From: a virus
Direction: 5' to 3' (one strand)
DNA length: 55,594 nucleotides
IMG/VR virus record: IMGVR_UViG_3300007770_000016
Span: 1-55,594 of that record
Position 1 is the stretch's first letter. The number at the start of each line of letters is the position of its first letter. The notes beneath the pieces were generated by a model. It saw nothing but the letters and a program-made list of their open reading frames with translations. It made no database searches and had not been told where the DNA came from. Position numbers and translations under genes: made by a program. Below, piece after piece: positions 1 through 55,594 of the stretch.

Positions 1-119
1 GATAATGGATAGTACGGGTTCAATATTAATGACGACTATTACGAGGATTCGTACCTATTTGGACGACCCCTCGCTAGATGCTAAATATGATAATGATTTT
101 CTGGTGAGACAAATCATTG
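1..119. repeat. Direct terminal repeat, left copy (circular contig overlap)
   Basis: These 119 bases are identical to 55476-55594. An exact repeat at the two contig ends, running through a coding sequence whose upstream neighbour ends in a TAATG overlap at the same place, is what a circular assembly leaves. It could be a true short terminal repeat, but the length equals a common assembler k-mer (119), so an assembly overlap is more likely. Unique genome length is then 55,475 bp. Confidence 0.95.
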
Positions 120-2698
120 AACCTGAAATGGTTAATGTCATCACTTCTCTAAATGCTACTAGAGAAGAACCCATACTATGTAAATTTTTATTAGATTCTC
201 TTATTACAAATAATGAACGTATAGAACTACCTCCTAACGTAGGAGTAATAGCACGAATTGCGAAGTTGAATACAGATGGAACTGTAGCAAACGATGTTGC
301 TCGTCGTGATGAGACCGACCCTCGGGGTCCCGGATGGCACCTCGACGGTCGGGATCTCAACATTCGACCCGATTGGGATGAATCAGGAACAGATGATGGT
401 TCAAGTTACAATGTTTGGTATATTCCATCTGGAGACTTTAACCCCCACTACTCTGCTGGTGGAGGGACATTAGCCACACTTAACACTGTAACGGTGGATA
501 CTACACCCGATGTTGGTGGTGTAGATAAAAGACAAAGTGCTTATATCGGTGGGGTTCTTAGGGTATGGAGCACAGACGATTCTATTGTAGAAGAACGAGT
601 CATAACCTCTTATGATGTTAGTGCTGGAACAGTGGGGGTTAGGACAGATTTCTCAAGTGATTTAACTAACGGTTCGGTTAGGTATGAAATAGTCCCCGAG
701 TTTATGGGTCATTTGTGGCAAGCAGTTGCTTTAGCTTCCTGTATGAATCTAGGAATTGCTAGAAACATTACCGAAAAACAAATGGTTTACTTAAAAGAGC
801 AATTTGGACTTGCACTACAAACCGCCACAAGACTAGCATCTACAAAAGTATCTGATAAAAGTATTGCTCCTGAAAACTCTGTGCTCTATACAATCCTAGA
901 AAGAATCCGTTGGGGGTTGCCCGATAAAATAGAAGGAGAAATGTCCAACGATTACATTATGAGATCGGTAGTAAACCCCAAACTAGCGGAAGTAATGTCT
1001 CTAGTAAACGGAAGAAGCGACTCTCCCATAATTATTAGTCAAGATATCACCTTCACTGCAGCTCAAGAGCACTACGTCTTACCTCCTTGTGTTTCTAAGT
1101 TATTAAGGATTTCACTGGTCAATTCTACTACAGGATTAATAACAAGCGAAGTTAGACAAAGAGACGAAAACGATCCGAACGGGAACGGTTGGATGGTTCA
1201 GGGTAATAGACTCTCTGTCCGACCAATACCTTCCACAGCATCCAACACTTATGGAGACACCACCACATCTGGTGGGTTAACAGGTTATAAAATCTGGTTC
1301 ATTCCTAGCGGAGACTTTATGCCTCACTACGCTAACGATGGAACAATAAACAACGCGGGGAAAACAGAACTTAAACTAACGAGTGGGGGGTTATTCTCTA
1401 GACAGTTAGGTATCGTAGATAAGAGATCTAATTCTTATGTTGGTGCTCAAATCAGAGTATTCGAGAGTGATGGTTCAATTTCAGAGAGAGTTATTACAGC
1501 ACATGATCCTACAGCAGAATCCTCACAAGGAACGATTACAGTTTCGGAAGCGTTTACATCGGCCAATACTACGGTTGTTTCTTATGAAATTGTTGCACCT
1601 TGGATGCACACAATAATGAGTTCGGTTGTGACTAGAAGTATATTGGAACTTGTTACTTTGAAAGCACAACTTCCCGAGTCTGATCTTGCGATTCTTTCTG
1701 AATCGGCTAAATCTTCTCTTACTTCTGCTATTGCTATGGTTAGGGAAAAGAACGCCCAGGAAATTGTTCCAAATAAAGATTCCGTGTTGCACATGATTCT
1801 TGAAAAAACCAAGACCATAATTGGAGATGTTGCAAGGGAATTGGATTATTCGGACGATTATATTTTTAGGCACGGTATCGTACCTGAGTATAGCAGAGTC
1901 ATGTCTAGGATTCAAAATACCTCAAGTGATTATATCATTTCAAAACATAATTTTACTCTTGTAAAAGACCAACAGTATTACCAGTTACCTGCATCCATCG
2001 GAGAAATTGTGAGGATAGTCTCTATGTATGATGACGGGAGGATTAAAAAAGAAATGCTTCCTCGTAGTCAGTATAGTGATAGAGGTCCAAATTGGTCTCT
2101 TGAGGGTAGCAGACTAGCAATACGACCTTATCCAACAGGAGTAGATACTGATACCTATGAAATTTGGTATATACCAACACACGACGCTAAACCTCATTAT
2201 GCAGAAGACGGTCTCTTAGCTGTATCAGGTAAAACTATTACTTTGTCTAAAACATCGGGTGGGTGGGCTTCTCAAATTTTAGGAGACATAGATAGGAGAG
2301 ATCAAATCTATGTGGGCTCTACAGTTAGAGTATTAGAGGCTGCTGGTATTATTGAAGAAAGAGTAATTACTGCTCATTCTCCAGAAGCCGAGACTGTAAC
2401 AGTTGATTTACAATTTAATGATGAGGAGTCTGTGGGTAAAGACATTATCTATGAAATTGTACCTACTCATTACGGTGCAGTAACAGAAGCAGTTGCTCAA
2501 GGTGCAGCAATGAATCTTCTTGTAGGGGCTAGAAAAGTAACAAAGGCACAACATGTAATGTTGTTGTCTAATTTTAAGTCTGCAATGAAAACCGCTATGG
2601 ATCATTTCACGTTCATGCAAAATCGTATTCCCAAAAAGTATGATAGAGACACAGTAGATAATAAAAACAGGCACGGTGGTCTGTATGGCATTAGGTAG
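5..2698 (+). CDS. Triple-repeat adaptor-like virion protein (897 aa)
   Basis: The protein consists of three tandem copies of one domain of about 290 residues. Each copy opens with a helix pattern ending R-x-x-(I/V)-x-P, then carries the signature W(Y/F)IP(S/T)xDxxPHYA near residues 139, 431 and 721. Each ends with an EERVITA-type strand, a YEIVP motif and an alpha-helical tail. The position early in the tail gene run, and single-domain podovirus adaptors of about 200-300 aa (T7 gp8/gp11 type), suggest a head-tail adaptor or tail-ring role; that role is inferred. The start ATG overlaps the stop of the preceding gene (TAATG) across the circular join. Repeat 1 has a GC-rich patch at about 298-375 that the other repeats lack. 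Confidence 0.75.
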
Positions 2699-3314
2699 TA
2701 CACTTCCTGATTTAGGTTCACAACTTAAAGATTTCTTAGCATCAATCGGAGTAGATCACACGTGGTCTTCTCGTATGCAGGGAGACTACTTTCGGGGGTT
2801 TGCTGGAGAAACAATCTGGCCGGGTTGGATAGAGTTAAAAACTTCTGATCCTCCAATTGGGATCAGTTACCCCAACCACGCCTTCCCCTCACAAATAAAT
2901 AATGTAGTCACAAATGAATTTGCAGGTGCCATTACTAATATATTTAATCTTCCTCCTATTCCCAATCAACCGGGTCCAATTGGACCAAAGGGAGACACGG
3001 GTGAAACGGGTCCAGTTGGACCCATTGGCACCGTAGGTCCAGCCGGTGATACGGGTCCAACTGGATCAACGGGTCCCGCAGGTTCAAGAGGCTCTGCTGG
3101 TAAGCGTGGCCCGGTCGGTCCTACGGGTTCTACTGGTCCAATAGGTCCTGTAGGAAGCACCGGACCAACAGGTTCGACTGGTCCTACAGGCTCGACCGGT
3201 CCGACTGGAAGTACTGGTCCTACAGGAAGTACAGGTCCTCAAGGTTCGACCGGTCCACGAGGATCAACCGGTCCCGCTGGAACTCCCCCCTATTGTTCTG
3301 GAATTATTTCATGA
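2685..3314 (+). CDS. Collagen-like stalk protein (209 aa)
   Basis: An N-terminal domain of about 95 residues is followed by roughly 35 Gly-X-Y triplets ([18 protein letters not shown] types) that run nearly to the C-terminus. Phage collagen-like repeats form trimeric fibre shafts, so this is probably a tail-fibre stalk or its base. The ATG at 2685 is preferred because it overlaps the upstream stop by 14 nt; a longer start at 2676 is also open. The gene stops just after a run of six C at 3285-3290, and the next gene, in the -1 frame, begins with the same kind of sequence. The two may therefore be joined by frameshifting or tract-length change. Confidence 0.75.
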
Positions 3315-5743
3315 CCTCATTATGGTCTAGAGCAGCATATAATATCTCCTTATCTCCAGATGAATTAGAAAGGAGAGAACGAGGATTTTTAATAGGTAAA
3401 GAAACCTCTCTTTCTCCTATGATTGGCATGGCAGGAATTCCATTCTATAGATCCCAACAACCAGCAGCGATAGCAACTCCAATTATGGAAACGAGGATAG
3501 AGAACCTATTTCCTTCAGATGAAGATATGCCTCCTCCCAACATCTACGGTGATCCCAATAAAATTTCTCCTACGGGTTTCACAGGACCAACCGGACCTAA
3601 AGGTTATGATGGGCCTATAGGACCTCAAGGTGGAATTCTCGGTGTAGGATCGACCGGCCCAGTCGGACCAAGAGGAGACATAGGAGATTCTGGTGTAGAG
3701 GTTGGTCCGGATGGTATTACAGGACAAATAGGCCCCACAGGTAACATCGGACCTGTTGGATCAACAGGAAATACAGGCCCAAGACGTACTGGTCCTAAGG
3801 GGGATACAGGACCAAGAGAAACGGGTCCAAGGAGAACAGGCCCGGTAGGATCAACAGGTCCCCGAGGCGATATAGGAACTTCCGGTCCCCCAGAAGATGC
3901 CACATGTAATTGTTGTATAGAGGCCAGCGATTCACCCGGATCAGATGTGTGGGTTTCTTTCCCAGACCCTACATATCCAACAGCACCCGGATTTCATGTA
4001 TCGGGTAAGAGTTGGGGTTATATGCTCTACTATACCCACACAGACGGAAAAAATTATTATCTAGATGGTGGTTATATTCCAGACAATGGGAGTGGGGGTG
4101 GAATGCTGGCAGACAATATAGCCACAGATTTTACTACGTCAGAGTGTGAGACAATGGGTGCCTACCAAAAAGGTATTGGACTCTGGCTAACATCTAACCG
4201 ACTAGACGGGTTTGGGATTTGTGGGTGTACCACATGTGATACTAATAGAATCTCAGCACTTGCACTTTTAAATCCTACCGACCACACTCAAGCCCACACA
4301 GCACTTACAAAAACAGAAAATTCTCAGGGTAGATTTATAGTTGGAGAATCTAGGGGTTGGGCAGGATGGGACTCAGACGGATACACTAACTATTGCAGTT
4401 GTGAAGAATGTAGTGGTGGTGATTGTTATTGGAGTTGTGTAGGACAACCCGCTTGTGAAACAGACTTTGTACATGATTGTGATTGTAATTGTATCCCGAA
4501 AGATATGATTGTTCCTTTACTAGGTGACGGAACTTGCCACGACGGAACAATACCCGTCGTTTATGGAGGAGAAACATATACTCCAAACCTCAAATGTTCT
4601 AACTGGAATTGTGATTCTCCCTACGACAACATAAACTCCTCCGATTTTGATTGTCCTGATTGTTATGGTGGATGTTGTGATGACGAAGAAGGAAATCACG
4701 TATGGCCCATATTCATGCGTGGTGGAGCCGGGAAGGAAAAAGATGGAACAATAATGGTAAGACCGGGAAGTACTTTTTGCTCCTGTAATAATAATTGGTG
4801 TTGGAGCAGAGGTAAACGGCAATCAGAAGCAAAGAGTGAGGGGTATTGGGAATCCGAAAATTATAGATATATGGACAACCTAGATCATTACTTTTCACCT
4901 CTTGAAGGTGACACAATCGTACTTCCCGCAAACGTTGGTTGGTTAAAAAGAACCGACAACGACATACTAGGTGTACTAACAGAAGGAGAATACACTTCAG
5001 AGGATTATGGAGTGGGAGGTGCATTCATCTTTGACGACTTCTCATTCTCAGGTGCCGGTTGTCCTGGCACTTCTAGGGATGCTTCTTCGGGGACAAGTAG
5101 AAAACCCTTCCCTCACTTAGTCATGAACGGAAACAAAATTTGTAAAAAAGCAAAGGACGCATTAAACACATTAGGAATTACTCCTCCAGTAGATTCAAAA
5201 ATTAAAGTGATGGTGTTAAGTTTATGGACAGTTATTAAACCCATTAGTGACGGTGCTTGGTGGGAAGTACCCGCAGGTTGGGAGACTGAAGCATTGGGTA
5301 CTGGGGGAGGCTCAGACGCAGCGTGGCACACTAGAACAGAACACGTTAACTCTCAATTACAGATGGAAGTAGACATGTCATTAGATAACGCAGGAGATAA
5401 CTCTGCACCTTGGAATGCCGTTGCGGGTGGTGATCGGGGTGTAGGTGAAACCGAGATATTTAATATTTGGCATTGGTTAGATGGAAGAAACTTAATTTCC
5501 GCTCCGATTGGTTATACCGATGGGGATTGGCATCCTCACTATTGCTATGGTGTCAGTGATGCAGGAGGTCTACCCACCAGACTTTGTTCCTCTCGTATGG
5601 AAGATAGATTCGAAGCCTTTTTCGAAGGCTACAAAGGCCCAAACGATAGTGTTCAAGTTTGGGATTTGAAATCAAATGCTGAGTCAAACTTCCAATACGT
5701 TACTGTTACGGACTATACTATAGATTCATGCTGTATAGAATAA
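3311..5743 (+). CDS. Collagen-like, cysteine-rich tail fibre/spike (810 aa)
   Basis: The gene starts with an ATGA overlap with the stop of the collagen stalk gene. A short N-terminal region is followed by a collagen-like segment (about residues 90-195, Gly-X-Y with several GPRRTGP interruptions). After that comes a long globular C-terminal part rich in Cys (about thirty), clustered in motifs such as CNCC, CGCTTC, CSCEEC, CDCNC, CPDC and CSC. This layout fits a receptor-binding fibre or spike with a trimeric shaft and a disulfide- or metal-stabilised head. The family is not recognised beyond the collagen part. The reading frame opens at TTG 3293, so a -1 shift in the upstream gene would fuse both. 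Confidence 0.7.
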
Positions 5744-5752
5744 GGAAATAAT

Positions 5753-6823
5753 ATGTCAATACATCAAGCACAGAAGAACGAGTTTCCCATTAAAAGGGAT
5801 CCTTCCCTACCACCACCCCCACAGAACCCGTACGAAACCGTAGCAATCCAAAGAGTTGTAGATTTAGAATTAAAATTCGAAGAACGCCTAAGAGAGATTA
5901 ACGGCACTCTTTTAGCTCTCGCCACCCACATCGAAAGTTTATCAACCCCCACTCAATCTAAGGTTTCACGGGAAGTAAGGAGGGTGTGGACCCCCGAGAA
6001 ATCCGATATGTTGTTGTGGAAGACAGATAAAGTGGGGGTTTCTTGGGATAACCACTATAAGGGAAGCAAGATATTTCTCGTGTGCGGAGGCCCCTCACTT
6101 AGCGACACTGATTTGTCGCTAATGGATAACCGTGGTGTAATGAGTATGTGTATGAATAATTCATGGTGTATGGTTAAGCCCGATATATGGATAGGATTTG
6201 ATTCTCCGGGAAGATTCCATAATGGGGGGTGGGAAGATCCTTCTATTATGAAAATAGTTCCGTGGCAAAGAAGAGAGGAAAAACTAACTCATAGAGTAAA
6301 CGGGGAATTACAACCTTCAGATTTGACCCCTTTAGATATGCCTAACTGTTGGATGCTCTCAAATAATACGACCTTTAATCCGGATACGTGGTTCACCGAA
6401 AAGTCTGCGAATTGGGGGGGTCCTATAGAAGGGGTAGAACCCGAGGGGGGATTCCGTGTAACTATGTTTGGGGCGTTAAGAACTCTTTATTATTTAGGGT
6501 TCCAAGAGGTTTACCTTTTAGGGTGTGACTGGGAGATGCCTACAGATATGAGTAAAGAAGCTTATGCGTGGGAAGAAAACAGAGCCCAGTCTGTAAGAGA
6601 AAAGAATAATGATATGTATCGGTGGTTAGAGGGAGGACTTAAAAAACTTCTACCGGGATTTGAGAGAGCAAATTTCCAAATCTACAACTGCAATCGAAAC
6701 TCTAAACTTTCTCTGTTCCCTTTTATTCAATACGAGGATGCAATAGAAAGATGTTCTATTCCTACACCTACTAACACTCGTGGTTGGTATGATATTCCTA
6801 ACAATAGGGACACTGAAAAATGA
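5753..6823 (+). CDS. DUF115/MptE-like glycosyltransferase-like protein (356 aa)
   Basis: The first 75 residues are helical. A Rossmann-like core then begins with a strand and glycine turn, LVCGGPSLSD (about 109-118), followed by MNN, PDIWIGFDSP and YLLGCDWEM (about 254-262). This pattern matches DUF115-type proteins, which in many phages lie beside sugar-transfer genes. A good Shine-Dalgarno sequence (AAGGAA) precedes the ATG. The gene overlaps the following glycosyltransferase-like gene by 4 nt and lies directly after the fibre genes. A role in modifying the fibre, or a host or phage glycan, is inferred. Confidence 0.6.
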   Translation: MSIHQAQKNEFPIKRDPSLPPPPQNPYETVAIQRVVDLELKFEERLREINGTLLALATHIESLSTPTQSKVSREVRRVWTPEKSDMLLWKTDKVGVSWDNHYKGSKIFLVCGGPSLSDTDLSLMDNRGVMSMCMNNSWCMVKPDIWIGFDSPGRFHNGGWEDPSIMKIVPWQRREEKLTHRVNGELQPSDLTPLDMPNCWMLSNNTTFNPDTWFTEKSANWGGPIEGVEPEGGFRVTMFGALRTLYYLGFQEVYLLGCDWEMPTDMSKEAYAWEENRAQSVREKNNDMYRWLEGGLKKLLPGFERANFQIYNCNRNSKLSLFPFIQYEDAIERCSIPTPTNTRGWYDIPNNRDTEK

Positions 6824-7410
6824 AACCTTTAATAGTTTCATTTCATACAGGAGAGGATCGGTACGTAAAGGGGGCAGAAAGAATGCGTTCTTCAGCAGAA
6901 AAGTTTGGGTATGAAGTGCACATAGAAGAGATTGAAAGTGAACTTAACTGGACTAGGGCGTGTTGCCTTAAACCCTCCTTTATGTTATCCGTAATGGACA
7001 AATTAGGACCTCGACCCTATCTATGGGTAGATTGTGATGGGGAGATTATTTCACCCCTAAGTCACCTTGAAAACCCCCGCTTTAATTTTGCTGTTCCTTG
7101 GGATCCTCACCTTCGATTTACCTCCTTTTCTTCTGGTACCACCTATTTCGATCTGCGGGATGAAAGAGCATTAAACCTTATGAGAGAGTGGGGGGTTGAA
7201 TGTGATAAGGTGATTAGAGGAGATGCACCTGAAGAATGGGATCAAAGGGTTTTATTTAGGGTTTGGAATAACATGGAAAGAATTCCTATAACAAAAGTAT
7301 TGGGGCAGGGTTATGTTAAAATCTTTGATAGAGGTTGGAGAGAAGGGGCTACTAGAGTAGAATATGTAAGACATCATCAATTTTCTAGGCAAATTAGGAA
7401 AATTAAATAA
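6820..7410 (+). CDS. Glycosyltransferase-like protein (196 aa)
   Basis: A compact GT-A-like fold is suggested by an N-terminal strand (PLIVSFHTGEDRYV), an acidic metal-binding DCD motif at residues 71-73 within LWVDCDGEI, and a later EEWDQRVLF segment (about 138-146). That last segment resembles the WxDQ region of small nucleotide-diphospho-sugar transferases. Length is near the minimum for the fold. The start overlaps the preceding DUF115-like gene (ATGA) and the stop overlaps the next start (TAATG), so the pair is translationally coupled. The sugar donor and acceptor cannot be told from sequence. Confidence 0.6.
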   Translation: MKPLIVSFHTGEDRYVKGAERMRSSAEKFGYEVHIEEIESELNWTRACCLKPSFMLSVMDKLGPRPYLWVDCDGEIISPLSHLENPRFNFAVPWDPHLRFTSFSSGTTYFDLRDERALNLMREWGVECDKVIRGDAPEEWDQRVLFRVWNNMERIPITKVLGQGYVKIFDRGWREGATRVEYVRHHQFSRQIRKIK

Positions 7411-10400
7411 TGAACGAACGAAAGATTAAGTGGAATTATAACCTTGTAGGGACTTCCGAAGATAAATCAGGTACACGTACCTCTACACCTAGCAAGTCTT
7501 CCTACGAGGTGGTGGGTGTAGATATGTCTGTTAGGGGAGGCATTAGACCTTTTCCGGGATTTAAAAAAGTACATACTTTTACTTCTTTAAGAACGGAAAC
7601 TAACCATTCTTCTGCGTCCGAGGTTATAGATGTCTTCCCAATATCTTTTAGGGTAGGAACGGATCAATTTGGATATGGATTTGTTTATAGAGCAAAAAGA
7701 CCTGGGGATACTTCTGTATCAGATATTTATATGGACTATCGTATAGAAGGTAAAGATTCTGGTGCTTGGACCACAGGAGAAGATATTAAATTGGGGGTTG
7801 CTACCTCTGCACCCATGGATGTAGTTGTCTTTGGTAGATATGTCTACGTACTTGTAAAGGGAGAAGAACCTATTTTATTCTATGTGGGATATGGAGTATC
7901 TGCTGCTGCTGCTGGTTCTGTAACGATAGAGGCTTTTGGGAGTATCACAAAAGGTACACCCTCGACAGCTGATTTGGTAGTTGTTGATTACACTGCAATT
8001 GATACCGCAACACCAGATAATTTTAAGTTGAATCCTACAGATGGATCTGGGGTAATGACTTTTGAGGCTTCCGCTACAACTACAGACGCTACACATTTTA
8101 AAGTAGAACTCTCTAACGCCCAAACCGTAACAAACATTAGAACTATGCTACAACTAGCGGGGAATGAAAAATTTAATGCTGGACTACCCTCAGGATCAAC
8201 TATAACTATTTCCCAAAATGTTGGGGGTACTGCGGGAGATAAAGCAAATTCGACCACCTGTGCAGCGGGAATACTTACAATTGCAAACTTCACAGGGGGA
8301 GCCGGTACTGCAGATAGTATAGTACTTAAAAATACTGTTGGGCAATCTCGTATTATTCACGCGGGAACTGAAAATGAAAATTTCTCAACGAATAGTGTCA
8401 CGGATTATGCTGCCTTCAAACCCGAAACCGATAATCCCACAACCGCTACTAATCTCGCAACTGTTGTAAATGCACACACTAACTTTACAGCTTCAGAGGG
8501 ACAAAACTCTGTAAATATTAGTCAAGCCACAACTTCTATAAACGGTAATCAAGTTATAGGTTTAAATCTCACAGTTTCTACGTGTATAACCAAAGTAGAT
8601 TTTGAGGGAGGGGCAGGTGCGGGGTACGGAACTGATTACTTAAGAGTCATAGAAACCGATACTGGTCCCGGTTTACAACCCCCACTAATATCCCCTAATG
8701 ATACGGATGTAACCACTGTTGGTGCTTTAGATGTGTCCTCTGCTAGTTACCCATCAAATGCACAGGTGTTTACTGCTCAAACCGTAGGAAGTCACTGGTA
8801 TGCAACACCTGAAGATATGGACAATGTTGCGGATTTAGATAGTGGTGGTTATGGTGTTGCCTATTATCTAGAGGATCCCGATACAGGTAGAAAGACTAGT
8901 CTGTCTAAAGTTGCTATGGTTAAACCAGAAAATCTTGTGGAGAAAGCAACGGGCTCTATTACTTGTTTAGATAATGCCGAACAAAACTATGATGGGAAAA
9001 CTATCACTATTAAAGACCATGTGGATTATCCAGATAAAGGTAAACAGGTTGTATTTACTATAGATAGTGACACCTCGGGCACTGCTGTTAAAGTTTCTGA
9101 TACTTCATACACGATTAAGATTGATGGTGCTGCGGATAAAGAAGCAGTTGCTGCTCTTGTGCACGCAGGTATTGATCTTGCACACACCAATAACGATTTA
9201 AATATAACCCCCACTTATACAGCATCTACCGATGTTATTAACTTAACACACGATAAAGGTACTTTAGATGGTAATGCGACCATAAGTACGAGTGGGGGTG
9301 CTGTGTTTACAGTTGTAGGTATGACGGGTGCTGAAAATTTCGATCCGGGATATATTGGCCTTGAAATTGTTTATGACTCTACTAAATTTACAAAGGCTCG
9401 TATATTTAGATCGGTTAAACTTGAAGACGCTGGGGGTTCTTATGTAGCATCTGTAGTTCAACTAGATAAAATTATTACCCTTCAAGATTATTGGACTACA
9501 AATCAAGACGACCCAAGTACCGGGCTTCCTTTTGAAGATACAGCGGATGCCTTCGAAGATTATCGAAGGGCTATTTATTACTTTAGACTTTCGGATCTTG
9601 CTTTAATTTATCAAGATCCTTATGTAGATAGATCTATCTTTGATGAAAACATGTCAAAGGCTGGAACCGGAATTGAATTTGACGGAATACTTATTACTTC
9701 AAATTCATCTGGGGATTCAGGTTCTTCTCAATCAGATGGAGATAGTTCTACCGATAGGTTTAGGGGGGTAGGAGAGTTTCGTTGGTCTTCAATGGCTGAG
9801 TCTTCCCCAGAATTATTTCCACCCGAGAATTACTTTGTCCCTTCTAAAGTCTCTAATCATGTAGTTACATTTGAACGAAGTGCCGGAGCAGTTTTAGGAT
9901 TTGCAGAAAATATTATTATGCATATCTCCCGAGAGTTTACAGGTAATATCTCTTACATGAAAATCCTTCCTGTTCATGAAGGATATGGGATTGTAAATAA
10001 GAGAGCAACCGAGAGCGTTGGGCCCTTTACTTACTATATTAATAATAAAGGAATGAAATCTATAGATGCTCAGGGCAGACTAGATAGTTTACATGCTATA
10101 GATAAATTAGTGGAAGAGTGGGGGTCTGAGTATGGTTCACTTAGTATGGGGTACGACTCAGAATCTTCGGTGTTGTTTATTTTAAATTCGGCTCAGAAGA
10201 AAGCTGCGTGTATGTGGTTCAGTACTTCTTCGGTGTCTGAATTACATGATCTTCCTTTTGATTTAGTTAAGACAGGGGAGTGGCCTTCGGATTTAAATGA
10301 CCAAAATAGCGATTTAACGCAGAGAGCATTCTTCTTACAAAACGCTCCTAACCTTTCAGATACTCCTGCCCACTGGAGCCCTTGTGTTTGGATAGCAGAC

Positions 10401-11183
10401 TCTAAAAGGGAGGACACCATTACAGGGTCAGCTGTGGGATCGTGGAACGGGAAAACCAGAACAACACTTTTACATTTTGATAAAGACACGAGGTTTAGAA
10501 TCTCCGCAGTAGCAGGCTCTACTTTCACGATTGATCCCTCTACTTCAGGTCATGAATCAGTTGCTCCTGTATTTGATACGGGAGCTCTTTCTTGGATTGG
10601 GGCTTATGTTTATTGTATCTCCTCAACTAAAGAAAGTAATATAGGAAAGAAATGTCAAATCGTTAATCATTCAGGTACCCCCGTTGTTGTTACTTACCAA
10701 AACTTAGATTCGGGTTGGACTCCCGCAGTAGGAGATAGAATTGCAATTTCTCCTGTATATGTGAAGTGGGGAGGCTCGTTGCTTGGATATAATGATCCAA
10801 TGGATCCACAAAACCCCACTCCTAGTGGGATGCATATAGTAAGAAAGGCATCTGCATTCTCTTGTTATTTTAGTGATGTATCTGGTGCTCCCACTACTGA
10901 TACTGTAAATGAAGAGGATTTGTTTTATAAAGCATCTGTATACGAAGGGGATTCTACAACAGCACTATCTACTGGTATCCCTAAGAATTTAAGTGGGAAT
11001 ATTGTTACTTCTATTCTTGAGGGAGAATCTACTAATTGGGCATCTATGGATACTCATGGGGTCAGGGGTATAGCACTCGCTCCTGCTCTAGAAGTATTTT
11101 GCCCCGACCTTGATTTTAGACTTTTGTCGGTTATCATTGAAGGAATGATTCTACCTACTCTTAGAACTGAAAGGGCTACTTAA
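7410..11183 (+). CDS. Large tail protein, nozzle-like (1257 aa)
   Basis: The N-terminus carries VDMSVRGGIRPFPGF, a type of opening seen in phage tail nozzle and stabilisation proteins. Residues about 190-640 contain repeated beta domains of the pattern TITI..F.I....(40 aa)..A..L..AI......I..G.V.LT....G..GN..I....GG, common as insertion modules in virion proteins. The C-terminal half includes a beta-propeller-like section with YYINNKGMKSIDAQGRL. The length exceeds T7 gp12 (794 aa), mostly through the insertions. Placement between the fibre/glycosylation genes and the ejection-type proteins agrees with a tail component. An in-frame TATAAT-6 nt-ATG at 10788-10803 is probably coincidental. Confidence 0.5.
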   Translation: MNERKIKWNYNLVGTSEDKSGTRTSTPSKSSYEVVGVDMSVRGGIRPFPGFKKVHTFTSLRTETNHSSASEVIDVFPISFRVGTDQFGYGFVYRAKRPGDTSVSDIYMDYRIEGKDSGAWTTGEDIKLGVATSAPMDVVVFGRYVYVLVKGEEPILFYVGYGVSAAAAGSVTIEAFGSITKGTPSTADLVVVDYTAIDTATPDNFKLNPTDGSGVMTFEASATTTDATHFKVELSNAQTVTNIRTMLQLAGNEKFNAGLPSGSTITISQNVGGTAGDKANSTTCAAGILTIANFTGGAGTADSIVLKNTVGQSRIIHAGTENENFSTNSVTDYAAFKPETDNPTTATNLATVVNAHTNFTASEGQNSVNISQATTSINGNQVIGLNLTVSTCITKVDFEGGAGAGYGTDYLRVIETDTGPGLQPPLISPNDTDVTTVGALDVSSASYPSNAQVFTAQTVGSHWYATPEDMDNVADLDSGGYGVAYYLEDPDTGRKTSLSKVAMVKPENLVEKATGSITCLDNAEQNYDGKTITIKDHVDYPDKGKQVVFTIDSDTSGTAVKVSDTSYTIKIDGAADKEAVAALVHAGIDLAHTNNDLNITPTYTASTDVINLTHDKGTLDGNATISTSGGAVFTVVGMTGAENFDPGYIGLEIVYDSTKFTKARIFRSVKLEDAGGSYVASVVQLDKIITLQDYWTTNQDDPSTGLPFEDTADAFEDYRRAIYYFRLSDLALIYQDPYVDRSIFDENMSKAGTGIEFDGILITSNSSGDSGSSQSDGDSSTDRFRGVGEFRWSSMAESSPELFPPENYFVPSKVSNHVVTFERSAGAVLGFAENIIMHISREFTGNISYMKILPVHEGYGIVNKRATESVGPFTYYINNKGMKSIDAQGRLDSLHAIDKLVEEWGSEYGSLSMGYDSESSVLFILNSAQKKAACMWFSTSSVSELHDLPFDLVKTGEWPSDLNDQNSDLTQRAFFLQNAPNLSDTPAHWSPCVWIADSKREDTITGSAVGSWNGKTRTTLLHFDKDTRFRISAVAGSTFTIDPSTSGHESVAPVFDTGALSWIGAYVYCISSTKESNIGKKCQIVNHSGTPVVVTYQNLDSGWTPAVGDRIAISPVYVKWGGSLLGYNDPMDPQNPTPSGMHIVRKASAFSCYFSDVSGAPTTDTVNEEDLFYKASVYEGDSTTALSTGIPKNLSGNIVTSILEGESTNWASMDTHGVRGIALAPALEVFCPDLDFRLLSVIIEGMILPTLRTERAT

Positions 11184-12547
11184 TGGCTTTATACAAAAAT
11201 TGGGGAAAGAATTCTGGAGACTCCGAGTTTTTTGGTAGTTGGTATGGACCGGGAGGTACTCCTGCTTATAAGGGAAGTCAGCCATTCCACAAAGAAGGTT
11301 ATCCTTCTCAAAAAGGAAACTTCCAAGAAAACCCGTGGCAAACAGGTTATGATTGGAATAAATATTCTGAGGCCGTTCGTAAGGATGTTTATGGTAGGGG
11401 AAACTATAGCTTAATGGGTGCTATGGGTCAGGCTGGATTATACGACTACACTAGACTACAAGCAGCAGGTGAAAAACAAGTAGGCCTAGCACAAGAAAAT
11501 ATTGATCATCTTCTTGCCGGAAAAAATGAATCTATGGCAAGATCGCAGGGAATGTTAGATGCTTCTTCAGCAAGAGAAATGGAAATGGATGCTCTTTATG
11601 AAGACTATATGGCAGACCGTAAAGGAGAAGAATCTGCTTACTTTGATCAACTATTTGGGAGAACCGGAACGGGTGGAGTAATGGGAGGCATAAGAGGTAA
11701 AGTTGAAGATGCTCAAAAACAATCTAGACGCGCATCGGACCAAGCCGTAGGTTATGGGAAACAAGCCCTAGAAGACATTAAAGAATATGGTGTCGAAATG
11801 GGACAAGGGGCCCAAGCGGGATATGCTGCTAGAGCAGAAGCAGAAATTGAAAGTTTAAATAGTAATCCAAACATTCCTGAGGGGATTCGAAGTAGGATAG
11901 AATCGGACGTTAGAAAAAGAATAATGGGAGAAGGTAGACAAGTAGCAGCGCAGTTGGCCAGTAAAGCACAAGATGCCACTACTGCACAATCAAATGTGGT
12001 GGCTGGTCTTCTAACCCAAAAATCTAATTTGTTATCATCACAAGCCGAGACTGAGATGAACCTCGGAACCCTTGAAATGGGAACTAGAACATCTGCAGAA
12101 CAATGGAAAGCCCAAAGAGATGATCAATTACTCAAAAATAGAACGGCCATGAAACAGGCATTTTCCCAATTAAATAATCAAATTAGACAACAAACAGATG
12201 CTACTTTAACAGATTGGGATGCTAGAATTTCGGGTGGGATAATGGCAAAACAAGAAATAGTAGGTAAATCAATCGCTTCCTTAATGGATCAAGTAACAGC
12301 ACAGTTTGCTGCGGTTTCATCTTTAGGTAAAGATGCGGTAGCTGCAGCTAGATTACCCGGTGCTGATCAAGAGCTTATGGATAAATTTGCATCTGAATAC
12401 AATATTGATTTCAGTAGAACTTCATTAGCCGCTGCTCAAAGGTGGGTATCCAGTAGGTATGGAGATTCAAAATATAGAAACGCCTCGCTAAGGGCTTATG
12501 GGCAAATGCCTCGTGGTCAAAATGTTTACTTCAAAGATAGAGCTTAA
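11183..12547 (+). CDS. Putative internal virion/ejection protein (454 aa)
   Basis: The N-terminal 80 residues are rich in Gly, Tyr and Trp. The remainder is predicted helical, rich in Ala, Gln, Glu and Lys with long coiled-coil-like stretches (LAQENIDHLLAGKNESM; QLASKAQDATTAQSNV). No catalytic motif is visible. Together with the following 798-aa helical protein it resembles the run of internal core/ejection proteins that follows the tail genes in podoviruses. The assignment rests on composition and position. The start overlaps the preceding stop (TAATG) and there are only 2 nt before the next gene. Confidence 0.45.
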   Translation: MALYKNWGKNSGDSEFFGSWYGPGGTPAYKGSQPFHKEGYPSQKGNFQENPWQTGYDWNKYSEAVRKDVYGRGNYSLMGAMGQAGLYDYTRLQAAGEKQVGLAQENIDHLLAGKNESMARSQGMLDASSAREMEMDALYEDYMADRKGEESAYFDQLFGRTGTGGVMGGIRGKVEDAQKQSRRASDQAVGYGKQALEDIKEYGVEMGQGAQAGYAARAEAEIESLNSNPNIPEGIRSRIESDVRKRIMGEGRQVAAQLASKAQDATTAQSNVVAGLLTQKSNLLSSQAETEMNLGTLEMGTRTSAEQWKAQRDDQLLKNRTAMKQAFSQLNNQIRQQTDATLTDWDARISGGIMAKQEIVGKSIASLMDQVTAQFAAVSSLGKDAVAAARLPGADQELMDKFASEYNIDFSRTSLAAAQRWVSSRYGDSKYRNASLRAYGQMPRGQNVYFKDRA

Positions 12548-12549
12548 TC

Positions 12550-14946
12550 ATGGCAGAATTACAACCTTCAGTTACATCCCAATCAACACAAAATATTGCT
12601 ACAGGATCCGCAAACCTTAGGGCTGAAGCGGATCGTCAGGCTAGGCTTGATACTGAAGCCAAAAGGCTTAAGGCACAGGCTATTGAAGCAGAAAATAAAA
12701 GAAAACATCAAACCTGGGAGCGACAAGAAAAACAAGAGTGGGATAGGCAACAAGCAGAAGAGGGTTATGATCGTTTAAGGGAAGAGAACGACAGGATATT
12801 AAAAGAGAAACGAAAACAACAATTACTAGATCAGCTAGATGCTGAACAAGATCGTCTAAACGCGGCACAAGCATCAGCCCAAAATCATGCCACAACTACG
12901 GCTGTGACCCATATAGACAACGCAACAAAAAATGCTTATAAAAACTATCTTACCGCAAAGAACCAACCCCAAGAAGAGAGTGGGGGGTATACTCCTACGT
13001 TTGGAGGAGTACCGGGCATGTTAGCGGGAGCTCTGTTAGGTACTACGCCAGAATCAGAAGAAGATCCTAGTTTTTTAGATCAAGTAATGGAAGGGGATCT
13101 TTACCAAAAATATGGTTCAGATGAAGCGTGGGCCCCATATACAGATCTTAATAGGCCCATGCAAATAGACAAACAAACAGGTATCGCATCATCAATTCTT
13201 GCGGATATGGACGCTGAACAAACAGACGCATTGGCAGAACTAATTAAAGAATTTGGTCCTATTAAGAAAAATTTATATAACGAAAAGGGAGACCTTGACG
13301 ATGAAATTAGTACTTTCATCGGAAATATCGGACAACAACTTGTTAATATTTCGACACTGGAAGCGGAAACCTTTCGTAAAATCCAACAACTATTTGACCC
13401 TAGTGGGGGGTCTATAGATTGGACAAAGGTTGTAGGCGGGTTAGACTCTTCCACTGGTAATGTAAGAGCAGCAGAACTTTCGACTGGTATCCCATGGGGT
13501 CTTGGGGGTTTAAATCTTCCTCTTGGGATGATAGCTAATGCAGATCAACTTCCCTTCTATGATGAAGTTGTTGGCAAGGGAGAAAGCGAATGGTTCAATA
13601 ACTATTTTCAGGAAGATTGGGCAAACCATCTTAGTAGCGTAGTTGGAAATGCTAGAGGTAACTCTAAAGCAGCAGTAAGAGAACTTATAGGTAATAGGAT
13701 GACCGACGATGAGTTTAACGGTGTATGGGGAGCAGACGGCTCCGGACTAAATACTCCCAATAATTATGTTGCTTTTGGTGAGTCTCTTGTGGGAACCCAA
13801 TTAGATATGAAAGAGAAAAAGTACAATGCAGGTTTAGCTTTGCACGTAAGAAATGCAGCTGGAAAAAGTCTCACGGCAAAAGAGCAAGCTTCCTTAGAAG
13901 CATGGCAACGACAGGTGGGTGCCTCAGATCAGAATCCTGTTTTGAATCCTAATCTCTACAATCCAGATACCCCGGGTGGGTTAGAACAATTCGCATATAG
14001 CCCTAGAAGTGTTTCTAGTGGAGTAACAATTTTAACTCGTCAAATAGCAAACGGACTTCGAGATTGGGACGAGGGAGCAGCAAATGCACTAGAAAGAATT
14101 ATGCCCATTTTACAAGACTTCGATAATGCGGAATCAACAAATGACGATGATTACAATAGAGCCTCTAGTCGAATTCAGGCTGTATTAGAAGAAGAGGGAG
14201 TGGGTTCTTCTTATCTTATAATTAGAACTATTGCTAAAGAATTAAGTGGTGCACGAGAACTAGCGGGTGGTGAACAAGGCGAAGGCACCATTGGATTACC
14301 TAAAAATGCAGGACAAATATTCGATAAAAATTTAGGATTACATGACGATGAACTGCATACCGCAACAGGTGTTTATCATGATGTTTTAGATAAGGTGAGT
14401 AATCTTGGAATGACATTCTTAAACTTAACGAATAAAAATAATACACAAGCAAATTCCGATATTCTGAGTAAGGGACTTGAGAAATCTCTACAAGAATTAG
14501 ATATCTATTCTGGTGAAACCCGGACAGTAACTATAGGAGAGGGGGCTGAAGCTGTAGAGTATGAAGTTCCTGAATTAGACACCGACTTCGTAGACAAATT
14601 TACTGGATGGGTAGAGAAAAATTTAGGGGACAAATACGGTCCAGAATACACAGATAAGATTAGTGAGTCTGTTATACGATCAGCTATGGGTGGAAACTTT
14701 GGACCGGGAATGAGTCCTATCGAAAAAGAATATAGTCAATATCAAGATGTGTTTGATCAAATGCTCGAGTTTGATTTTAAGGAAGATGAAGTAATGTCAG
14801 GGCTTAAAGATAAAGAATCTGAAGCATTAAAACAAACCGAAGATGTTGTAACTCTACGACGGAAACTAGCAAAAGCAATAGCTGCTGATGCTTCAACGGC
14901 CAATATAAAAAGAATAGAAAAACAAATTAAGGAACTTGAGGATTAA
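12550..14946 (+). CDS. Putative internal virion/ejection protein (798 aa)
   Basis: An N-terminal highly charged coiled coil (about residues 20-115, rich in Arg, Gln, Glu and Lys) is followed by a Gly/Pro-containing linker with GMLAGALLG and a long mixed region ending in another coiled coil (about 755-798). No enzymatic motif was found. Size, helical content and position after the 454-aa protein suggest a core or DNA-ejection protein; this is inferred. Its stop overlaps the next start (TAATG). Confidence 0.45.
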   Translation: MAELQPSVTSQSTQNIATGSANLRAEADRQARLDTEAKRLKAQAIEAENKRKHQTWERQEKQEWDRQQAEEGYDRLREENDRILKEKRKQQLLDQLDAEQDRLNAAQASAQNHATTTAVTHIDNATKNAYKNYLTAKNQPQEESGGYTPTFGGVPGMLAGALLGTTPESEEDPSFLDQVMEGDLYQKYGSDEAWAPYTDLNRPMQIDKQTGIASSILADMDAEQTDALAELIKEFGPIKKNLYNEKGDLDDEISTFIGNIGQQLVNISTLEAETFRKIQQLFDPSGGSIDWTKVVGGLDSSTGNVRAAELSTGIPWGLGGLNLPLGMIANADQLPFYDEVVGKGESEWFNNYFQEDWANHLSSVVGNARGNSKAAVRELIGNRMTDDEFNGVWGADGSGLNTPNNYVAFGESLVGTQLDMKEKKYNAGLALHVRNAAGKSLTAKEQASLEAWQRQVGASDQNPVLNPNLYNPDTPGGLEQFAYSPRSVSSGVTILTRQIANGLRDWDEGAANALERIMPILQDFDNAESTNDDDYNRASSRIQAVLEEEGVGSSYLIIRTIAKELSGARELAGGEQGEGTIGLPKNAGQIFDKNLGLHDDELHTATGVYHDVLDKVSNLGMTFLNLTNKNNTQANSDILSKGLEKSLQELDIYSGETRTVTIGEGAEAVEYEVPELDTDFVDKFTGWVEKNLGDKYGPEYTDKISESVIRSAMGGNFGPGMSPIEKEYSQYQDVFDQMLEFDFKEDEVMSGLKDKESEALKQTEDVVTLRRKLAKAIAADASTANIKRIEKQIKELED

Positions 14947-15263
14947 TGGATTGGAAAAAGATTTCTCGAAAGTTAGTAGAAGACCATAAAGATAAAGGTT
15001 CTTCTATTATAAATTTAACCCCCCACTCTAAAGGGGGTGAGGTTGTTAATTTATCTACAGATGACTTTTGTTTAGAACTTACCGGGAAAGAACTATCTAC
15101 TAAAAAGGTTAGAAGGTTTTTGTGGGAGAATCGAAAGAAGAGGGCCCTCAACAGAAAACACGGAATCATCTGGTCAGCATACCTTGAAGATGAAGATAAG
15201 TCCTATGTTGGAGTGGGGGCTATTACAGACCCAAAAGTTGCAGCACGCATGGAAGGTAACTAA
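14946..15263 (+). CDS. Small hypothetical protein (105 aa)
   Basis: A basic protein with a Lys/Arg-rich middle (KKVRRFLWENRKKRALNRK, about 60-78) that suggests nucleic-acid or protein contact. It is locked into the operon, since both its start and its stop overlap neighbours by one base (TAATG). No family is recognised. It lies between an ejection-type protein and the SLOG-domain protein and may act with them. Confidence 0.55.
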   Translation: MDWKKISRKLVEDHKDKGSSIINLTPHSKGGEVVNLSTDDFCLELTGKELSTKKVRRFLWENRKKRALNRKHGIIWSAYLEDEDKSYVGVGAITDPKVAARMEGN

Positions 15264-17191
15264 TGCCTTCCGAAGATCAAATTTTAAGGCAGAAGATAGC
15301 AGATGCTATGGCTAATATTCAGAATGCCTTTACGGATCAATCATCTACATATAAAGGCAAAACCACGGTTAAGATGGACATGGATCTTAATTGGAAGGTA
15401 AAGACTTTTGATGGAAGAGTTATCCATAAAAAGGGACCTCGTAAGTTTACACAGAAAATGATTGTGTCTTTGTTAAGGGACAGACCCGATTTAATCGAGG
15501 ATATTAATTTATTAACTAACGGGTTACGAGGAGAAATGAGTAAGGGTGTAAGAAATCCATCCGGATTAAATATATCTCACGCCTCAAAGTTTTTAACAGG
15601 TTATCTTCCTGACGGAGGTACCTATCCAAAACCAAATCCTAACGCGGGTAGAGGTGTACATTTTCTGTTACCCCAAGCATGGATAGATCCGAAGAGGGGA
15701 TTGTTAACAAAACTTCGATCTGCTCTATTAAATAAGAATACGGTTAGAAAAATCTTAGAGATTCCCGGAGGGGAGACAAAGTTATCCCATCTAATTGTTA
15801 ACTTAGACAGGTTACTAGATACAACAGGTTCGGCTACTGTACAACCAGAAGGAATCGATCCCCTTAAAGCGGCTAAAGAAGAAAGAAACTACTTACGACA
15901 AGGACAACAAAGAGGAGCCTTCGCTCCTATTCCATCTGCTGATCCCACACCAACGAGACCTGTAGAATTAAGCAAAAAAGATTATGTAAAGCGTTTAATG
16001 CAGAGGAATTACTTTCAAATACAAAATGCAGATCGAGTAATTGCTGCTGCTCCTATAATCATTAATAATACTGCTGTTCAAGGCGGTACAAATGCTGCTG
16101 TTCAAATGGGAATTAATAAAGGTATTCCTGTTAACGTATTTAATTTAACTGATAATCTTTGGTACGAATGGCATGGGGATTCTGAGAAGTTTATAAAGTC
16201 ACAACCTCCTTCTCTCTCCCATACAAAACGGTTCGCGGGGATAGGTAGTCGCAGATTAACAAAGCAAGGTGAAAATGCAATAAGAGAATTGTTTAAAGGA
16301 CCTATACCTAAAGGATTAATAATAGATTCAGGAGGGGCTCGGGGTGCTGATACGTTGTTTGAAAATCTAGGGAAGAAAGCTGGTTATGAAGTAAAAGCTC
16401 ATTCCTTTGAAGGACACAGTACCACATCTAAAAATAGAGTGATTCATTCTGCAACAGAATTAAAAAAAGCCAATCCGTTTCTTAGACGAGGTGCTTCTTT
16501 ACTTGATTTCTATACTCCCGGAATAACACAGGTTGGAGATCGAGCATCTAGTGCCATGATACAAGAGTTGATGCGTAGGGGTTTATTGGAAGAAGGTAGA
16601 AGTGGAAAGTATTTAACTAGTGCCGAGGCTGGGTTATTGATTGATGCGGATATAGAAAAGGGTATATCAGAGGCTAGATCGAAAAGGGTAAGTACAAAAG
16701 ATCCCGTCTCAAGTTTGATTAAAACCGAACTTCCTAGTGGTAAAGTGACAGAGATAGGAGATATTGTAGAGGGGAGTAAAAAAGGAAAACCCATACCTTT
16801 TGGTTATGGCCCAAGCAAATATTTCGGTACTCCGGGAATTTCCCATCAATTAGATAAGACACCCACAAGTAATAAACAGTTTGAACACATTAAGAATATT
16901 TCTCGATTTAAATCTACTCTTCCAGGAACCAAGGTTAGTCCCATGATTAACCTTACGAACTGGATACAACAGTCTACCCAAGGTGGAGTGGGGGCTATTA
17001 ACGCTGCAGAGGCAACCGAATCTTTTGTTAAAGCAAAAACCTTCCCTGCAACATCGGAGTTTTTTACTAAGATACGTAAGCCAATACATTTATCTAGAGC
17101 TGCTAGGGGGTTACCATTAATTGCAATCCCCCTACTATTAGCAGGATTTTTTGGTACTATGAACGAAGATAGGGAATTACCCGTAAGTTAA
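15263..17191 (+). CDS. SLOG-domain virion-region protein with hydrophobic C-terminus (642 aa)
   Basis: Three SLOG/DprA-like elements are visible. NADRVIAAAPI leads to GGTNAAVQMGINKGIPV (about residues 258-288), the part that normally closes such domains. Then come FAGIGSRRL (324-332) and SGGARGAD (356-363), which normally open it. The halves are therefore in swapped order, either a circular permutation or two partial domains. SLOG proteins bind nucleotides or nucleotide-derived signals. A hydrophobic segment (RGLPLIAIPLLLAGFFG, about 614-630) ends the protein, as in other proteins of this arm. Its place among ejection-type genes suggests it is packaged and delivered to the cell; this is inferred. 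Confidence 0.6.
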   Translation: MPSEDQILRQKIADAMANIQNAFTDQSSTYKGKTTVKMDMDLNWKVKTFDGRVIHKKGPRKFTQKMIVSLLRDRPDLIEDINLLTNGLRGEMSKGVRNPSGLNISHASKFLTGYLPDGGTYPKPNPNAGRGVHFLLPQAWIDPKRGLLTKLRSALLNKNTVRKILEIPGGETKLSHLIVNLDRLLDTTGSATVQPEGIDPLKAAKEERNYLRQGQQRGAFAPIPSADPTPTRPVELSKKDYVKRLMQRNYFQIQNADRVIAAAPIIINNTAVQGGTNAAVQMGINKGIPVNVFNLTDNLWYEWHGDSEKFIKSQPPSLSHTKRFAGIGSRRLTKQGENAIRELFKGPIPKGLIIDSGGARGADTLFENLGKKAGYEVKAHSFEGHSTTSKNRVIHSATELKKANPFLRRGASLLDFYTPGITQVGDRASSAMIQELMRRGLLEEGRSGKYLTSAEAGLLIDADIEKGISEARSKRVSTKDPVSSLIKTELPSGKVTEIGDIVEGSKKGKPIPFGYGPSKYFGTPGISHQLDKTPTSNKQFEHIKNISRFKSTLPGTKVSPMINLTNWIQQSTQGGVGAINAAEATESFVKAKTFPATSEFFTKIRKPIHLSRAARGLPLIAIPLLLAGFFGTMNEDRELPVS

Positions 17192-17201
17192 GGAAACTAT
17201 T

Positions 17202-17603
17202 ATGCCACTACCAGCACTAATACCCGCAGCAGTTCCTGTCGCAATGAAGGGTCTCAATGCCCTCATGATTTATATGTTTGCTAAAGAGATGGGGATGTTT
17301 GATAAATATACAGAGGAAGGTTCTCGGATGATGTCGGGGATGGAAACGATGAAACCCGCGATGAATGCTCCCTTCTCCTCTTCTGCTGAGATGAAGGGTA
17401 TGGAAGCCGAGGCAGATACAATGGAAAGAATGGGGGATTGGGCAAACCAAATGGGGAAAGTAAAACAGAATTATCAATCTATAGATAAGCAAAATCTCGA
17501 TAATCTTCTAACGGGGAAGCAAGCACTACTTACTAGGGCTTCCAGTTTAAGGCCTAGTATGCAACAATCAATTGCTTCACTCGTATCATCAGGAGCTATT
17601 TAG
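17202..17603 (+). CDS. Small Met-rich hypothetical protein (133 aa)
   Basis: The N-terminus is hydrophobic (LPALIPAAVPVAMKGLNALM, residues 3-22) and reads like a membrane-inserting helix. The rest is Met-, Ala- and Lys-rich and helical (MMSGMETMKPAM; GMEAEADTMERM). AAGGAA lies 7 nt before the ATG. The stop TAG shares a base with the GTG start of the next gene. Family not recognised; a minor virion or ejection component is a guess from position. Confidence 0.5.
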   Translation: MPLPALIPAAVPVAMKGLNALMIYMFAKEMGMFDKYTEEGSRMMSGMETMKPAMNAPFSSSAEMKGMEAEADTMERMGDWANQMGKVKQNYQSIDKQNLDNLLTGKQALLTRASSLRPSMQQSIASLVSSGAI

Positions 17604-18178
17604 TGGTAGCCCCTGGTTTAAGAGCATTTCTTCGTACTGATTCCTTACGTAAAGCGTGGGATTTAGCAAAAGGTACTAAGGCAGGACAGGCCCTTAGGGG
17701 TGCTGGGATGTATGCTGGATCTGCAAGTAATGTGATTACGGGTGTTCCGGGTGCTAAGTGGGCTATGAAACACCCGTTTATAGCAGGTCCCGCACTCTAT
17801 TTGGGGGGTAAACATATAGGTGCAGACATGATTGCTAAACCTATGTATGAGTCCTTTACAGATGTTAATAGTCCTTATCGACAGATGATAATGGATAGTA
17901 AGCAGAGGAGAGCAGAACAAAAGTTAGCTTTGAGGACGAGAGTACAATATGAAGATGTACAAAGAAGAGCTGCCCAAGCAGCTATGCGACTTGCAGCATT
18001 AGACCCTCATCTATACAATGAAGTGATGGCGGGGCGAAGCCTTCCTAAAGACGCTGTTGTCTTTGGGGGTCAGCCTCGTACAGATTTAATGGAAGAACTC
18101 GCTATGGGAATGGCCCAAGGGCAGTTCAAAGAACCCCCATCAGCTCATGAAGAGTTGATGCAAGAGCTAGGAGCTTAA
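17603..18178 (+). CDS. Hypothetical virion-region protein (191 aa)
   Basis: The start is GTG overlapping the upstream TAG by one base. The N-terminal half is Gly/Ala-rich with amphipathic character (KGTKAGQALRGAGMYAGSA), and a helical, Arg/Gln/Ala-rich section spans about residues 100-140. No motif is recognised. The amphipathic, small-residue composition fits a membrane-interacting ejection protein, but nothing in the sequence proves it. The next gene starts 1 nt after the stop, preceded by GGAG. Confidence 0.5.
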   Translation: MVAPGLRAFLRTDSLRKAWDLAKGTKAGQALRGAGMYAGSASNVITGVPGAKWAMKHPFIAGPALYLGGKHIGADMIAKPMYESFTDVNSPYRQMIMDSKQRRAEQKLALRTRVQYEDVQRRAAQAAMRLAALDPHLYNEVMAGRSLPKDAVVFGGQPRTDLMEELAMGMAQGQFKEPPSAHEELMQELGA

Positions 18179-18179
18179 T

Positions 18180-18581
18180 ATGGCTGGTGAAGTAGCCCTA
18201 CCAATTACTGAATGTCCTGACACTATTGCCCATACTATTTGTGTACCCTTAGGGTCTACAGGTGGTGTAACAGTAGACAATCAATACATTTTTTATGCAG
18301 AACGAGATACTATTGTAGACGATGCTCGTTTAATTTGTGGTGTAGCCGATGCTGATGCTACTATGAAATTAACCACTGCTGCTACCGGAACTGTTGCTGA
18401 TGGCACAGATTTAACGTCTGCCTTAGCAATGAGCGGCACAGCGGGTACTCCCGTACAATTCACACTAACCACTACAGCGAATCTTATTCCTGCGGGTAAT
18501 TGGATTGGCGTAGAGATTACAGGTACTAGTACTGCATCTGAATGTATGGTTCAATTAAGACTTCGAACACGAATACGCTAA
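18180..18581 (+). CDS. Small beta-rich protein, possible decoration/fibre protein (133 aa)
   Basis: A Thr/Ala/Gly-rich, nearly helix-free sequence with regular alternating strands (TMKLTTAATGTVADGT; PVQFTLTTTANLIPAGNWIG) and Cys at 12, 22, 57 and 124. This is typical of small capsid decoration or fibre-head proteins, although no family is recognised. It is the last gene of its transcription unit, with a strong terminator starting 23 nt after the stop. An SD GGAG overlaps the end of the previous gene. Confidence 0.5.
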   Translation: MAGEVALPITECPDTIAHTICVPLGSTGGVTVDNQYIFYAERDTIVDDARLICGVADADATMKLTTAATGTVADGTDLTSALAMSGTAGTPVQFTLTTTANLIPAGNWIGVEITGTSTASECMVQLRLRTRIR

Positions 18582-18603
18582 TCCTTCTTGAGTCGAGGAT
18601 ACA

Positions 18604-18655
18604 AACCGGGCAGACGGCATGTAAGTAAACGCCCTCCGCTCTGCCCGGTTTTTCG
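18604..18655 (+). terminator. Rho-independent terminator
   Basis: AACCGGGCAGA (18604-18614) pairs perfectly over 11 bp with TCTGCCCGGTT (18640-18650). Additional inner GGC/GCC pairing is possible, and a run of five T (18649-18653) follows. It ends the unit that begins at 54406. The next -10 box starts at 18656, immediately behind the T run. Confidence 0.9.
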
Positions 18656-18667
18656 TATAATAAAATA
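18656..18667 (+). promoter_or_regulatory. -10 box for a probable leaderless mRNA
   Basis: A perfect TATAAT (18656-18661) lies exactly 6 nt before the ATG at 18668, with no Shine-Dalgarno sequence in between. Transcription should start at or next to the A of the ATG. No -35 match is seen 16-18 bp upstream, where the terminator stem lies. The same spacing occurs at 54394 (+), 37265 (-) and 25634 (-). Confidence 0.6.
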
Positions 18668-21600
18668 ATGGAATATCAATCTTCTCCGTTTGAACCCATC
18701 CGCTCCTTTGATGCTCCGGGAGTTGCATTACAACAGATACTTAGTGACAATGTTTCAGTAGGTTCTATACGAGATTTACTTACACCCAGTAGAAGAGCAT
18801 TTTTAACTCCAGAAGAACAAGCATCCATAGCAGAAAATTTCAAGGATAAATATGGTGGTGATAATAGGGTTCTAAGGACCATGTTAGGTATCGCCACCAA
18901 TCCCTGGATATGGATGGGTGCAATGCTTACCCCAGCCGGTGTAACTGCATTAAAGGAAACGGGTTCGATATTTCTAGGTAGGGGACTATCTACGGCTAAA
19001 GGCATTAAAGGTGGCAGTGCGTGGCTGGATGCGTTAGGTGTATCTACTAGTCACCAAGCACTTAACGGTACACTATTTGGATCTTTAGCAGAAGTAGACG
19101 ATCTACTAAGGAAGAAAACTTATGCCATTGATGCTATAGAGTTCCAAAAAAGTTTAGCCCGATACTACAAATCTAATCCTTCCATGCTTAGAAAGCACGG
19201 GATAAAGGAAGTACCAACAAATATAGATGAATGGATGCAGGTAGTAGCCAAAGAGTTAAAACTAGAAAAGCCACATAAGTTTACAAGTAAAATCTTTAAC
19301 CCAGATTACCAAGGAGTCCATAAGGAGTGGGGGGGTACTATTAATAGATCGCTTTATGCCGAGTTGTCTGGTATGTCGAAGAGTACTTCGATACAAACTC
19401 CTAGTGTTCAACCGACGTTCTCAGTTTCTGCTGCGAGTTTAAAAGAAGCAAAGAGATATGGAGTCTCAGCAGATTATATAAGTGGGGGGAGTAAACCGGG
19501 AAGATTTGAAATAGATATGGATATGTACATAGGACTTAAGAGAGAGAATGACTCGGCTTTACGGGCAGGAGCTATAGACCAACCTCATGGTGTACATCAA
19601 GACGTAAATAGTATGAAGGTAGTTAAAAAGGGAGACCCGACAGAACAAATGATGCTCGAAGAAACATCTAATGTTCTTAGAGAAACATTGCATCTGGATC
19701 CTATAATAAATGCATACCGTGCTTCTTATGATAAGAGAGCAATCATGTTGTTTGCAAATCAACGAAAGTGGGACGACCATGGAATTTTCGAATTAGATCC
19801 TGACAAGATAAAAACTCTTTCTGCATCTATGGATCCCGCAGGTCACAACTCAAAGTTTTTTAAGACAACTTCTGGAGAAGTATTATCTAAGGACGAACTT
19901 AGTTCTAAGGGTGTAGATTTCTTGAGGAGCATTTTTGACATTGATCATTTTGGTGCGTTAGCAATGAGTTCTACAAAAAGAGAAAGAATTCTTACTGAAT
20001 TGATGGAAGCAACTGTGGTTGATATGTTCAAGAACAAAACATATATACCTCGTAATACATATAGATTAACTCATGATGTAATGGAAAAATTACCCGATGG
20101 TTCCTTCAAGTCTATTGGCATTGAGAAGTCAGCTTTACACAGTTCTTCTGTGGCTAATGCAGAAACACTTTCGGAGGTGAATCGTTTGGCTCCTCGTACA
20201 ACAGGAAGTAGATTCTTTCACCCCCATGATTATCAATGGTTAAGGGAAATGAATGCTCAACATGGAGGTTCCTCTTCACGTTTATCAGTACGAAATCAAG
20301 CCGATGATATAGACAAAGTATTGAAAGATAAAATCAGAGCTTCACGGGGACAGATAAAAGAAAATACGAGTAAGTCTCTACAGACCAGTATGCTTACTAT
20401 GGATGCCGTGACAGGTCATCGTAGGTATATGAAAGATACAAGTGAGATTTGGTCTCGACATATTCCACATAAGACTGTAACCGAAACAGGTCTAGAAATG
20501 CCTGACATGGAAGTATATGGACCTCTTATAGTAATAGATGAAGCGATTAGAAAGCAAGGACTTCCCGCAGGTGGCTATACAAATTTAGATGACCTCTTCT
20601 TACGCAGTACGGCTTGGAGAAGCGGAAACAAAAGATACACTAAGGAAAGTGGAAAAGCTGGGGATATGCCAGCCGAGACTTGGGATACAACTTTAGAAGA
20701 TCTTATAGTAGGTGCAAGGGATGATCTTGGAGATCTTACGGGTGCTCCTCTAGCAGCAAATGCACCAGATGGAGGCGTAACTATTGGTGACATCATGGCA
20801 CATACTTACGCTTCTATGAAGAATACTTATGCTGCAGACATAGCGAAGGATGTTTTGCTTCCTTATATTTCTAGTCGTGTTACGGCTAAACATAGTGCTA
20901 TGAGATCTGTTCAATTGGCAACGCAAGAGAATCTAGCCTCGTTTGCTAACAGTTGGTTAGGTAAGAAAATAGAAACCTTTGGTCAACCAGGAAAAGACTT
21001 CATAAATTCTATGAAGACCATGTCTACATACGAAAACATAACAAGCAATATGGCTAAGGGTTTGTATGTAGGATTTCTAGGTTTAAATATGTCTAGTGTT
21101 ATGCTTAACATGATGCAACCGCTTCTCCATGCTGCAATGTGGGGCGGCTTAGGTAATGTTATGCCAGCATATCTAAAGGCCTTTTCAGAAATAGCGGGGT
21201 ATGCTGCGGATAGGGCTAAGTTGGGATGGAAAATATCAAGTGGTAAACGTGCAGAACTAAACCAAAAACATTTTAAACATATTGGTGAGGGTCTTGACAA
21301 TGACTTACTTGGGGTTCAACCCGATGTCTTTGCAAATATTGAGGGTGCTTCATACGCAGGAGTTCAAGGATATGCAACGGAGGGCAATCTTCATTACTTA
21401 ACAATGACCCTTCCCATGAAGTTGTTTGAAAAAGCAGAGCTTATGAACCGTCTTACAACTGCACACATGGTAGATGGGTTATATAAAAGGGCAGGAATTG
21501 TAACTCCCAAGATGCATACACGGGGAGTGTGGAATGAAGAACAAAAGAATCTATACCGTAAGATGATCGATACTAAGAGGATGGTTCAGGAGGCACAGTT

Positions 21601-22750
21601 TGGTGGTACTGTTACTAATATGCCCACTGCATTTATTGGCCATGGTCCTGCGGGTGGTGTCATGTCTAATGCATTATCTAGACAATTTCTTAGTTTTCTT
21701 GCTCGTGCTGCTACATCATTTGGAATAACAGGTAGACAAATTTCTCCGTATCGTCGCATCAAAGAAGGAGTTCCTTTTGTTGGTGGTAAGAAATTCCTTG
21801 GAGATTTCAAGTATGGTTATGCAGCAGCCGACTTCCTTCGTGTAATGGGTACAGGTGCTCTCGTTTATGAGATAGGTAAAGAGATGACAGGTATGGATAT
21901 GTCGAGGGGTTTAGGATTTTCACCGATGATAGAAGTTATGGGTGGTGGTTGGAAACCACCAATTGTTAGTATTCCCTATGATTTTATGGAAGTAATTTCT
22001 GGCGACTTAGAGTTTGCTAAGTCTTCTATACCGGGTGTAGTTCCGGGTGGTATAGGCATCGTTCGTGCTATGGGGATGTTACCTAAAATGGGAGATTCCT
22101 TCTTACCTGATTGGACTAATGATTTACAGAAGACCTATGTAGACTGGAACACTACTACTCCCGATGGTGCTCACCCTATATATAAACCAGATGGCAGTTT
22201 AATCAACTACGAAAAACCTTTTACAATTGTCACCAGAGGGTTAGGAATAAATATGGAAGATCATCCTAAGGCAGGAGAGGTAGATGGATATCTTGTCAAG
22301 CAACGAGAGATGATCATACAAATGGAGAGTGACTATATAAACGCGGTGCTTAGTAACAACATACCTAAGGCTAAAAGTATAGAAGCAGAATTCCAAAAAC
22401 GATTTAATCTTCCTATGAAGATTTCTAAGAGACAATGGAAAGCACGACTCAAGAACTTGCAAGTAGCAAGACTCGAACGTATAGCAGACACCATACCAGC
22501 AGAATACAAACATCTATATCAAGGAACGCTACAAGATGAGCACAGTAGATTAGGATTACAATCTCCTGAAGATGTAATGCTTGGTACTACTTCTGGTAAG
22601 AGAACTACAGCGGGAGCAGTAAGACCTCAAACTGTTAACATTGATTCGAAGTCTGTTGAAGAAATTAGACAACATCTACGTAGAATAGAACAAGAGGAAA
22701 AACCAATAGAGGACCAAGGATTTAATCCGTTTCAAGCATGGAACCAATAA
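18668..22750 (+). CDS. Very large putative ejection/virion protein (1360 aa)
   Basis: The largest gene of the genome opens the third virion unit. Residues 60-115 contain hydrophobic stretches (NPWIWMGAMLTPAGVTAL). A second hydrophobic, Met-rich zone lies at about 795-845 (LYVGFLGLNMSSVMLNMM). Most of the rest is helical and charged, ending in a Glu-rich tail. No polymerase, peptidase or lysozyme motif was found. Size, scattered membrane-like helices and late position fit a DNA-ejection/internal virion protein comparable in role to T7 gp16, without visible homology. The start is ATG with no SD, 6 nt after TATAAT, so leaderless translation is likely. The end overlaps the phosphoesterase gene by 13 nt. 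Confidence 0.6.
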   Translation: MEYQSSPFEPIRSFDAPGVALQQILSDNVSVGSIRDLLTPSRRAFLTPEEQASIAENFKDKYGGDNRVLRTMLGIATNPWIWMGAMLTPAGVTALKETGSIFLGRGLSTAKGIKGGSAWLDALGVSTSHQALNGTLFGSLAEVDDLLRKKTYAIDAIEFQKSLARYYKSNPSMLRKHGIKEVPTNIDEWMQVVAKELKLEKPHKFTSKIFNPDYQGVHKEWGGTINRSLYAELSGMSKSTSIQTPSVQPTFSVSAASLKEAKRYGVSADYISGGSKPGRFEIDMDMYIGLKRENDSALRAGAIDQPHGVHQDVNSMKVVKKGDPTEQMMLEETSNVLRETLHLDPIINAYRASYDKRAIMLFANQRKWDDHGIFELDPDKIKTLSASMDPAGHNSKFFKTTSGEVLSKDELSSKGVDFLRSIFDIDHFGALAMSSTKRERILTELMEATVVDMFKNKTYIPRNTYRLTHDVMEKLPDGSFKSIGIEKSALHSSSVANAETLSEVNRLAPRTTGSRFFHPHDYQWLREMNAQHGGSSSRLSVRNQADDIDKVLKDKIRASRGQIKENTSKSLQTSMLTMDAVTGHRRYMKDTSEIWSRHIPHKTVTETGLEMPDMEVYGPLIVIDEAIRKQGLPAGGYTNLDDLFLRSTAWRSGNKRYTKESGKAGDMPAETWDTTLEDLIVGARDDLGDLTGAPLAANAPDGGVTIGDIMAHTYASMKNTYAADIAKDVLLPYISSRVTAKHSAMRSVQLATQENLASFANSWLGKKIETFGQPGKDFINSMKTMSTYENITSNMAKGLYVGFLGLNMSSVMLNMMQPLLHAAMWGGLGNVMPAYLKAFSEIAGYAADRAKLGWKISSGKRAELNQKHFKHIGEGLDNDLLGVQPDVFANIEGASYAGVQGYATEGNLHYLTMTLPMKLFEKAELMNRLTTAHMVDGLYKRAGIVTPKMHTRGVWNEEQKNLYRKMIDTKRMVQEAQFGGTVTNMPTAFIGHGPAGGVMSNALSRQFLSFLARAATSFGITGRQISPYRRIKEGVPFVGGKKFLGDFKYGYAAADFLRVMGTGALVYEIGKEMTGMDMSRGLGFSPMIEVMGGGWKPPIVSIPYDFMEVISGDLEFAKSSIPGVVPGGIGIVRAMGMLPKMGDSFLPDWTNDLQKTYVDWNTTTPDGAHPIYKPDGSLINYEKPFTIVTRGLGINMEDHPKAGEVDGYLVKQREMIIQMESDYINAVLSNNIPKAKSIEAEFQKRFNLPMKISKRQWKARLKNLQVARLERIADTIPAEYKHLYQGTLQDEHSRLGLQSPEDVMLGTTSGKRTTAGAVRPQTVNIDSKSVEEIRQHLRRIEQEEKPIEDQGFNPFQAWNQ

Positions 22751-23514
22751 AAGCAACATTCGCAGCGATATCATGTATACATACACCATTTGAAAATCTT
22801 GAGGCTAAGGAACGGATGCTCGCATCCCTCTCGGACTCTTCCCCCACTCATTTCGTTCTCCTCGGAGATCTCTTCGATGCGGGTTCGGTCTCGGTTCACC
22901 CTCACGAATTCGAGCATGCTCTCGAAGATGAGTACGAACGGGGGCATCGGTACCTCTCGGATATTATGGCTGTGTTACCCCCGGAAGTTGAGTTGGTTTG
23001 GGTTCATGGGAATCATGATGATAATATTTTAGCCAAAGATCCGAGGCGTTCTCCTAGAGGATTACGTTCCTTGCTGTCATGGAATAAGCATTATGAATTT
23101 GGTGAACTGTTTAGGAAGTGGAAGCAGATACCCTATACAAAATCTAAGAAGGGTATGTATAAATTAGGACAGGTATATTTCTATCACGGCTTTGATGCAG
23201 GAGTTAATAGTGATGAACTAGAAACTATCCAGATGGCACAGATGGCAGGGGGTCACGCTCATAGATTATTTATAAGAGGTCATACTCATAGACCTACAGT
23301 GGGGGTTGAACAATGTAGGAGAACCCTTAAAATAAAACTGCCGTGGTACTACGCTAATGCGGGTACGATGGGACCTCTCAATCCTGACTATATGAATCGT
23401 AAGGATTCATCGGGATGGGGTGCTGCAATGGTTAGAGGTGAGGCTTCCTTGTCGGAACCTAGAAGACCCTCTACTTCAGATTGGGACGCTCACGTAGAAT
23501 TATTCGATGGCTAA
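22738..23514 (+). CDS. Calcineurin-like metallophosphoesterase (258 aa)
   Basis: The family motifs appear in order: SCIHTP (H15), GDLFD (43-47), GNHDD (91-95), YHG (about 142) and GGHAHR with RGHTHRP (H173-H184). This two-metal fold hydrolyses phosphomono- or diesters. The usual Asp of the first DxH motif is replaced by Cys13, which may alter one metal site. Substrate unknown; phage members act on nucleotides, DNA ends or phosphoproteins. It lies in the late virion arm, not with replication genes, which is unusual. A stretch at about 22796-22960 is much more GC-rich (CTC, TCG codons) than the rest of the gene. The end overlaps the next gene by 8 nt. Confidence 0.85.
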   Translation: MEPIKATFAAISCIHTPFENLEAKERMLASLSDSSPTHFVLLGDLFDAGSVSVHPHEFEHALEDEYERGHRYLSDIMAVLPPEVELVWVHGNHDDNILAKDPRRSPRGLRSLLSWNKHYEFGELFRKWKQIPYTKSKKGMYKLGQVYFYHGFDAGVNSDELETIQMAQMAGGHAHRLFIRGHTHRPTVGVEQCRRTLKIKLPWYYANAGTMGPLNPDYMNRKDSSGWGAAMVRGEASLSEPRRPSTSDWDAHVELFDG

Positions 23515-24352
23515 ATCAACCGCTAGACTTGCTGCTGAACAAAGAGTTATTCGAGAACGAATGGTTCCTCGTATTCTTAAGGATATGGGTGCTTCAAATA
23601 AAGAAATAGATAGGTTATTAGTTTTAATGGGGAAAAGTGGGACACCTGGTGGGTTCTTTGCATCCCCCCTTCGAGGTCAAATTAGAAAGGCTAGAAAAGA
23701 ATTGAGAAGAAGCAGCGATGCTCCCAGCAAGTATTTGAAAATGTCGAGAAAAGAACTGGCGCGAGAATTTCAGAGGGCACTTATTGGGGAAGCAAGGGGA
23801 GAAAAGGGATTAAAAAAGGTTTCAACTAAACGCCCTTTAATGATGATTCAACCAACGAATTATAAAGATCTTCGGGGTGTCATTGCTCACGAGGGAGGGC
23901 ACTATTTAGATTGGTTAAAAAACAAACAAAAATTTCATTCAATGGCACCATTACAACATGAATTTAGAGCGGATAAATCAGCTGCTGCATATCTAAAACA
24001 ATTTGGTAAAAAAGGTATGGGTGCTCACTATATACAAGATCGATTGAGAGCAGAAGCATTACAAATTACAAAACAAGGAAGTATCTTAGGCACTTGGGAC
24101 CCTATAAAACAAGAAGTTAGGAGACACTCAACGGCAACTGGTACACCTTCTCATCCTAGATATACTGGTGTTCCGCATACAATTGATTGGAAGCATACCG
24201 GTGGTATGACGGAAGCAACTCCTAAAGCTTTCGTTGGAGCTGGTAAGACTCCATATAAATATGGGGTTCATGTACTTAAAAAAGCAGGACTTATGGGACT
24301 ACTCTTGGCACTAATGCTCCCGATGTTTATGAGCGAGAAGAAGAATGCATGA
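23507..24352 (+). CDS. HExxH zinc-metallopeptidase-like protein with C-terminal membrane tail (281 aa)
   Basis: HEGGH at 128-132 is preceded by hydrophobic residues (GVIA). It is followed 20 residues later by HEFRADKSAA, whose Glu152 fits the third zinc ligand of gluzincins (ExxxD pattern). The N-terminal 100 residues are basic and helical. The C-terminus is a hydrophobic, Met-rich helix GLMGLLLALMLPMFM followed by SEKKNA. The next protein has both the same kind of active site and almost the same tail, so the two look like diverged duplicates. Peptidase activity in the virion or at the cell envelope is inferred. ATGA overlap with the next gene. Confidence 0.65.
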   Translation: MAKSTARLAAEQRVIRERMVPRILKDMGASNKEIDRLLVLMGKSGTPGGFFASPLRGQIRKARKELRRSSDAPSKYLKMSRKELAREFQRALIGEARGEKGLKKVSTKRPLMMIQPTNYKDLRGVIAHEGGHYLDWLKNKQKFHSMAPLQHEFRADKSAAAYLKQFGKKGMGAHYIQDRLRAEALQITKQGSILGTWDPIKQEVRRHSTATGTPSHPRYTGVPHTIDWKHTGGMTEATPKAFVGAGKTPYKYGVHVLKKAGLMGLLLALMLPMFMSEKKNA

Positions 24353-25068
24353 TGGCTGAAATACAAAATGAATTATATGATCAGTTGTTTAAACTTATGT
24401 TTGAGGGAGAATCGGTAGAAAAGGTTCCTTTATTTAAATCTAAAGGACACAACAGATATGCTCCCTTTCAACGCCCGTATTTTCAATCTGTTCGCCCTAT
24501 TTCTAATACCGCTTTAGATCCTTGGATTGAAATTGACAAGAAGCTTTTTGAGACAAAAGCTAAACCTTTTAACTTTCTTTACAAAAATCCTAAAGAGTTA
24601 ATATATGCGATGAGTCATGAGTTAGGTCATGCTAAGGACTTTAGCGATATATCTAAAAAGATGACCCCCCGTGAATTTAGAAAATTGTGGACATCTAGAA
24701 GCGGAATAATAGATAAGCTTGGTGCTGAGACTAGAGGGGCAAAAATTCACATGCCTTTTCTAAGAGAACATTTTGGTAAAAATGCTCTCTCTGAATTTCG
24801 TAAAAAAGATTTTCTTTTAAAAGAACAATTAGGTACTTATGGTGACAAAATTTCTAAGAAAGACTTACTGAAAGAGATAAAAAGATTTCATGGTCCTAGT
24901 CATTCTAGTCGTTTTTTATCTCAAGTATTAGGATCGGAGTCTTCAATGTTGACGAATATGGGAGTGAAGTATAAAAACCTTGCTGGGATAGCAAGGTCTG
25001 CAGGTCTCATGGGATTGCTTATGGCGATCATGATTCCGATGATGTCAGGTGAGAAGAAGAGTGCATGA
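24349..25068 (+). CDS. Second HExxH zinc-metallopeptidase-like protein (239 aa)
   Basis: HELGH at 90-94 within YAMSHELGHAKDF is a canonical zinc-binding motif. Glu127 in LGAETRGAK is the likely third ligand, 33 residues downstream. The C-terminus GLMGLLMAIMIPMM followed by SGEKKSA matches the tail of the preceding protein almost position for position, while the rest has diverged. Both genes also end in the same GAAGAAGARTGCATGATG sequence. It is the last sizeable gene of the forward arm. Envelope-digesting or protein-processing roles are possible; the substrate is unknown. Confidence 0.65.
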   Translation: MMAEIQNELYDQLFKLMFEGESVEKVPLFKSKGHNRYAPFQRPYFQSVRPISNTALDPWIEIDKKLFETKAKPFNFLYKNPKELIYAMSHELGHAKDFSDISKKMTPREFRKLWTSRSGIIDKLGAETRGAKIHMPFLREHFGKNALSEFRKKDFLLKEQLGTYGDKISKKDLLKEIKRFHGPSHSSRFLSQVLGSESSMLTNMGVKYKNLAGIARSAGLMGLLMAIMIPMMSGEKKSA

Positions 25069-25145
25069 TGTTATTCTGGTCTAGATATATTGTGATTTGT
25101 AGACCAGCACCTACGGTCATTGCAATTTTGTCCATATTTGGATAG
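25065..25145 (+). CDS. Possible 26-aa hydrophobic peptide
   Basis: An ATG overlapping the stop of the second peptidase gene (ATGA) opens a 26-codon frame for a mostly hydrophobic peptide (MMLFWSRYIVICR, then PAPTVIAILSIFG) ending in TAG. The overlap has the same form as the one between the two peptidase genes. It runs 29 nt into the 3' end of the convergent reverse gene. Such short membrane peptides can be lysis proteins, but this one may be only the remnant of a gene start. Confidence 0.25.
   Translation: MMLFWSRYIVICRPAPTVIAILSIFG
25076..25107. terminator. Hairpin at the convergent junction of the two arms
   Basis: CTGGTCTA (25076-25083) pairs with TAGACCAG (25100-25107) across a 16-nt loop. 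It lies where the forward arm ends and the reverse arm approaches. No clear T run follows on either strand, so its action as a terminator is uncertain. Confidence 0.35.
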
Positions 25146-25536
25146 CATCCTCACCTTCTACGATAGCCCCAGAGTACCTTCTATTTCTGGTGTTTCCTTC
25201 CGGTAACTCTACATTTATTAGTGAGATCCAATTCTGCTTATTGAGAGCCCGTATACGGACGTTTCCGAACTCATCTGTGCTCGGAGCCATACTTCCCTTA
25301 GAAGCCTCGTACAGGGCAATCTCGGCCTTCTCAGAGATACTTGCTTTCTTATTCCAAATTACTACTAACCAACCCCCCACTCCATAGAGTCGTGCATGGC
25401 TCCTTTTTAGAGTGGGGGTGGCTAGTGTTCGGGGAGGTACAGATACAATTAGCTTCCATTTAGCTTTTGGATCTGTAGAAGAATTAACCTTCCCGCATGT
25501 GATCATGGGAAATACAGGAAACTCTGTGTAGTTCAT
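25117..25536 (-). CDS. Hypothetical protein, end of reverse arm (139 aa)
   Basis: A mixed alpha/beta soluble protein with no recognised motif. It has a VGGWLVVIWN strand (about 52-61) and an Arg/Asn-rich centre (VRIRALNKQNWI). The ATG overlaps the stop of the upstream 29-aa membrane peptide (ATGA), so translation is probably coupled. As the final gene of the reverse arm it may be expressed together with that peptide. Confidence 0.5.
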   Translation of the reverse strand: MNYTEFPVFPMITCGKVNSSTDPKAKWKLIVSVPPRTLATPTLKRSHARLYGVGGWLVVIWNKKASISEKAEIALYEASKGSMAPSTDEFGNVRIRALNKQNWISLINVELPEGNTRNRRYSGAIVEGEDAIQIWTKLQ

Positions 25537-25622
25537 TGGAAGAATCTTACCAAGAACAAGGCTAGAATGATTCCTAAGAGAGCAATTCTCATAGGCATTC
25601 TATCTCGCTCAGGGTTGTTCAT
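25533..25622 (-). CDS. 29-aa single-membrane-span peptide
   Basis: A short charged N-terminus (MNNPERDRMPMR) is followed by one hydrophobic helix (IALLGIILALFLV, about 13-25) and RFFQ. TATACT lies exactly 6 nt before its ATG, matching the other leaderless starts, and its stop overlaps the next start (ATGA). The promoter geometry and coupling support a real gene. A holin- or spanin-like role is possible but not shown. Confidence 0.5.
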   Translation of the reverse strand: MNNPERDRMPMRIALLGIILALFLVRFFQ

Positions 25623-25634
25623 ACCTAAAGTATA
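25623..25634 (-). promoter_or_regulatory. -10 box for a probable leaderless mRNA (reverse strand)
   Basis: On the reverse strand TATACT (25634 to 25629) is followed by TTAGGT and then the ATG at 25622, a spacing of 6 nt. No recognisable -35 is seen. TTAGGT contains a weak AGG, so leadered translation with a minimal SD is not excluded. Confidence 0.4.
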
Positions 25635-25643
25635 CAGTAACAA

Positions 25644-25817
25644 CTACTTATATTCTTCTACTGTATAGATTTTTTCTTTATCTAATCGGAGGTTGTTGAA
25701 ATCGTCGGCATCTTTTTGAGCTTCACGTTTCATATAGTAAGTAGCATCTTCATCTGCAGATTGCACCCACCACTTACCTCGTACTCTAATCCCCCATCTT
25801 TTAATTGTCTTCGTCAT
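25644..25817 (-). CDS. Small hypothetical protein (57 aa)
   Basis: A basic N-terminus (TKTIKRWGIRVRGKWWV) and an acidic C-terminus. The start at 25817 is chosen because GAGGAG lies 7 nt upstream of this ATG; ATGs further upstream would overlap the previous gene by up to 80 nt. The previous gene ends 17 nt inside it. No family recognised. Confidence 0.5.
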   Translation of the reverse strand: MTKTIKRWGIRVRGKWWVQSADEDATYYMKREAQKDADDFNNLRLDKEKIYTVEEYK

Positions 25818-26025
25818 TGTCATTCTCCTCAAAGTGGGAAGCATATTCTTTACATAACGCATCCACTTGTTCTGGGTCACCTAAGTCATTGATACCACCA
25901 CAGGCGTGATAGAAGGAAGAACATACTTCTTTCCAATTAGGGTCATCCCATTCTATTGGTTTTTTATTTGTCTTCCATAGATCATAAAGGGGATCTATGT
26001 CCCTGTGAAATTTACTCTGTCTCAT
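25801..26025 (-). CDS. Small hypothetical protein (74 aa)
   Basis: An acidic protein with three Cys and a D/E/N-rich C-terminus (EENDNDEDN). GAGG lies 9 nt before the ATG. It overlaps its neighbours at both ends, as is usual for this block of tiny reverse-strand genes. No function can be suggested. Confidence 0.5.
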   Translation of the reverse strand: MRQSKFHRDIDPLYDLWKTNKKPIEWDDPNWKEVCSSFYHACGGINDLGDPEQVDALCKEYASHFEENDNDEDN

Positions 26026-26221
26026 CTATTTTTACCTCTTCCATAATTTCGCATTCAGCGTCACAACTATAACATTCTACATAGTCTAGATAGAAATTCC
26101 CATCTAAAAAATCCTCAACTTTTAGATTGTCTATTCCATTAATAGGGAGACTATTTACTTCCCAAGTAGCATAGAGTTCATCGCCACCACATTTCTTACA
26201 TATTGTTTTATATCTACTCAT
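26012..26221 (-). CDS. Small zinc-ribbon-like protein (69 aa)
   Basis: Two Cys pairs, CKKC (residues 8-11) and CYSC (about 52-55), with a fifth Cys at 59, separated by a beta-type stretch, form a zinc-ribbon pattern. The rest is acidic. GGAGG lies 7 nt before the ATG, and both ends overlap neighbours. A DNA-, RNA- or protein-contacting regulator is plausible for such ribbons, but no target can be named. Confidence 0.55.
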   Translation of the reverse strand: MSRYKTICKKCGGDELYATWEVNSLPINGIDNLKVEDFLDGNFYLDYVECYSCDAECEIMEEVKIDETE

Positions 26222-26411
26222 CTTTATCCTCCATTATAAATAAGAAGCCACCACCGTTGCCTTCTTCGTCTCGACTAACTTCCACTCTAATTTCAGCACC
26301 ACCTCTAGTGGTCATTGTAAAAGAAGGGAATGGATCAAGAGCATGCTCATCTTCCACTAGTGTATATCCTGTGATAGTAGCTCCTATCAATTGTTCGTAA
26401 TATTCTTTCAT
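26214..26411 (-). CDS. Small hypothetical protein (65 aa)
   Basis: The start at 26411 is chosen because AAAGGAG sits 6 nt upstream. The translation then reads MKEYYEQLIGATITGY with an alternating beta pattern (SFTMTTRGGAEIRVEVS) and a Gly-rich acidic end. This start leaves a 10-nt gap to the upstream gene, and the stop overlaps the next gene. Family not recognised. Confidence 0.5.
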   Translation of the reverse strand: MKEYYEQLIGATITGYTLVEDEHALDPFPSFTMTTRGGAEIRVEVSRDEEGNGGGFLFIMEDKDE

Positions 26412-26421
26412 GTGTTCTCCT

Positions 26422-26922
26422 TTAATCTGGTAAGTAACCTGCGAATTCCATTCCAGGTTCATCATAGAACCAAGAAATACATAGGTTGGAATATGTTTCC
26501 TTGAGATGATTATAGATTCCTTCGGCTGGACCCCACGCAGTATCGAAGCTTACTTCTATTTCATCTTCTTCATTCTGCTCAAAATCTGTACTACCCGGAT
26601 CCCACTTGGTACCCCAATTATTATTACACCAAGTGTACCAACATTTAGCACCATACTTTTCTGTAAATTCTTCAGACATTTTCTTAGTCATTTTTATAGA
26701 ACCATCATACTCACATGGTTTTTGGTCAGCATATTCTTCTTCAGTACAGAAGCTTCCTGATGAATGATCTCGTAACTCTTGAGGACATGGCAATATGTTT
26801 TGGAAAGAAAATTCTGCATCATCTTCCATACTTATCTTTGTTTCTTCTCGAAACTTTTTGCGTTCTTCATCGGACATGTCGTGAAGACTAATTCTAACTC
26901 TGTTGTAACACCAATTAGGCAT
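26422..26922 (-). CDS. Api92-like protein (166 aa)
   Basis: The start at 26922 gives MPNWCYNRVRISL, the hallmark N-terminus of Api92-like proteins (ferredoxin-like fold, found in phages and bacteria, function unknown). Further family features are the FQNILPCPQEL segment, a Trp/Asn-rich middle (WYTWCNNNWGTKWD, about 88-101) and the DTAWGPAEGIYNHL segment. AGGAG within AACACAGGAG lies 7 nt before this ATG. The open frame extends upstream but without family similarity. It lies just downstream of a 480-bp non-coding block that may carry its promoter. Confidence 0.75.
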   Translation of the reverse strand: MPNWCYNRVRISLHDMSDEERKKFREETKISMEDDAEFSFQNILPCPQELRDHSSGSFCTEEEYADQKPCEYDGSIKMTKKMSEEFTEKYGAKCWYTWCNNNWGTKWDPGSTDFEQNEEDEIEVSFDTAWGPAEGIYNHLKETYSNLCISWFYDEPGMEFAGYLPD

Positions 26923-27402
26923 GACAATTCTCCTGTGTTGGGGGTTAAAGGGCGGGGGGTAGTAATGGGTAGTCTCAGCTAACTTACTATCTACCTTCAT
27001 GTACATCTGAGCGTTATACTACCCCCCGTAGATTGTGGGGTGTGTAGGCACAAGGGCGTTGCAATCTAATCTCTCACCGACCCTACCTTACGGTACTAAG
27101 TCCTACCTCACCCCGTAGATTGTGTTACCTCTTCGATTGCGGTCGATTCACAGTGTCGAAGTTAACCAGTATAGAACCCCGTTAAGATAGATGCCCTACT
27201 AAGTGTTATATACATGATAAACCTAGTTACAACGAGCAAATGCTGACCGACTTGGGCTAAAAGGAAAGGTAACAATTAGTAGATACCCTGTACAGGCGTT
27301 GACTTATATTTCATACCGGTTTCGCCTACCAAGGTACCTACTAAATGGGGCTCCCGTCATCGGGAAGAATCGGGGAGCCCTAAGAGTGGGGGTTCTAATT
27401 AA
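26923..27402. other. 480-bp non-coding block with direct repeats and hairpins
   Basis: No convincing gene on either strand. A 14-bp direct repeat CCCCGTAGATTGTG occurs at 27024-27037 and 27111-27124. On the reverse strand TACC-GTAA-GGTA forms a GNRA-type hairpin near 27088-27099. GGGCTCCC (27348-27355) pairs with GGGAGCCC (27373-27380), with an alternative CCCG-TCAT-CGGG inside it, 22 nt behind the stop of the SSB-like gene. A reverse-strand TAGTATAAC near 27012-27020 could be a -10 for the Api92-like gene. One AGTGGGGG copy is at 27385. This may be a regulatory RNA, a leader or a replication element. Confidence 0.6.
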
Positions 27403-27927
27403 TTATCCACCTAAGAGTGTTTGAAGATACTCTGATTTGTAAGTGGATGTGCCTCGTTCAGTATACTGACATCGAACCATACATGCAACGGTAGAGTCAC
27501 CATTTAGTTTGGATTCTACCTCTTCGAATGCTGCACCTAGGTCTGTTGGCTCATAACCGAGGATGGTTTTGAGGTGACCTTTCAAGCGACTGAGTTCGAT
27601 CTTAGCACGAATTTGAGAACCCTCGTGCGTGAGAACTGATGGATCTGTTGGGATGGTCATAGGTGCACCATTCCAGATTAGTGGCTCTGTTCGATCTGGA
27701 TCTTCACAGAGTTGATAGTGGAATTGTACACTGATAGCAGGAAATTCTTGCTTGTCTGATGTCTGACGGAAGGTTCCATTTTGTACGTTCATTCCGAGTA
27801 CATAACAAGCGTGTTCACCTTTTGCTGGCCACTCTCCTAGTGATCCCATTCCTTGGTCTGCGTTTGCGGTTTCGAAATCCGATTGTAAGTTTGCGAAGAT
27901 TGCCTTCGTCTCATTTGAAATGCTCAT
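27403..27927 (-). CDS. Probable single-strand DNA-binding/recombination partner (174 aa)
   Basis: A beta-rich protein with an N-terminal helix and the core YVLGMNVQNGTFRQTSD, similar in style to DUF669-type and other phage SSB proteins that sit beside Sak4-type recombinases. It ends VACMVRCQYTERGTSTYKS then LQTLLGG. No certain family match can be made by eye. It lies 7 nt downstream of the Sak4-like gene, which supports the functional pairing. AAAGGA precedes the start. Alternatively it is an unrelated virion or metabolic protein. Confidence 0.5.
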   Translation of the reverse strand: MSISNETKAIFANLQSDFETANADQGMGSLGEWPAKGEHACYVLGMNVQNGTFRQTSDKQEFPAISVQFHYQLCEDPDRTEPLIWNGAPMTIPTDPSVLTHEGSQIRAKIELSRLKGHLKTILGYEPTDLGAAFEEVESKLNGDSTVACMVRCQYTERGTSTYKSEYLQTLLGG

Positions 27928-27934
27928 AGTAATG

Positions 27935-28831
27935 CTAATCCTTTTTCTGAGCGGTTATGTATTGTTCTTCGAATGAAGCCCACGCTGACTCCTGTGGAAG
28001 TTCAATACGGTCGGGTAATTGTACACGACATTTAGTGATTCCTGCAAGGGACTCATCGTTAATTGTCATGTAATATTTCTGTGTTTTTATGGTTTCTGTT
28101 TTCTTTGGTCCGGGTTTTCCTCCGATTCCTGGTAGTTGTACTTGTTTGGATTCTGTTACCCAATCAGATTCGAATGCTGCAACGAGTTCGAACATCGGGA
28201 AAAGTCTTTTATAGAACGAGTCGGTTATTGTGAGTTCGGGTCTGATTGTATATCGGTCATCACCTAGAGGAATCTTTGCGTTTACTAGATGACAAATATA
28301 AAAGAATCCATATCCGTTTCTACGGAGATCTAGAGAGAAGCGTAGGAGTCCATCGTATACGTCATCCCATGCTCTACGACCATCGAGTTGTTTCCAATCC
28401 TCTTTACCCATCTTCTTTGTTACATGATCTTTCATGAGTTGAATAGCGGGTCCTAAACTATCAAGGATAATTGTTTGTGGTCTTGGGCTATTAGATTCTG
28501 CCATCTTAATAAGTTGTTCTTTCTTCTTCTCTATGGCTTCCCAAGTAAGAACCATCTTATTGCCTCCTACATCCATTGGTTCACCTTGTGTGGTCACTCC
28601 GGGCCATATACATGCCTGTGGATTAGGATTAGTTGTTGAAGTTCCATCAGTATTAATGATGAATGCTTCTGGGTTTGATTGTATAAAAGATGATTTACCT
28701 GTTCCCGGCATACCTACTAGTAGTCCTAGTAACTGTCCGGGTGGATGAACCATCCTCTGTCCTGAAAAACCAAGCCCAGAAAATTTCTGAGCTCCAGTTT
28801 TACCTACTGCTATGTCCTGTGTCTGAGTCAT
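27935..28831 (-). CDS. Sak4-like RecA-fold recombination ATPase (298 aa)
   Basis: Walker A GMPGTGKSS (residues 40-48) and Walker B TIILDS (120-125) sit in a RecA-type core with a short N-terminal segment, the layout of phage Sak4 single-strand annealing ATPases. The family promotes annealing of phage DNA, usually with an SSB. The SSB-like gene follows and a RecB/Cas4-type nuclease lies just upstream in the same operon, forming a recombination module. AGGAG precedes the ATG. It could instead be a related AAA/RecA-like ATPase of unknown function. Confidence 0.7.
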   Translation of the reverse strand: MTQTQDIAVGKTGAQKFSGLGFSGQRMVHPPGQLLGLLVGMPGTGKSSFIQSNPEAFIINTDGTSTTNPNPQACIWPGVTTQGEPMDVGGNKMVLTWEAIEKKKEQLIKMAESNSPRPQTIILDSLGPAIQLMKDHVTKKMGKEDWKQLDGRRAWDDVYDGLLRFSLDLRRNGYGFFYICHLVNAKIPLGDDRYTIRPELTITDSFYKRLFPMFELVAAFESDWVTESKQVQLPGIGGKPGPKKTETIKTQKYYMTINDESLAGITKCRVQLPDRIELPQESAWASFEEQYITAQKKD

Positions 28832-28840
28832 TTGTATCTC

Positions 28841-29200
28841 CTATTCGTTGTCAAATAATACCTCATCGAGATCTTCATCTGTTGGGACGAACTGATTTTT
28901 TTTAAATGCTTCCTCCGTTGAAACAATACTTGGAGTGGGGGTTATATCTTGGAATCTGGTATTGTTAAAGTTTTCTGGGATATTCCATCTAACTACCTGT
29001 TGGGATTCTAATCCCAACTCGTCACACCACTCCTTAAATTCTCTAAGGGAAACAGTACATTCAAACGAATCACGGAATTTCTTCCATAAATCGTTTATAG
29101 ATATGTCCCCCTTATCTGCAGTTAATAAACCATATAGTTTGGGATATATAACTTGTGATAATATTTCATTTTTAAAACTTAATAATGGATTACTTGCCAT
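28841..29200 (-). CDS. Hypothetical protein in recombination operon (119 aa)
   Basis: Helical N-terminus, with a KFRDSFECTVSLREFKEWCD section (about 41-60) that could form a helix-turn-helix, and an acidic C-terminus (DEDLDEVLFDNE). Acidic tails like this occur on proteins that contact SSB or DNA enzymes. It lies between the nuclease and the Sak4-like ATPase, with AGGAG before the ATG. Function unknown. Confidence 0.5.
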   Translation of the reverse strand: MASNPLLSFKNEILSQVIYPKLYGLLTADKGDISINDLWKKFRDSFECTVSLREFKEWCDELGLESQQVVRWNIPENFNNTRFQDITPTPSIVSTEEAFKKNQFVPTDEDLDEVLFDNE

Positions 29201-29228
29201 AATAACTCCTAGTTGATAACTGCGAAGG

Positions 29229-29256
29229 ACCCCGCCCCCGCATCAGCGGGCGGGGT
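29229..29256. other. GC-rich hairpin over the nuclease stop codon
   Basis: ACCCCGCCC (29229-29237) pairs perfectly with GGGCGGGGT (29248-29256) over 9 bp across a 10-nt loop. It covers the stop codon (29243-29245) of the nuclease gene, just before the SD of the next reverse gene. No T run follows, so it is not a classical terminator. mRNA stabilisation or a processing site is possible. Confidence 0.6.
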
Positions 29257-30523
29257 ACGGAGCATCAATAATAAACTCTACGTCTTCATCTCTATCGACT
29301 TGCATAAAAGATTCTGCTTGAATAATATCGGGCCATTCTTTTGGTGGTGTCAAATAGAATGGTGTGAACGGTGACATTCTACCAAATTGTCTAAGGTGTG
29401 ATGCACTTCTAGGGAAGTTCTTTGGAATTGCTTTACAGTTTACGTATTTACTAATGAGTCTTACTCTACTGTAGTACTCATCAAGGTAATCTTCATCTTG
29501 TAATAAGGTTCCATAGGTAAGACTGTAGTTGATTGGTGGTGTCATACTCCATCTCTCTGCGAGGTGTTCGTATTCTCCTTGCCCTCTATACCAGTCCTCA
29601 CACCTACGAATATAGTTCTCGAATCGGGGTTCTCCGGAATAGTTTTTTCGAATTTCTATTTGACCTTTGCGGGGTCCTCTAGTCAATTCGTGTTCGTACT
29701 CTTCGCAGTCCCGGTCTTTCATTCCGAACTCTATTGTGGGTTTTTGTACTGCGATGTGAATCATACCCCCCACTCCTACATTTTGTGGAAGGTCGTATAT
29801 GGGTTGTAGTAAATCTGCTTCTAAAGCGAGTTTTAGAACCATCATATAGTGCTGTGTTTGAAATTCTAGTGGGCATGTTATTAGTCTTTCCTCTGGGCTT
29901 CCTGCGGTTGTTTTTGCATCTACTATAAAGATCTTATTTTGTTCTTTATGGTATAGCAGAGTGTCGAACATACCTGTAAGACTTACTTTGCCGGTCTTGC
30001 TAACTAAAGGCATGTGTAATCGGATACCTACCTCACTTCCTAAATGTTGGAAGTGATCTTGAGTTAGAAATTGATTTACGGTAGGTATCTTCTGGGGTAT
30101 TTGAAGATCCATTGCGACATCGTACCAAGCAGATGCACACATAAAATCTTTACGTTCCCTGTCCAATACCTTATCCTTAGATTCACCTTTAATCCCAATT
30201 GATTTGCAGATTTCTTTAAGTTCTTCTAATCGGTCAGATAACTCTTTGTCCATAATTTGAGTTGTGACTTCTGGTGTTTCTCTATATAGTTCCAGTTTCT
30301 TATGAAACCATGAACCACGAGATAACGCCTTTGACCAACGAAGGGCTGGCGAGAGTCCTAGCCTTCGGGATAAATAGTATTGAAAGGGGCAATGTAATAC
30401 CCCCTCATAGTCTGAAGATCGAATGGAAGGAGTCGTATCTACGTACCCGTGATACTCCATCCATCTTTGGGCATCTTGCCCGCGTCCCGTAGGGATCGGT
30501 ACGCTTTCTATTTCTGGGGGCAT
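29243..30523 (-). CDS. RecB/Cas4-type PD-(D/E)XK exonuclease (426 aa)
   Basis: The family's motifs appear in order: GSWFHKKLE (H74), SEVGIRL (E164), GMFD (D187), VDAK (D202, K204) and FQTQHY (Q222, Y226). These build the metal-dependent nuclease site of RecB-like and Cas4-like exonucleases, which resect DNA ends. Here it probably makes single strands for the Sak4-like ATPase encoded downstream. A few Cys are present (45, 106, 129), but no clear four-Cys iron-sulfur set is visible. AACACAGGAG precedes the ATG by 7 nt. The C-terminal 100 residues are Tyr/Arg-rich and less conserved in look. Confidence 0.8.
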   Translation of the reverse strand: MPPEIESVPIPTGRGQDAQRWMEYHGYVDTTPSIRSSDYEGVLHCPFQYYLSRRLGLSPALRWSKALSRGSWFHKKLELYRETPEVTTQIMDKELSDRLEELKEICKSIGIKGESKDKVLDRERKDFMCASAWYDVAMDLQIPQKIPTVNQFLTQDHFQHLGSEVGIRLHMPLVSKTGKVSLTGMFDTLLYHKEQNKIFIVDAKTTAGSPEERLITCPLEFQTQHYMMVLKLALEADLLQPIYDLPQNVGVGGMIHIAVQKPTIEFGMKDRDCEEYEHELTRGPRKGQIEIRKNYSGEPRFENYIRRCEDWYRGQGEYEHLAERWSMTPPINYSLTYGTLLQDEDYLDEYYSRVRLISKYVNCKAIPKNFPRSASHLRQFGRMSPFTPFYLTPPKEWPDIIQAESFMQVDRDEDVEFIIDAPYPAR

Positions 30524-30546
30524 AACTTTTCTCCTGTGTTAGTGAA

Positions 30547-30657
30547 CTACCCTCGAGTAATCCAATTCATTATGCGATCCTTAAGCCACATTCCACATAC
30601 AAAACTTACTCCACATGCTACGATTGTGACCCAAAAATCTGTTGATGCTAAAAACAT
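30547..30657 (-). CDS. 36-aa single-membrane-span protein
   Basis: A short frame with AAGGAA 6 nt before the ATG. The N-terminus is followed by one hydrophobic helix (FWVTIVACGVSFVCGMWL, about 8-25) and a basic end (KDRIMNWITRG). It is the fourth small membrane protein in a row on this strand, 9 nt after the previous stop. Members of such clusters are often holins, antiholins or spanins; which of these it might be cannot be told. Confidence 0.5.
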   Translation of the reverse strand: MFLASTDFWVTIVACGVSFVCGMWLKDRIMNWITRG

Positions 30658-30666
30658 ATCTGTTCC

Positions 30667-30849
30667 TTATACACTTGATACCCAAGACCATAAAGTGCGG
30701 ACTGCACCTGCGATCCAGTTTACACCTTCCCACGCAAATGGGAGTAGTGCTAGGGTAACTAATAAACTTCGGGTGATGCCTACTTTACTTAAAGTAGAAT
30801 CGACAACATCACTACCACTCCAACAACAATTACTTTTACTTTTACTCAT
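30667..30849 (-). CDS. 60-aa membrane protein
   Basis: A Ser/Lys/Cys N-terminus (about 24 residues) is followed by a hydrophobic region (about 26-50, LLVTLALLPFAWEGVNWIAGA) and a Trp-rich end. It overlaps the upstream lipoprotein gene by 8 nt. Size, single span and neighbours make it a possible holin-type protein. No family recognised. Confidence 0.5.
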   Translation of the reverse strand: MSKSKSNCCWSGSDVVDSTLSKVGITRSLLVTLALLPFAWEGVNWIAGAVRTLWSWVSSV

Positions 30850-31243
30850 TATCTAATTCCTTCTTGAGTTTGATTATACGGGCTTGACCAAGTGCCTTGA
30901 TTGCCCACAACGCTGAGATTACTCCAGATGCTACGATGATCGGGAGTGCTATAAAATGAAAGTATTCTTGTAGTAAAGTGTTCATAAAGATGAGACCTAT
31001 CCCACCAAGAATAGGCCACCATCCTTTACGTCCTGTGCTTACTACAAGTAATACTATTCCCCCTAAAATTGAAATCCCCCCTATCCCGCTAAGGATAGAG
31101 AGGTTCTCTGGGATTGCTGCGGATGCAGTATCTTTAATCGTAGACGATATTCCACCCGTCTTGGGTTTAGTACCAAAGATTAGGTCTACTGCACCACATC
31201 CAGAGAGAAGAGAGAGAGAAAGGATTGTTAAAAATTTCTTCAT
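30842..31243 (-). CDS. Membrane lipoprotein with three transmembrane helices (133 aa)
   Basis: The N-terminus MKKFLTILSLSLLSGC is a lipoprotein signal peptide with a lipobox (LSGC, Cys16). Three hydrophobic helices follow at about 48-69, 74-92 and 98-117, and a charged coiled C-terminal tail (about 118-133) ends the protein. It overlaps the upstream XhlA-like gene by 4 nt (ATGA). Envelope location is well supported by sequence. A lysis or superinfection-exclusion function is possible but not demonstrated. A lipobox suggests a host with bacterial lipoprotein processing. Confidence 0.6.
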   Translation of the reverse strand: MKKFLTILSLSLLSGCGAVDLIFGTKPKTGGISSTIKDTASAAIPENLSILSGIGGISILGGIVLLVVSTGRKGWWPILGGIGLIFMNTLLQEYFHFIALPIIVASGVISALWAIKALGQARIIKLKKELDNE

Positions 31244-31449
31244 GTGAATACTCTGAATAGTGTTGCCACTATAGCAGAGAAAATGATTGAGACGACTCCG
31301 GAAGCCATATAAATTTTGGTTTTATGTTCAACTATATGTTGATCAATTTTATTAAGACGCTTCTCTATACGGAGAAGACGCTTGTTATTTTGTTCTAATT
31401 CATTGAGTACCAGACGTTTATATTCGTCCCACCCATTATTATCACTCAT
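31240..31449 (-). CDS. XhlA/holin-like protein (69 aa)
   Basis: A coiled coil (about 15-44, NELEQNNKRLLRIEKRLNKI) is followed by a single C-terminal membrane helix (MASGVVSIIFSAIVATLF, about 48-65). This is the build of XhlA-type phage proteins, which work with holins in lysis. The start shares one base with the stop of the upstream 36-aa basic protein (TAATG). It is the best candidate for a lysis protein in the genome, although no endolysin is recognisable next to it. Confidence 0.55.
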   Translation of the reverse strand: MSDNNGWDEYKRLVLNELEQNNKRLLRIEKRLNKIDQHIVEHKTKIYMASGVVSIIFSAIVATLFRVFT

Positions 31450-31559
31450 TACGCAACCGGTTTTTTATTACGACTTCGGCTTTTTCTTCCCATTGCACCA
31501 GCCGTTCGTCTTTTTTTGGGTTGAGCAATCTTTTTATTTTTCTTTTTTTTATATGGCAT
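31449..31559 (-). CDS. 36-aa extremely basic protein
   Basis: The frame starts in a TAATG overlap with the 211-aa gene and ends in a TAATG overlap with the XhlA-like gene, so it is fixed in the operon. Sixteen of 36 residues are Lys or Arg (PYKKKKNKKIAQ; PKKRRTAGAMGRKSRSRNKK). The peptide is disordered-looking and should bind nucleic acid or acidic surfaces. It may be a DNA-condensing or small virion protein, a regulator or a membrane-active peptide. Confidence 0.55.
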   Translation of the reverse strand: MPYKKKKNKKIAQPKKRRTAGAMGRKSRSRNKKPVA

Positions 31560-32194
31560 TAACCTACAAACCTTCCGAGCAAGAGCCCATTACTAATTAA
31601 ATTTCCAGCTTTAACCCCCACTATTATTGAGGTACACCCAGATAAATACATTGATGCTCTTTGGCTCATATACCATTCATTTGTTGAGTCATACTTTAAA
31701 GCTGGTCCTTGTGTGTCCGCGTCAAAAACTATTTGACATGAAGCACATTGTTCTGTTTTTGTTTGAGTAGAAGTAGGATCTTCTCTTGCAGCATATACTG
31801 CTTCGAGGTTCTGAAGTGGAATCCACATATCAGTTGGATTATCAAAGTTAGTAGAATCTATATCTCCGGGCCATCTACGGTCTAATCCCGTGATTCCATC
31901 TTTAGTTGGAACCTTACCAAATACGTTAAGTTCTATTGTTTTATCTACTGCAGTATCTGTTATCACATAAAGTTCTAAACTTAATCCTGAAGAAGGTACA
32001 ATTACTTCAATAGAATTAGTGTTAGTGGTAGAAACTGAATTATCATAACTAGATGCTAATACATGGGGTTCATTAGATTTAGTATCATTTGTATCTAAAG
32101 CTTCATGTACCACAAAAATATTTGAGCCCCACGATGAAGCTGATGCTCCAAATGCGGGTTGATCAAAAATAAATGCGTTATTAAAAGTGGTCAT
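31559..32194 (-). CDS. Beta-rich hypothetical protein, possibly structural (211 aa)
   Basis: A Ser/Thr/Asn-rich, nearly helix-free protein with strands such as SIEVIVPSSGLSLELYVI and a C-terminal GCTSIIVGVKAG. Composition is like small capsid decoration or fibre proteins rather than enzymes, although it lies in the replication/accessory arm. GGAG precedes its ATG, it overlaps the nuclease gene by 4 nt, and its stop overlaps the basic 36-aa gene. Family not recognised. Confidence 0.5.
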   Translation of the reverse strand: MTTFNNAFIFDQPAFGASASSWGSNIFVVHEALDTNDTKSNEPHVLASSYDNSVSTTNTNSIEVIVPSSGLSLELYVITDTAVDKTIELNVFGKVPTKDGITGLDRRWPGDIDSTNFDNPTDMWIPLQNLEAVYAAREDPTSTQTKTEQCASCQIVFDADTQGPALKYDSTNEWYMSQRASMYLSGCTSIIVGVKAGNLISNGLLLGRFVG

Positions 32195-32697
32195 TGGATT
32201 GCTCCGTTAATGAGGAGTCGTGCTACCCAGTTAGCACAAGCCCTTCGATGTGAATAAGTTTTTCCGGGTAGTAGGATTAGTTCTATTTTGTACTCTCTTA
32301 GTAGTCTCATAAGACCGTCTATCGCACAGGCAGGATTCGGAACATTCTTGCATGGTTTTTCCATTTCTAGTGGAGTTCCTTCGAGCATCAATATTGGGTG
32401 CTTGCAAGCATCCTTCAGTTTGACTAGTGCTTTGATGAATCTTACACGATCCTTTTCATTGAGACAGTTCTTGGCAATCTCACGCAGACTACCCTTGCGT
32501 TCAATTATAGTGTTGCCTTCGTATCCCCGCAACAAATAGTCACCTGCTTCAAGCTTTTCTTCCACCGTATGAAGTCTTACGGTGACCATTCGTTGCTTGT
32601 GAGGGGGTTTCTTATCATCCAAGACCTTTAGATTGGTAGGGAATCTAAGGGGTTTACGCTCCCGTGTGTCTTGGATAATAGTCCACTCCTTTTTCAT
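32191..32697 (-). CDS. ERCC4-type nuclease (168 aa)
   Basis: The ERCC4/XPF nuclease pattern is visible: IIQDTRE (D10), GDYLL (D53) and TIIERKG (E66-R67-K68). The enzyme class cuts branched or flapped DNA; phage members are thought to resolve junctions or process replication forks. The basic C-terminal half (RRACANWVARLL) may help bind DNA. It overlaps the helix-turn-helix gene upstream and lies two genes downstream of the DNA polymerase, consistent with DNA processing during replication. Confidence 0.75.
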   Translation of the reverse strand: MKKEWTIIQDTRERKPLRFPTNLKVLDDKKPPHKQRMVTVRLHTVEEKLEAGDYLLRGYEGNTIIERKGSLREIAKNCLNEKDRVRFIKALVKLKDACKHPILMLEGTPLEMEKPCKNVPNPACAIDGLMRLLREYKIELILLPGKTYSHRRACANWVARLLINGAIQ

Positions 32698-32963
32698 TTT
32701 TTATTTGATTTCTCGACTATATTTTCTACAATTTTTGGTGAAAGTTTAAAAATAGCACCTATATCTTTAGGAGAGAATCCTGAATTTACCAGTCTTAAAA
32801 TCCTTTTTTCTTTAGGACCCCCACTCTTTATAGGTGCATTGTAAGGAAGATTATTTTTCTTTGCGAAATGGTAGAGATTTTTAGCCTCCATACCTATTTC
32901 ATCTGCTACTTGTTTAACACTATATCCTTCAAGGAGTAGTTCAGTTACTTTCTTTTTATTCAT
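32694..32963 (-). CDS. Double helix-turn-helix DNA-binding protein (89 aa)
   Basis: Two HTH-like units are visible: EGYSVKQVADEIGMEAKNLY (about 12-31) and SGFSPKDIGAIFKLSPKIVE (about 61-80). Each has the helix-turn-recognition-helix spacing of resolvase/sigma-type domains. Basic residues flank both. It overlaps the polymerase gene (ATGA) and the nuclease gene, so it is co-translated with replication enzymes. It could be a transcription regulator or a DNA-targeting partner of the nuclease. Confidence 0.6.
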   Translation of the reverse strand: MNKKKVTELLLEGYSVKQVADEIGMEAKNLYHFAKKNNLPYNAPIKSGGPKEKRILRLVNSGFSPKDIGAIFKLSPKIVENIVEKSNKK

Positions 32964-35095
32964 GACCAGTCATATTCCAGAGGAATTTCATTTCCATAAT
33001 ATTCGGATAGAATACTCCAGTACCCTTCGTTTTGTACATAGTTTACAGCATCCTCTACGATTTGTTTGATTTCTTGCTCGGATTCTTTGTTCTTTACATC
33101 AAAATATATTGCATCATATATATTGAGGAACATATATGAGTGGGGGTTTGGTGCATTTTGACTACACATATTCTTATGTATATCAGTTTGTATTTGAATA
33201 AGAGTATTACTTGCAGTAGTTTGAATGGGAAAATTCACGATTTCATTTACCATAAATTTGTCTCCTCCAAGGAAGTATCTAGATTGTCCGGTGAATGGGA
33301 GTTCAATTCGACCCAACTGTTCGGCTTTTCCGATGAGTTCATTTTGGAATTGCCATAGTTTTGGTCGATGAAATCGTCGTTTTGTGACTATATCTCGAAT
33401 AAATTCTATATCGAAAGTTATTCCTGTCATACCAAGCAGTTGCTTCTGCATAGTATCTGCACCTGCTCGAAAGAGGTCTGCAAAGTTTACCATCTTTGCT
33501 GCTTGTCTTTTATCGTTCCATTCCATATTAGAATTAGTATTTTTAAAGATTTGCATAGCCCTTGCTGCGTGCAGGTCTTCACCGTGTTGGTAAGCATCAA
33601 TGAATGCTTGATCTCCTGATAGAAGACCTGCTACACGTAGTTCTATTTGTGATAGATCTATTGAGATAATCTTCCCGTTCGGGAATCTACTACACATACA
33701 GTCTTTAATGGGAGGAGGGAAGGTTTGTGCAGAGGGTTTCTTACAGGTTATTCGTCCTTGTAAGGTGCCTCCACTTCCTCCCTCATTGTTCTTAGCAAAG
33801 GTAGGTGTAGCGTACCATGTCGGGTATGCTATATGTTTACCTTTGCACGGTACAAGAGATGAACTTTTATCTGTAGATTTATTTCGTCTATGCCGTAGTA
33901 ATGGGTATGTGTAACTGCTTATTAGTTTTTGGCTGCTTGCATGCTTCTTTGCTGCATCAAATACTTTTATTAGTTTTCGTGCATTGTTTTCTTCTACAAT
34001 TGAATAAGGACGATGTTCATAGTTTCCTATTCTTTCTACGCTTTTTATGTCTTGTAATGCATTTTGTAGTTTATTTCTGTTTGCTTCTGTAAAACTTACG
34101 AGTCCTTTGGCTGGTGTAAGTTCCATTTCATTTCTTATTCCATTACCTATCAGTTTAATTGCATCATCCATGAGTTCTTGTTTTGCTGTTCCGGATCCTT
34201 CTCCTTCGAGTGGGTATCCTGCTTCGGTTGCGGTTTCGTTTGCTAAAGTGCAAGTTTCTAGTATTTCTTGTTCGAATTCTTCTAGTTGCTTTTTGTTCAT
34301 ACATATTCCTGCTTCACTCATGCGGATGATTATCCATAAGAGGTCGGAATAGAAGTTTAGACAAAATGTCGAAAGTTTATCCCCGCTGGGGAAGTCTTGC
34401 TCTATACGTCGAGCAAGCTCCCTTACAGCGAGGACTGTGTTGTGTGTATCTTGTGCGTTGTAGTTATATAATTTTGGGTCTGTTGAGGATTTAAATCGTT
34501 CTTGTTTTAATGTTTTGTCGTATGAATGGGTTCGGAGAATAGGTCCTAAATTTTTGAGGCTTCTTTCTTGTCGAGTTTCATCATGTAGGTAATTGATTAT
34601 AGATAAATCTATCAGTGTTTGGTTTTCTAGTGCAAATTTAAAATATGGATCTTTTCTGAGGTATTGAATATCAAATGGTAAATTCATTCCGATTATTGTT
34701 GTGCTATGTTGTAACCATTTTCTTAATCGGTTTCTATCTTTAAAGTTTGACAGATTGAATACCATTGTTTTTTGGGGTTTCAAGTTTTTTAAGTTGACAA
34801 ATGATTGCTCCGGCTGTTGCAATGAGGACAAGACATGCGTTTCTTGTGTCATTGTCTTTGATGTTGTGGGAGTTTTGTATTGCTCTCTCCAAAGCGAATT
34901 TTGGTGATTCTGGCACTGATCTTCCTTAACTAGTGTTATCGAGGCTGTTATTATTAAATCGTTTAGATCTACACCATCCGTATGTATAGATCTTGCAGGA
35001 TGAAATACGGTTTGTTTAGGAAGAAGGTTGCCTCGGTGTCCTTCTTCTACTGCACCGTAAGTTTCGATATCGAGACTTATAATTTTTGTATCCAT
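32960..35095 (-). CDS. polA: Family-A DNA polymerase with 3'-5' exonuclease (711 aa)
   Basis: The exonuclease motifs are intact: DIET (D9, E11), NLPFD (D142) and YNAQD (Y212, D216). Polymerase motif A is DLSQIELR (480-487). Motif B is RQAAKMVNFADLFRAG (530-545), with Phe538 at the place that usually separates dNTP from ddNTP use, and Phe542 and Arg543 where Tyr-Gly is normal. Motif C is IYDAI (D661) instead of the usual VHDE. The two catalytic Asp are present, so the enzyme should be active, but the changed motifs B and C are atypical. It replicates the phage genome. GAGGAA lies before the ATG. Confidence 0.9.
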   Translation of the reverse strand: MDTKIISLDIETYGAVEEGHRGNLLPKQTVFHPARSIHTDGVDLNDLIITASITLVKEDQCQNHQNSLWREQYKTPTTSKTMTQETHVLSSLQQPEQSFVNLKNLKPQKTMVFNLSNFKDRNRLRKWLQHSTTIIGMNLPFDIQYLRKDPYFKFALENQTLIDLSIINYLHDETRQERSLKNLGPILRTHSYDKTLKQERFKSSTDPKLYNYNAQDTHNTVLAVRELARRIEQDFPSGDKLSTFCLNFYSDLLWIIIRMSEAGICMNKKQLEEFEQEILETCTLANETATEAGYPLEGEGSGTAKQELMDDAIKLIGNGIRNEMELTPAKGLVSFTEANRNKLQNALQDIKSVERIGNYEHRPYSIVEENNARKLIKVFDAAKKHASSQKLISSYTYPLLRHRRNKSTDKSSSLVPCKGKHIAYPTWYATPTFAKNNEGGSGGTLQGRITCKKPSAQTFPPPIKDCMCSRFPNGKIISIDLSQIELRVAGLLSGDQAFIDAYQHGEDLHAARAMQIFKNTNSNMEWNDKRQAAKMVNFADLFRAGADTMQKQLLGMTGITFDIEFIRDIVTKRRFHRPKLWQFQNELIGKAEQLGRIELPFTGQSRYFLGGDKFMVNEIVNFPIQTTASNTLIQIQTDIHKNMCSQNAPNPHSYMFLNIYDAIYFDVKNKESEQEIKQIVEDAVNYVQNEGYWSILSEYYGNEIPLEYDWS

Positions 35096-35098
35096 GTG

Positions 35099-35380
35099 TT
35101 ATTCCTCAAATTTTTCAAGATCATCTTCGTATTCCATGAACGCTTCGATGCTTGCTACTGTGTCTGCTATATCCTCCATCCTTAGAGTGGGGGGTTTAAC
35201 TATTATTGGAACATCTTTAAAGTGTTGTATGTAAGTAGACATCCGATTGTAATCAAGTTTTGCTCTTATTATTTGATCGGTTACTTTTTCGATTAATTCA
35301 AGCATTTCTTCTTTTTGCAGTAAAAGATTATCAATTTCAGCTAATAATATTTGTACTTCGGGATGGTCACGGAGATTCAT
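35099..35380 (-). CDS. Coiled-coil hypothetical protein (93 aa)
   Basis: A largely helical acidic protein with a leucine-rich coiled coil (VQILLAEIDNLLLQKEEMLE, about 9-28) and a Glu/Asp-rich end. The SD is weak. It overlaps the glycosylase gene by 14 nt and ends 3 nt before the polymerase gene, so it may be a small polymerase- or repair-associated factor. No family recognised. Confidence 0.5.
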   Translation of the reverse strand: MNLRDHPEVQILLAEIDNLLLQKEEMLELIEKVTDQIIRAKLDYNRMSTYIQHFKDVPIIVKPPTLRMEDIADTVASIEAFMEYEDDLEKFEE

Positions 35381-36122
35381 TTGGACTTCTTGTGGGTATA
35401 ATTTCAGGTTTCGAGGGTGATGCCATTGTTCCGTCTACACAGTCGCTTATAAGTTGCATGTGAGAGTGTACACTATTTATGCGATTATTGTTTCGAAGTA
35501 CTGCAGCAGGATGGTATGTTGAGAATACATTGAATCCCCCCACTCCATCTATCTTGTGGTCTTCTTGATCGTAATGGTTTCCGTTTAATGCGAATGATTT
35601 GGTTAGAGTTATTTTTGGGATTCCGAGTATATTTTTGTAGAAAGAGGTTGTCATCGGTGCACCTAATGTGAGTATTATGTTTGGTCTATATCTTTGTAAA
35701 TCGTTTATTAAGTATTGGTTACATTCTATATAGTGTCGGGGTTTAGGTGTTTCGTTGTTTGTAGTGTGACAACGGACTCCATTTCCTAGATAGATGTGAG
35801 TTCTTTCTTGGAGGTTTGTCCCTCCAATGTAAGATTCTTTTAGGATGTTTCCGCTTCTACCCACAAAAGGTTTGCCTTGTCGGTCTTCATGAAAGCCAGG
35901 ATTCTGGCCTAGGATGAGGAGGACAGGACAAAACCTTTCGAGTAAATCTACTGAATTAATATAGTGAATTGTTGGTAAACAAACGGTGTTTGCTTGTTCG
36001 TGTAATTCACACTTTATACAGTGGGGATTATCCCCTTGGCATTGGTGGGTAGAAATCGTCGAGGAGTTCTTCGTAATCTTGTTGTTCTTCCAAAGTTCCG
36101 TCTGTTGGCGGCTCATGGTCAC
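35367..36122 (-). CDS. Family-4 (Fe-S) uracil-DNA glycosylase-like protein (251 aa)
   Basis: Motif A GQNPGFHED (72-80) leads into GKPFVGRSG, and motif B is YHPAAVLR (203-210). The four Cys pattern of family-4 enzymes is complete: C35-x2-C38 and C118-x15-C134, expected to hold a [4Fe-4S] cluster. Family members remove uracil from DNA. GQNPG replaces the more common GExPG, which may change activity. GTG at 36122 with AAAGGAG upstream is the likely start, although it overlaps the previous gene by 95 nt. The enzyme sits next to the DNA polymerase and probably acts during phage replication or repair. Confidence 0.8.
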   Translation of the reverse strand: MTMSRQQTELWKNNKITKNSSTISTHQCQGDNPHCIKCELHEQANTVCLPTIHYINSVDLLERFCPVLLILGQNPGFHEDRQGKPFVGRSGNILKESYIGGTNLQERTHIYLGNGVRCHTTNNETPKPRHYIECNQYLINDLQRYRPNIILTLGAPMTTSFYKNILGIPKITLTKSFALNGNHYDQEDHKIDGVGGFNVFSTYHPAAVLRNNNRINSVHSHMQLISDCVDGTMASPSKPEIIPTRSPNESP

Positions 36123-36399
36123 AATGCTCCTTTGCTATGTTGACTAGTGTGTCTCCTAATATCTTTTCAAGAGCATACCATACTGGAGAAGAACCTGTTG
36201 ATTGTGATCCTGATGTAAAAGACATTGAATCTTTATCTTTACAATACATAAAGATTTCGAATCCTACTACATCTGTTACATCTCCTGTTCGGTGGTTGAA
36301 TACTAGGTCTAGGCTTCCTTCTACCTCTAATTTCCCTAGGTTTCCGGAAAAGACTATAGGTTTTCCATTATTTAGTTTGCAAGTTATTGGTGTGCTCAT
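36028..36399 (-). CDS. Hypothetical protein (123 aa)
   Basis: A beta-rich first half (ITCKLNNGKPIVFSGNLGKL) is followed by a helix and an acidic tail (DYEELLDDFYPPMPRG). ATG at 36399 is used, behind GAGAGGAA. Its last 95 nt are shared with the glycosylase gene in another frame, an unusually long overlap for this genome, though both reading frames look coding. Function unknown. Confidence 0.5.
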   Translation of the reverse strand: MSTPITCKLNNGKPIVFSGNLGKLEVEGSLDLVFNHRTGDVTDVVGFEIFMYCKDKDSMSFTSGSQSTGSSPVWYALEKILGDTLVNIAKEHCDHEPPTDGTLEEQQDYEELLDDFYPPMPRG

Positions 36400-36616
36400 C
36401 AATTTTTTCCTCTCTTATTTTTAAGTATTCCTCTTTAGTATGAAGAAGTAATTTAATAATATTATTTAACTCTTCTAGAGTTATTAAATATGTGAAGTTT
36501 GCACTTGCCGATCCTATCATGGATCTTAATAAAATTCTTTCATCTTTATCCACAAAAGTGCTTATACTTGCATTTTCTTTATCTAAATACACCATTTTGG
36601 TTTCAAGATTTATCAT
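36368..36616 (-). CDS. Hypothetical protein (82 aa)
   Basis: A small helical protein with a Leu/Ile-rich helix (LEELNNIIKLLLHTKEEYLK, about 47-66) and AGGA before the ATG. It overlaps both neighbours. No family or motif seen. Confidence 0.45.
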   Translation of the reverse strand: MINLETKMVYLDKENASISTFVDKDERILLRSMIGSASANFTYLITLEELNNIIKLLLHTKEEYLKIREEKIDEHTNNLQTK

Positions 36617-36806
36617 TTTTGGGTTCCTCTCTGTCGTTGTAGTTATTATCTATTACATTAGATAATTTGGTTTCAAGTTCTTTTAAGAACTTGAGGGTTT
36701 CATCGGTTGGTGGTGGTTTTGTTTGACTCCAGATTGTACATCTGGTTGTAGCTACACTAAATATTAATTTAGATAGCTCTTTGTGTGTTAACTCTATTGT
36801 TGCCAT
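36603..36806 (-). CDS. Hypothetical protein (67 aa)
   Basis: A small helical protein with an Asn/Asp/Glu-rich C-terminus. It has a strong leader, AACACAGGAGGATAC, directly before the ATG, shared with the nuclease and Api92-like genes. This suggests it heads a subgroup of genes (36806 to 35099). No function can be assigned. Confidence 0.5.
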   Translation of the reverse strand: MATIELTHKELSKLIFSVATTRCTIWSQTKPPPTDETLKFLKELETKLSNVIDNNYNDREEPKNDKS

Positions 36807-36824
36807 GTATCCTCCTGTGTTGGT

Positions 36825-37253
36825 TTATAGCAATTCTCGAAGGTGATTTTGCATACGAAGATCTCGTACTCCTTTGTCGAATTTTTCTAATGAGTAGTTT
36901 AAGGTTCTTATTTTTAGTCCTATATGATCTTTGAGATCGTTTAGAGTGATACGGATGGGTACTTCACCTTCTGGTGTATCGGTGAATAAGAATCCTACTC
37001 CTGCATCGAAGAGTGCGTTTAGTCTGTAATGCCATTCAAGTATATTTGAAGGCTTAAGTGTTGATAAATGTACAAAGTCTGAGCAGGTTGCTAGAGCTTC
37101 TGTTACAGGGGATAGTTTACAGAACATATCTTCTGTGGCCTCAAACCATCCATCCTCTTCATTGAGTGGGGGTTCTGTGGTATACTCCCAACAGACACGG
37201 TCTGAATTTCTTATTCGACTAATATCTATATCGTATGATTCATTTTCAAACAT
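36825..37253 (-). CDS. Hypothetical protein with leaderless start (142 aa)
   Basis: A mixed alpha/beta acidic protein (SYDIDISRIRNSDRVCWEY; LFDAGVGFLFTDTPEG) ending in a basic helix. No SD is present; instead TATAAT lies exactly 6 nt before the ATG, so the mRNA probably starts at the ATG. The gene lies back to back with a small forward gene. No family recognised. It resembles small phage proteins of unknown role. Confidence 0.55.
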   Translation of the reverse strand: MFENESYDIDISRIRNSDRVCWEYTTEPPLNEEDGWFEATEDMFCKLSPVTEALATCSDFVHLSTLKPSNILEWHYRLNALFDAGVGFLFTDTPEGEVPIRITLNDLKDHIGLKIRTLNYSLEKFDKGVRDLRMQNHLRELL

Positions 37254-37265
37254 AGTTTTATTATA
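37254..37265 (-). promoter_or_regulatory. -10 box for a probable leaderless mRNA (reverse strand)
   Basis: On the reverse strand TATAAT (37265 to 37260) is followed by AAAACT and the ATG at 37253. The spacing of 6 nt and even the A-rich spacer resemble the site at 18656. There is no SD between. No -35 match is visible. Confidence 0.6.
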
Positions 37266-37282
37266 GATTGGAGTTCTCCTTT

Positions 37283-37468
37283 GTGAATAGTGACAAACCT
37301 AAAATTGAAGGTCTTGGAGATATTATCCAAAGACTCACTAAGGCTGTAAAGATTCCTACGTGTCCTAAATGTGAGGAAAGACGTAAGAAATTGAATGAAA
37401 TGTTCCCATTAAAAAAAGGTGAGACTCCTGTTGAGGAATCCCACCCAAATGACACTAATTCAATTTAG
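37283..37468 (+). CDS. Small Cys-pair protein on the opposite strand (61 aa)
   Basis: The only convincing forward gene inside the reverse arm. From a GTG start with GGAG 9 nt upstream it reads NSDKPKIEGLGDIIQRLTKA, then a CPKC pair (about 26-29) and RRKKLNEMFPLKK. Short phage proteins with GLGD..I..ITKA and a Cys motif followed by R...LN..FP are familiar from marine phages; function unknown. It overlaps the convergent coiled-coil gene by 14 nt. Its promoter probably lies within the divergent gene (TATGAT near 37233). Confidence 0.65.
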   Translation: MNSDKPKIEGLGDIIQRLTKAVKIPTCPKCEERRKKLNEMFPLKKGETPVEESHPNDTNSI

Positions 37469-37664
37469 GGTGTACTCCTAACATTAGTGCCGCACCCTCT
37501 ACCGAACCAAGGGGGTCTTTTTTTAATAACTTGATTTTTTCTTCTTGTAAAAGGAAGATTTCGTTGTTAACTCTAGAAAGTTCCTCCACCAAAATCGAAT
37601 GGCGTGATTCTAGGTTCTCTATATCCTTGTTCAATTGGTTCAAGGGTTGGTTGTTTGAACTCAT
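37455..37664 (-). CDS. Coiled-coil protein (69 aa)
   Basis: A heptad-like coiled coil fills residues 8-48 (LNQLNKDIENLESRHSILVE; RVNNEIFLLQEEKIKLLKK). AAAGGAA precedes the ATG. It overlaps the upstream DUF932-like gene by 92 nt and the convergent forward gene by 14 nt, so it is squeezed between frames, but the SD and composition support it. Confidence 0.45.
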   Translation of the reverse strand: MSSNNQPLNQLNKDIENLESRHSILVEELSRVNNEIFLLQEEKIKLLKKDPLGSVEGAALMLGVHPKLN

Positions 37665-38367
37665 TAATGAATTCCTTTATTTTTATAGTTTTACGGGGTA
37701 GAGTGAATTGATTGGAGTTTCTCCAATGTGATGTGTGAGCATTTAGGAGGGAATAACCATTTCGATCTTTGAACTCTTGGTGTTCTGGTTCTTCCCAATG
37801 TTTGAGTATTGGTTTGATATCTGTTGGATTAATGATGTTATTTTTCATTGCTCTGATTAGGAAGTCGTGGACTTCTGTATTTGATGAGAAGTCGTAGTCT
37901 CTTAATTTTTCAATTGAGTGGAACATTTCATTTTTGCGTTCTTCTAGTCCGAATGCGAAATTACGTAGTTCGGAATAGATTGTATCCCACACGTTACGGG
38001 TGTGTTTGTTGCTTACAATGAACTCTCCGGTGTAGAGACCATTTGAACAAACGAATGTGTCTGTGCCTTCTATGAGGGCTACTGGTAGTGTTTTGTCGTG
38101 ACTGTTAAAGACTGCAATCTTGTATTTGTAGTCATCGGTAGAGAATTTCTCGTTTTGTATGTTGAGTTTCCCTACGTATCGTTGACCATCGTGTGAAATG
38201 AGGTGTTCTGCATTTTCTGTTGAGAAGTTGAGTACCTCAAGGGTTTCCGCCAATCTATGGAACAGTTGGTGGTGTTCTACAGGTTGATGGGTTCGTGTTG
38301 CTTCTGGTATGGGAACTTGTTTAAGTTGATCCCACGTTACTAATTCTGTTGCTCCGTGCTTTTTCAT
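37573..38367 (-). CDS. DUF932-like phage/plasmid protein (264 aa)
   Basis: The central section YKIAVFNSHDKTLPVALIEG is followed by TFVCSNGLYTGE and a KHTRNVW helix, which match DUF932-type phage/plasmid proteins (FxCxNG then RHT). These are common next to replication genes, and their exact role is unclear. The C-terminal part holds Asn/His-rich segments (LLNAHTSHWRNSNQFT). AAAGGAA precedes the start. It overlaps the neighbour by 4 nt upstream. Confidence 0.65.
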   Translation of the reverse strand: MKKHGATELVTWDQLKQVPIPEATRTHQPVEHHQLFHRLAETLEVLNFSTENAEHLISHDGQRYVGKLNIQNEKFSTDDYKYKIAVFNSHDKTLPVALIEGTDTFVCSNGLYTGEFIVSNKHTRNVWDTIYSELRNFAFGLEERKNEMFHSIEKLRDYDFSSNTEVHDFLIRAMKNNIINPTDIKPILKHWEEPEHQEFKDRNGYSLLNAHTSHWRNSNQFTLPRKTIKIKEFINEFKQPTLEPIEQGYREPRITPFDFGGGTF

Positions 38368-38684
38368 AGGTTTTCCTTTAGAGTTAATTTTTCGAAGTGT
38401 TCTTCGAGTGAGTTTTCATATTTTGTTTGTTCATGGATACATTCCATGAGATTTTGCATAACTGTTTTTATCATTTCTCTTAACAGTCCCTCTTTAATTT
38501 CAAATGGGATATTTGAAGAAGAACTAGAAGATAAAACATCTACAGTTTCAAAGAAATCTTTAATTATATCTCTTTTTATTTCTTCTATGGGTTTTTCGTT
38601 GTCTAATATGCGCATTAATGCTACGTGTCCTAATGCAGATATTCTTGTGTTTATCGTATTATTTAAGAAGTTTTCAGTGTTCAT
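38364..38684 (-). CDS. Hypothetical helical protein (106 aa)
   Basis: A helical, acidic protein with a Ser run (VLSSSSSSN, about 50-58). AAGGA precedes the ATG, and both ends overlap neighbours by a few bases, as in a tightly packed operon. No motif recognised. Confidence 0.5.
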   Translation of the reverse strand: MNTENFLNNTINTRISALGHVALMRILDNEKPIEEIKRDIIKDFFETVDVLSSSSSSNIPFEIKEGLLREMIKTVMQNLMECIHEQTKYENSLEEHFEKLTLKENL

Positions 38685-38949
38685 TGTATTGTTCCTTTTT
38701 AGTTTCGAGGTTTAACATTTCTGGAATTATAAAGATTAATGCTCTTAATCTAAGAGCGGTGATTGTTAGTGATGGGATATCTGTTCCCATCGATTCAAGT
38801 TGGTCTAGTTCTCTTAGAAGAGTGGATGCTTGATTCCACATATCTTCGATGTGACGAGTTGGAATACAAACTAGGTCTGGGTCGGCTAAACTTTCTTTTA
38901 GTTTAGCCATTTCGTATTCGAATGTTTCATCGTGTTGGTCGTAGTTCAT
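38674..38949 (-). CDS. Hypothetical helical protein (91 aa)
   Basis: The start at 38949 is chosen for AAAGGAG 6 nt upstream (MNYDQHDETFEYEM). The rest is helical with Leu-rich stretches (STLLRELDQLESM; ALRLRALIFIIPEML). Family not recognised. Confidence 0.5.
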   Translation of the reverse strand: MNYDQHDETFEYEMAKLKESLADPDLVCIPTRHIEDMWNQASTLLRELDQLESMGTDIPSLTITALRLRALIFIIPEMLNLETKKEQYNEH

Positions 38950-39245
38950 TTGTTCTCCTTTGGTTTTTGCCAGTCTGCTAGGGTGCATCGTGTGTTATCA
39001 CTCCATGGTTTCGCTCGTTCGAGGTCATCTAATAGAGTGGGGGATGATCTAGCAATTTCGATTGCTATTTTATTTGTTATCTCTTCGAAGTATTCGAAAT
39101 CTACTTCTTCGAGAATCGATATTATTGTGTCTAGACGTTCATCTGTTAGTGTGGAATCATTTAGTGCTTCCCACACTTCGGTTGCGGTTTTTCCTTCTTC
39201 TAACATTGTTTCGATTGTTTCGATTGCTTCTAAGGGGTTTTCCAT
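38946..39245 (-). CDS. Hypothetical acidic helical protein (99 aa)
   Basis: Very acidic in its first two thirds (EAIETIETMLEEGKTATEVW; ISILEEVDFEYFEEI) with a basic C-terminal end. GGGAG precedes the ATG, and the stop overlaps the next start (ATGA). It shares 89 nt with the upstream gene's 3' end in another frame. No family seen. Confidence 0.5.
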   Translation of the reverse strand: MENPLEAIETIETMLEEGKTATEVWEALNDSTLTDERLDTIISILEEVDFEYFEEITNKIAIEIARSSPTLLDDLERAKPWSDNTRCTLADWQKPKENK

Positions 39246-39648
39246 GTTTTTGCTCCCATCTTTCTATATCTGAGGGTTTGTGGTTCGGTAGTGGTTTATT
39301 TGAATAGACAGTGATTTGTTTTTTTCTTATTGCTTGTTCTTCCCAACGTATTACTGTGCGGAGTACTATGCTCCACCCTGTAAAGTTGGGTGTTGTATTT
39401 CTAATACATTTACCTGAGATGACTTCTTTTGCTACATAGAAGTCATCTGTAGTATCGGTGTCGAAATCTCTTAGTATTGAAGGGATTTTTTCACCGAATT
39501 GTTTCCTTTCCCAGTGTTGTTTTGATCTCCACGCTGCTGGGTTTTGGTCTATTTCATAGTGAAATTCGTTGTCCCATTGCATAGGACAATTTGCGAATTG
39601 CATGCTATCTACTTGTTGTACTGCACTCCATTTTCCTGTTTTTCTCAT
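39157..39648 (-). CDS. Hypothetical basic protein (163 aa)
   Basis: Trp-rich first part (QWDNEFHYEIDQNPAAW; WERKQFGE) and a strikingly basic, Asn/Arg-rich tail (RSNRNNRNNVRRRKNRNRSV, about 140-159) that suggests nucleic-acid contact. AAGGAG precedes the ATG. The tail-encoding DNA is shared with the next gene in another frame. Function unknown. Confidence 0.5.
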   Translation of the reverse strand: MRKTGKWSAVQQVDSMQFANCPMQWDNEFHYEIDQNPAAWRSKQHWERKQFGEKIPSILRDFDTDTTDDFYVAKEVISGKCIRNTTPNFTGWSIVLRTVIRWEEQAIRKKQITVYSNKPLPNHKPSDIERWEQKHGKPLRSNRNNRNNVRRRKNRNRSVGSTK

Positions 39649-39677
39649 CCTTGAGTCTCCTTATTAGTGTTTACATA

Positions 39678-39728
39678 GTGAGCCACGCCCCGTTCGGGCA
39701 CAGAGACCGAACGGGGCTAGTGGGTCAC
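39678..39728. other. Long perfect hairpin between reverse genes
   Basis: GCCCCGTTCGG (39687-39697) pairs without mismatch with CCGAACGGGGC (39707-39717). The stem is prolonged outward by GTGAGCCAC (39678-39686) against GTGGGTCAC (39720-39728) with one mismatch and a 2-nt bulge, giving about 19 pairs around a 9-nt loop. No T run is present on the reverse strand, so it is not a simple terminator. It fills almost the whole 83-nt gap between two genes. Confidence 0.75.
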
Positions 39729-39731
39729 GGT

Positions 39732-39971
39732 TTATTCTATTGGCACATCCATTGCTGCTTGATGGATATGTTCTTCTGGAATTAAATCCTGAAGATTCAT
39801 ATCATTTATAGCTTCGATGAGGTCTCCACCTGTTTTAGGTTTGAGTCCTCCTTTATCTTCTGTTGGCATTCCTTCTTCATCAAAGGTTTGCCAAAAGTAT
39901 GTTTGCATCGGAAAGTCGTATCCGTATGCGAATGTTCCTCCGTTTCCTAGATTTATTTCAAATCTACTCAT
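39732..39971 (-). CDS. Hypothetical protein (79 aa)
   Basis: N-terminal beta strands (RFEINLGNGGTFAYGYDFP, about 3-21) with aromatic residues, then a Gly/Lys loop and an acidic C-terminal helix. AAAGGA lies before the ATG, which overlaps the upstream stop by 4 nt. Its stop is directly followed by the long hairpin. No family recognised. Confidence 0.5.
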   Translation of the reverse strand: MSRFEINLGNGGTFAYGYDFPMQTYFWQTFDEEGMPTEDKGGLKPKTGGDLIEAINDMNLQDLIPEEHIHQAAMDVPIE

Positions 39972-40180
39972 TTAAACCATCCTTTATCTCGATTGAGAGG
40001 TAGATTAAGCCATTCTAAATTTTTGTTATAGTTTCCTGAACATACCATGCAGTGTGACCACCAATTGTTCTCGTCATCACATACTTTAAATCCTCTAATG
40101 AGGATTTGATCTGGTTCTGTAGGGTGGTTTTCTGGTGATAAACAGTGAGGACATTGTAAACCGTTTATTAATTCTAACAT
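39968..40180 (-). CDS. Small zinc-ribbon protein (70 aa)
   Basis: CPHC (residues 10-13) and CMVC (about 44-47), with a further Cys at 34 and a beta-type spacer, form a zinc ribbon. AAGGAGG precedes the ATG. Such short ribbons in phages are often DNA- or RNA-polymerase-contacting factors, but no target is evident. Confidence 0.55.
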   Translation of the reverse strand: MLELINGLQCPHCLSPENHPTEPDQILIRGFKVCDDENNWWSHCMVCSGNYNKNLEWLNLPLNRDKGWFK

Positions 40181-40202
40181 GTTGCCTCCTTTACGGTGTA
40201 AT

Positions 40203-40598
40203 CTACACCTTCTTTGATTTCTTTCGTAGTAGTTGTATTAAACATCCAATTACCTGAACGCTTGGGTCTTTCCATGATTTTTCTATTGCTGTTGAAATAG
40301 CATTTGTACTCTTGTTGTTCAAATGAAGATTCATGTTGTTAACCCATTTAGGTACTTCCTCTAATGCTTCTTTTAGGGTTGAAATGGTTAGAGGGTTTAT
40401 ATCGTTGGGTGATTCAAAATCATCGTGTTTGTTAGAGGCTAAAGTTATAACCTCCAATGTTATATCTTTATTAGTGGGGGTTACTTCCATCACTAATACA
40501 TACGATTCTATACGTGTTTGTAGGAGTACTTTACCTGAGGAAAGTATACTTATACTTCCTTCTATTTCACCCTTTTCTAGTTCTTCTATGCAGTTCAT
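40203..40598 (-). CDS. Hypothetical protein (131 aa)
   Basis: The start at 40598 (MNCIEELEKGEIEG) is chosen because AAAGGAA lies just upstream and it overlaps the preceding 33-aa gene's stop (ATGA). Beta strands (SISILSSGKVLLQ; SYVLVMEVT) are followed by helices and a basic end. No motif recognised. Confidence 0.5.
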   Translation of the reverse strand: MNCIEELEKGEIEGSISILSSGKVLLQTRIESYVLVMEVTPTNKDITLEVITLASNKHDDFESPNDINPLTISTLKEALEEVPKWVNNMNLHLNNKSTNAISTAIEKSWKDPSVQVIGCLIQLLRKKSKKV

Positions 40599-40696
40599 TG
40601 CTTTTTTCCTTTCTTGTAGTGTGGTCGTGATGATCCTAAATCTGGATCTTTGAGTGTAGCCCACAACGATTTGATTGCTTTAATGATTGTTTTCAT
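40595..40696 (-). CDS. 33-aa basic peptide
   Basis: MKTIIKAIKSLWATLKDPDL followed by a Ser/Arg/His/Lys-rich end. AAAGG lies 8 nt before the ATG. It overlaps the upstream gene by 17 nt and couples to the next by ATGA, so it fills a gap that would otherwise be empty. The N-terminal half is an amphipathic helix. Role unknown. Confidence 0.45.
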   Translation of the reverse strand: MKTIIKAIKSLWATLKDPDLGSSRPHYKKGKKQ

Positions 40697-40826
40697 TGTT
40701 TATGCCTTTCAATAATGAATAGTATTTGTGATAGTCATGCATTGCTTGGGTTCTACTCGTTGAAATCCATGCTCTTCGAGCGAACCTCATTTGTATCCAA
40801 TAGTAGATCTTCTTTATGAGTTTCAT
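40680..40826 (-). CDS. 48-aa basic protein
   Basis: The start at 40826 is chosen for AAAGGAGG 6 nt upstream; an open frame reaches back to 40889 but lacks an SD. The protein begins MKLIKKIYYWIQMRFARRAW, an amphipathic aromatic/basic helix, and ends in a polar segment. Together with the following 33-aa peptide it forms a pair of small basic helices. Function unknown. Confidence 0.5.
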   Translation of the reverse strand: MKLIKKIYYWIQMRFARRAWISTSRTQAMHDYHKYYSLLKGINNENNH

Positions 40827-41058
40827 TGTTGTCCTCCTTTGGACTTGGTTTGGGGTTGATGTTAACTGATTGATTCTTAATGAATTCATAAGAAATTGTA
40901 CTGTTTAATGTGTAAATATACAATTTCTAGTGATCAGCCATTGCGTATCAACAGTCAAAAAAATATCCACATCCACTGCCGACTATACGACAGTGAATGT
41001 AGATTATTACGTTAGGTATCCACTAGTTGTAAGCCTTTGCTTGCGTGGATTTAACACC
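40827..41058. other. Non-coding gap with inverted repeats
   Basis: No gene seen. AGAAATTGTA (40891-40900) and TACAATTTCT (40919-40928) form a 10-bp inverted repeat with an 18-nt loop, which could be an operator or promoter-linked hairpin (reverse-strand TTGTATATT inside). On the reverse strand CACTGTCG and CGGCAGTG (about 40976-40997) form an 8-bp stem. A T7 run (40966-40972) lies about 11 nt further on, a possible weak terminator for the 148-aa gene. Confidence 0.5.
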
Positions 41059-41505
41059 TTACGATTTTGGAATGCCACCGGTTGTTGTTCCTGCACTGCT
41101 AGTTGCCTTTCTAGGAGGAATTTCTTCAAGACCTTGCATTTTGGCTACTTCACGACAAAGTTGGTCACCGTTTACGAAGTACATAACTTGCATCATGCCA
41201 CCATCAGTTACTGGACGATAACCAAATGCTTTTTTATCTACGCCATTTTTATCTTTGTAAGCACCTACTTGTGTGCCTGTGCTCCATAGTGATAAACTAC
41301 CTTGTTCACCAACGGGCTTTGTAGCATCCCATTGGCACTGCATATCACGAAAATCAAGAAGGCTATGTTCACCAATCTGAACACCTTTACCTGTGAGTTT
41401 CGTAATTAATGCTGAAGAACCACTGTTTGCTTGGGCTTCTTTTCGAGCTTCGGCACTTACTTCGACTGTTGCATTCCCTGCAACTGGGGTTGTATCTTTA
41501 CTCAT
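41059..41505 (-). CDS. Hypothetical protein, possibly DNA-associated (148 aa)
   Basis: The N-terminus is disordered-looking and Ala/Ser-rich, a beta-rich core follows (about 50-125, VQIGEHSLLDFRDMQCQWD; SLSLWSTGTQVGAYKDK), and the C-terminus is Ser/Thr/Gly-rich and flexible. AGGAG precedes the ATG. It stands alone between two non-coding gaps, so it is probably expressed strongly or independently. A beta core with a flexible tail could suit an SSB or similar, but no family is recognised. Confidence 0.5.
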   Translation of the reverse strand: MSKDTTPVAGNATVEVSAEARKEAQANSGSSALITKLTGKGVQIGEHSLLDFRDMQCQWDATKPVGEQGSLSLWSTGTQVGAYKDKNGVDKKAFGYRPVTDGGMMQVMYFVNGDQLCREVAKMQGLEEIPPRKATSSAGTTTGGIPKS

Positions 41506-42279
41506 TTTGTTTTACTCCTATGTAAATGTTAATATTGAGTATTGTAATTTGATAACGAATTCAAAAAACGAAAAAGAATACACCCAACAACGATGTTTGC
41601 GGAAGCCGCGGTCAAGATTGAACCACCTTCACAAAACACGCGAGTCCGCGAGCGTAGTATGGTGGTTCGCGGGAACCGCCTTTTAACCGAACCAGTAAGG
41701 ACAATGGCCGCGAAGTCCGAACGGTTCGGCTTAAAAGTTGACCGCCTGTATGGCTTCCGCAGTTGAGCCTCTGTGTTGTTCGTGTCTTTCGTATAGTTTC
41801 CATTGTTCTTTAGTTGTCCAGTTTTGTAGCCCGTTCTGCCCGTGTTGTCCCCGCACGTACACCCGTGCCGAGTCGGTGTGTGTACAGCCCTCCAAGTTTA
41901 AAATCGGGGTACCCCCATCGCCCCCTGTGCCGATTCCCAATATGGTGAAGAAACACCGATCCTGTCTAGGAATTTTTCGGTTATATACTTTACAAAACCC
42001 TAACAAGTACGTCCAATAACTATTCCGATCCAGTCTTGTACCGGGTATGTACCGGATGGATTTTTTTAAAAGGGCCCTTTTTACCTCTTTAAACCCCTCT
42101 TGAACCGCATGAACCGGGTGATCCAGGTATTTCTTAAAACTTAAAGTGTAAGGATCTATATATAAAGAGTTTTGGAAAATACCCGGATCATGCGGTACAC
42201 CCGGATCAAACCCCAATTCTAGCCTAAAAAGGCGGTTTCACCTAATTCACAAACTGGATCACTACCCGGTTCACCCGGT
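41506..42279. other. GC-rich, repeat-rich region: candidate replication origin
   Basis: This 774-bp stretch is clearly richer in G+C than its surroundings. The word ACCCGG(A/T)TCA occurs at 42181-42190, 42199-42208, 42264-42273 and 42273-42282, and inverted at 42110-42119, with a variant at 42037-42046, an iteron-like cluster. Inverted repeats include GAACCACC/GGTGGTTC (41620-41627, 41661-41668), GGTTC/GAACC (41664-41677) and the near-palindrome CCGAACGGTTCGG (41717-41729). It lies just downstream of the SF3 helicase and a small gene. The only long frame inside it is weak. Confidence 0.5.
41731..42216 (-). CDS. Doubtful 161-aa frame within the candidate origin
   Basis: An open frame with only a TTG start, no SD and no Met after the first residue; the N-terminal DPGVPHDPGI is simply the translation of the ACCCGGATCA repeats. 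The C-terminal part (YERHEQHRGSTAEAIQAV) looks more protein-like. It may be a decayed gene or chance. Without it, the region from 41506 to 42279 is empty. Confidence 0.25.
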   Translation of the reverse strand: MGFDPGVPHDPGIFQNSLYIDPYTLSFKKYLDHPVHAVQEGFKEVKRALLKKSIRYIPGTRLDRNSYWTYLLGFCKVYNRKIPRQDRCFFTILGIGTGGDGGTPILNLEGCTHTDSARVYVRGQHGQNGLQNWTTKEQWKLYERHEQHRGSTAEAIQAVNF

Positions 42280-42546
42280 TCACCCACCCAAGCTCTTAGG
42301 TTTTGGTATCTCAAGTACTTCTTTAGTCTCTAAGCAATACAAAACAAACCCAAAATCTTTTTTCCAAACATCCCATATCAAACCATCCTCATCTACCAAC
42401 TCATCACCATCTCGGTATTTAATTCGTAAGTGAGCCCACAACTCAGCGGGGTCCGCGTCTCTAGGAGAATGTAGATCTTTATCCATAAGCAATATATTCG
42501 ATATTCTAGTCCTACAACTAAATAAGACATCCATTGGTACTTCCAT
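42280..42546 (-). CDS. Hypothetical protein next to the helicase (88 aa)
   Basis: The start at 42546 is chosen, with AGAAGGAG upstream. The protein reads MEVPMDVLFSCRTRISNILL, then an acidic middle (KYRDGDELVDEDGLIWDVWK) and a Lys/Pro end. It lies 18 nt downstream of the helicase gene and may be a helicase partner. No family recognised. Confidence 0.5.
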   Translation of the reverse strand: MEVPMDVLFSCRTRISNILLMDKDLHSPRDADPAELWAHLRIKYRDGDELVDEDGLIWDVWKKDFGFVLYCLETKEVLEIPKPKSLGG

Positions 42547-42564
42547 TATCAACTCCTTCTGTGT

Positions 42565-43971
42565 TTAACACAAGTCTTCAAACTTTTTACGTAGGCTTAA
42601 ACCTTTTAAGCCCCTCTTACCCCCATGCGGTCTGTGTCTATTTACGGTCCAACTACTTTGCATCTCTATCTTTATCGACAATTGATTCCTTGCGACATGA
42701 ACATTCTTAATCGAATTCGATTTTAACCAGTCTTTCCATTGCATCCACAACAAATCCGTAGCAACAAACCCCCCCTCACTTCTTATAAACCTCTCCTCTA
42801 AAAAATGATCGAACGGATTATTCTGAAGATGATACATCTGCACCGCATCTTCAGATTGTGACAACATAGGGAACCTTCCCCCTACTCCACCTTCTAAATC
42901 AATAGCCCCTTCTACCGCCCACGCTGCGATCCCCTCCAACTCTCCAATCAACGTATCAATCAAATATGGATCTTCCTTCCCCTCAAAACTAACATTAAAT
43001 GGTAACACTAACATCTTAGATGACAGTCCCCTACCCTTATTAGGCAACTGCGGAATCTCATTAGCCTGAACAATCGGTGCAGCATTCAACACGACATTTC
43101 TCATCTGTCTCTTATATTTCACATTAACAGTAACGGGGTCCTGACCAATAATGTTCTTTAACACCCGTGTAGCCTTCTCACCCTCCCTCCCATTCAACTC
43201 ACTAACCTCACTAACACAAAGCACCCTAGAATGCTCCAACCCATCCAACCCAAAACTATCACTTAAATCATCGAGACTAGTATTCATAAACCCATCACCC
43301 CCCAACAATCTCTGCAACACCTTCCCAATAGTGCCCTTACCACTCCTAACCTTCCCATACATAAGTAACCATCTAGCATGTCTCCTATGGTTCATCAAAC
43401 AATAACCCATCCATCTCATCAACAACATACTCCACTCCGGATCGTTGTCCCCCCACTCTTCTAAGCACTTCATCCATCTCGGGCACTCAGCACCCGGATT
43501 ATAGCTTACAGGCAATATTACCGGATCAAACCAATCTTCCGTTCTCTCCATAACTTCACCCGTCTTCGCATCCACAAGTTTATCTTGAAACGCAATTACA
43601 CTTCCCGCATCCTTTCCCGGATTATCCAACCACAACGGTATATTAGAGTGGGGGATTCTTACCCTCGCTGCTAAACCTCTCACGATATTATCTATCTTTT
43701 GTTTGTTAGGTGCGACCCTACGAATACGAGGGATGCCGTCTGTGCCCATGTCTTGGTAATGAGCATCTTCAAGTTCTTTCCAACAAAGATCTTCTACCCA
43801 CTCCTGATCTCGTCTTTCCCAACGATCCCCGTACCATTGGTAAAAGTCTCCGCGGAAAGCCCATAAACCCGTCTTACCGTTAGGTGTACGAAATACACTT
43901 CTTAAAAGTGCGTCTGCTATCTTCATGGGTTCTACGGAAGTTAGTGGTTGGTCTTGAGTTCCAACTGTCAT
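42565..43971 (-). CDS. D5-like superfamily-3 replicative helicase (468 aa)
   Basis: The N-terminal half resembles the D5_N region of phage/plasmid P4-type primase-helicases (WAFRGDFYQWYGDRW; IAFQDKLVDAKTGE; PVSYNPGAECPRW). Walker A is GKVRSGKGT (206-214), Walker B VLCVSEVSE (250-258), and a sensor motif NAAPIVQANEIP follows (296-307), the set of SF3 helicases. They unwind DNA as hexamers at the origin. The primase domain usually fused in front is absent, so priming must come from another protein or the host. It is the first gene of the reverse arm, with AAAGGA before the ATG. Confidence 0.85.
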   Translation of the reverse strand: MTVGTQDQPLTSVEPMKIADALLRSVFRTPNGKTGLWAFRGDFYQWYGDRWERRDQEWVEDLCWKELEDAHYQDMGTDGIPRIRRVAPNKQKIDNIVRGLAARVRIPHSNIPLWLDNPGKDAGSVIAFQDKLVDAKTGEVMERTEDWFDPVILPVSYNPGAECPRWMKCLEEWGDNDPEWSMLLMRWMGYCLMNHRRHARWLLMYGKVRSGKGTIGKVLQRLLGGDGFMNTSLDDLSDSFGLDGLEHSRVLCVSEVSELNGREGEKATRVLKNIIGQDPVTVNVKYKRQMRNVVLNAAPIVQANEIPQLPNKGRGLSSKMLVLPFNVSFEGKEDPYLIDTLIGELEGIAAWAVEGAIDLEGGVGGRFPMLSQSEDAVQMYHLQNNPFDHFLEERFIRSEGGFVATDLLWMQWKDWLKSNSIKNVHVARNQLSIKIEMQSSWTVNRHRPHGGKRGLKGLSLRKKFEDLC

Positions 43972-44061
43972 TGGTGTATCCTTTACATAAGTGACTAATC
44001 AAAAACCCCCAACTATTCAGTTTCGGTTTCGATTTGAAGATTCAATAAAGGATTTACTGTA
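43972..44061. promoter_or_regulatory. Divergent intergenic region between the arms
   Basis: Ninety bases separate the start of the reverse arm (43971) from that of the forward arm (44062), so both arm promoters should lie here. SD sequences are seen on both sides (AAAGGA). No strong TATAAT/TTGACA pair is apparent, which leaves room for a phage-specific or activator-dependent promoter. Confidence 0.6.
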
Positions 44062-46137
44062 ATGATAACCCCCAGCCCTCAAAATGATACCACAAATATG
44101 AATTCTATGCCGAACGTTTTTGACTTTACAAAGCAAACATTTTCGAATGCTTCTGATGGAGTGAAATCTGCCATTGCCAGAAAACAAGTTTCGGAATCCC
44201 ACAACAGGGTACGTAACATGACAGCACAAACTTACGAGAGCAACACTCCGGCACCAACCCAACCTACATGGAGACCCGAAGCACCAGAGTCTAGTCCTGC
44301 GGGTTGGGTAACAGGAATCGGATCAGCTTTGGGTGGTGGGTATATGGGTTACCGTGTGGTCAAAAATTTAATAGACAAATCAAATATGTCACCACAGGAA
44401 AAGGAAGCAGCTAAAAAAGCAGTCGAAAAAAGACGAGCAGCATACGATGCGGAAAAAGCAGCAAAGAAGAAAGCAGGGAGAAATTGGTTAGGTGGTGCGG
44501 GAACTGGTCGGGCGAGGGATTGGAGACCTTGGCCACAACAACAACCGGTGAATACAGCAAGTGACACAGTAAGTCGACAAGCGGATTATGAAGCAAGAAT
44601 CACGGCACAAGAAGCTCAAGTAGCAGCCAATGAAAAAGGACTGCCCGATGTAGATTTAAAGCCTACTCCTGTCCAACGGCCCATAGACGATCTGCCTCTG
44701 GAGGTACAAAGGACAATTAACAGAGAGGTTCGTGAGAGAATTATAGCCTATAGAAGGGCTACAAATCAAAAGGAAGCACCCGGTACAATAGAAAAACTAA
44801 GAGAACAAATAACCAATAAATACCTTAAAGCATTTGAGTTGGATCCTAACTCAATGCATAAAACCATTGTTATGGAACACAATAGAATGACCCCTCACGA
44901 ATTTGCAGATTTCATTGTCAGGAAAAAGTGGGGATCTGCTGCTGTAAACAACCCCAAAGACCCTAAAGAGTATTTCAAAATTATGCAGGATTTAGTTGCT
45001 CAAATCGAAGGCCGTAGAGCCGAGGTAGCTAAATCTAAAAATGCAGCGGGTGAGAGGGCAAAATTAGGCGTAGAAATGTCGGATTGGTTAGATGCTCAGG
45101 ATTATCTTCTAGAGTCAGAAGAGGTAGTAAAGAAACGCACACTAGGAAGAGAGGGATTGGCTTCTGAGAAAACTGTCGGGATTAATAAAGAAGCCCCTAA
45201 ATGGAGAGTGGGTGCTGGTGGTCAAACTGAATACCTACTAGAGTCGATTAAACCGGGAGACCCTCCTGAATGGGCGAGGTTTGAAGATTTACATATCACT
45301 GATAAGAGGAATATGATTAAAGGGAAATATGGAGATTATCCTGAGTATACGGCTCGAGCCCACAAAGACCTAAATCGTATATGGGCAGACATGAATGCTT
45401 CATTCTCAGACAGCAAACTACCCGAACAGAGAATTATGCTTGAGAATATAGGATACGAAGGGAAGGTAAATTCTAATGCTGCTGCTGTCGAAGCTTGGGA
45501 AGCTGAACATAAAAAACTTAAGAAACAAATGCGTACAGCCGAAGCTAACTATAAAAACAGAACGGGGAAAGATCTCCGAATGGGCACGATCCGAATGGGC
45601 ACGATGGGCGGGGGTATGTCAGACGCAGATATTGCTATGGTTAAAGATTTCTTTGGGGTAAAAACTAACGCGGAGGCACTATCAAAAATCCGAGCAGGTG
45701 TAAACGCAAATCCCGCAGCGGGTATAGGGGGATTCCTGGTAACCTTGGGTGGTCTACAACAAAGGATGGAGGATACGGGTGCTAAGTGGAGCGACATTGC
45801 AAGCTCTGAAGCTTGGGGAAACGAAAATCTAGGCTCGTTCTTAGGAGAAGAAGCAGCCCACGTGGGGAACGCTTTAATCGGTGGTACAGAAAACTACAAT
45901 CTTGACAACCTAATAGGACTCGGTGATCTGGGCACACTCCGAAATCTACCCGGCGAAATTTACAGCGGTCTTGGTGACATAGCAAACCTCGCCCTTAAAC
46001 CTCTTGGGATGGGTCGTGCAGGAATGAAACCATACGACAAGAGAACAGACCCTGCTGGTATGGGACCAGAATTTTATGACAAACTCCAAGCTGATAGAGA
46101 AGCCATGAAAAAAGGGTACAAATGGAACACGAAATAA
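44062..46137 (+). CDS. Large hypothetical protein at the head of the virion arm (691 aa)
   Basis: Disordered N-terminus, a Gly-rich membrane-like segment (AGWVTGIGSALGGGYMGYRV, about 80-99), a Lys/Ala-rich helix (KEAAKKAVEKRRAAYDAEKA), then long helical charged regions. A late Gly-rich part encodes an RMGT(I/M) doublet from a 15-bp tandem repeat at about 45577-45606. No enzymatic motif. It may be a virion or ejection protein placed upstream of the packaging genes; this is inferred only from composition and strand. AAAGGA precedes the ATG. The end overlaps the next gene by 16 nt. Confidence 0.5.
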   Translation: MITPSPQNDTTNMNSMPNVFDFTKQTFSNASDGVKSAIARKQVSESHNRVRNMTAQTYESNTPAPTQPTWRPEAPESSPAGWVTGIGSALGGGYMGYRVVKNLIDKSNMSPQEKEAAKKAVEKRRAAYDAEKAAKKKAGRNWLGGAGTGRARDWRPWPQQQPVNTASDTVSRQADYEARITAQEAQVAANEKGLPDVDLKPTPVQRPIDDLPLEVQRTINREVRERIIAYRRATNQKEAPGTIEKLREQITNKYLKAFELDPNSMHKTIVMEHNRMTPHEFADFIVRKKWGSAAVNNPKDPKEYFKIMQDLVAQIEGRRAEVAKSKNAAGERAKLGVEMSDWLDAQDYLLESEEVVKKRTLGREGLASEKTVGINKEAPKWRVGAGGQTEYLLESIKPGDPPEWARFEDLHITDKRNMIKGKYGDYPEYTARAHKDLNRIWADMNASFSDSKLPEQRIMLENIGYEGKVNSNAAAVEAWEAEHKKLKKQMRTAEANYKNRTGKDLRMGTIRMGTMGGGMSDADIAMVKDFFGVKTNAEALSKIRAGVNANPAAGIGGFLVTLGGLQQRMEDTGAKWSDIASSEAWGNENLGSFLGEEAAHVGNALIGGTENYNLDNLIGLGDLGTLRNLPGEIYSGLGDIANLALKPLGMGRAGMKPYDKRTDPAGMGPEFYDKLQADREAMKKGYKWNTK

Positions 46138-46349
46138 ATTTTAAATCTCTAAACCGAGTTGAAACCGAAGAGGACTTTAAGGGTTGGTTAAATCAATTTT
46201 CTACCGGAGATAAACCACTATTTCCCGGTTCAAAGGTCCCATCACCGGGTTGGGGATATCGTAGTCCACAGGAGCAGGAAAAAATTCGGCGAGAAAGGGA
46301 TGAGTCTATGACATACGAAGAACAATGGAACAAGATATATGGGAACTGA
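46122..46349 (+). CDS. Small hypothetical protein (75 aa)
   Basis: A short charged protein with an aromatic/Gly centre (FPGSKVPSPGWGYRS) and an Arg/Glu-rich helix. AAGGG precedes the ATG; it overlaps neighbours on both sides by about 11-16 nt. No family recognised. Confidence 0.5.
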   Translation: MEHEINFKSLNRVETEEDFKGWLNQFSTGDKPLFPGSKVPSPGWGYRSPQEQEKIRRERDESMTYEEQWNKIYGN

Positions 46350-46911
46350 ACAATTTTACATAGGGTTTGGATCGGGAATTAAACTTCTCTCGGAAGATTG
46401 GTACATCAAAGAGTTCGGAACAGAAATAACAAAGAAATCTTTCCGGTCATTCTGTAGAGCATTAGGAGTCCCGTTAATAGAAATTGGTAAAACTACCTTT
46501 ATCGAAATGCACTCATTCCAACTTGCACTCAAAGCCATTACTAGAGTGGGGGAATCAGATTTCTATGTATCGGGGTGTCAGTCTATAGCAACGGGTAAAA
46601 AAAGAGCTTCGAAGTTAGATCCTGAATATGTATCTAAAAACCTAGAACCTTTACTTTGTGAGTTAATGGCCTGTAAGGCTATGGGCGGTCTCAACATGAC
46701 AGCAGAAACTAAAACTGCAGCAAGGGTTGCTGCAGAACGAATGGCAAGAGCGGGCATAGCAGAACTTGCGGGAGAATTACAGAAGAAACATAGGAAGAGG
46801 TCAATTCGTATTTTCGGAGATGTGACCGCTAGACCTAATAGTATATTGGATATTTATGAACAAGAAGATAACGAAGAAGACACAGGGAACGATACAGAAA
46901 GTAACGGCTGA
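46339..46911 (+). CDS. Possible HTH DNA-binding protein (190 aa)
   Basis: The N-terminal KKSFRSFCRALGVPLIEIGK (about 32-51) resembles the helix-turn-helix of DNA-binding or excisionase-like proteins. A long Ala/Glu-rich helix follows (AETKTAARVAAERMARAGIA), with an acidic tail. It lies five genes before the large terminase and could be a small-terminase-like or packaging factor, but the family is not certain. GGAA lies before the ATG. It contains one AGTGGGGG copy. Confidence 0.45.
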   Translation: MGTEQFYIGFGSGIKLLSEDWYIKEFGTEITKKSFRSFCRALGVPLIEIGKTTFIEMHSFQLALKAITRVGESDFYVSGCQSIATGKKRASKLDPEYVSKNLEPLLCELMACKAMGGLNMTAETKTAARVAAERMARAGIAELAGELQKKHRKRSIRIFGDVTARPNSILDIYEQEDNEEDTGNDTESNG

Positions 46912-47281
46912 AGAAGTAATAACTTCTTTTTATGGATTAGACGGTGCTGCTGCTGCCATAAAAGCGTCTACCTTTGATATGATGGAGGAGATGAATACCA
47001 TCATCCAACACGTAAGAGATCCCGATCCTAAGGTTAGCCTTTCTGCACTAAAACAATTTAGATCTGTAATGAAAGAAGTTATAGGTGCTAATGGTATGAT
47101 AGGGATCGTACAACAAACGGAGACATCACCCGATTCGAATGTGAGTAGAACAATGTCTTCAACAACACTATTAACAAACCTGAGGAGTCAAAATGACAAA
47201 ATCGAAGACCAAAACCAAACGGAAGCCCACCACCAAATCATCGAAGCCCAAACCCGAAGTAGTAAAGATAAAGGTTCCTAA
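46856..47281 (+). CDS. Hypothetical protein, possible small terminase-like (141 aa)
   Basis: Helical central region (AAAAIKASTFDMMEEMNTII; LKQFRSVMKEVIGANG) with a polar tail. It overlaps the preceding gene by 56 nt and the next by 89 nt. Size and place shortly before the large terminase would fit a small terminase subunit, but no motif proves this. No SD is visible at its ATG, so translation may depend on coupling. Confidence 0.4.
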   Translation: MNKKITKKTQGTIQKVTAEEVITSFYGLDGAAAAIKASTFDMMEEMNTIIQHVRDPDPKVSLSALKQFRSVMKEVIGANGMIGIVQQTETSPDSNVSRTMSSTTLLTNLRSQNDKIEDQNQTEAHHQIIEAQTRSSKDKGS

Positions 47282-47612
47282 ACTAGATAAGACTTCTGAA
47301 AGGGCTGTTCTCACATTAAAATCTTTAGATGTTATGGAGTTCCTACAAATTGCAGCACCTGCTATTAGGGACTTGGGGATTTACAATATAGACGGTTGGG
47401 CGGGAAGTTTCGATTCCTTATATAAAGAAATTTTTAATTCCCTATTTGATAAAGATAGAAATTTATACCCTCACTGGTATCCCGTAGTATTGGAACTTAA
47501 ATCTAATTCTGTTTGTGCTGGGGATCAAAAGATGCTTGCTGCTGCAATTGCTAGGGTTGGTGCAACCTATGCATTTGTAACTATTTCTATGAACAGGAAT
47601 AACACCGAATAA
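47193..47612 (+). CDS. Hypothetical protein with basic N-terminus (139 aa)
   Basis: The first 30 residues are very basic (TKSKTKTKRKPTTKSSKPKP) and should bind DNA; the rest is a folded helical domain with WAGSFDSLYKEIFNSLFDK. GAGGAG lies 6 nt before the ATG, and its stop overlaps the terminase start (TAATG). DNA binding directly before the large terminase makes it another candidate for a packaging partner. Confidence 0.5.
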   Translation: MTKSKTKTKRKPTTKSSKPKPEVVKIKVPKLDKTSERAVLTLKSLDVMEFLQIAAPAIRDLGIYNIDGWAGSFDSLYKEIFNSLFDKDRNLYPHWYPVVLELKSNSVCAGDQKMLAAAIARVGATYAFVTISMNRNNTE

Positions 47613-49549
47613 TGTTATGGGTTCCTAAGAAAGATAACCCTTTTTATCCTCTTCCCGTAGATTATCCTACCTTAAGTTTAGAGGGTCAAAGACAAGCAAG
47701 AGTAAATGCTTGTCGTTTGTGGACCACAAAAGATAAGACCCCCACTCAAATAGCTGAGGCGTTTGCTGCTTCAATGCGTTTCTTTGATATGTGGTATCTT
47801 CATGCAGACAAAGAAGTAAATTTTGATCCTCTTTTTTATGATGACGATCCCCTAGTAACTCCCGAATTTCATTACGATATTTTAAAACAATGGGCCGGCT
47901 CCCCTCGTAATATTTGTATTGCACCACGGGGCTCTGCTAAATCATTCTTAGTTCGCAAGGCATGTCTCTTAAGAATGATATCCCGACCAATGTTTACAAT
48001 TCTTTATGCTACATCTACAAGTGATAACGCTAGGGGTACAGGGCAATGTCTTAAAGATCAACTCCAACACAATCAAAGACTTCACGATGATTGGAATCCG
48101 GAGTTCCCAGATAATCGTCTTGTCCCTAAAAGAGGTGAAGCACCCTTCGGAACTGAGATGATGCAACTAAGAAATGGTAGTTGGCTCAGAGCAATCTCCG
48201 CAGAATCAAGACAACGTGGTGGACGACCTAGACGATACGTATTGGATGACCCCGAATATGACCCAAAAGCATCAACATCAATGTCACTCATCCGACAGTA
48301 TATGGATGATCTTCTTTTCAAAGTGGTTCTACCTATGGTTATGCGTGCAGGTTGTGGTGTGGATTGGTTGGCTACTTTTGTATCTCGTCGTCACTATGCT
48401 TGGCATGCCCTACAAACTGAACCTAATCTCGAAGGAGAACAAGTAGCATCAGATCCTAGATTCAACTTGTGGTCACGAATGATTGTTCGTGCTGCGTACG
48501 AAGGAGATAAGGGAGAGTTGATATCTTGTTGGCCCGATATGTGGCCTCCCACTATTAAGGAAAAAGAGGCAAATCCTCGGTGGAAAGATAGAGTTTCCTT
48601 AGAAGAAATACGTGAGATCATCGGAACAACCAACTTCTTAGCAGAATATATGGCTAGACCCGGTGAGGGGGAAGGTACATACTTCCCCCACCTCACAAAG
48701 GAAAGACACGGTTGGTGGCTAGAAGATGTTGATCCTGTATTGGAACTAAACCCCCGCCTAAGTAATACTTTAGTCTGTTGGTATTCTGGAGAAACCTTAG
48801 TAAAGAAGAGGATGTGTGAGTTTCTACAATTAACTAGAATATTCATGACTGTTGATACCTCCTTTACCGCTACAGCAGATTCCGACTATAAGGTCGCATG
48901 TGTAATGGGGATTAACTCAGACAACGATTTATTTGTATTAGATCTTTGGTCTGCTCAATGCAGAGAAGACGAACTAATCAAACAGGCTATGAAGTTAGGG
49001 GATCACTGGAAAGTTCCAACAATCCACATTGAAGCGATAAAACAAGGATTAGGTATATATAACACCTTGGATTCCCTAGTTAGAACCCGAGCGAAAGATA
49101 TGATGGATGTTCAGCACCTCCCGGGAATTAAGAAATTAAATCCGGGAATGATCGAAAAATCTACGAAGATAGCCAGTCTCTCACTAAGATTCGAACACAA
49201 TAAAATCAAAGTCCCCCTATGGAAAAGTGGGGGTTCTTTTAGAAGACTAAAAGACCAGATAGAACAATTTAACCCCGATGCTAAAGACGGAGGTCTACAG
49301 CACGATGACGAACTAGACTGCGTATGCATGTCCCAATTTGTTATTAAAGGTAGATTGTCTCAGGTGGTTTCCGTAGAATTACCAAATAAAACACCGTTAG
49401 AGAGGTTAAAGGATGGAGAATTAAAGAATGAATCTACGGGTACTTATATAGCCCACTCTATTGATTGGAGTAAAATAGCAGTATCAGATATTCAAGAAAT
49501 TTTAGATAGGAACATCGCTGATGATACCGACAACACCACAAGAATATGA
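47612..49549 (+). CDS. terL: Terminase large subunit (645 aa)
   Basis: The ATPase half has Walker A APRGSAKS (104-111) and Walker B YVLDDPE (209-215). The RNase-H-like nuclease half has VDTSFT (D415) and the closing acidic motif DDELD (565-569). This motor cuts phage DNA and drives it into the procapsid through the portal. Length is in the normal range for large terminases. The stretch before Walker A (FHYDILKQWAG, with the aromatic/adenine-binding part) is intact. Portal and scaffold genes follow, so this is the packaging block. Confidence 0.95.
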   Translation: MLWVPKKDNPFYPLPVDYPTLSLEGQRQARVNACRLWTTKDKTPTQIAEAFAASMRFFDMWYLHADKEVNFDPLFYDDDPLVTPEFHYDILKQWAGSPRNICIAPRGSAKSFLVRKACLLRMISRPMFTILYATSTSDNARGTGQCLKDQLQHNQRLHDDWNPEFPDNRLVPKRGEAPFGTEMMQLRNGSWLRAISAESRQRGGRPRRYVLDDPEYDPKASTSMSLIRQYMDDLLFKVVLPMVMRAGCGVDWLATFVSRRHYAWHALQTEPNLEGEQVASDPRFNLWSRMIVRAAYEGDKGELISCWPDMWPPTIKEKEANPRWKDRVSLEEIREIIGTTNFLAEYMARPGEGEGTYFPHLTKERHGWWLEDVDPVLELNPRLSNTLVCWYSGETLVKKRMCEFLQLTRIFMTVDTSFTATADSDYKVACVMGINSDNDLFVLDLWSAQCREDELIKQAMKLGDHWKVPTIHIEAIKQGLGIYNTLDSLVRTRAKDMMDVQHLPGIKKLNPGMIEKSTKIASLSLRFEHNKIKVPLWKSGGSFRRLKDQIEQFNPDAKDGGLQHDDELDCVCMSQFVIKGRLSQVVSVELPNKTPLERLKDGELKNESTGTYIAHSIDWSKIAVSDIQEILDRNIADDTDNTTRI

Positions 49550-49841
49550 ACATAAGAACTGCGTAGTTGTACCTTTAGCATTTTTCGATAAACTAATGAG
49601 ATGTTACTACGGTAACGGTCCCCGAGATGGCTGGGGTAATGATTTTCAAATGGCTCCCCAAAATCCTTCAACTGAGGTTATTTCAGACATATCAAAATTA
49701 AAAGACACTACAATAGAAACAAACGTACCTTTTGGGTTTGAGCCTAAGGGATATGCAAAAAAGAAAATAAAGGCTGAAGATAGTGGCACTAGACACCATA
49801 CAACTACCAAAAAATCCAAAGGATCTAGCAAGAGTAATTGA
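49521..49841 (+). CDS. Small hypothetical protein between terminase and portal (106 aa)
   Basis: It overlaps the terminase end by 29 nt and the portal start by 59 nt. There is a short folded part (NCVVVPLAFFDKLMRCYYG, about 13-31) and a long basic disordered end (KKKIKAED; TTTKKSKGSSKSN). AGGAA precedes the ATG. The role is unknown; a small packaging or head-assembly factor is possible. Confidence 0.5.
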   Translation: MIPTTPQEYEHKNCVVVPLAFFDKLMRCYYGNGPRDGWGNDFQMAPQNPSTEVISDISKLKDTTIETNVPFGFEPKGYAKKKIKAEDSGTRHHTTTKKSKGSSKSN

Positions 49842-51795
49842 CGAACACGCAGACCGTGAGGAGTCACGACTCTCCTATCGTCGTATTATGTGGCTTCTTG
49901 CTTGGCACTACTTATGTGGAGCTCGTCGCTTTGATGTTTTCGATCCTCATACTGGAGCATTATCCCCCCACTACTTAGATGAAGAGGGGAACATGGAATA
50001 CCAATCCCAAGAGATGCTTTCCGCAATTGATAAGGTTTCCTCTAGATTATCCTCCCTAGATCTAAGACCTAAGATTATTCGTAAGGGAGTATCTCTTAAT
50101 AGTATACGAGAAAGAGCAATCGGACAGATCGTAATGGATCATGTCATTCCTCAGGATCAACTAGAAAAAGTAAAGACTAAGTTTGCTCACCTATTCACAT
50201 CTTTAGGTTCTTGTGGTTTAGCGGGACATATCACGGACTCCCCCACTATCGGATTAACTGCGGATCTAGAAGTGATTCATCCAAGAGAATTATTTCCCTT
50301 CCCGTCACTAGGTACAGACTATACAAAAGCTCGTGGGATAATGAGACAACGTACGGTTCCTCTACATTTTCTAGAAGAGATGTTTGGTAAGAAGTTAAAA
50401 AGAAATCTGCAGAAGATGGAGTGGTGGGAACAAACCATAGGCGAAGCAGATGATGAACACGGAGGATCGGATAGTGGTCCTTCGTCCCAAAGCGGTCAGG
50501 ACATTAAGTACTGGAGTGACACATCTCAGGGTGGTGCACGACCATCAAAGCAACACGCGTCAGTAGTAAAAATTCGAGAGGTATGGCTATATGGAGTGGG
50601 GGAGACAGTATCAAGATATGTAGTTACTAGTGGAGAACACGTACTTCACGATGAAATATTTGAGGAAGAAGTATATTGTCCTGTCGGATTCGCTAGGTTT
50701 ATGGAGAACGGTACGTTCCACGGTTCTGGGTTATTTGATCTTCTCTTTAGTTTGAATAGAGAAATGGAGAGATTGATGAAGTCTCTCTTTAATAACGTAA
50801 GGGACATTGACAGGTATGGGGTATTAGTTATGCCTCAGGGTCAATTTAATGACCGTGCTATGTTGAGAGACGTAGGGCAGGGACTTAGAGTTTTACCGTT
50901 CGAGCCTGATCCTGTTGTGGAGACATTCCGGCCCTTTAATATTACTCCGCATAATGCTGGGGATATCCCGGGTAAAACGGCTGCCTTTGCTAAAGATTTA
51001 ATGGATAGGATGAATCCGGTACAAGATCTCATTAAAGAGAAGGGTCGTGTAGATTCTGCTGCGGGTCTATCGTTCTTAGATGAGCAAATTAATAAATCTA
51101 TGACTAATCCCAGTAGAGGAATAGAACAAGCATTCGGGAGTTGTTATAAGTCTGTATTAGCGGGAGCAATTAGAACCTTAATGGAGTCACCTGTAGCAGT
51201 TCCCGTTCAGGATCTCTCGTTAGAAATGGCGGGAGCAATTATTGATGTAGAGAAAAGTGAGATTCAATTCCAAGGTTCAAATCCTCTTCCTTCTCTAAAG
51301 AATATTACTTTGACTATTAAAGAGACTAGCCCTCGTTCTATGGTGGCTAGAAAACAAGAAGCCCTAGAAATGTTAAATGCGGGGATTGCGGATCCTGACT
51401 CTTTTAAACTCTTAGTGTTAAAGGAAGGATTGGATTTTGCGGTTTGGTTGGACGAAGAGAAATCTGCTTACGATATGATTGTACGTAATTGTTTGGTTCT
51501 ATACGGTAACGGACAAGATCCGGGACAAGTTGTTTTAACTCCTCATACCGCAAGACCTGAATTTCAATTAAGAGTTTTGATTTCATTCATGAGTGGTCCA
51601 CTTATGAGTATATCTAGTACCGAAGTACAAAATGAGTTTATTAAACTTAAAGAGTTTATGATGCAGTCTATGGGTGTTATGATGCCCGAAGGAGTACCAT
51701 CACCAATGGAGGCTGCTATGATGCAACAACCACAAGAGGGTATGGATATGGGTCAAGGTGGCCCGATGCCGTTCCCACAACAAGGAGCCATGTAA
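49783..51795 (+). CDS. Portal protein (670 aa)
   Basis: The gene directly follows the terminase and precedes scaffold and capsid genes. The sequence has portal features: an N-terminal helical stretch with WLLAWHYLCGARRFD, a beta-rich wing/stem part (IHPRELFPFPS) and long C-terminal helices (GLFDLLFSLNREMERLMKSL; IKEKGRVDSAAGL). It ends in a Met/Gln/Pro/Gly-rich tail. Portals form the dodecameric DNA gate of the capsid. The start is GTG at 49783, overlapping the small upstream gene. Confidence 0.85.
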   Translation: MALDTIQLPKNPKDLARVIDEHADREESRLSYRRIMWLLAWHYLCGARRFDVFDPHTGALSPHYLDEEGNMEYQSQEMLSAIDKVSSRLSSLDLRPKIIRKGVSLNSIRERAIGQIVMDHVIPQDQLEKVKTKFAHLFTSLGSCGLAGHITDSPTIGLTADLEVIHPRELFPFPSLGTDYTKARGIMRQRTVPLHFLEEMFGKKLKRNLQKMEWWEQTIGEADDEHGGSDSGPSSQSGQDIKYWSDTSQGGARPSKQHASVVKIREVWLYGVGETVSRYVVTSGEHVLHDEIFEEEVYCPVGFARFMENGTFHGSGLFDLLFSLNREMERLMKSLFNNVRDIDRYGVLVMPQGQFNDRAMLRDVGQGLRVLPFEPDPVVETFRPFNITPHNAGDIPGKTAAFAKDLMDRMNPVQDLIKEKGRVDSAAGLSFLDEQINKSMTNPSRGIEQAFGSCYKSVLAGAIRTLMESPVAVPVQDLSLEMAGAIIDVEKSEIQFQGSNPLPSLKNITLTIKETSPRSMVARKQEALEMLNAGIADPDSFKLLVLKEGLDFAVWLDEEKSAYDMIVRNCLVLYGNGQDPGQVVLTPHTARPEFQLRVLISFMSGPLMSISSTEVQNEFIKLKEFMMQSMGVMMPEGVPSPMEAAMMQQPQEGMDMGQGGPMPFPQQGAM

Positions 51796-52722
51796 ATGTC
51801 TGAAGAAAATACTGAAGTAACACAACCAGAAACAACTGAAACAACACAACCATCAATGGATTTGGATTCGACTATTAAAGTTGACGGTGAAGAAATCTCA
51901 GTTCGAGAATTAATTAATTCTCGGGACGAAGCAGTAAAGCTTAAAGAGTATAATGAAAATGCTAGAAAATTAATTTCTCCTAACGGGGTAAATGATGATA
52001 ATAGAGAACAAGCGGTTCGTTACCTTATGAGTCAAGAGGGTTATGCTCCTGAAGATATAAACGAATATATTGAGTGGACAAAACAAATAGAACAACCCAC
52101 CGCTGAACCCGCTCCCGAATCTACGTATGATCCGGAACTTACCCTTGAAAATGATTACCCAGAAGAACCCCAATTTAACGAGGCCCAATACCAACAGGAA
52201 ATGATGATGCGAGAACAAGAACAAATGAGAATGGCAGAGATTGAAAACCGCCAACAAAAACTCGGTACCGAAATGATGCGTAAGGAAATGACCTCCGCAC
52301 TAGAAAGTGCTTTTACCCAAAGTGAAGAAATTAAGAAATTAATGGGTGTAAATGAGGAGGGTAACAATCGTAAGGATATCCTTCGTGGTGAGGTAGAAAC
52401 CATAATGATGGAAAATCTACGAAAACGTAGAGCTTCTGGAGAAAACTATAATCCAAATTGGTTTGCTGAAGAGGCTGGTAATGCTACAAAATTAGTGTAT
52501 GATAAATTCCGTTCGGTAATCGGTGATCCGGATAAAATCCAGCGTTCACCGGAAACAGCAACAGATAGTGACAATTTGTTTAATAAACCTCCAGTTGATC
52601 CTCCTAAGTATGAGAAGGGTGACGATATGGGTTCTATCAATACGAAAACCCGTGAATGGACACTCGATACATTACTTAGAGGAGCCCGTGAAGACGGGGA
52701 CGGAGGAGAATCGAAAGCTTAA
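51796..52722 (+). CDS. Scaffolding protein (308 aa)
   Basis: A highly acidic, Glu/Gln-rich protein with coiled-coil character (QYQQEMMMREQEQMRMAEIE, about 131-150), a disordered N-terminus and a charged C-terminus, lying directly between portal and capsid genes. These are the hallmarks of podovirus scaffolds, which guide capsid assembly and then leave. AAGGAG precedes the ATG by 8 nt, and the preceding portal ends 1 nt before it. Confidence 0.8.
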   Translation: MSEENTEVTQPETTETTQPSMDLDSTIKVDGEEISVRELINSRDEAVKLKEYNENARKLISPNGVNDDNREQAVRYLMSQEGYAPEDINEYIEWTKQIEQPTAEPAPESTYDPELTLENDYPEEPQFNEAQYQQEMMMREQEQMRMAEIENRQQKLGTEMMRKEMTSALESAFTQSEEIKKLMGVNEEGNNRKDILRGEVETIMMENLRKRRASGENYNPNWFAEEAGNATKLVYDKFRSVIGDPDKIQRSPETATDSDNLFNKPPVDPPKYEKGDDMGSINTKTREWTLDTLLRGAREDGDGGESKA

Positions 52723-52737
52723 TTAAAGGAAATTAAA

Positions 52738-54321
52738 ATGGCTGCTATTTCAGGTTCACTTCACAACCTACATGAAAATAGGATTGAAGAAGTGATTAAT
52801 AAAAACATTGAGATCTTCCTTCCTGGTTTAGACCCTATTTGGCGAGATATTATCTCAACAAGTCAGGGCGTTGGACCCGTCGATGCTCTCGGTCGTGACC
52901 TAAAGATTATTAAAGTCTTTATGGGTTCAATGGCTGGTGTTCTCGAACAGGGCAGACCTCGAAACGATCTCTCTCTTTATGGTGACGACACTGATCAACA
53001 CGGTGTACGTCTTTACACACAAAATCTCGATCAAACTTGGCCTTCACCACTAGATGGTCCTAACGCCATGCCATTCCGTCTCGGTATTGGTATGCGTTCA
53101 ATGATGTCTAACATCATGTTCACTCTTGGTGAAATGCAAGCAGAAGCAACTCCTGCCTTTATTGGCGAGATCATTGCTCCTAAACTCGAAGGTTTTTCAC
53201 GGAATATCTCACACACTTTGTGTAACTATTGGTATTTGAATCAAGCAGATAAATACCAACTCAGTACAATTACAAGTAAAGCTACTACAGCTGACGCAAC
53301 TGGCGGTCATGAAGTTACTTTTACTCCAGGTAATGGTGCAGTAGATCGATACTATGTTGGTCAACGAGTTGATGTTTATGATGCAGATTGCACAGTTCGT
53401 TTTAACGATAGTGCTGCTGAGGGTTCACAGACTCTATCTACGAGACAGTCTGTTTATGTCTCAGCCGTAGATGAACTAAAAGGTACTGTAACTATTTTCT
53501 CCGTAACAGATCCAGATGTTGATGATTCAAGTAACTGGAATGGTGGAGTAGTTGCTAATAACTGTGTCGTTGTTTATGCAAACAGTGACCACGCTCTTGG
53601 TGGAACTAATGCATTTACCGGTTTTGCTGGCGTTAATAGTTGGTTGAAATCAGGTGCTTCAGGCACAAACACTCAATACCTACTTGGTGACGACAAAGAC
53701 GGCACCGATGATATTGATGTTTCGGTTCACTCCGAATTCAAAAGTTTCACAAAAGCTAGTGTTGGTGTTCTTACTGAACACAAACTACGACAATACCTTC
53801 GTCGATTCCACGCAGCCAAAAACAAGTACGGTCAATATATTGACTGCTTGATCGCCTCTGATGGTGTTTGGCTAAACTACGAATCAACGAAAATTGGTCG
53901 TGAAATTTTGGATCGTACTGGTCGCCTATCAAGCGTGACTAACGAAGGTTCAAATGAAGGCTTCAAATTCACCTTTGATGGTCGTTCATATACTGGTTAC
54001 ACTTCAACTTATGTTGAAGACAACACTGTATATGGAATCCGCAAAGGTGGAAATAACTGGAAACGATATGTTCCACCTTCAGTTTCAGGTACAAGCAAAT
54101 TTGCTCAAGCAGATGCGGGTGCTCCATTCGAATTCATTGCTGGTGCTCTCACCGGCACGGGTTCTAATAAGCTCCCAATTTATAACTCCTCGGGTGCCAA
54201 TACATTGGTAACTGAAGGCGTTCAAATGCCCGGTCAAATGCGTATGCAGTTGGTCCCAGATCAACCTGCTGGTTTGAAACTAACCGGTGTAACGCAAGAT
54301 AAACTTTATAGTGATAATTGA
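52738..54321 (+). CDS. Major capsid protein (527 aa)
   Basis: Position after the scaffold gene, a strong SD (AAAGGAAA) and smooth, high-expression codon use (CTC, GGT, CGT frequent) identify the main head protein. The N-terminal part (EEVINKNIEIFLPGLDPIWR) and the helical stretch at about 115-165 fit an HK97-type fold. A beta-rich, Asp/Thr-rich section at about 175-320 may be an inserted decoration-like domain. No AGTGGGGG copy occurs in this gene. A terminator follows 33 nt after the stop. Confidence 0.85.
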   Translation: MAAISGSLHNLHENRIEEVINKNIEIFLPGLDPIWRDIISTSQGVGPVDALGRDLKIIKVFMGSMAGVLEQGRPRNDLSLYGDDTDQHGVRLYTQNLDQTWPSPLDGPNAMPFRLGIGMRSMMSNIMFTLGEMQAEATPAFIGEIIAPKLEGFSRNISHTLCNYWYLNQADKYQLSTITSKATTADATGGHEVTFTPGNGAVDRYYVGQRVDVYDADCTVRFNDSAAEGSQTLSTRQSVYVSAVDELKGTVTIFSVTDPDVDDSSNWNGGVVANNCVVVYANSDHALGGTNAFTGFAGVNSWLKSGASGTNTQYLLGDDKDGTDDIDVSVHSEFKSFTKASVGVLTEHKLRQYLRRFHAAKNKYGQYIDCLIASDGVWLNYESTKIGREILDRTGRLSSVTNEGSNEGFKFTFDGRSYTGYTSTYVEDNTVYGIRKGGNNWKRYVPPSVSGTSKFAQADAGAPFEFIAGALTGTGSNKLPIYNSSGANTLVTEGVQMPGQMRMQLVPDQPAGLKLTGVTQDKLYSDN

Positions 54322-54353
54322 TCCTTAAAGTAAACATATCCTCCTGTGTTGGG

Positions 54354-54390
54354 AAAGGGGTCTACCGAGTATGGTAGACCTCTTTTCTTT
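54354..54390 (+). terminator. Rho-independent terminator after the capsid gene
   Basis: GGTCTACC (54359-54366) pairs with GGTAGACC (54373-54380) across the loop GAGTAT, with further G-C, G-U and A-T pairs outward. TTTTCTTTT (54383-54391) follows. The extended -10 of the next unit begins at 54391. Just upstream, 54337-54352 carries an inverted copy of the AACACAGGAG leader word. Confidence 0.9.
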
Positions 54391-54405
54391 TGGTATACTG
54401 TGGAA
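54391..54405 (+). promoter_or_regulatory. Extended -10 promoter for a probable leaderless mRNA
   Basis: TGGTATACT (54391-54399) is an extended -10 (TGn-TATACT). The ATG at 54406 lies exactly 6 nt after it, with GTGGAA between and no proper SD. The T run of the terminator ends directly at the TG. This repeats the arrangement at 18604-18668. Confidence 0.65.
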
Positions 54406-54951
54406 ATGAACATAGAAATAGGATACAGCCCGTACGAAGAAGCAATAAACACCGGACTACAAATGGGACCAGAACACGAGGTTCTTCCGGAAAGCGAGTG
54501 GCTACGTCACATAAAACGAGAGACGGGTAGAAAAGACCTATTTGTATATAGACACAAATACACAAAGCGGTTCGTACTTGCTCACTGGATATATCCACCG
54601 TGGGAAGTAACTAGACCCGTATGCCTAGAATTGGATACGATGGATAAACCACCAGATAGGGGGGGTTGGATACCCACTAGATTCATAAAATTACGGTGTG
54701 CTCCTGTAGACCAAGAAGAAGAGAAGTTGAAAAAACAACTTCACCATCAAGCGGAATTACGCGAAAAAGAAAGTTCTCGCCTAGAATCCGTAGAACGCAA
54801 ATACTCTATGGTAGACCACTTAAAGCGTAAGGGTATGGATGATGCTGCCTTGTCCCTAAAAAATTCCAAGGTACACTATAGTGAGGATACCAGTGAACTA
54901 ACTGAAGATCTCATCAATGCTTCAAAAGGAAAGGTAATCACTCATGGCTAA
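54406..54951 (+). CDS. Hypothetical protein with leaderless start (181 aa)
   Basis: The start ATG (MNIEIGYSPYEEA) lies 6 nt behind TATACT; longer frames upstream run into the terminator and are unlikely. The first 100 residues form a folded domain with Trp/Tyr/Arg (HIKRETGRKDLFVYRHKYTK; LAHWIYPPWEV), followed by a Glu/Lys coiled coil (about 105-140). It overlaps the next gene by 8 nt. A head-completion or virion role is inferred from location only. Confidence 0.6.
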   Translation: MNIEIGYSPYEEAINTGLQMGPEHEVLPESEWLRHIKRETGRKDLFVYRHKYTKRFVLAHWIYPPWEVTRPVCLELDTMDKPPDRGGWIPTRFIKLRCAPVDQEEEKLKKQLHHQAELREKESSRLESVERKYSMVDHLKRKGMDDAALSLKNSKVHYSEDTSELTEDLINASKGKVITHG

Positions 54952-55480
54952 AGATCCCTCATTTAATTGGACAAAAGAACAAAGACGAGCCGCTGCTCGA
55001 AAAGCAGGTGGTGGAGGTAGAGGTGCGGCTGGTTCGTGGACTAATCAACAAACTAAGTCTTATGACAAAATGTCACGGGCAGCAATGAACGCAGCAATGT
55101 CTGAAGCTCGAGTAGCTAACCAACCAAAATCTAGTCTTTCAGGCATGTCAGATAGATATGCGAATAAAATGTATAAAATGAAAGGGCAACTCGCTAGGGG
55201 AGGAGGGCTTGCTCTTGATCAATTAGAAAATCAAATGTTGCAAACGACAGGAGGGAAATTAGGATTCCACAATTATCAACCGGGTCCTGATAAGGCTTAT
55301 CTCCCCGAAGGTCGAGGTCCCGGATATAGTTCTAGTAGAAAAGGACTTACGGATATAGTAAAAAGGATGGGGGGTAAAGGTGGAATGGGGGGTATGATGG
55401 CTATGCTTATGATGATGATGGCAATGGGTATGATGGGTGGAGGTGACGATAACGATTCGCTAGAAGGATTACTAAGATAA
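54944..55480 (+). CDS. Hypothetical protein with Met-rich hydrophobic end (178 aa)
   Basis: Basic Gly/Ala-rich N-terminus (RRAAARKAGGGGRGAAG), a central polar part, then an extreme Met/Gly segment (GGMMAMLMMMMAMGMM, about 149-164) before an acidic tail (DDNDSLEGLL). The segment could insert in a membrane and resembles in kind the tails of the HExxH proteins. AAAGGAAAGG precedes the ATG. The stop TAA shares a base with the start of the adaptor-like gene in the repeated end. Confidence 0.55.
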   Translation: MAKDPSFNWTKEQRRAAARKAGGGGRGAAGSWTNQQTKSYDKMSRAAMNAAMSEARVANQPKSSLSGMSDRYANKMYKMKGQLARGGGLALDQLENQMLQTTGGKLGFHNYQPGPDKAYLPEGRGPGYSSSRKGLTDIVKRMGGKGGMGGMMAMLMMMMAMGMMGGGDDNDSLEGLLR

Positions 55481-55594
55481 TGGATAGTACGGGTTCAATA
55501 TTAATGACGACTATTACGAGGATTCGTACCTATTTGGACGACCCCTCGCTAGATGCTAAATATGATAATGATTTTCTGGTGAGACAAATCATTG
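55476..55594. repeat. Direct terminal repeat, right copy (circular contig overlap)
   Basis: Identical over 119 bases to positions 1-119. It contains the stop of the 178-aa gene and the first 115 bases of the adaptor-like gene, so those codons are counted twice in the window. Confidence 0.95.

What the first reader, a model, noticed from the sequence alone, without database searches (positions are those of the whole stretch)
16020..16420. SLOG domain with swapped halves in a probable ejected protein
Seen: the GGTNAAVQMG half (about 16078-16130) precedes GSRRL and SGGARGAD (16232-16350), the reverse of the usual order. The protein is encoded among ejection-type genes and ends in a hydrophobic segment. 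Established: SLOG domains bind nucleotides or nucleotide signals, including in anti-phage systems (TIR/Thoeris, CBASS-linked). Inference: a virion-delivered sponge or sensor for host defence signals.
Basis: partly seen in the sequence, partly recalled or inferred. Interest (0 to 1): 0.65.

Follow-up and report, generated by a model that had tools for sequence, protein, structure and literature searches.

The report
Rearranged nucleotide-binding domain in phage gene
A phage gene in the virion-gene block carries a nucleotide-binding (SLOG) domain whose three parts are cyclically rearranged into an order that no other relative found here shares; it may be a delivered counter-defence protein, but that function is untested.

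Summary
ORF 15263-17191 (642 aa) carries a SLOG domain at residues ~239-420 (15977-16522). Its segments run C-A-B (C = RNYFQ..GGT; A = FAGIGSR; B = SGGARGAD). Classic DprA/SLOG is A-B-C; the closest family, PHROG_768 ("DprA-like"), is already permuted (B-C-A, like Pfam cpYpsA). The window is thus the third cyclic order, a second permutation. Of relatives examined, 102 ORFs are B-C-A and only the window is C-A-B; a pattern scan of IMG/VR found no other. HMMs built without the window recover both halves; reordering the segments in silico restores full-length profile matches. AlphaFold gives one confident domain (pLDDT 90, pTM 0.85). 29 of 33 conserved positions are kept, but an invariant Trp is Ala.

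The gene is a hypervariable slot between conserved genes of a podovirus-like virion module; close relatives keep its hydrophobic tail with other centres, and a distant relative has a different, A-B-C SLOG there. Virion delivery is inferred, not shown. Binding of a nucleotide signal (sponge or sensor) is the most likely role; ssDNA binding, antitoxin mimicry or catalysis remain open. A real new variant of a known kind.

The parts
15263..17191 (+). Slot (cargo) gene, 642 aa, carrying the permuted SLOG domain; start overlaps the previous stop (TAATG)
   Evidence: synteny and hypervariable centre
15977..16222 (+). Segment C (residues 239-320): YVKRLMQRNYFQIQNADRVIAAAP...GGTNAAVQMGINKGIPVNVFN..NLWYEW
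   Evidence: HMM without window, C+A E 3e-37; hhalign 99.9% probability, 45% identity to the PHROG_768-type profile
16223..16306 (+). Segment A (residues 321-348): FAGIGSRRLTKQGENAIRELF, the first strand and helix of a classic SLOG, here in the middle
   Evidence: DprA profiles match A then B at 312-367
16307..16522 (+). Segment B (residues 349-420): SGGARGADTLFENLGKKAGYEVKAHSFEGHSTTSKN..., here last; first in PHROG_768/cpYpsA, middle in classic SLOG
   Evidence: HMM without window, E 2e-22 at 351-415
17099..17155 (+). C-terminal hydrophobic segment (residues 613-631, AARGLPLIAIPLLLAGFFG), kept as a tail in slot proteins of relatives
14946..15263 (+). Conserved 105-aa gene immediately upstream of the slot (38-71% identical in relatives)
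17603..18178 (+). Conserved 191-aa gene downstream of the slot (34-60% identical)
18668..22750 (+). Conserved 1360-aa protein (28-48% identical in relatives); possible large internal virion protein by size and order only
23507..24352 (+). Second variable slot: 281-aa protein with HEGGHYLDWL metalloprotease-like motif and a similar hydrophobic tail
   Evidence: (weak)
24349..25068 (+). 239-aa protein with SHELGHAKDF metalloprotease-like motif and hydrophobic tail

Best explanation
The domain is a genuine SLOG (DprA/YpsA-type Rossmann-like) nucleotide-binding domain that arose from the phage B-C-A family (PHROG_768) by a further circular permutation: the chain was opened in the surface loop between segments B and C and the old ends (A and B) were joined. 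It sits in the middle of a cargo protein with a conserved N-terminal part and hydrophobic C-terminal tail, encoded in a slot of the virion module whose centre differs between related phages. Most likely the protein is packaged and delivered with the DNA, and the domain binds a nucleotide-derived host signal (for example an ADP-ribose derivative) before phage genes are expressed, acting as a sponge or decoy rather than as a catalyst. Shown: domain identity, segment order, conservation of pocket motifs, slot synteny and variability; predicted: single fold. Inferred: packaging and delivery, ligand class, sponge action.
For: Profiles without the window find both halves. Reordering restores full-length matches: classic A-B-C profile 30.0 to 62.9 bits, PHROG_768-type profile 122.4 to 181.0 bits. 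Model pLDDT 90.4, pTM 0.85; highest-probability PDB match is DprA 3uqz at 1.7 A over 59 columns; phage relatives fit over 99-115 columns at 1.4-2.4 A. 29 of 33 conserved positions kept, including GIGxR, SGGAxGAD and GGT. The tree places it inside the B-C-A family. Slot: most flanking genes 34-95% identical, slot centre unalignable; a distant relative holds a YAcAr SLOG in the same slot. The same domain family lies inside Pylas virion RNA polymerase and giant crAss-type proteins and is fused to phrog_2072 and DUF4326 modules. PMC7824862 links DUF4326 to Macro/SLOG/NADAR proteins; PMC9503650 proposes that viral SLOG domains counter ADPr signals.
Against: No direct evidence of packaging; no neighbour matches a known ejection protein. 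No ligand evidence. The family name (DprA-like) equally fits ssDNA binding. The Trp invariant in 58 relatives (GGTxW) is Ala in the window, so the pocket may have changed or lost function. The long terminal branch (0.98) is compatible with relaxed constraint. Only one C-A-B exemplar exists in what was searched.
Confidence: 0.45

Rival explanations
1. The domain is a DprA-like single-stranded-DNA or recombination partner: delivered or expressed with the genome, it binds incoming or replicating phage DNA or host RecA and protects or processes it.
For: PHROG_768 is annotated DprA-like; the best solved-structure matches by sequence and by local fold are DprA; NCBIfam dprA match 7.7e-05, far below cut-off; one giant relative carries the domain next to a Dda-like helicase (L025).
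Against: 22 bits against a DprA cut-off of 191. Fusions in relatives (phrog_2072/A1S_2505, DUF4326) point rather to nucleotide chemistry.
Confidence: 0.2
2. The domain mimics the DprA-type antitoxin or sensor of host systems such as ShosTA or DprA-PRTase and blocks the toxin or effector by protein-protein contact.
For: PADLOC ShosA is the best defence-library match (2.4e-04, A-B part); DprA homologues serve as antitoxins in shosTA and as partner of a PRTase in a defence system (PMC9122126).
Against: Weak match confined to about 50 residues shared by all SLOG domains; the profile is matched only in its A-B part.
Confidence: 0.12
3. The domain is an enzyme that cleaves N-glycosidic bonds of ADP-ribose-type signals (LOG- or deoxyribosyltransferase-like).
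For: 12 of 58 relatives weakly match Nuc_deoxyrib_tr; PMC9503650 proposes such activity for viral SLOG domains.
Against: The motif here is GGTNAAVQM; the Glu of the LOG motif PGGxGTxxE (general knowledge, not tested here) has no evident counterpart.
Confidence: 0.13
4. A decaying, non-functional insertion in a rapidly evolving slot protein, or an assembly artefact.
For: Single exemplar, long branch, invariant Trp lost.
Against: Open frame throughout, breakpoints at natural loops, 29 of 33 conserved positions kept, base composition similar to the rest of the gene.
Confidence: 0.1

Closest known systems
PHROG_768, 'DprA-like DNA recombination-mediator protein' of phages
   Same: All three segments, about 31-53% identity, pocket motifs; window nests inside it in a tree
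   Different: Order B-C-A in all 102 complete relatives examined; window C-A-B; invariant Trp replaced by Ala
Pfam PF12694 cpYpsA, circularly permutated YpsA SLOG family
   Same: Same superfamily; cpYpsA has the B-C-A order of PHROG_768
   Different: Permutation point differs from the window; window gives no family-level match
DprA (PF02481 / TIGR00732, PDB 3uqz)
   Same: Local match at 1.7 A over 59 columns, 32% identity
   Different: Classic A-B-C order; scores far below curated cut-offs
Classic phage SLOG proteins of IMG/VR (L144-L163)
   Same: Same three motifs (GIGSR, SGGAxGAD, RNxxQ..GGT)
   Different: A-B-C order, mostly stand-alone proteins of about 170-230 aa
Large phage proteins with an embedded PHROG_768 domain (Pylas virion RNA polymerase, crAss-type giant proteins, L025 helicase fusion)
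   Same: The same domain family embedded in a larger phage protein
   Different: Window host protein is small (642 aa), in a hypervariable slot with hydrophobic tail, and the domain is permuted again

Membership tests
SLOG superfamily | Rossmann-like fold with GxGxR, SGGAxGxD and GGT-type motifs forming one domain | tested here: met
   Motifs; single confident model; local DprA superposition; relatives weakly match several SLOG or related Pfam families
SLOG superfamily | Nucleotide (or DNA) ligand | not testable with these tools
   No ligand assay available
PHROG_768 | Significant profile match | tested here: met
   1.4e-16 in two stretches
PHROG_768 | Segment order B-C-A | tested here: not met
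   C-A-B
cpYpsA (PF12694) | B-C-A circular permutation and family-level score | tested here: not met
   Order C-A-B; no match
DprA (TIGR00732) | Score above curated cut-off (191 bits) | tested here: not met
   22 bits
Ejected virion (internal/cargo) protein | Encoded within the virion-gene block and coupled to its genes | tested here: met
   Synteny, TAATG overlap; that the block is the virion block rests on tail-fibre genes just upstream and conserved order
Ejected virion (internal/cargo) protein | Homology to a known ejection protein | tested here: not met
   No PHROG, Pfam or NCBIfam match outside the SLOG domain; neighbours likewise
Ejected virion (internal/cargo) protein | Presence in the particle | not testable with these tools
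   Needs proteomics
Thoeris-type SLOG sensor (ThsA) or anti-Thoeris sponge | Match to a defence-system profile of that kind | tested here: not met
   PADLOC gives only ShosA 2.4e-04 and PsyrA 0.05

The most novel reading that the evidence does not exclude
Phage virion cargo slots capture SLOG domains repeatedly, and circular permutation at fixed loops is how the domain is re-cut to fit inside a delivered chain: the window is a second permutation of an already permuted family, so all three cyclic orders of one fold exist, and the delivered form is a nucleotide-signal sponge that acts before phage genes are expressed.
Probability: 0.2. Interest if true: 0.72.

Novelty: new variant of a known kind. 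Interest (0 to 1): 0.52.

Why it matters
A natural fold found in all three cyclic orders of its parts is unusual; this case gives a likely direction (B-C-A to C-A-B) inside one phage domain family and a testable link between permutation and embedding in a virion-module protein. If the slot protein is delivered, it points to a variable locus (SLOG here, a different SLOG in a distant relative, other unknown domains in closer ones) where phages of this group may keep early counter-defence proteins, findable by synteny and by the hydrophobic tail.

Tried and rejected
Whole-protein and single-domain queries against IMG/VR found nothing; plasmids nothing. A remnant of a second B upstream (residues 205-240) was suggested by one HMM alignment but did not hold when that stretch was searched alone. 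The first fragment alignment for AlphaFold misplaced the B rows and was discarded. The idea that the window domain moved from the A1S_2505/SLOG gene of the close relative L116: highest identity is to that protein (50-53%), but the tree groups the window with L025, so this was not adopted. Pattern hits for C-A-B in IMG/VR all proved classic A-B-C. PDB fold searches gave no full-length sequential match for the window or for the B-C-A control, as expected for permuted folds; the long hits with rmsd of 7-16 A are not meaningful. Equivalence of the 191-, 798- and 1360-aa proteins to T7 gp14/15/16 was considered from sizes and order only and is not claimed.

Full report
Observation. ORF 15263-17191 on the + strand encodes 642 aa. 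Pfam and NCBIfam DprA profiles match residues 312-367 (A followed by B), while PHROG_768 matches in two stretches, the better one at 239-304 to profile positions 107-175 of 191 (1.4e-16).

What 'swapped' means. I divided the fold into three segments: A (FAGIGSR... strand and helix), B (SGGAxGAD...) and C (RNYFQ... GGT... VFN). Classic SLOG/DprA proteins run A-B-C, as do the IMG/VR sequences pulled by pattern. PHROG_768 members, including Klebsiella phage Pylas virion RNA polymerase, crAss-type giant proteins and jumbo-phage proteins, run B-C-A. Pfam cpYpsA proteins, named as circularly permutated, also run B-C-A. The window runs C-A-B. Seven relatives rearranged to C-A-B align with the window end to end at 31-40% identity.

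Census. The alignment found 197 relatives in IMG/VR (best 80 kept) and 17 in genome contigs. Of the ORFs with a significant C segment, 102 were B-C-A, the window alone C-A-B, and three others were incomplete or irregular. HMMs built without the window find C+A (3e-37) and B (2e-22) in it. A motif pattern for C-A-B found only the window locally (0 in shuffles) and, in IMG/VR, 20 further stretches; the ORFs read there were all A-B-C. Limits: candidates needed conserved C motifs, and metagenome contigs could not be searched.

Permutation test. Scoring in-silico orders of the window domain against a classic A-B-C profile gave 30.0 bits as found and 62.9 bits as A-B-C (profile positions 2-173 of 176); against the B-C-A profile, 122.4 bits as found and 181.0 as B-C-A (positions 5-178 of 182). 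Pylas and a classic protein behaved correspondingly.

Structure. AlphaFold2 on residues 232-432, with relatives' C+A and B fragments as separate rows, gave pLDDT 90.4 and pTM 0.85; the Pylas B-C-A control gave 96.2 and 0.91. The secondary-structure strings show that the cut falls in the loop between the two helices that join B to C in the control, and that the new A-B linker joins what are the two ends of the control. Neither model has a full-length sequential match in the PDB, as expected for permuted folds; the highest-probability hit of the window model is DprA 3uqz over 59 columns at 1.7 A. In BFVD the hits with E <= 0.001 include crAss-type giant proteins, a phage helicase and an Atu_ph07 protein, aligned over part of the domain.

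Conservation and ancestry. 29 of 33 strongly conserved positions are kept; the exception of note is the invariant Trp of GGTxW, Ala278 in the window. In a tree the window groups with L025 (97/80) inside a 25-row set (98/96) of otherwise B-C-A proteins, with a long branch of 0.98; since cpYpsA is also B-C-A, C-A-B is most simply the derived state.

Gene context. Searches with the TerL and 1360-aa proteins found relatives of this phage. In L115, L116 and L141 the gene at the same position, between a conserved 105-aa gene and conserved 191-, 133- and 1360-aa genes, keeps a hydrophobic C-terminal tail (LLPALLLAGVFG-like) and, in two of them, N-terminal similarity, but has a different centre without SLOG; the 105-, 191-, second 133-, 1360- and 258-aa genes are 43-95% identical in these three, whereas the 798-aa and first 133-aa genes diverge too. 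In the distant relative L143 (G118) the slot protein begins with an A-B-C SLOG of the YAcAr family, above its curated cut-off. Close relatives L116/L117 carry a separate 471-aa protein with an A1S_2505-type N-terminal domain and a B-C-A SLOG (50-53% identical to the window's in its best part). Similar hydrophobic tails occur on two metalloprotease-like window genes (23507, 24349), on the variable gene in the same place in L116, and on a 154-167-aa gene downstream of TerL in relatives. The slot gene overlaps the preceding stop codon (TAATG), consistent with co-expression.

Mechanism. Shown: domain, order, conservation, slot synteny; predicted: a single fold. Inferred: packaging and delivery (position, tail, relatives inside virion polymerases and giant proteins; crAss cargo proteins are documented in PMC10172136, but that these giant crAss-type ORFs are the same proteins was not tested) and nucleotide-signal binding (superfamily, fusions to DUF4326 and phrog_2072; proposals in PMC9503650 and PMC7824862). 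The apparent lack of a LOG-type Glu argues for binding over catalysis, from general knowledge only. Rivals: ssDNA/recombination partner, antitoxin mimic, hydrolase, decaying insert.

Verdict. A real, well-supported second circular permutation of a phage SLOG family in a hypervariable virion-module slot; function open. New variant of a known kind, interest about 0.5.

Noticed in passing
window 23507-24352 and 24349-25068; L116 13828-15048; L118 6750-7481: A second variable slot follows a highly conserved (86-95% identical in close relatives) metallophosphoesterase gene: metalloprotease-like proteins in the window, an ART-like reading (by eye) in L116, a transglycosylase-like reading (by eye) in L118; several end in similar hydrophobic tails.
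   Followed up: partly
window 54944-55480; L121 17357-17860, L123 8684-9175, L131 6761-7225: A small gene downstream of TerL ends in a tail (KxLLPLLLLALLAGGMGMxGNE) much like that of the slot proteins: possible shared packaging or membrane tag.
   Followed up: partly
L116 16600-18015 (-): 471-aa protein: A1S_2505/phrog_2072 N-terminal domain, an ASCH-like middle (by eye), and a B-C-A SLOG; phrog_2072 also accompanies phrog_768 in L018 and L032.
   Followed up: partly
L027, L073: PHROG_768-type SLOG in ~900-960-aa phage proteins that also carry DUF4326.
   Followed up: no
L004 (Klebsiella phage Pylas) and Alteromonas phage vB_AemP_PT15-A5 (OP481051): PHROG_768-type SLOG domain inside a protein annotated as (virion) RNA polymerase in both phages.
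   Followed up: partly
L005, L006 (crAss-like phages cr272_1, cr113_1): The domain lies in giant annotated proteins whose standard-code translation shows internal stops, suggesting stop-codon reassignment in these phages.
   Followed up: no
window 5753-6823: Sialyltransferase-like match (phrog_4603, 3.9e-09) in a gene beside the tail-fibre genes.
   Followed up: no

Follow-up and report, generated by a model that had tools for sequence, protein, structure and literature searches.

A putative replication origin behind the D5-type SF3 helicase gene of an uncultured phage group

The genome IMGVR_UViG_3300007770_000016 carries a repeat-rich stretch behind the gene of an SF3 helicase, which raises the question whether replication of this phage starts there and, if so, which elements the initiator would recognize. 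The record comprises 55,594 bases (the window: the whole stretch of DNA that was analysed) and the 119 bases at its start recur identically at its end, so that the genome closes as a 55,475-bp circle. A sequence-only reading had proposed that the non-coding region is a phage origin served by the neighbouring helicase. Our analysis sides with this proposal on account of the location, the inverted repeat arrays around an AT-rich core, the repeat words and the helicase helix that change together, and the fold of the helicase, which resembles that of SaPI5 Rep. Within the region, a module that resembles an origin (about 41908-42282) is distinct from a stretch that can fold (41598-41761). From comparative sequence analysis we consider it likely (probability roughly 0.8) that the module is the replication origin of the phage and is read by the adjacent D5-type SF3 helicase.

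The helicase and its genomic setting

The genome encodes a D5-type SF3 helicase, a PolA-family polymerase, nucleases, and phage tail and terminase genes; the gene directions diverge at about 44.0 kb and converge at about 25.1 kb. The proposed initiator (42565-43971, minus strand; 468 aa) was identified by Pfam, PHROG and structure matches. It carries a D5_N domain and the SF3 P-loop signature (PF08706, 1e-8; PF19263, 8.5e-12) and matches primase/helicase profiles of PHROG (down to 1e-56). The best fold match is SaPI5 Rep (E 9e-19), the entry of which (7ola) is also matched in sequence (1.3e-13), and large T is a weak sequence match (E 0.026). In the AlphaFold2 model (mean pLDDT 83) residues 385-459 form the succession helix-strand-helix-helix-strand-strand (block means about 78-91), and by our reading of this model the C-terminus (about residues 385-459) is predicted to be a winged-helix DNA-binding domain. 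An N-terminal origin-binding domain was not found, the residues that precede the ATPase matching D5_N in Pfam, and Pfam recovered no AEP domain within the protein.

Between the helicase gene and the module lies a gene for an 88-aa protein (42280-42546, minus strand) that is conserved in the relatives and has no known family in Pfam or PHROG. The gene upstream of the helicase is divergent and encodes a 691-aa protein without a Pfam or PHROG match, and the PolA-family gene is located 7.5 kb away from the helicase. Among the 39 distinct ORFs that were given to PHROGs no primase was named other than the helicase's own family. We found no tRNA genes and no close cultured phage: the best helicase match had about 27% identity and the terminase had no match. 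The replication genes include one for a Uracil-DNA-glycosylase family protein (35367-36122, minus strand; PF03167, 5e-22). Elsewhere on the plus strand, a 642-aa protein with a short DprA-like PHROG match is encoded among the presumed virion genes (15263-17191), and the protein of 5753-6823 weakly matches a phage sialyltransferase-like PHROG.

Parts of the module and their conservation

The five exact ACCCGG(A/T)TCA words reported for this region were all recovered: four on the plus strand (42181, 42199, 42264 and 42273) and one on the minus strand (42110-42119), together spanning 173 bp (42110-42282). A sixth copy occurs in the genome at 3934. The 9-base core ACCCGGWTC is found seven times in the genome, five of them within 42110-42282, compared to a mean of 0.51 in total in 300 genome shuffles (dinucleotide blocks), none of which placed two of them within 175 bp of each other; the clustering is far above chance. 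The inverted repeats are equally present, the array at 42101-42129 being inverted with respect to 42181-42208 and 42263-42282 (19-20 bp, 89-90%). The higher G+C content ascribed to the region is real but modest (45.6% versus 40.9% for the genome) and does not extend to the core between the arrays, where it drops to 21.6%.

Read in the orientation of the helicase, the module is composed of an iteron array, the AT-rich core, an inverted array, a third array, a conserved box, a spacer and a G-box. An outer pair of iterons (42264-42282, plus strand), formed by two copies of ACCCGGTTC at a pitch of 9 bp, shares bases with the stop codon of the 88-aa gene. The left array, on the helicase side of the core (42181-42208, plus strand), contains three units with the same 9-bp pitch, ACCCGGATC-ATGCGGTAC-ACCCGGATC, and the right array (42101-42129, minus strand), inverted to the left one, reads ACCTGGATC-ACCCGGTTC-ATGCGGTTC. 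These two enclose the AT-rich core (42130-42180; 51 bp), which includes TATATATA and is the proposed melting region. The third array (42026-42059, minus strand) has an 11-bp pitch (ATCCGGTAC, ACCCGGTAC, CTGGATC). It is followed, on the minus strand, by a conserved 26-bp box, AAATTCCTAGACAGGATCGGTGTTTC, of which the genome has a single copy (41950-41975), by a 24-bp spacer (41926-41949) and by the G-box GGGGGCGATGGGGGTACC (41908-41925). The general pattern in helicase orientation is AAATTCCTAGACAGG..TTTC, then 24 unconserved base pairs, then GGGGGC.

Relatives were collected with the helicase of the window (14) and with a helicase alignment (63, overlap counted once). Inspection of the DNA after the helicase gene (sets of 10 and 19 loci and of 39 sequences) showed the same order of parts in all of these, and a TATA-rich core was also visible in the relatives inspected in this way. 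A profile of the box module, seeded on eight boxes of the window clade and extended twice, recognized the module in the window and in 58 of the 63 relatives. Each time it lay on the strand of the helicase, some 150-1270 bp beyond that gene, and it was matched only once per locus (no second match at E<1). The extension drew on the same set of sequences, so that the E-values obtained after it are partly self-fulfilling; in a search with the seed only, the best match of every locus that had one (E up to 0.77) lay at the same place and on the same strand even before the extension. The five misses (L034, L054, L057, L082 and L085) can be attributed to too little sequence after the helicase, of which 333, 184, 78, 0 and 27 bp, respectively, were present. 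In two of the relatives about 650-750 bp of extra DNA separates the arrays from the small gene (L003, about 7700-8400; L010, about 7740-8420), and the module is thereby displaced to +1263 in L003 and +1226 in L010, counted from the helicase.

The association with the helicase was also recovered from the box alone. Three pattern scans of IMG/VR for the box, in which the helicase was not used, yielded 40 stretches (7, 20 and 13); the 7 of the first scan were all located on helicase-bearing contigs of the 14-relative set, and all stretches that were checked and recognized by the profile carry the helicase or derive from a helicase-bearing contig. Four others (L123, L126, L128 and L135) were rejected as chance pattern matches that have neither module nor helicase. 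The module was found (E 9e-5) on a contig of a metagenome-assembled genome binned as Myxococcales, with a helicase of 47% identity, and this contig keeps the arrays, the core, the box and the spacing of 24 bp from TTTC to GGGG. The profile did not detect the module in L099-L103, the cultured phages whose helicases come closest (26-30% identity), and a nucleotide search of phage records with the module gave only two short, unrelated matches.

The alignment of 39 module sequences comprises 88 columns without gaps, despite the unconserved 24 bp between TTTC and GGGGG. Within the window clade the length of the spacer is constant and its sequence is not, each of the eight seeds having exactly 24 bp from TTTC to the G-run; the run begins one or two bases earlier in some GC-rich relatives. 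A constant length with a variable sequence suggests contacts along a single DNA helix, not an RNA. The combination of repeats, a core that should melt readily and a motif with fixed spacing, which dozens of distant relatives have at one and the same place, very probably marks the start of replication.

The arrays themselves follow a shared design with words that differ between clades. Exact 5-mers repeated at a lag of 9 occurred 61 times, in 31 of the 39 loci (none in the remaining 8), against a mean of 6.5 for other lags and a maximum of 11 over 100 shuffles, where the loci are homologous and the counts therefore not independent; the control in shifted regions was not flat and gave 8 to 28 repeats, with the maximum within the helicase gene. 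Inverted 8-mers were present in 21 of the 39 loci (at most 11 in 60 shuffles). By eye, the inspected loci were assigned to clades with iteron words of the GGWWC type (the window clade), CCGGCA, GGTAC/GGTAT and TGTCAG. Both arms carry the word of their own clade, in inverted orientation, and when the word changes the two arms change together; left and right arm shared on average 3.05 6-mers within a locus, 2.82 between loci of the same clade and 1.17 between clades, a comparison for which the automatic choice of the AT-core was wrong in at least one locus (L026). A third array was visible in the TGTCAG clade as well as in the window clade and is not common to all clades. The sequence-only reading had named as a check whether relatives keep the words, and the outcome speaks for the origin: it is the architecture that is conserved, with words particular to each clade.

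The second helix of the C-terminal domain of the helicase differs along with the words: its sequence is VARNQLSIKIE for the window clade and VPRNQIALQIE, or nearly so, for the CCGGCA clade, whereas most GGTAC/T loci have the NM-type and the TGTCAG clade has VADNQL. Such clade-specific residues in the predicted recognition helix would fit a recognition of the iterons by the helicase, where the clades of helicase and iterons are phylogenetically confounded and the co-variation is therefore not independent evidence of contact.

Comparison with known origins

The SF3 helicases large T of SV40 and E1 of papillomaviruses have sites that lie symmetrically beside an AT-rich stretch and are loaded as double hexamers. 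The module shares the working principle of helicase sites beside an AT-rich stretch with these origins and has no sites in common with them. The iterons of SaPI origins flank an AT-rich stretch on both sides as well. According to PMC7581432, the origin-binding domain of large T and E1 is N-terminal, whereas the candidate domain of the phage helicase is C-terminal. SaPI Rep and SCCmec Cch2 are described as D5/MCM-like helicases that recognize, through a C-terminal domain, iterons just downstream of their genes, and that perhaps act as two hexamers (PMC7581432).

The likeness to the SaPI origins (SaPI5, SaPIbov1; PMC7581432) thus lies in a site directly downstream of the helicase gene, in an array of short repeated words and in a D5-type helicase with a C-terminal candidate domain. 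In contrast to these origins, the module belongs to a 55-kb phage and not to an island, it has the additional box-24 bp-G-box element, and neither a recognized primase nor a PolA-SSB pair is located upstream of, beside or fused to the helicase, which stands alone; we therefore do not class it as a SaPI origin, only as one that would work like it. The putative SCCmec origin of Cch2 shares the helicase-only protein and the iterons downstream of its gene, and its 5-nt iterons occur as three in a stretch of 23 bp (PMC7581432), which in our view would fit a 9-bp pitch. One short direct-repeat stretch binds Cch2 in that system, as given there, whereas the phage module has facing inverted arrays over an AT-rich core, a third array and the box. 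The system thus differs from SaPI and SCCmec in that it belongs to a phage, its arrays face each other around the core, its helicase stands alone, and it includes the box-24 bp-G-box. In pRN1 and a phage called BIP-1 in PMC4234260, an essential region likewise lies 3' of a primase/SF3-helicase gene; as reported there, a single 100-bp stem-loop is required and the iterons of the phage were judged not to be the origin. The module departs from this type by its paired iteron arrays and fixed-spacing box, by the absence of an AEP domain in the Pfam results and by a box region without a common fold.

Given the fold match to SaPI5 Rep and the use of iterons by the SaPI and SCCmec helicases, the simplest account is an iteron origin with a self-loading helicase. 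The C-terminal winged helix would bind the iterons with one unit per subunit, two hexamers would be loaded face to face across the AT-rich core, and ATP-driven melting of the core followed by 3'-to-5' translocation would open the forks without a separate loader. The box and G-box might, more speculatively, be a second site of protein contact whose fixed geometry makes the origin directional, for example through the positioning of a polymerase or primase for the first strand. Tentatively, box, 24-bp spacer and G-box could be a hitherto undescribed origin element that docks polymerase or primase and provides a defined start to a helicase-only initiator with no recognizable primase, in which case the reversed strand composition described below would be its trace. 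A description of this box or origin was not found in the open-licence literature that was searched.

The origins of phages with D5-type helicases have rarely been defined, and for this one the parts could be named from comparative sequence alone. With these parts, with natural variants in which iteron words and recognition helix differ together, and with a second conserved element that matched nothing known in the searches made, both origin recognition by self-loading helicases and the steps after melting become directly testable through exchanges between natural clades. The module can moreover serve as a marker for origins in an uncultured phage group that lacks close cultured relatives.

Strand composition and alternative explanations

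At 4-fold sites of the coding strand the helicase gene (+0.58) and the 88-aa gene (+0.33) are G-rich, and most genes beyond the module, transcribed in the same direction, are C-rich. A positive helicase and a negative downstream set were found in 34 of 40 rows (relatives and window; 6 deviate), the 40 being what remained of 44 after removal of those in which helicase or downstream set was empty (L043, L058, L066 and L074) and including some near-duplicates (e.g. L025/L026, L041/L042 and L062/L063). In the full contigs of six relatives and in the window the skew peaks beside the module and fades in about 10-15 kb; in three contigs (G006, G008 and G012) it continues through the left-hand genes of opposite direction, and so follows position and not gene direction. 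The module is a pivot of strand composition. In bacteria the leading strand is G-rich, and the sign at the module is opposite to that of a bacterial-type origin. The earlier expectation of a skew minimum was borne out in one respect, the conserved strand switch at the module, and not in the other, as the cumulative GC skew of the plus strand has a local maximum there. The pivot supports a role in replication, its sign aside.

Under the bacterial rule this sign would suit converging forks, and the module might then be a replication end or a genome cut, that is a site of fork convergence, packaging or recombination. Contig ends are also more frequent within 1 kb after the helicase (15 of 63) than within 1 kb before it (5 of 63), an excess that is probably due to assembly breaks between conserved and variable DNA; the ends are scattered. 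The genes on both sides mostly point away from 42-44 kb, which suits departing forks. The window closes via its 119-bp repeat at 13.5 kb from the module, and contig G010 (that of L059) has a self-overlap of 248 bp (246 identical) that spans the module, which leaves no fixed end at this position. The terminase gene lies 5 kb off, behind a gene of the other direction, and termini would leave the AT-rich core and the linkage to the helicase unexplained; we regard this explanation as improbable. Somewhat better placed, though still unlikely, is control of transcription, with the arrays as operators and the AT-rich core and box as the promoter of an early operon starting at 41505. The module sits between two genes of the same direction, several relatives have a terminator-like hairpin with T-runs before it, and a weak sigma-70 match (TAGACA-18-CATATT) falls on the box; the arms could equally be operators. 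Promoter-like sites are, however, not in excess (2, versus 2.3 in shuffles), the box is single-copy and the would-be -10 position unconserved. It is the helicase, and no regulator gene, that is constant beside the module, and a promoter does not explain a switch of strand composition between genes of the same direction. A promoter may coexist with the origin.

That the region encodes a non-coding RNA or holds a decayed gene, as the sequence-only reading had considered, is the least probable explanation, to be given hardly any weight. In its favour, the neighbouring 41598-41761 folds strongly (z -6.6, a value flattered by the choice of windows for lowest energy), as do some relatives at that place. 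At the box itself the fold of the window is unremarkable (z -0.4), RNAalifold predicted no pair over the 39 module sequences, and 88 gap-free columns with an unconserved spacer would be unusual for an RNA. Against Rfam, with a threshold of E 1, the region had no matches other than chance ones to microRNAs, and the whole window had no match at gathering scores. The same reading had seen no convincing gene here, and indeed the 161-aa frame (41731-42216, minus strand) lacks a match in Pfam, PHROG or, by tblastn, in phage records. This frame is not kept in the relatives, 35 of the 59 module-bearing sequences having a stop inside the 88 conserved columns, which leaves the idea of a decayed gene without support.

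The foldable stretch at 41598-41761 lies outside the module, just before a gene for a 148-aa protein. On the minus strand it is predicted to adopt a large multi-branched fold (-83 kcal/mol over 181 nt) that is closed by TGCGGAAGCC/GGCTTCCGCA. Strong folds that do not share its sequence occur at the same place in several relatives (best-window z, flattered in the same way: L010 -9.0, L005 -7.8, L003 -4.8, L001 -4.0, L014 -3.8), and in others the folds are weak (L009 -1.9, L007 -1.7, L008 -0.4). A manA RNA (RF01745; 73.8 bits, above the gathering score), absent from the window, was found in two relatives (L001:9962-10154 and L026:7962-8154), at an intergenic site about 2.5 kb after the helicase.
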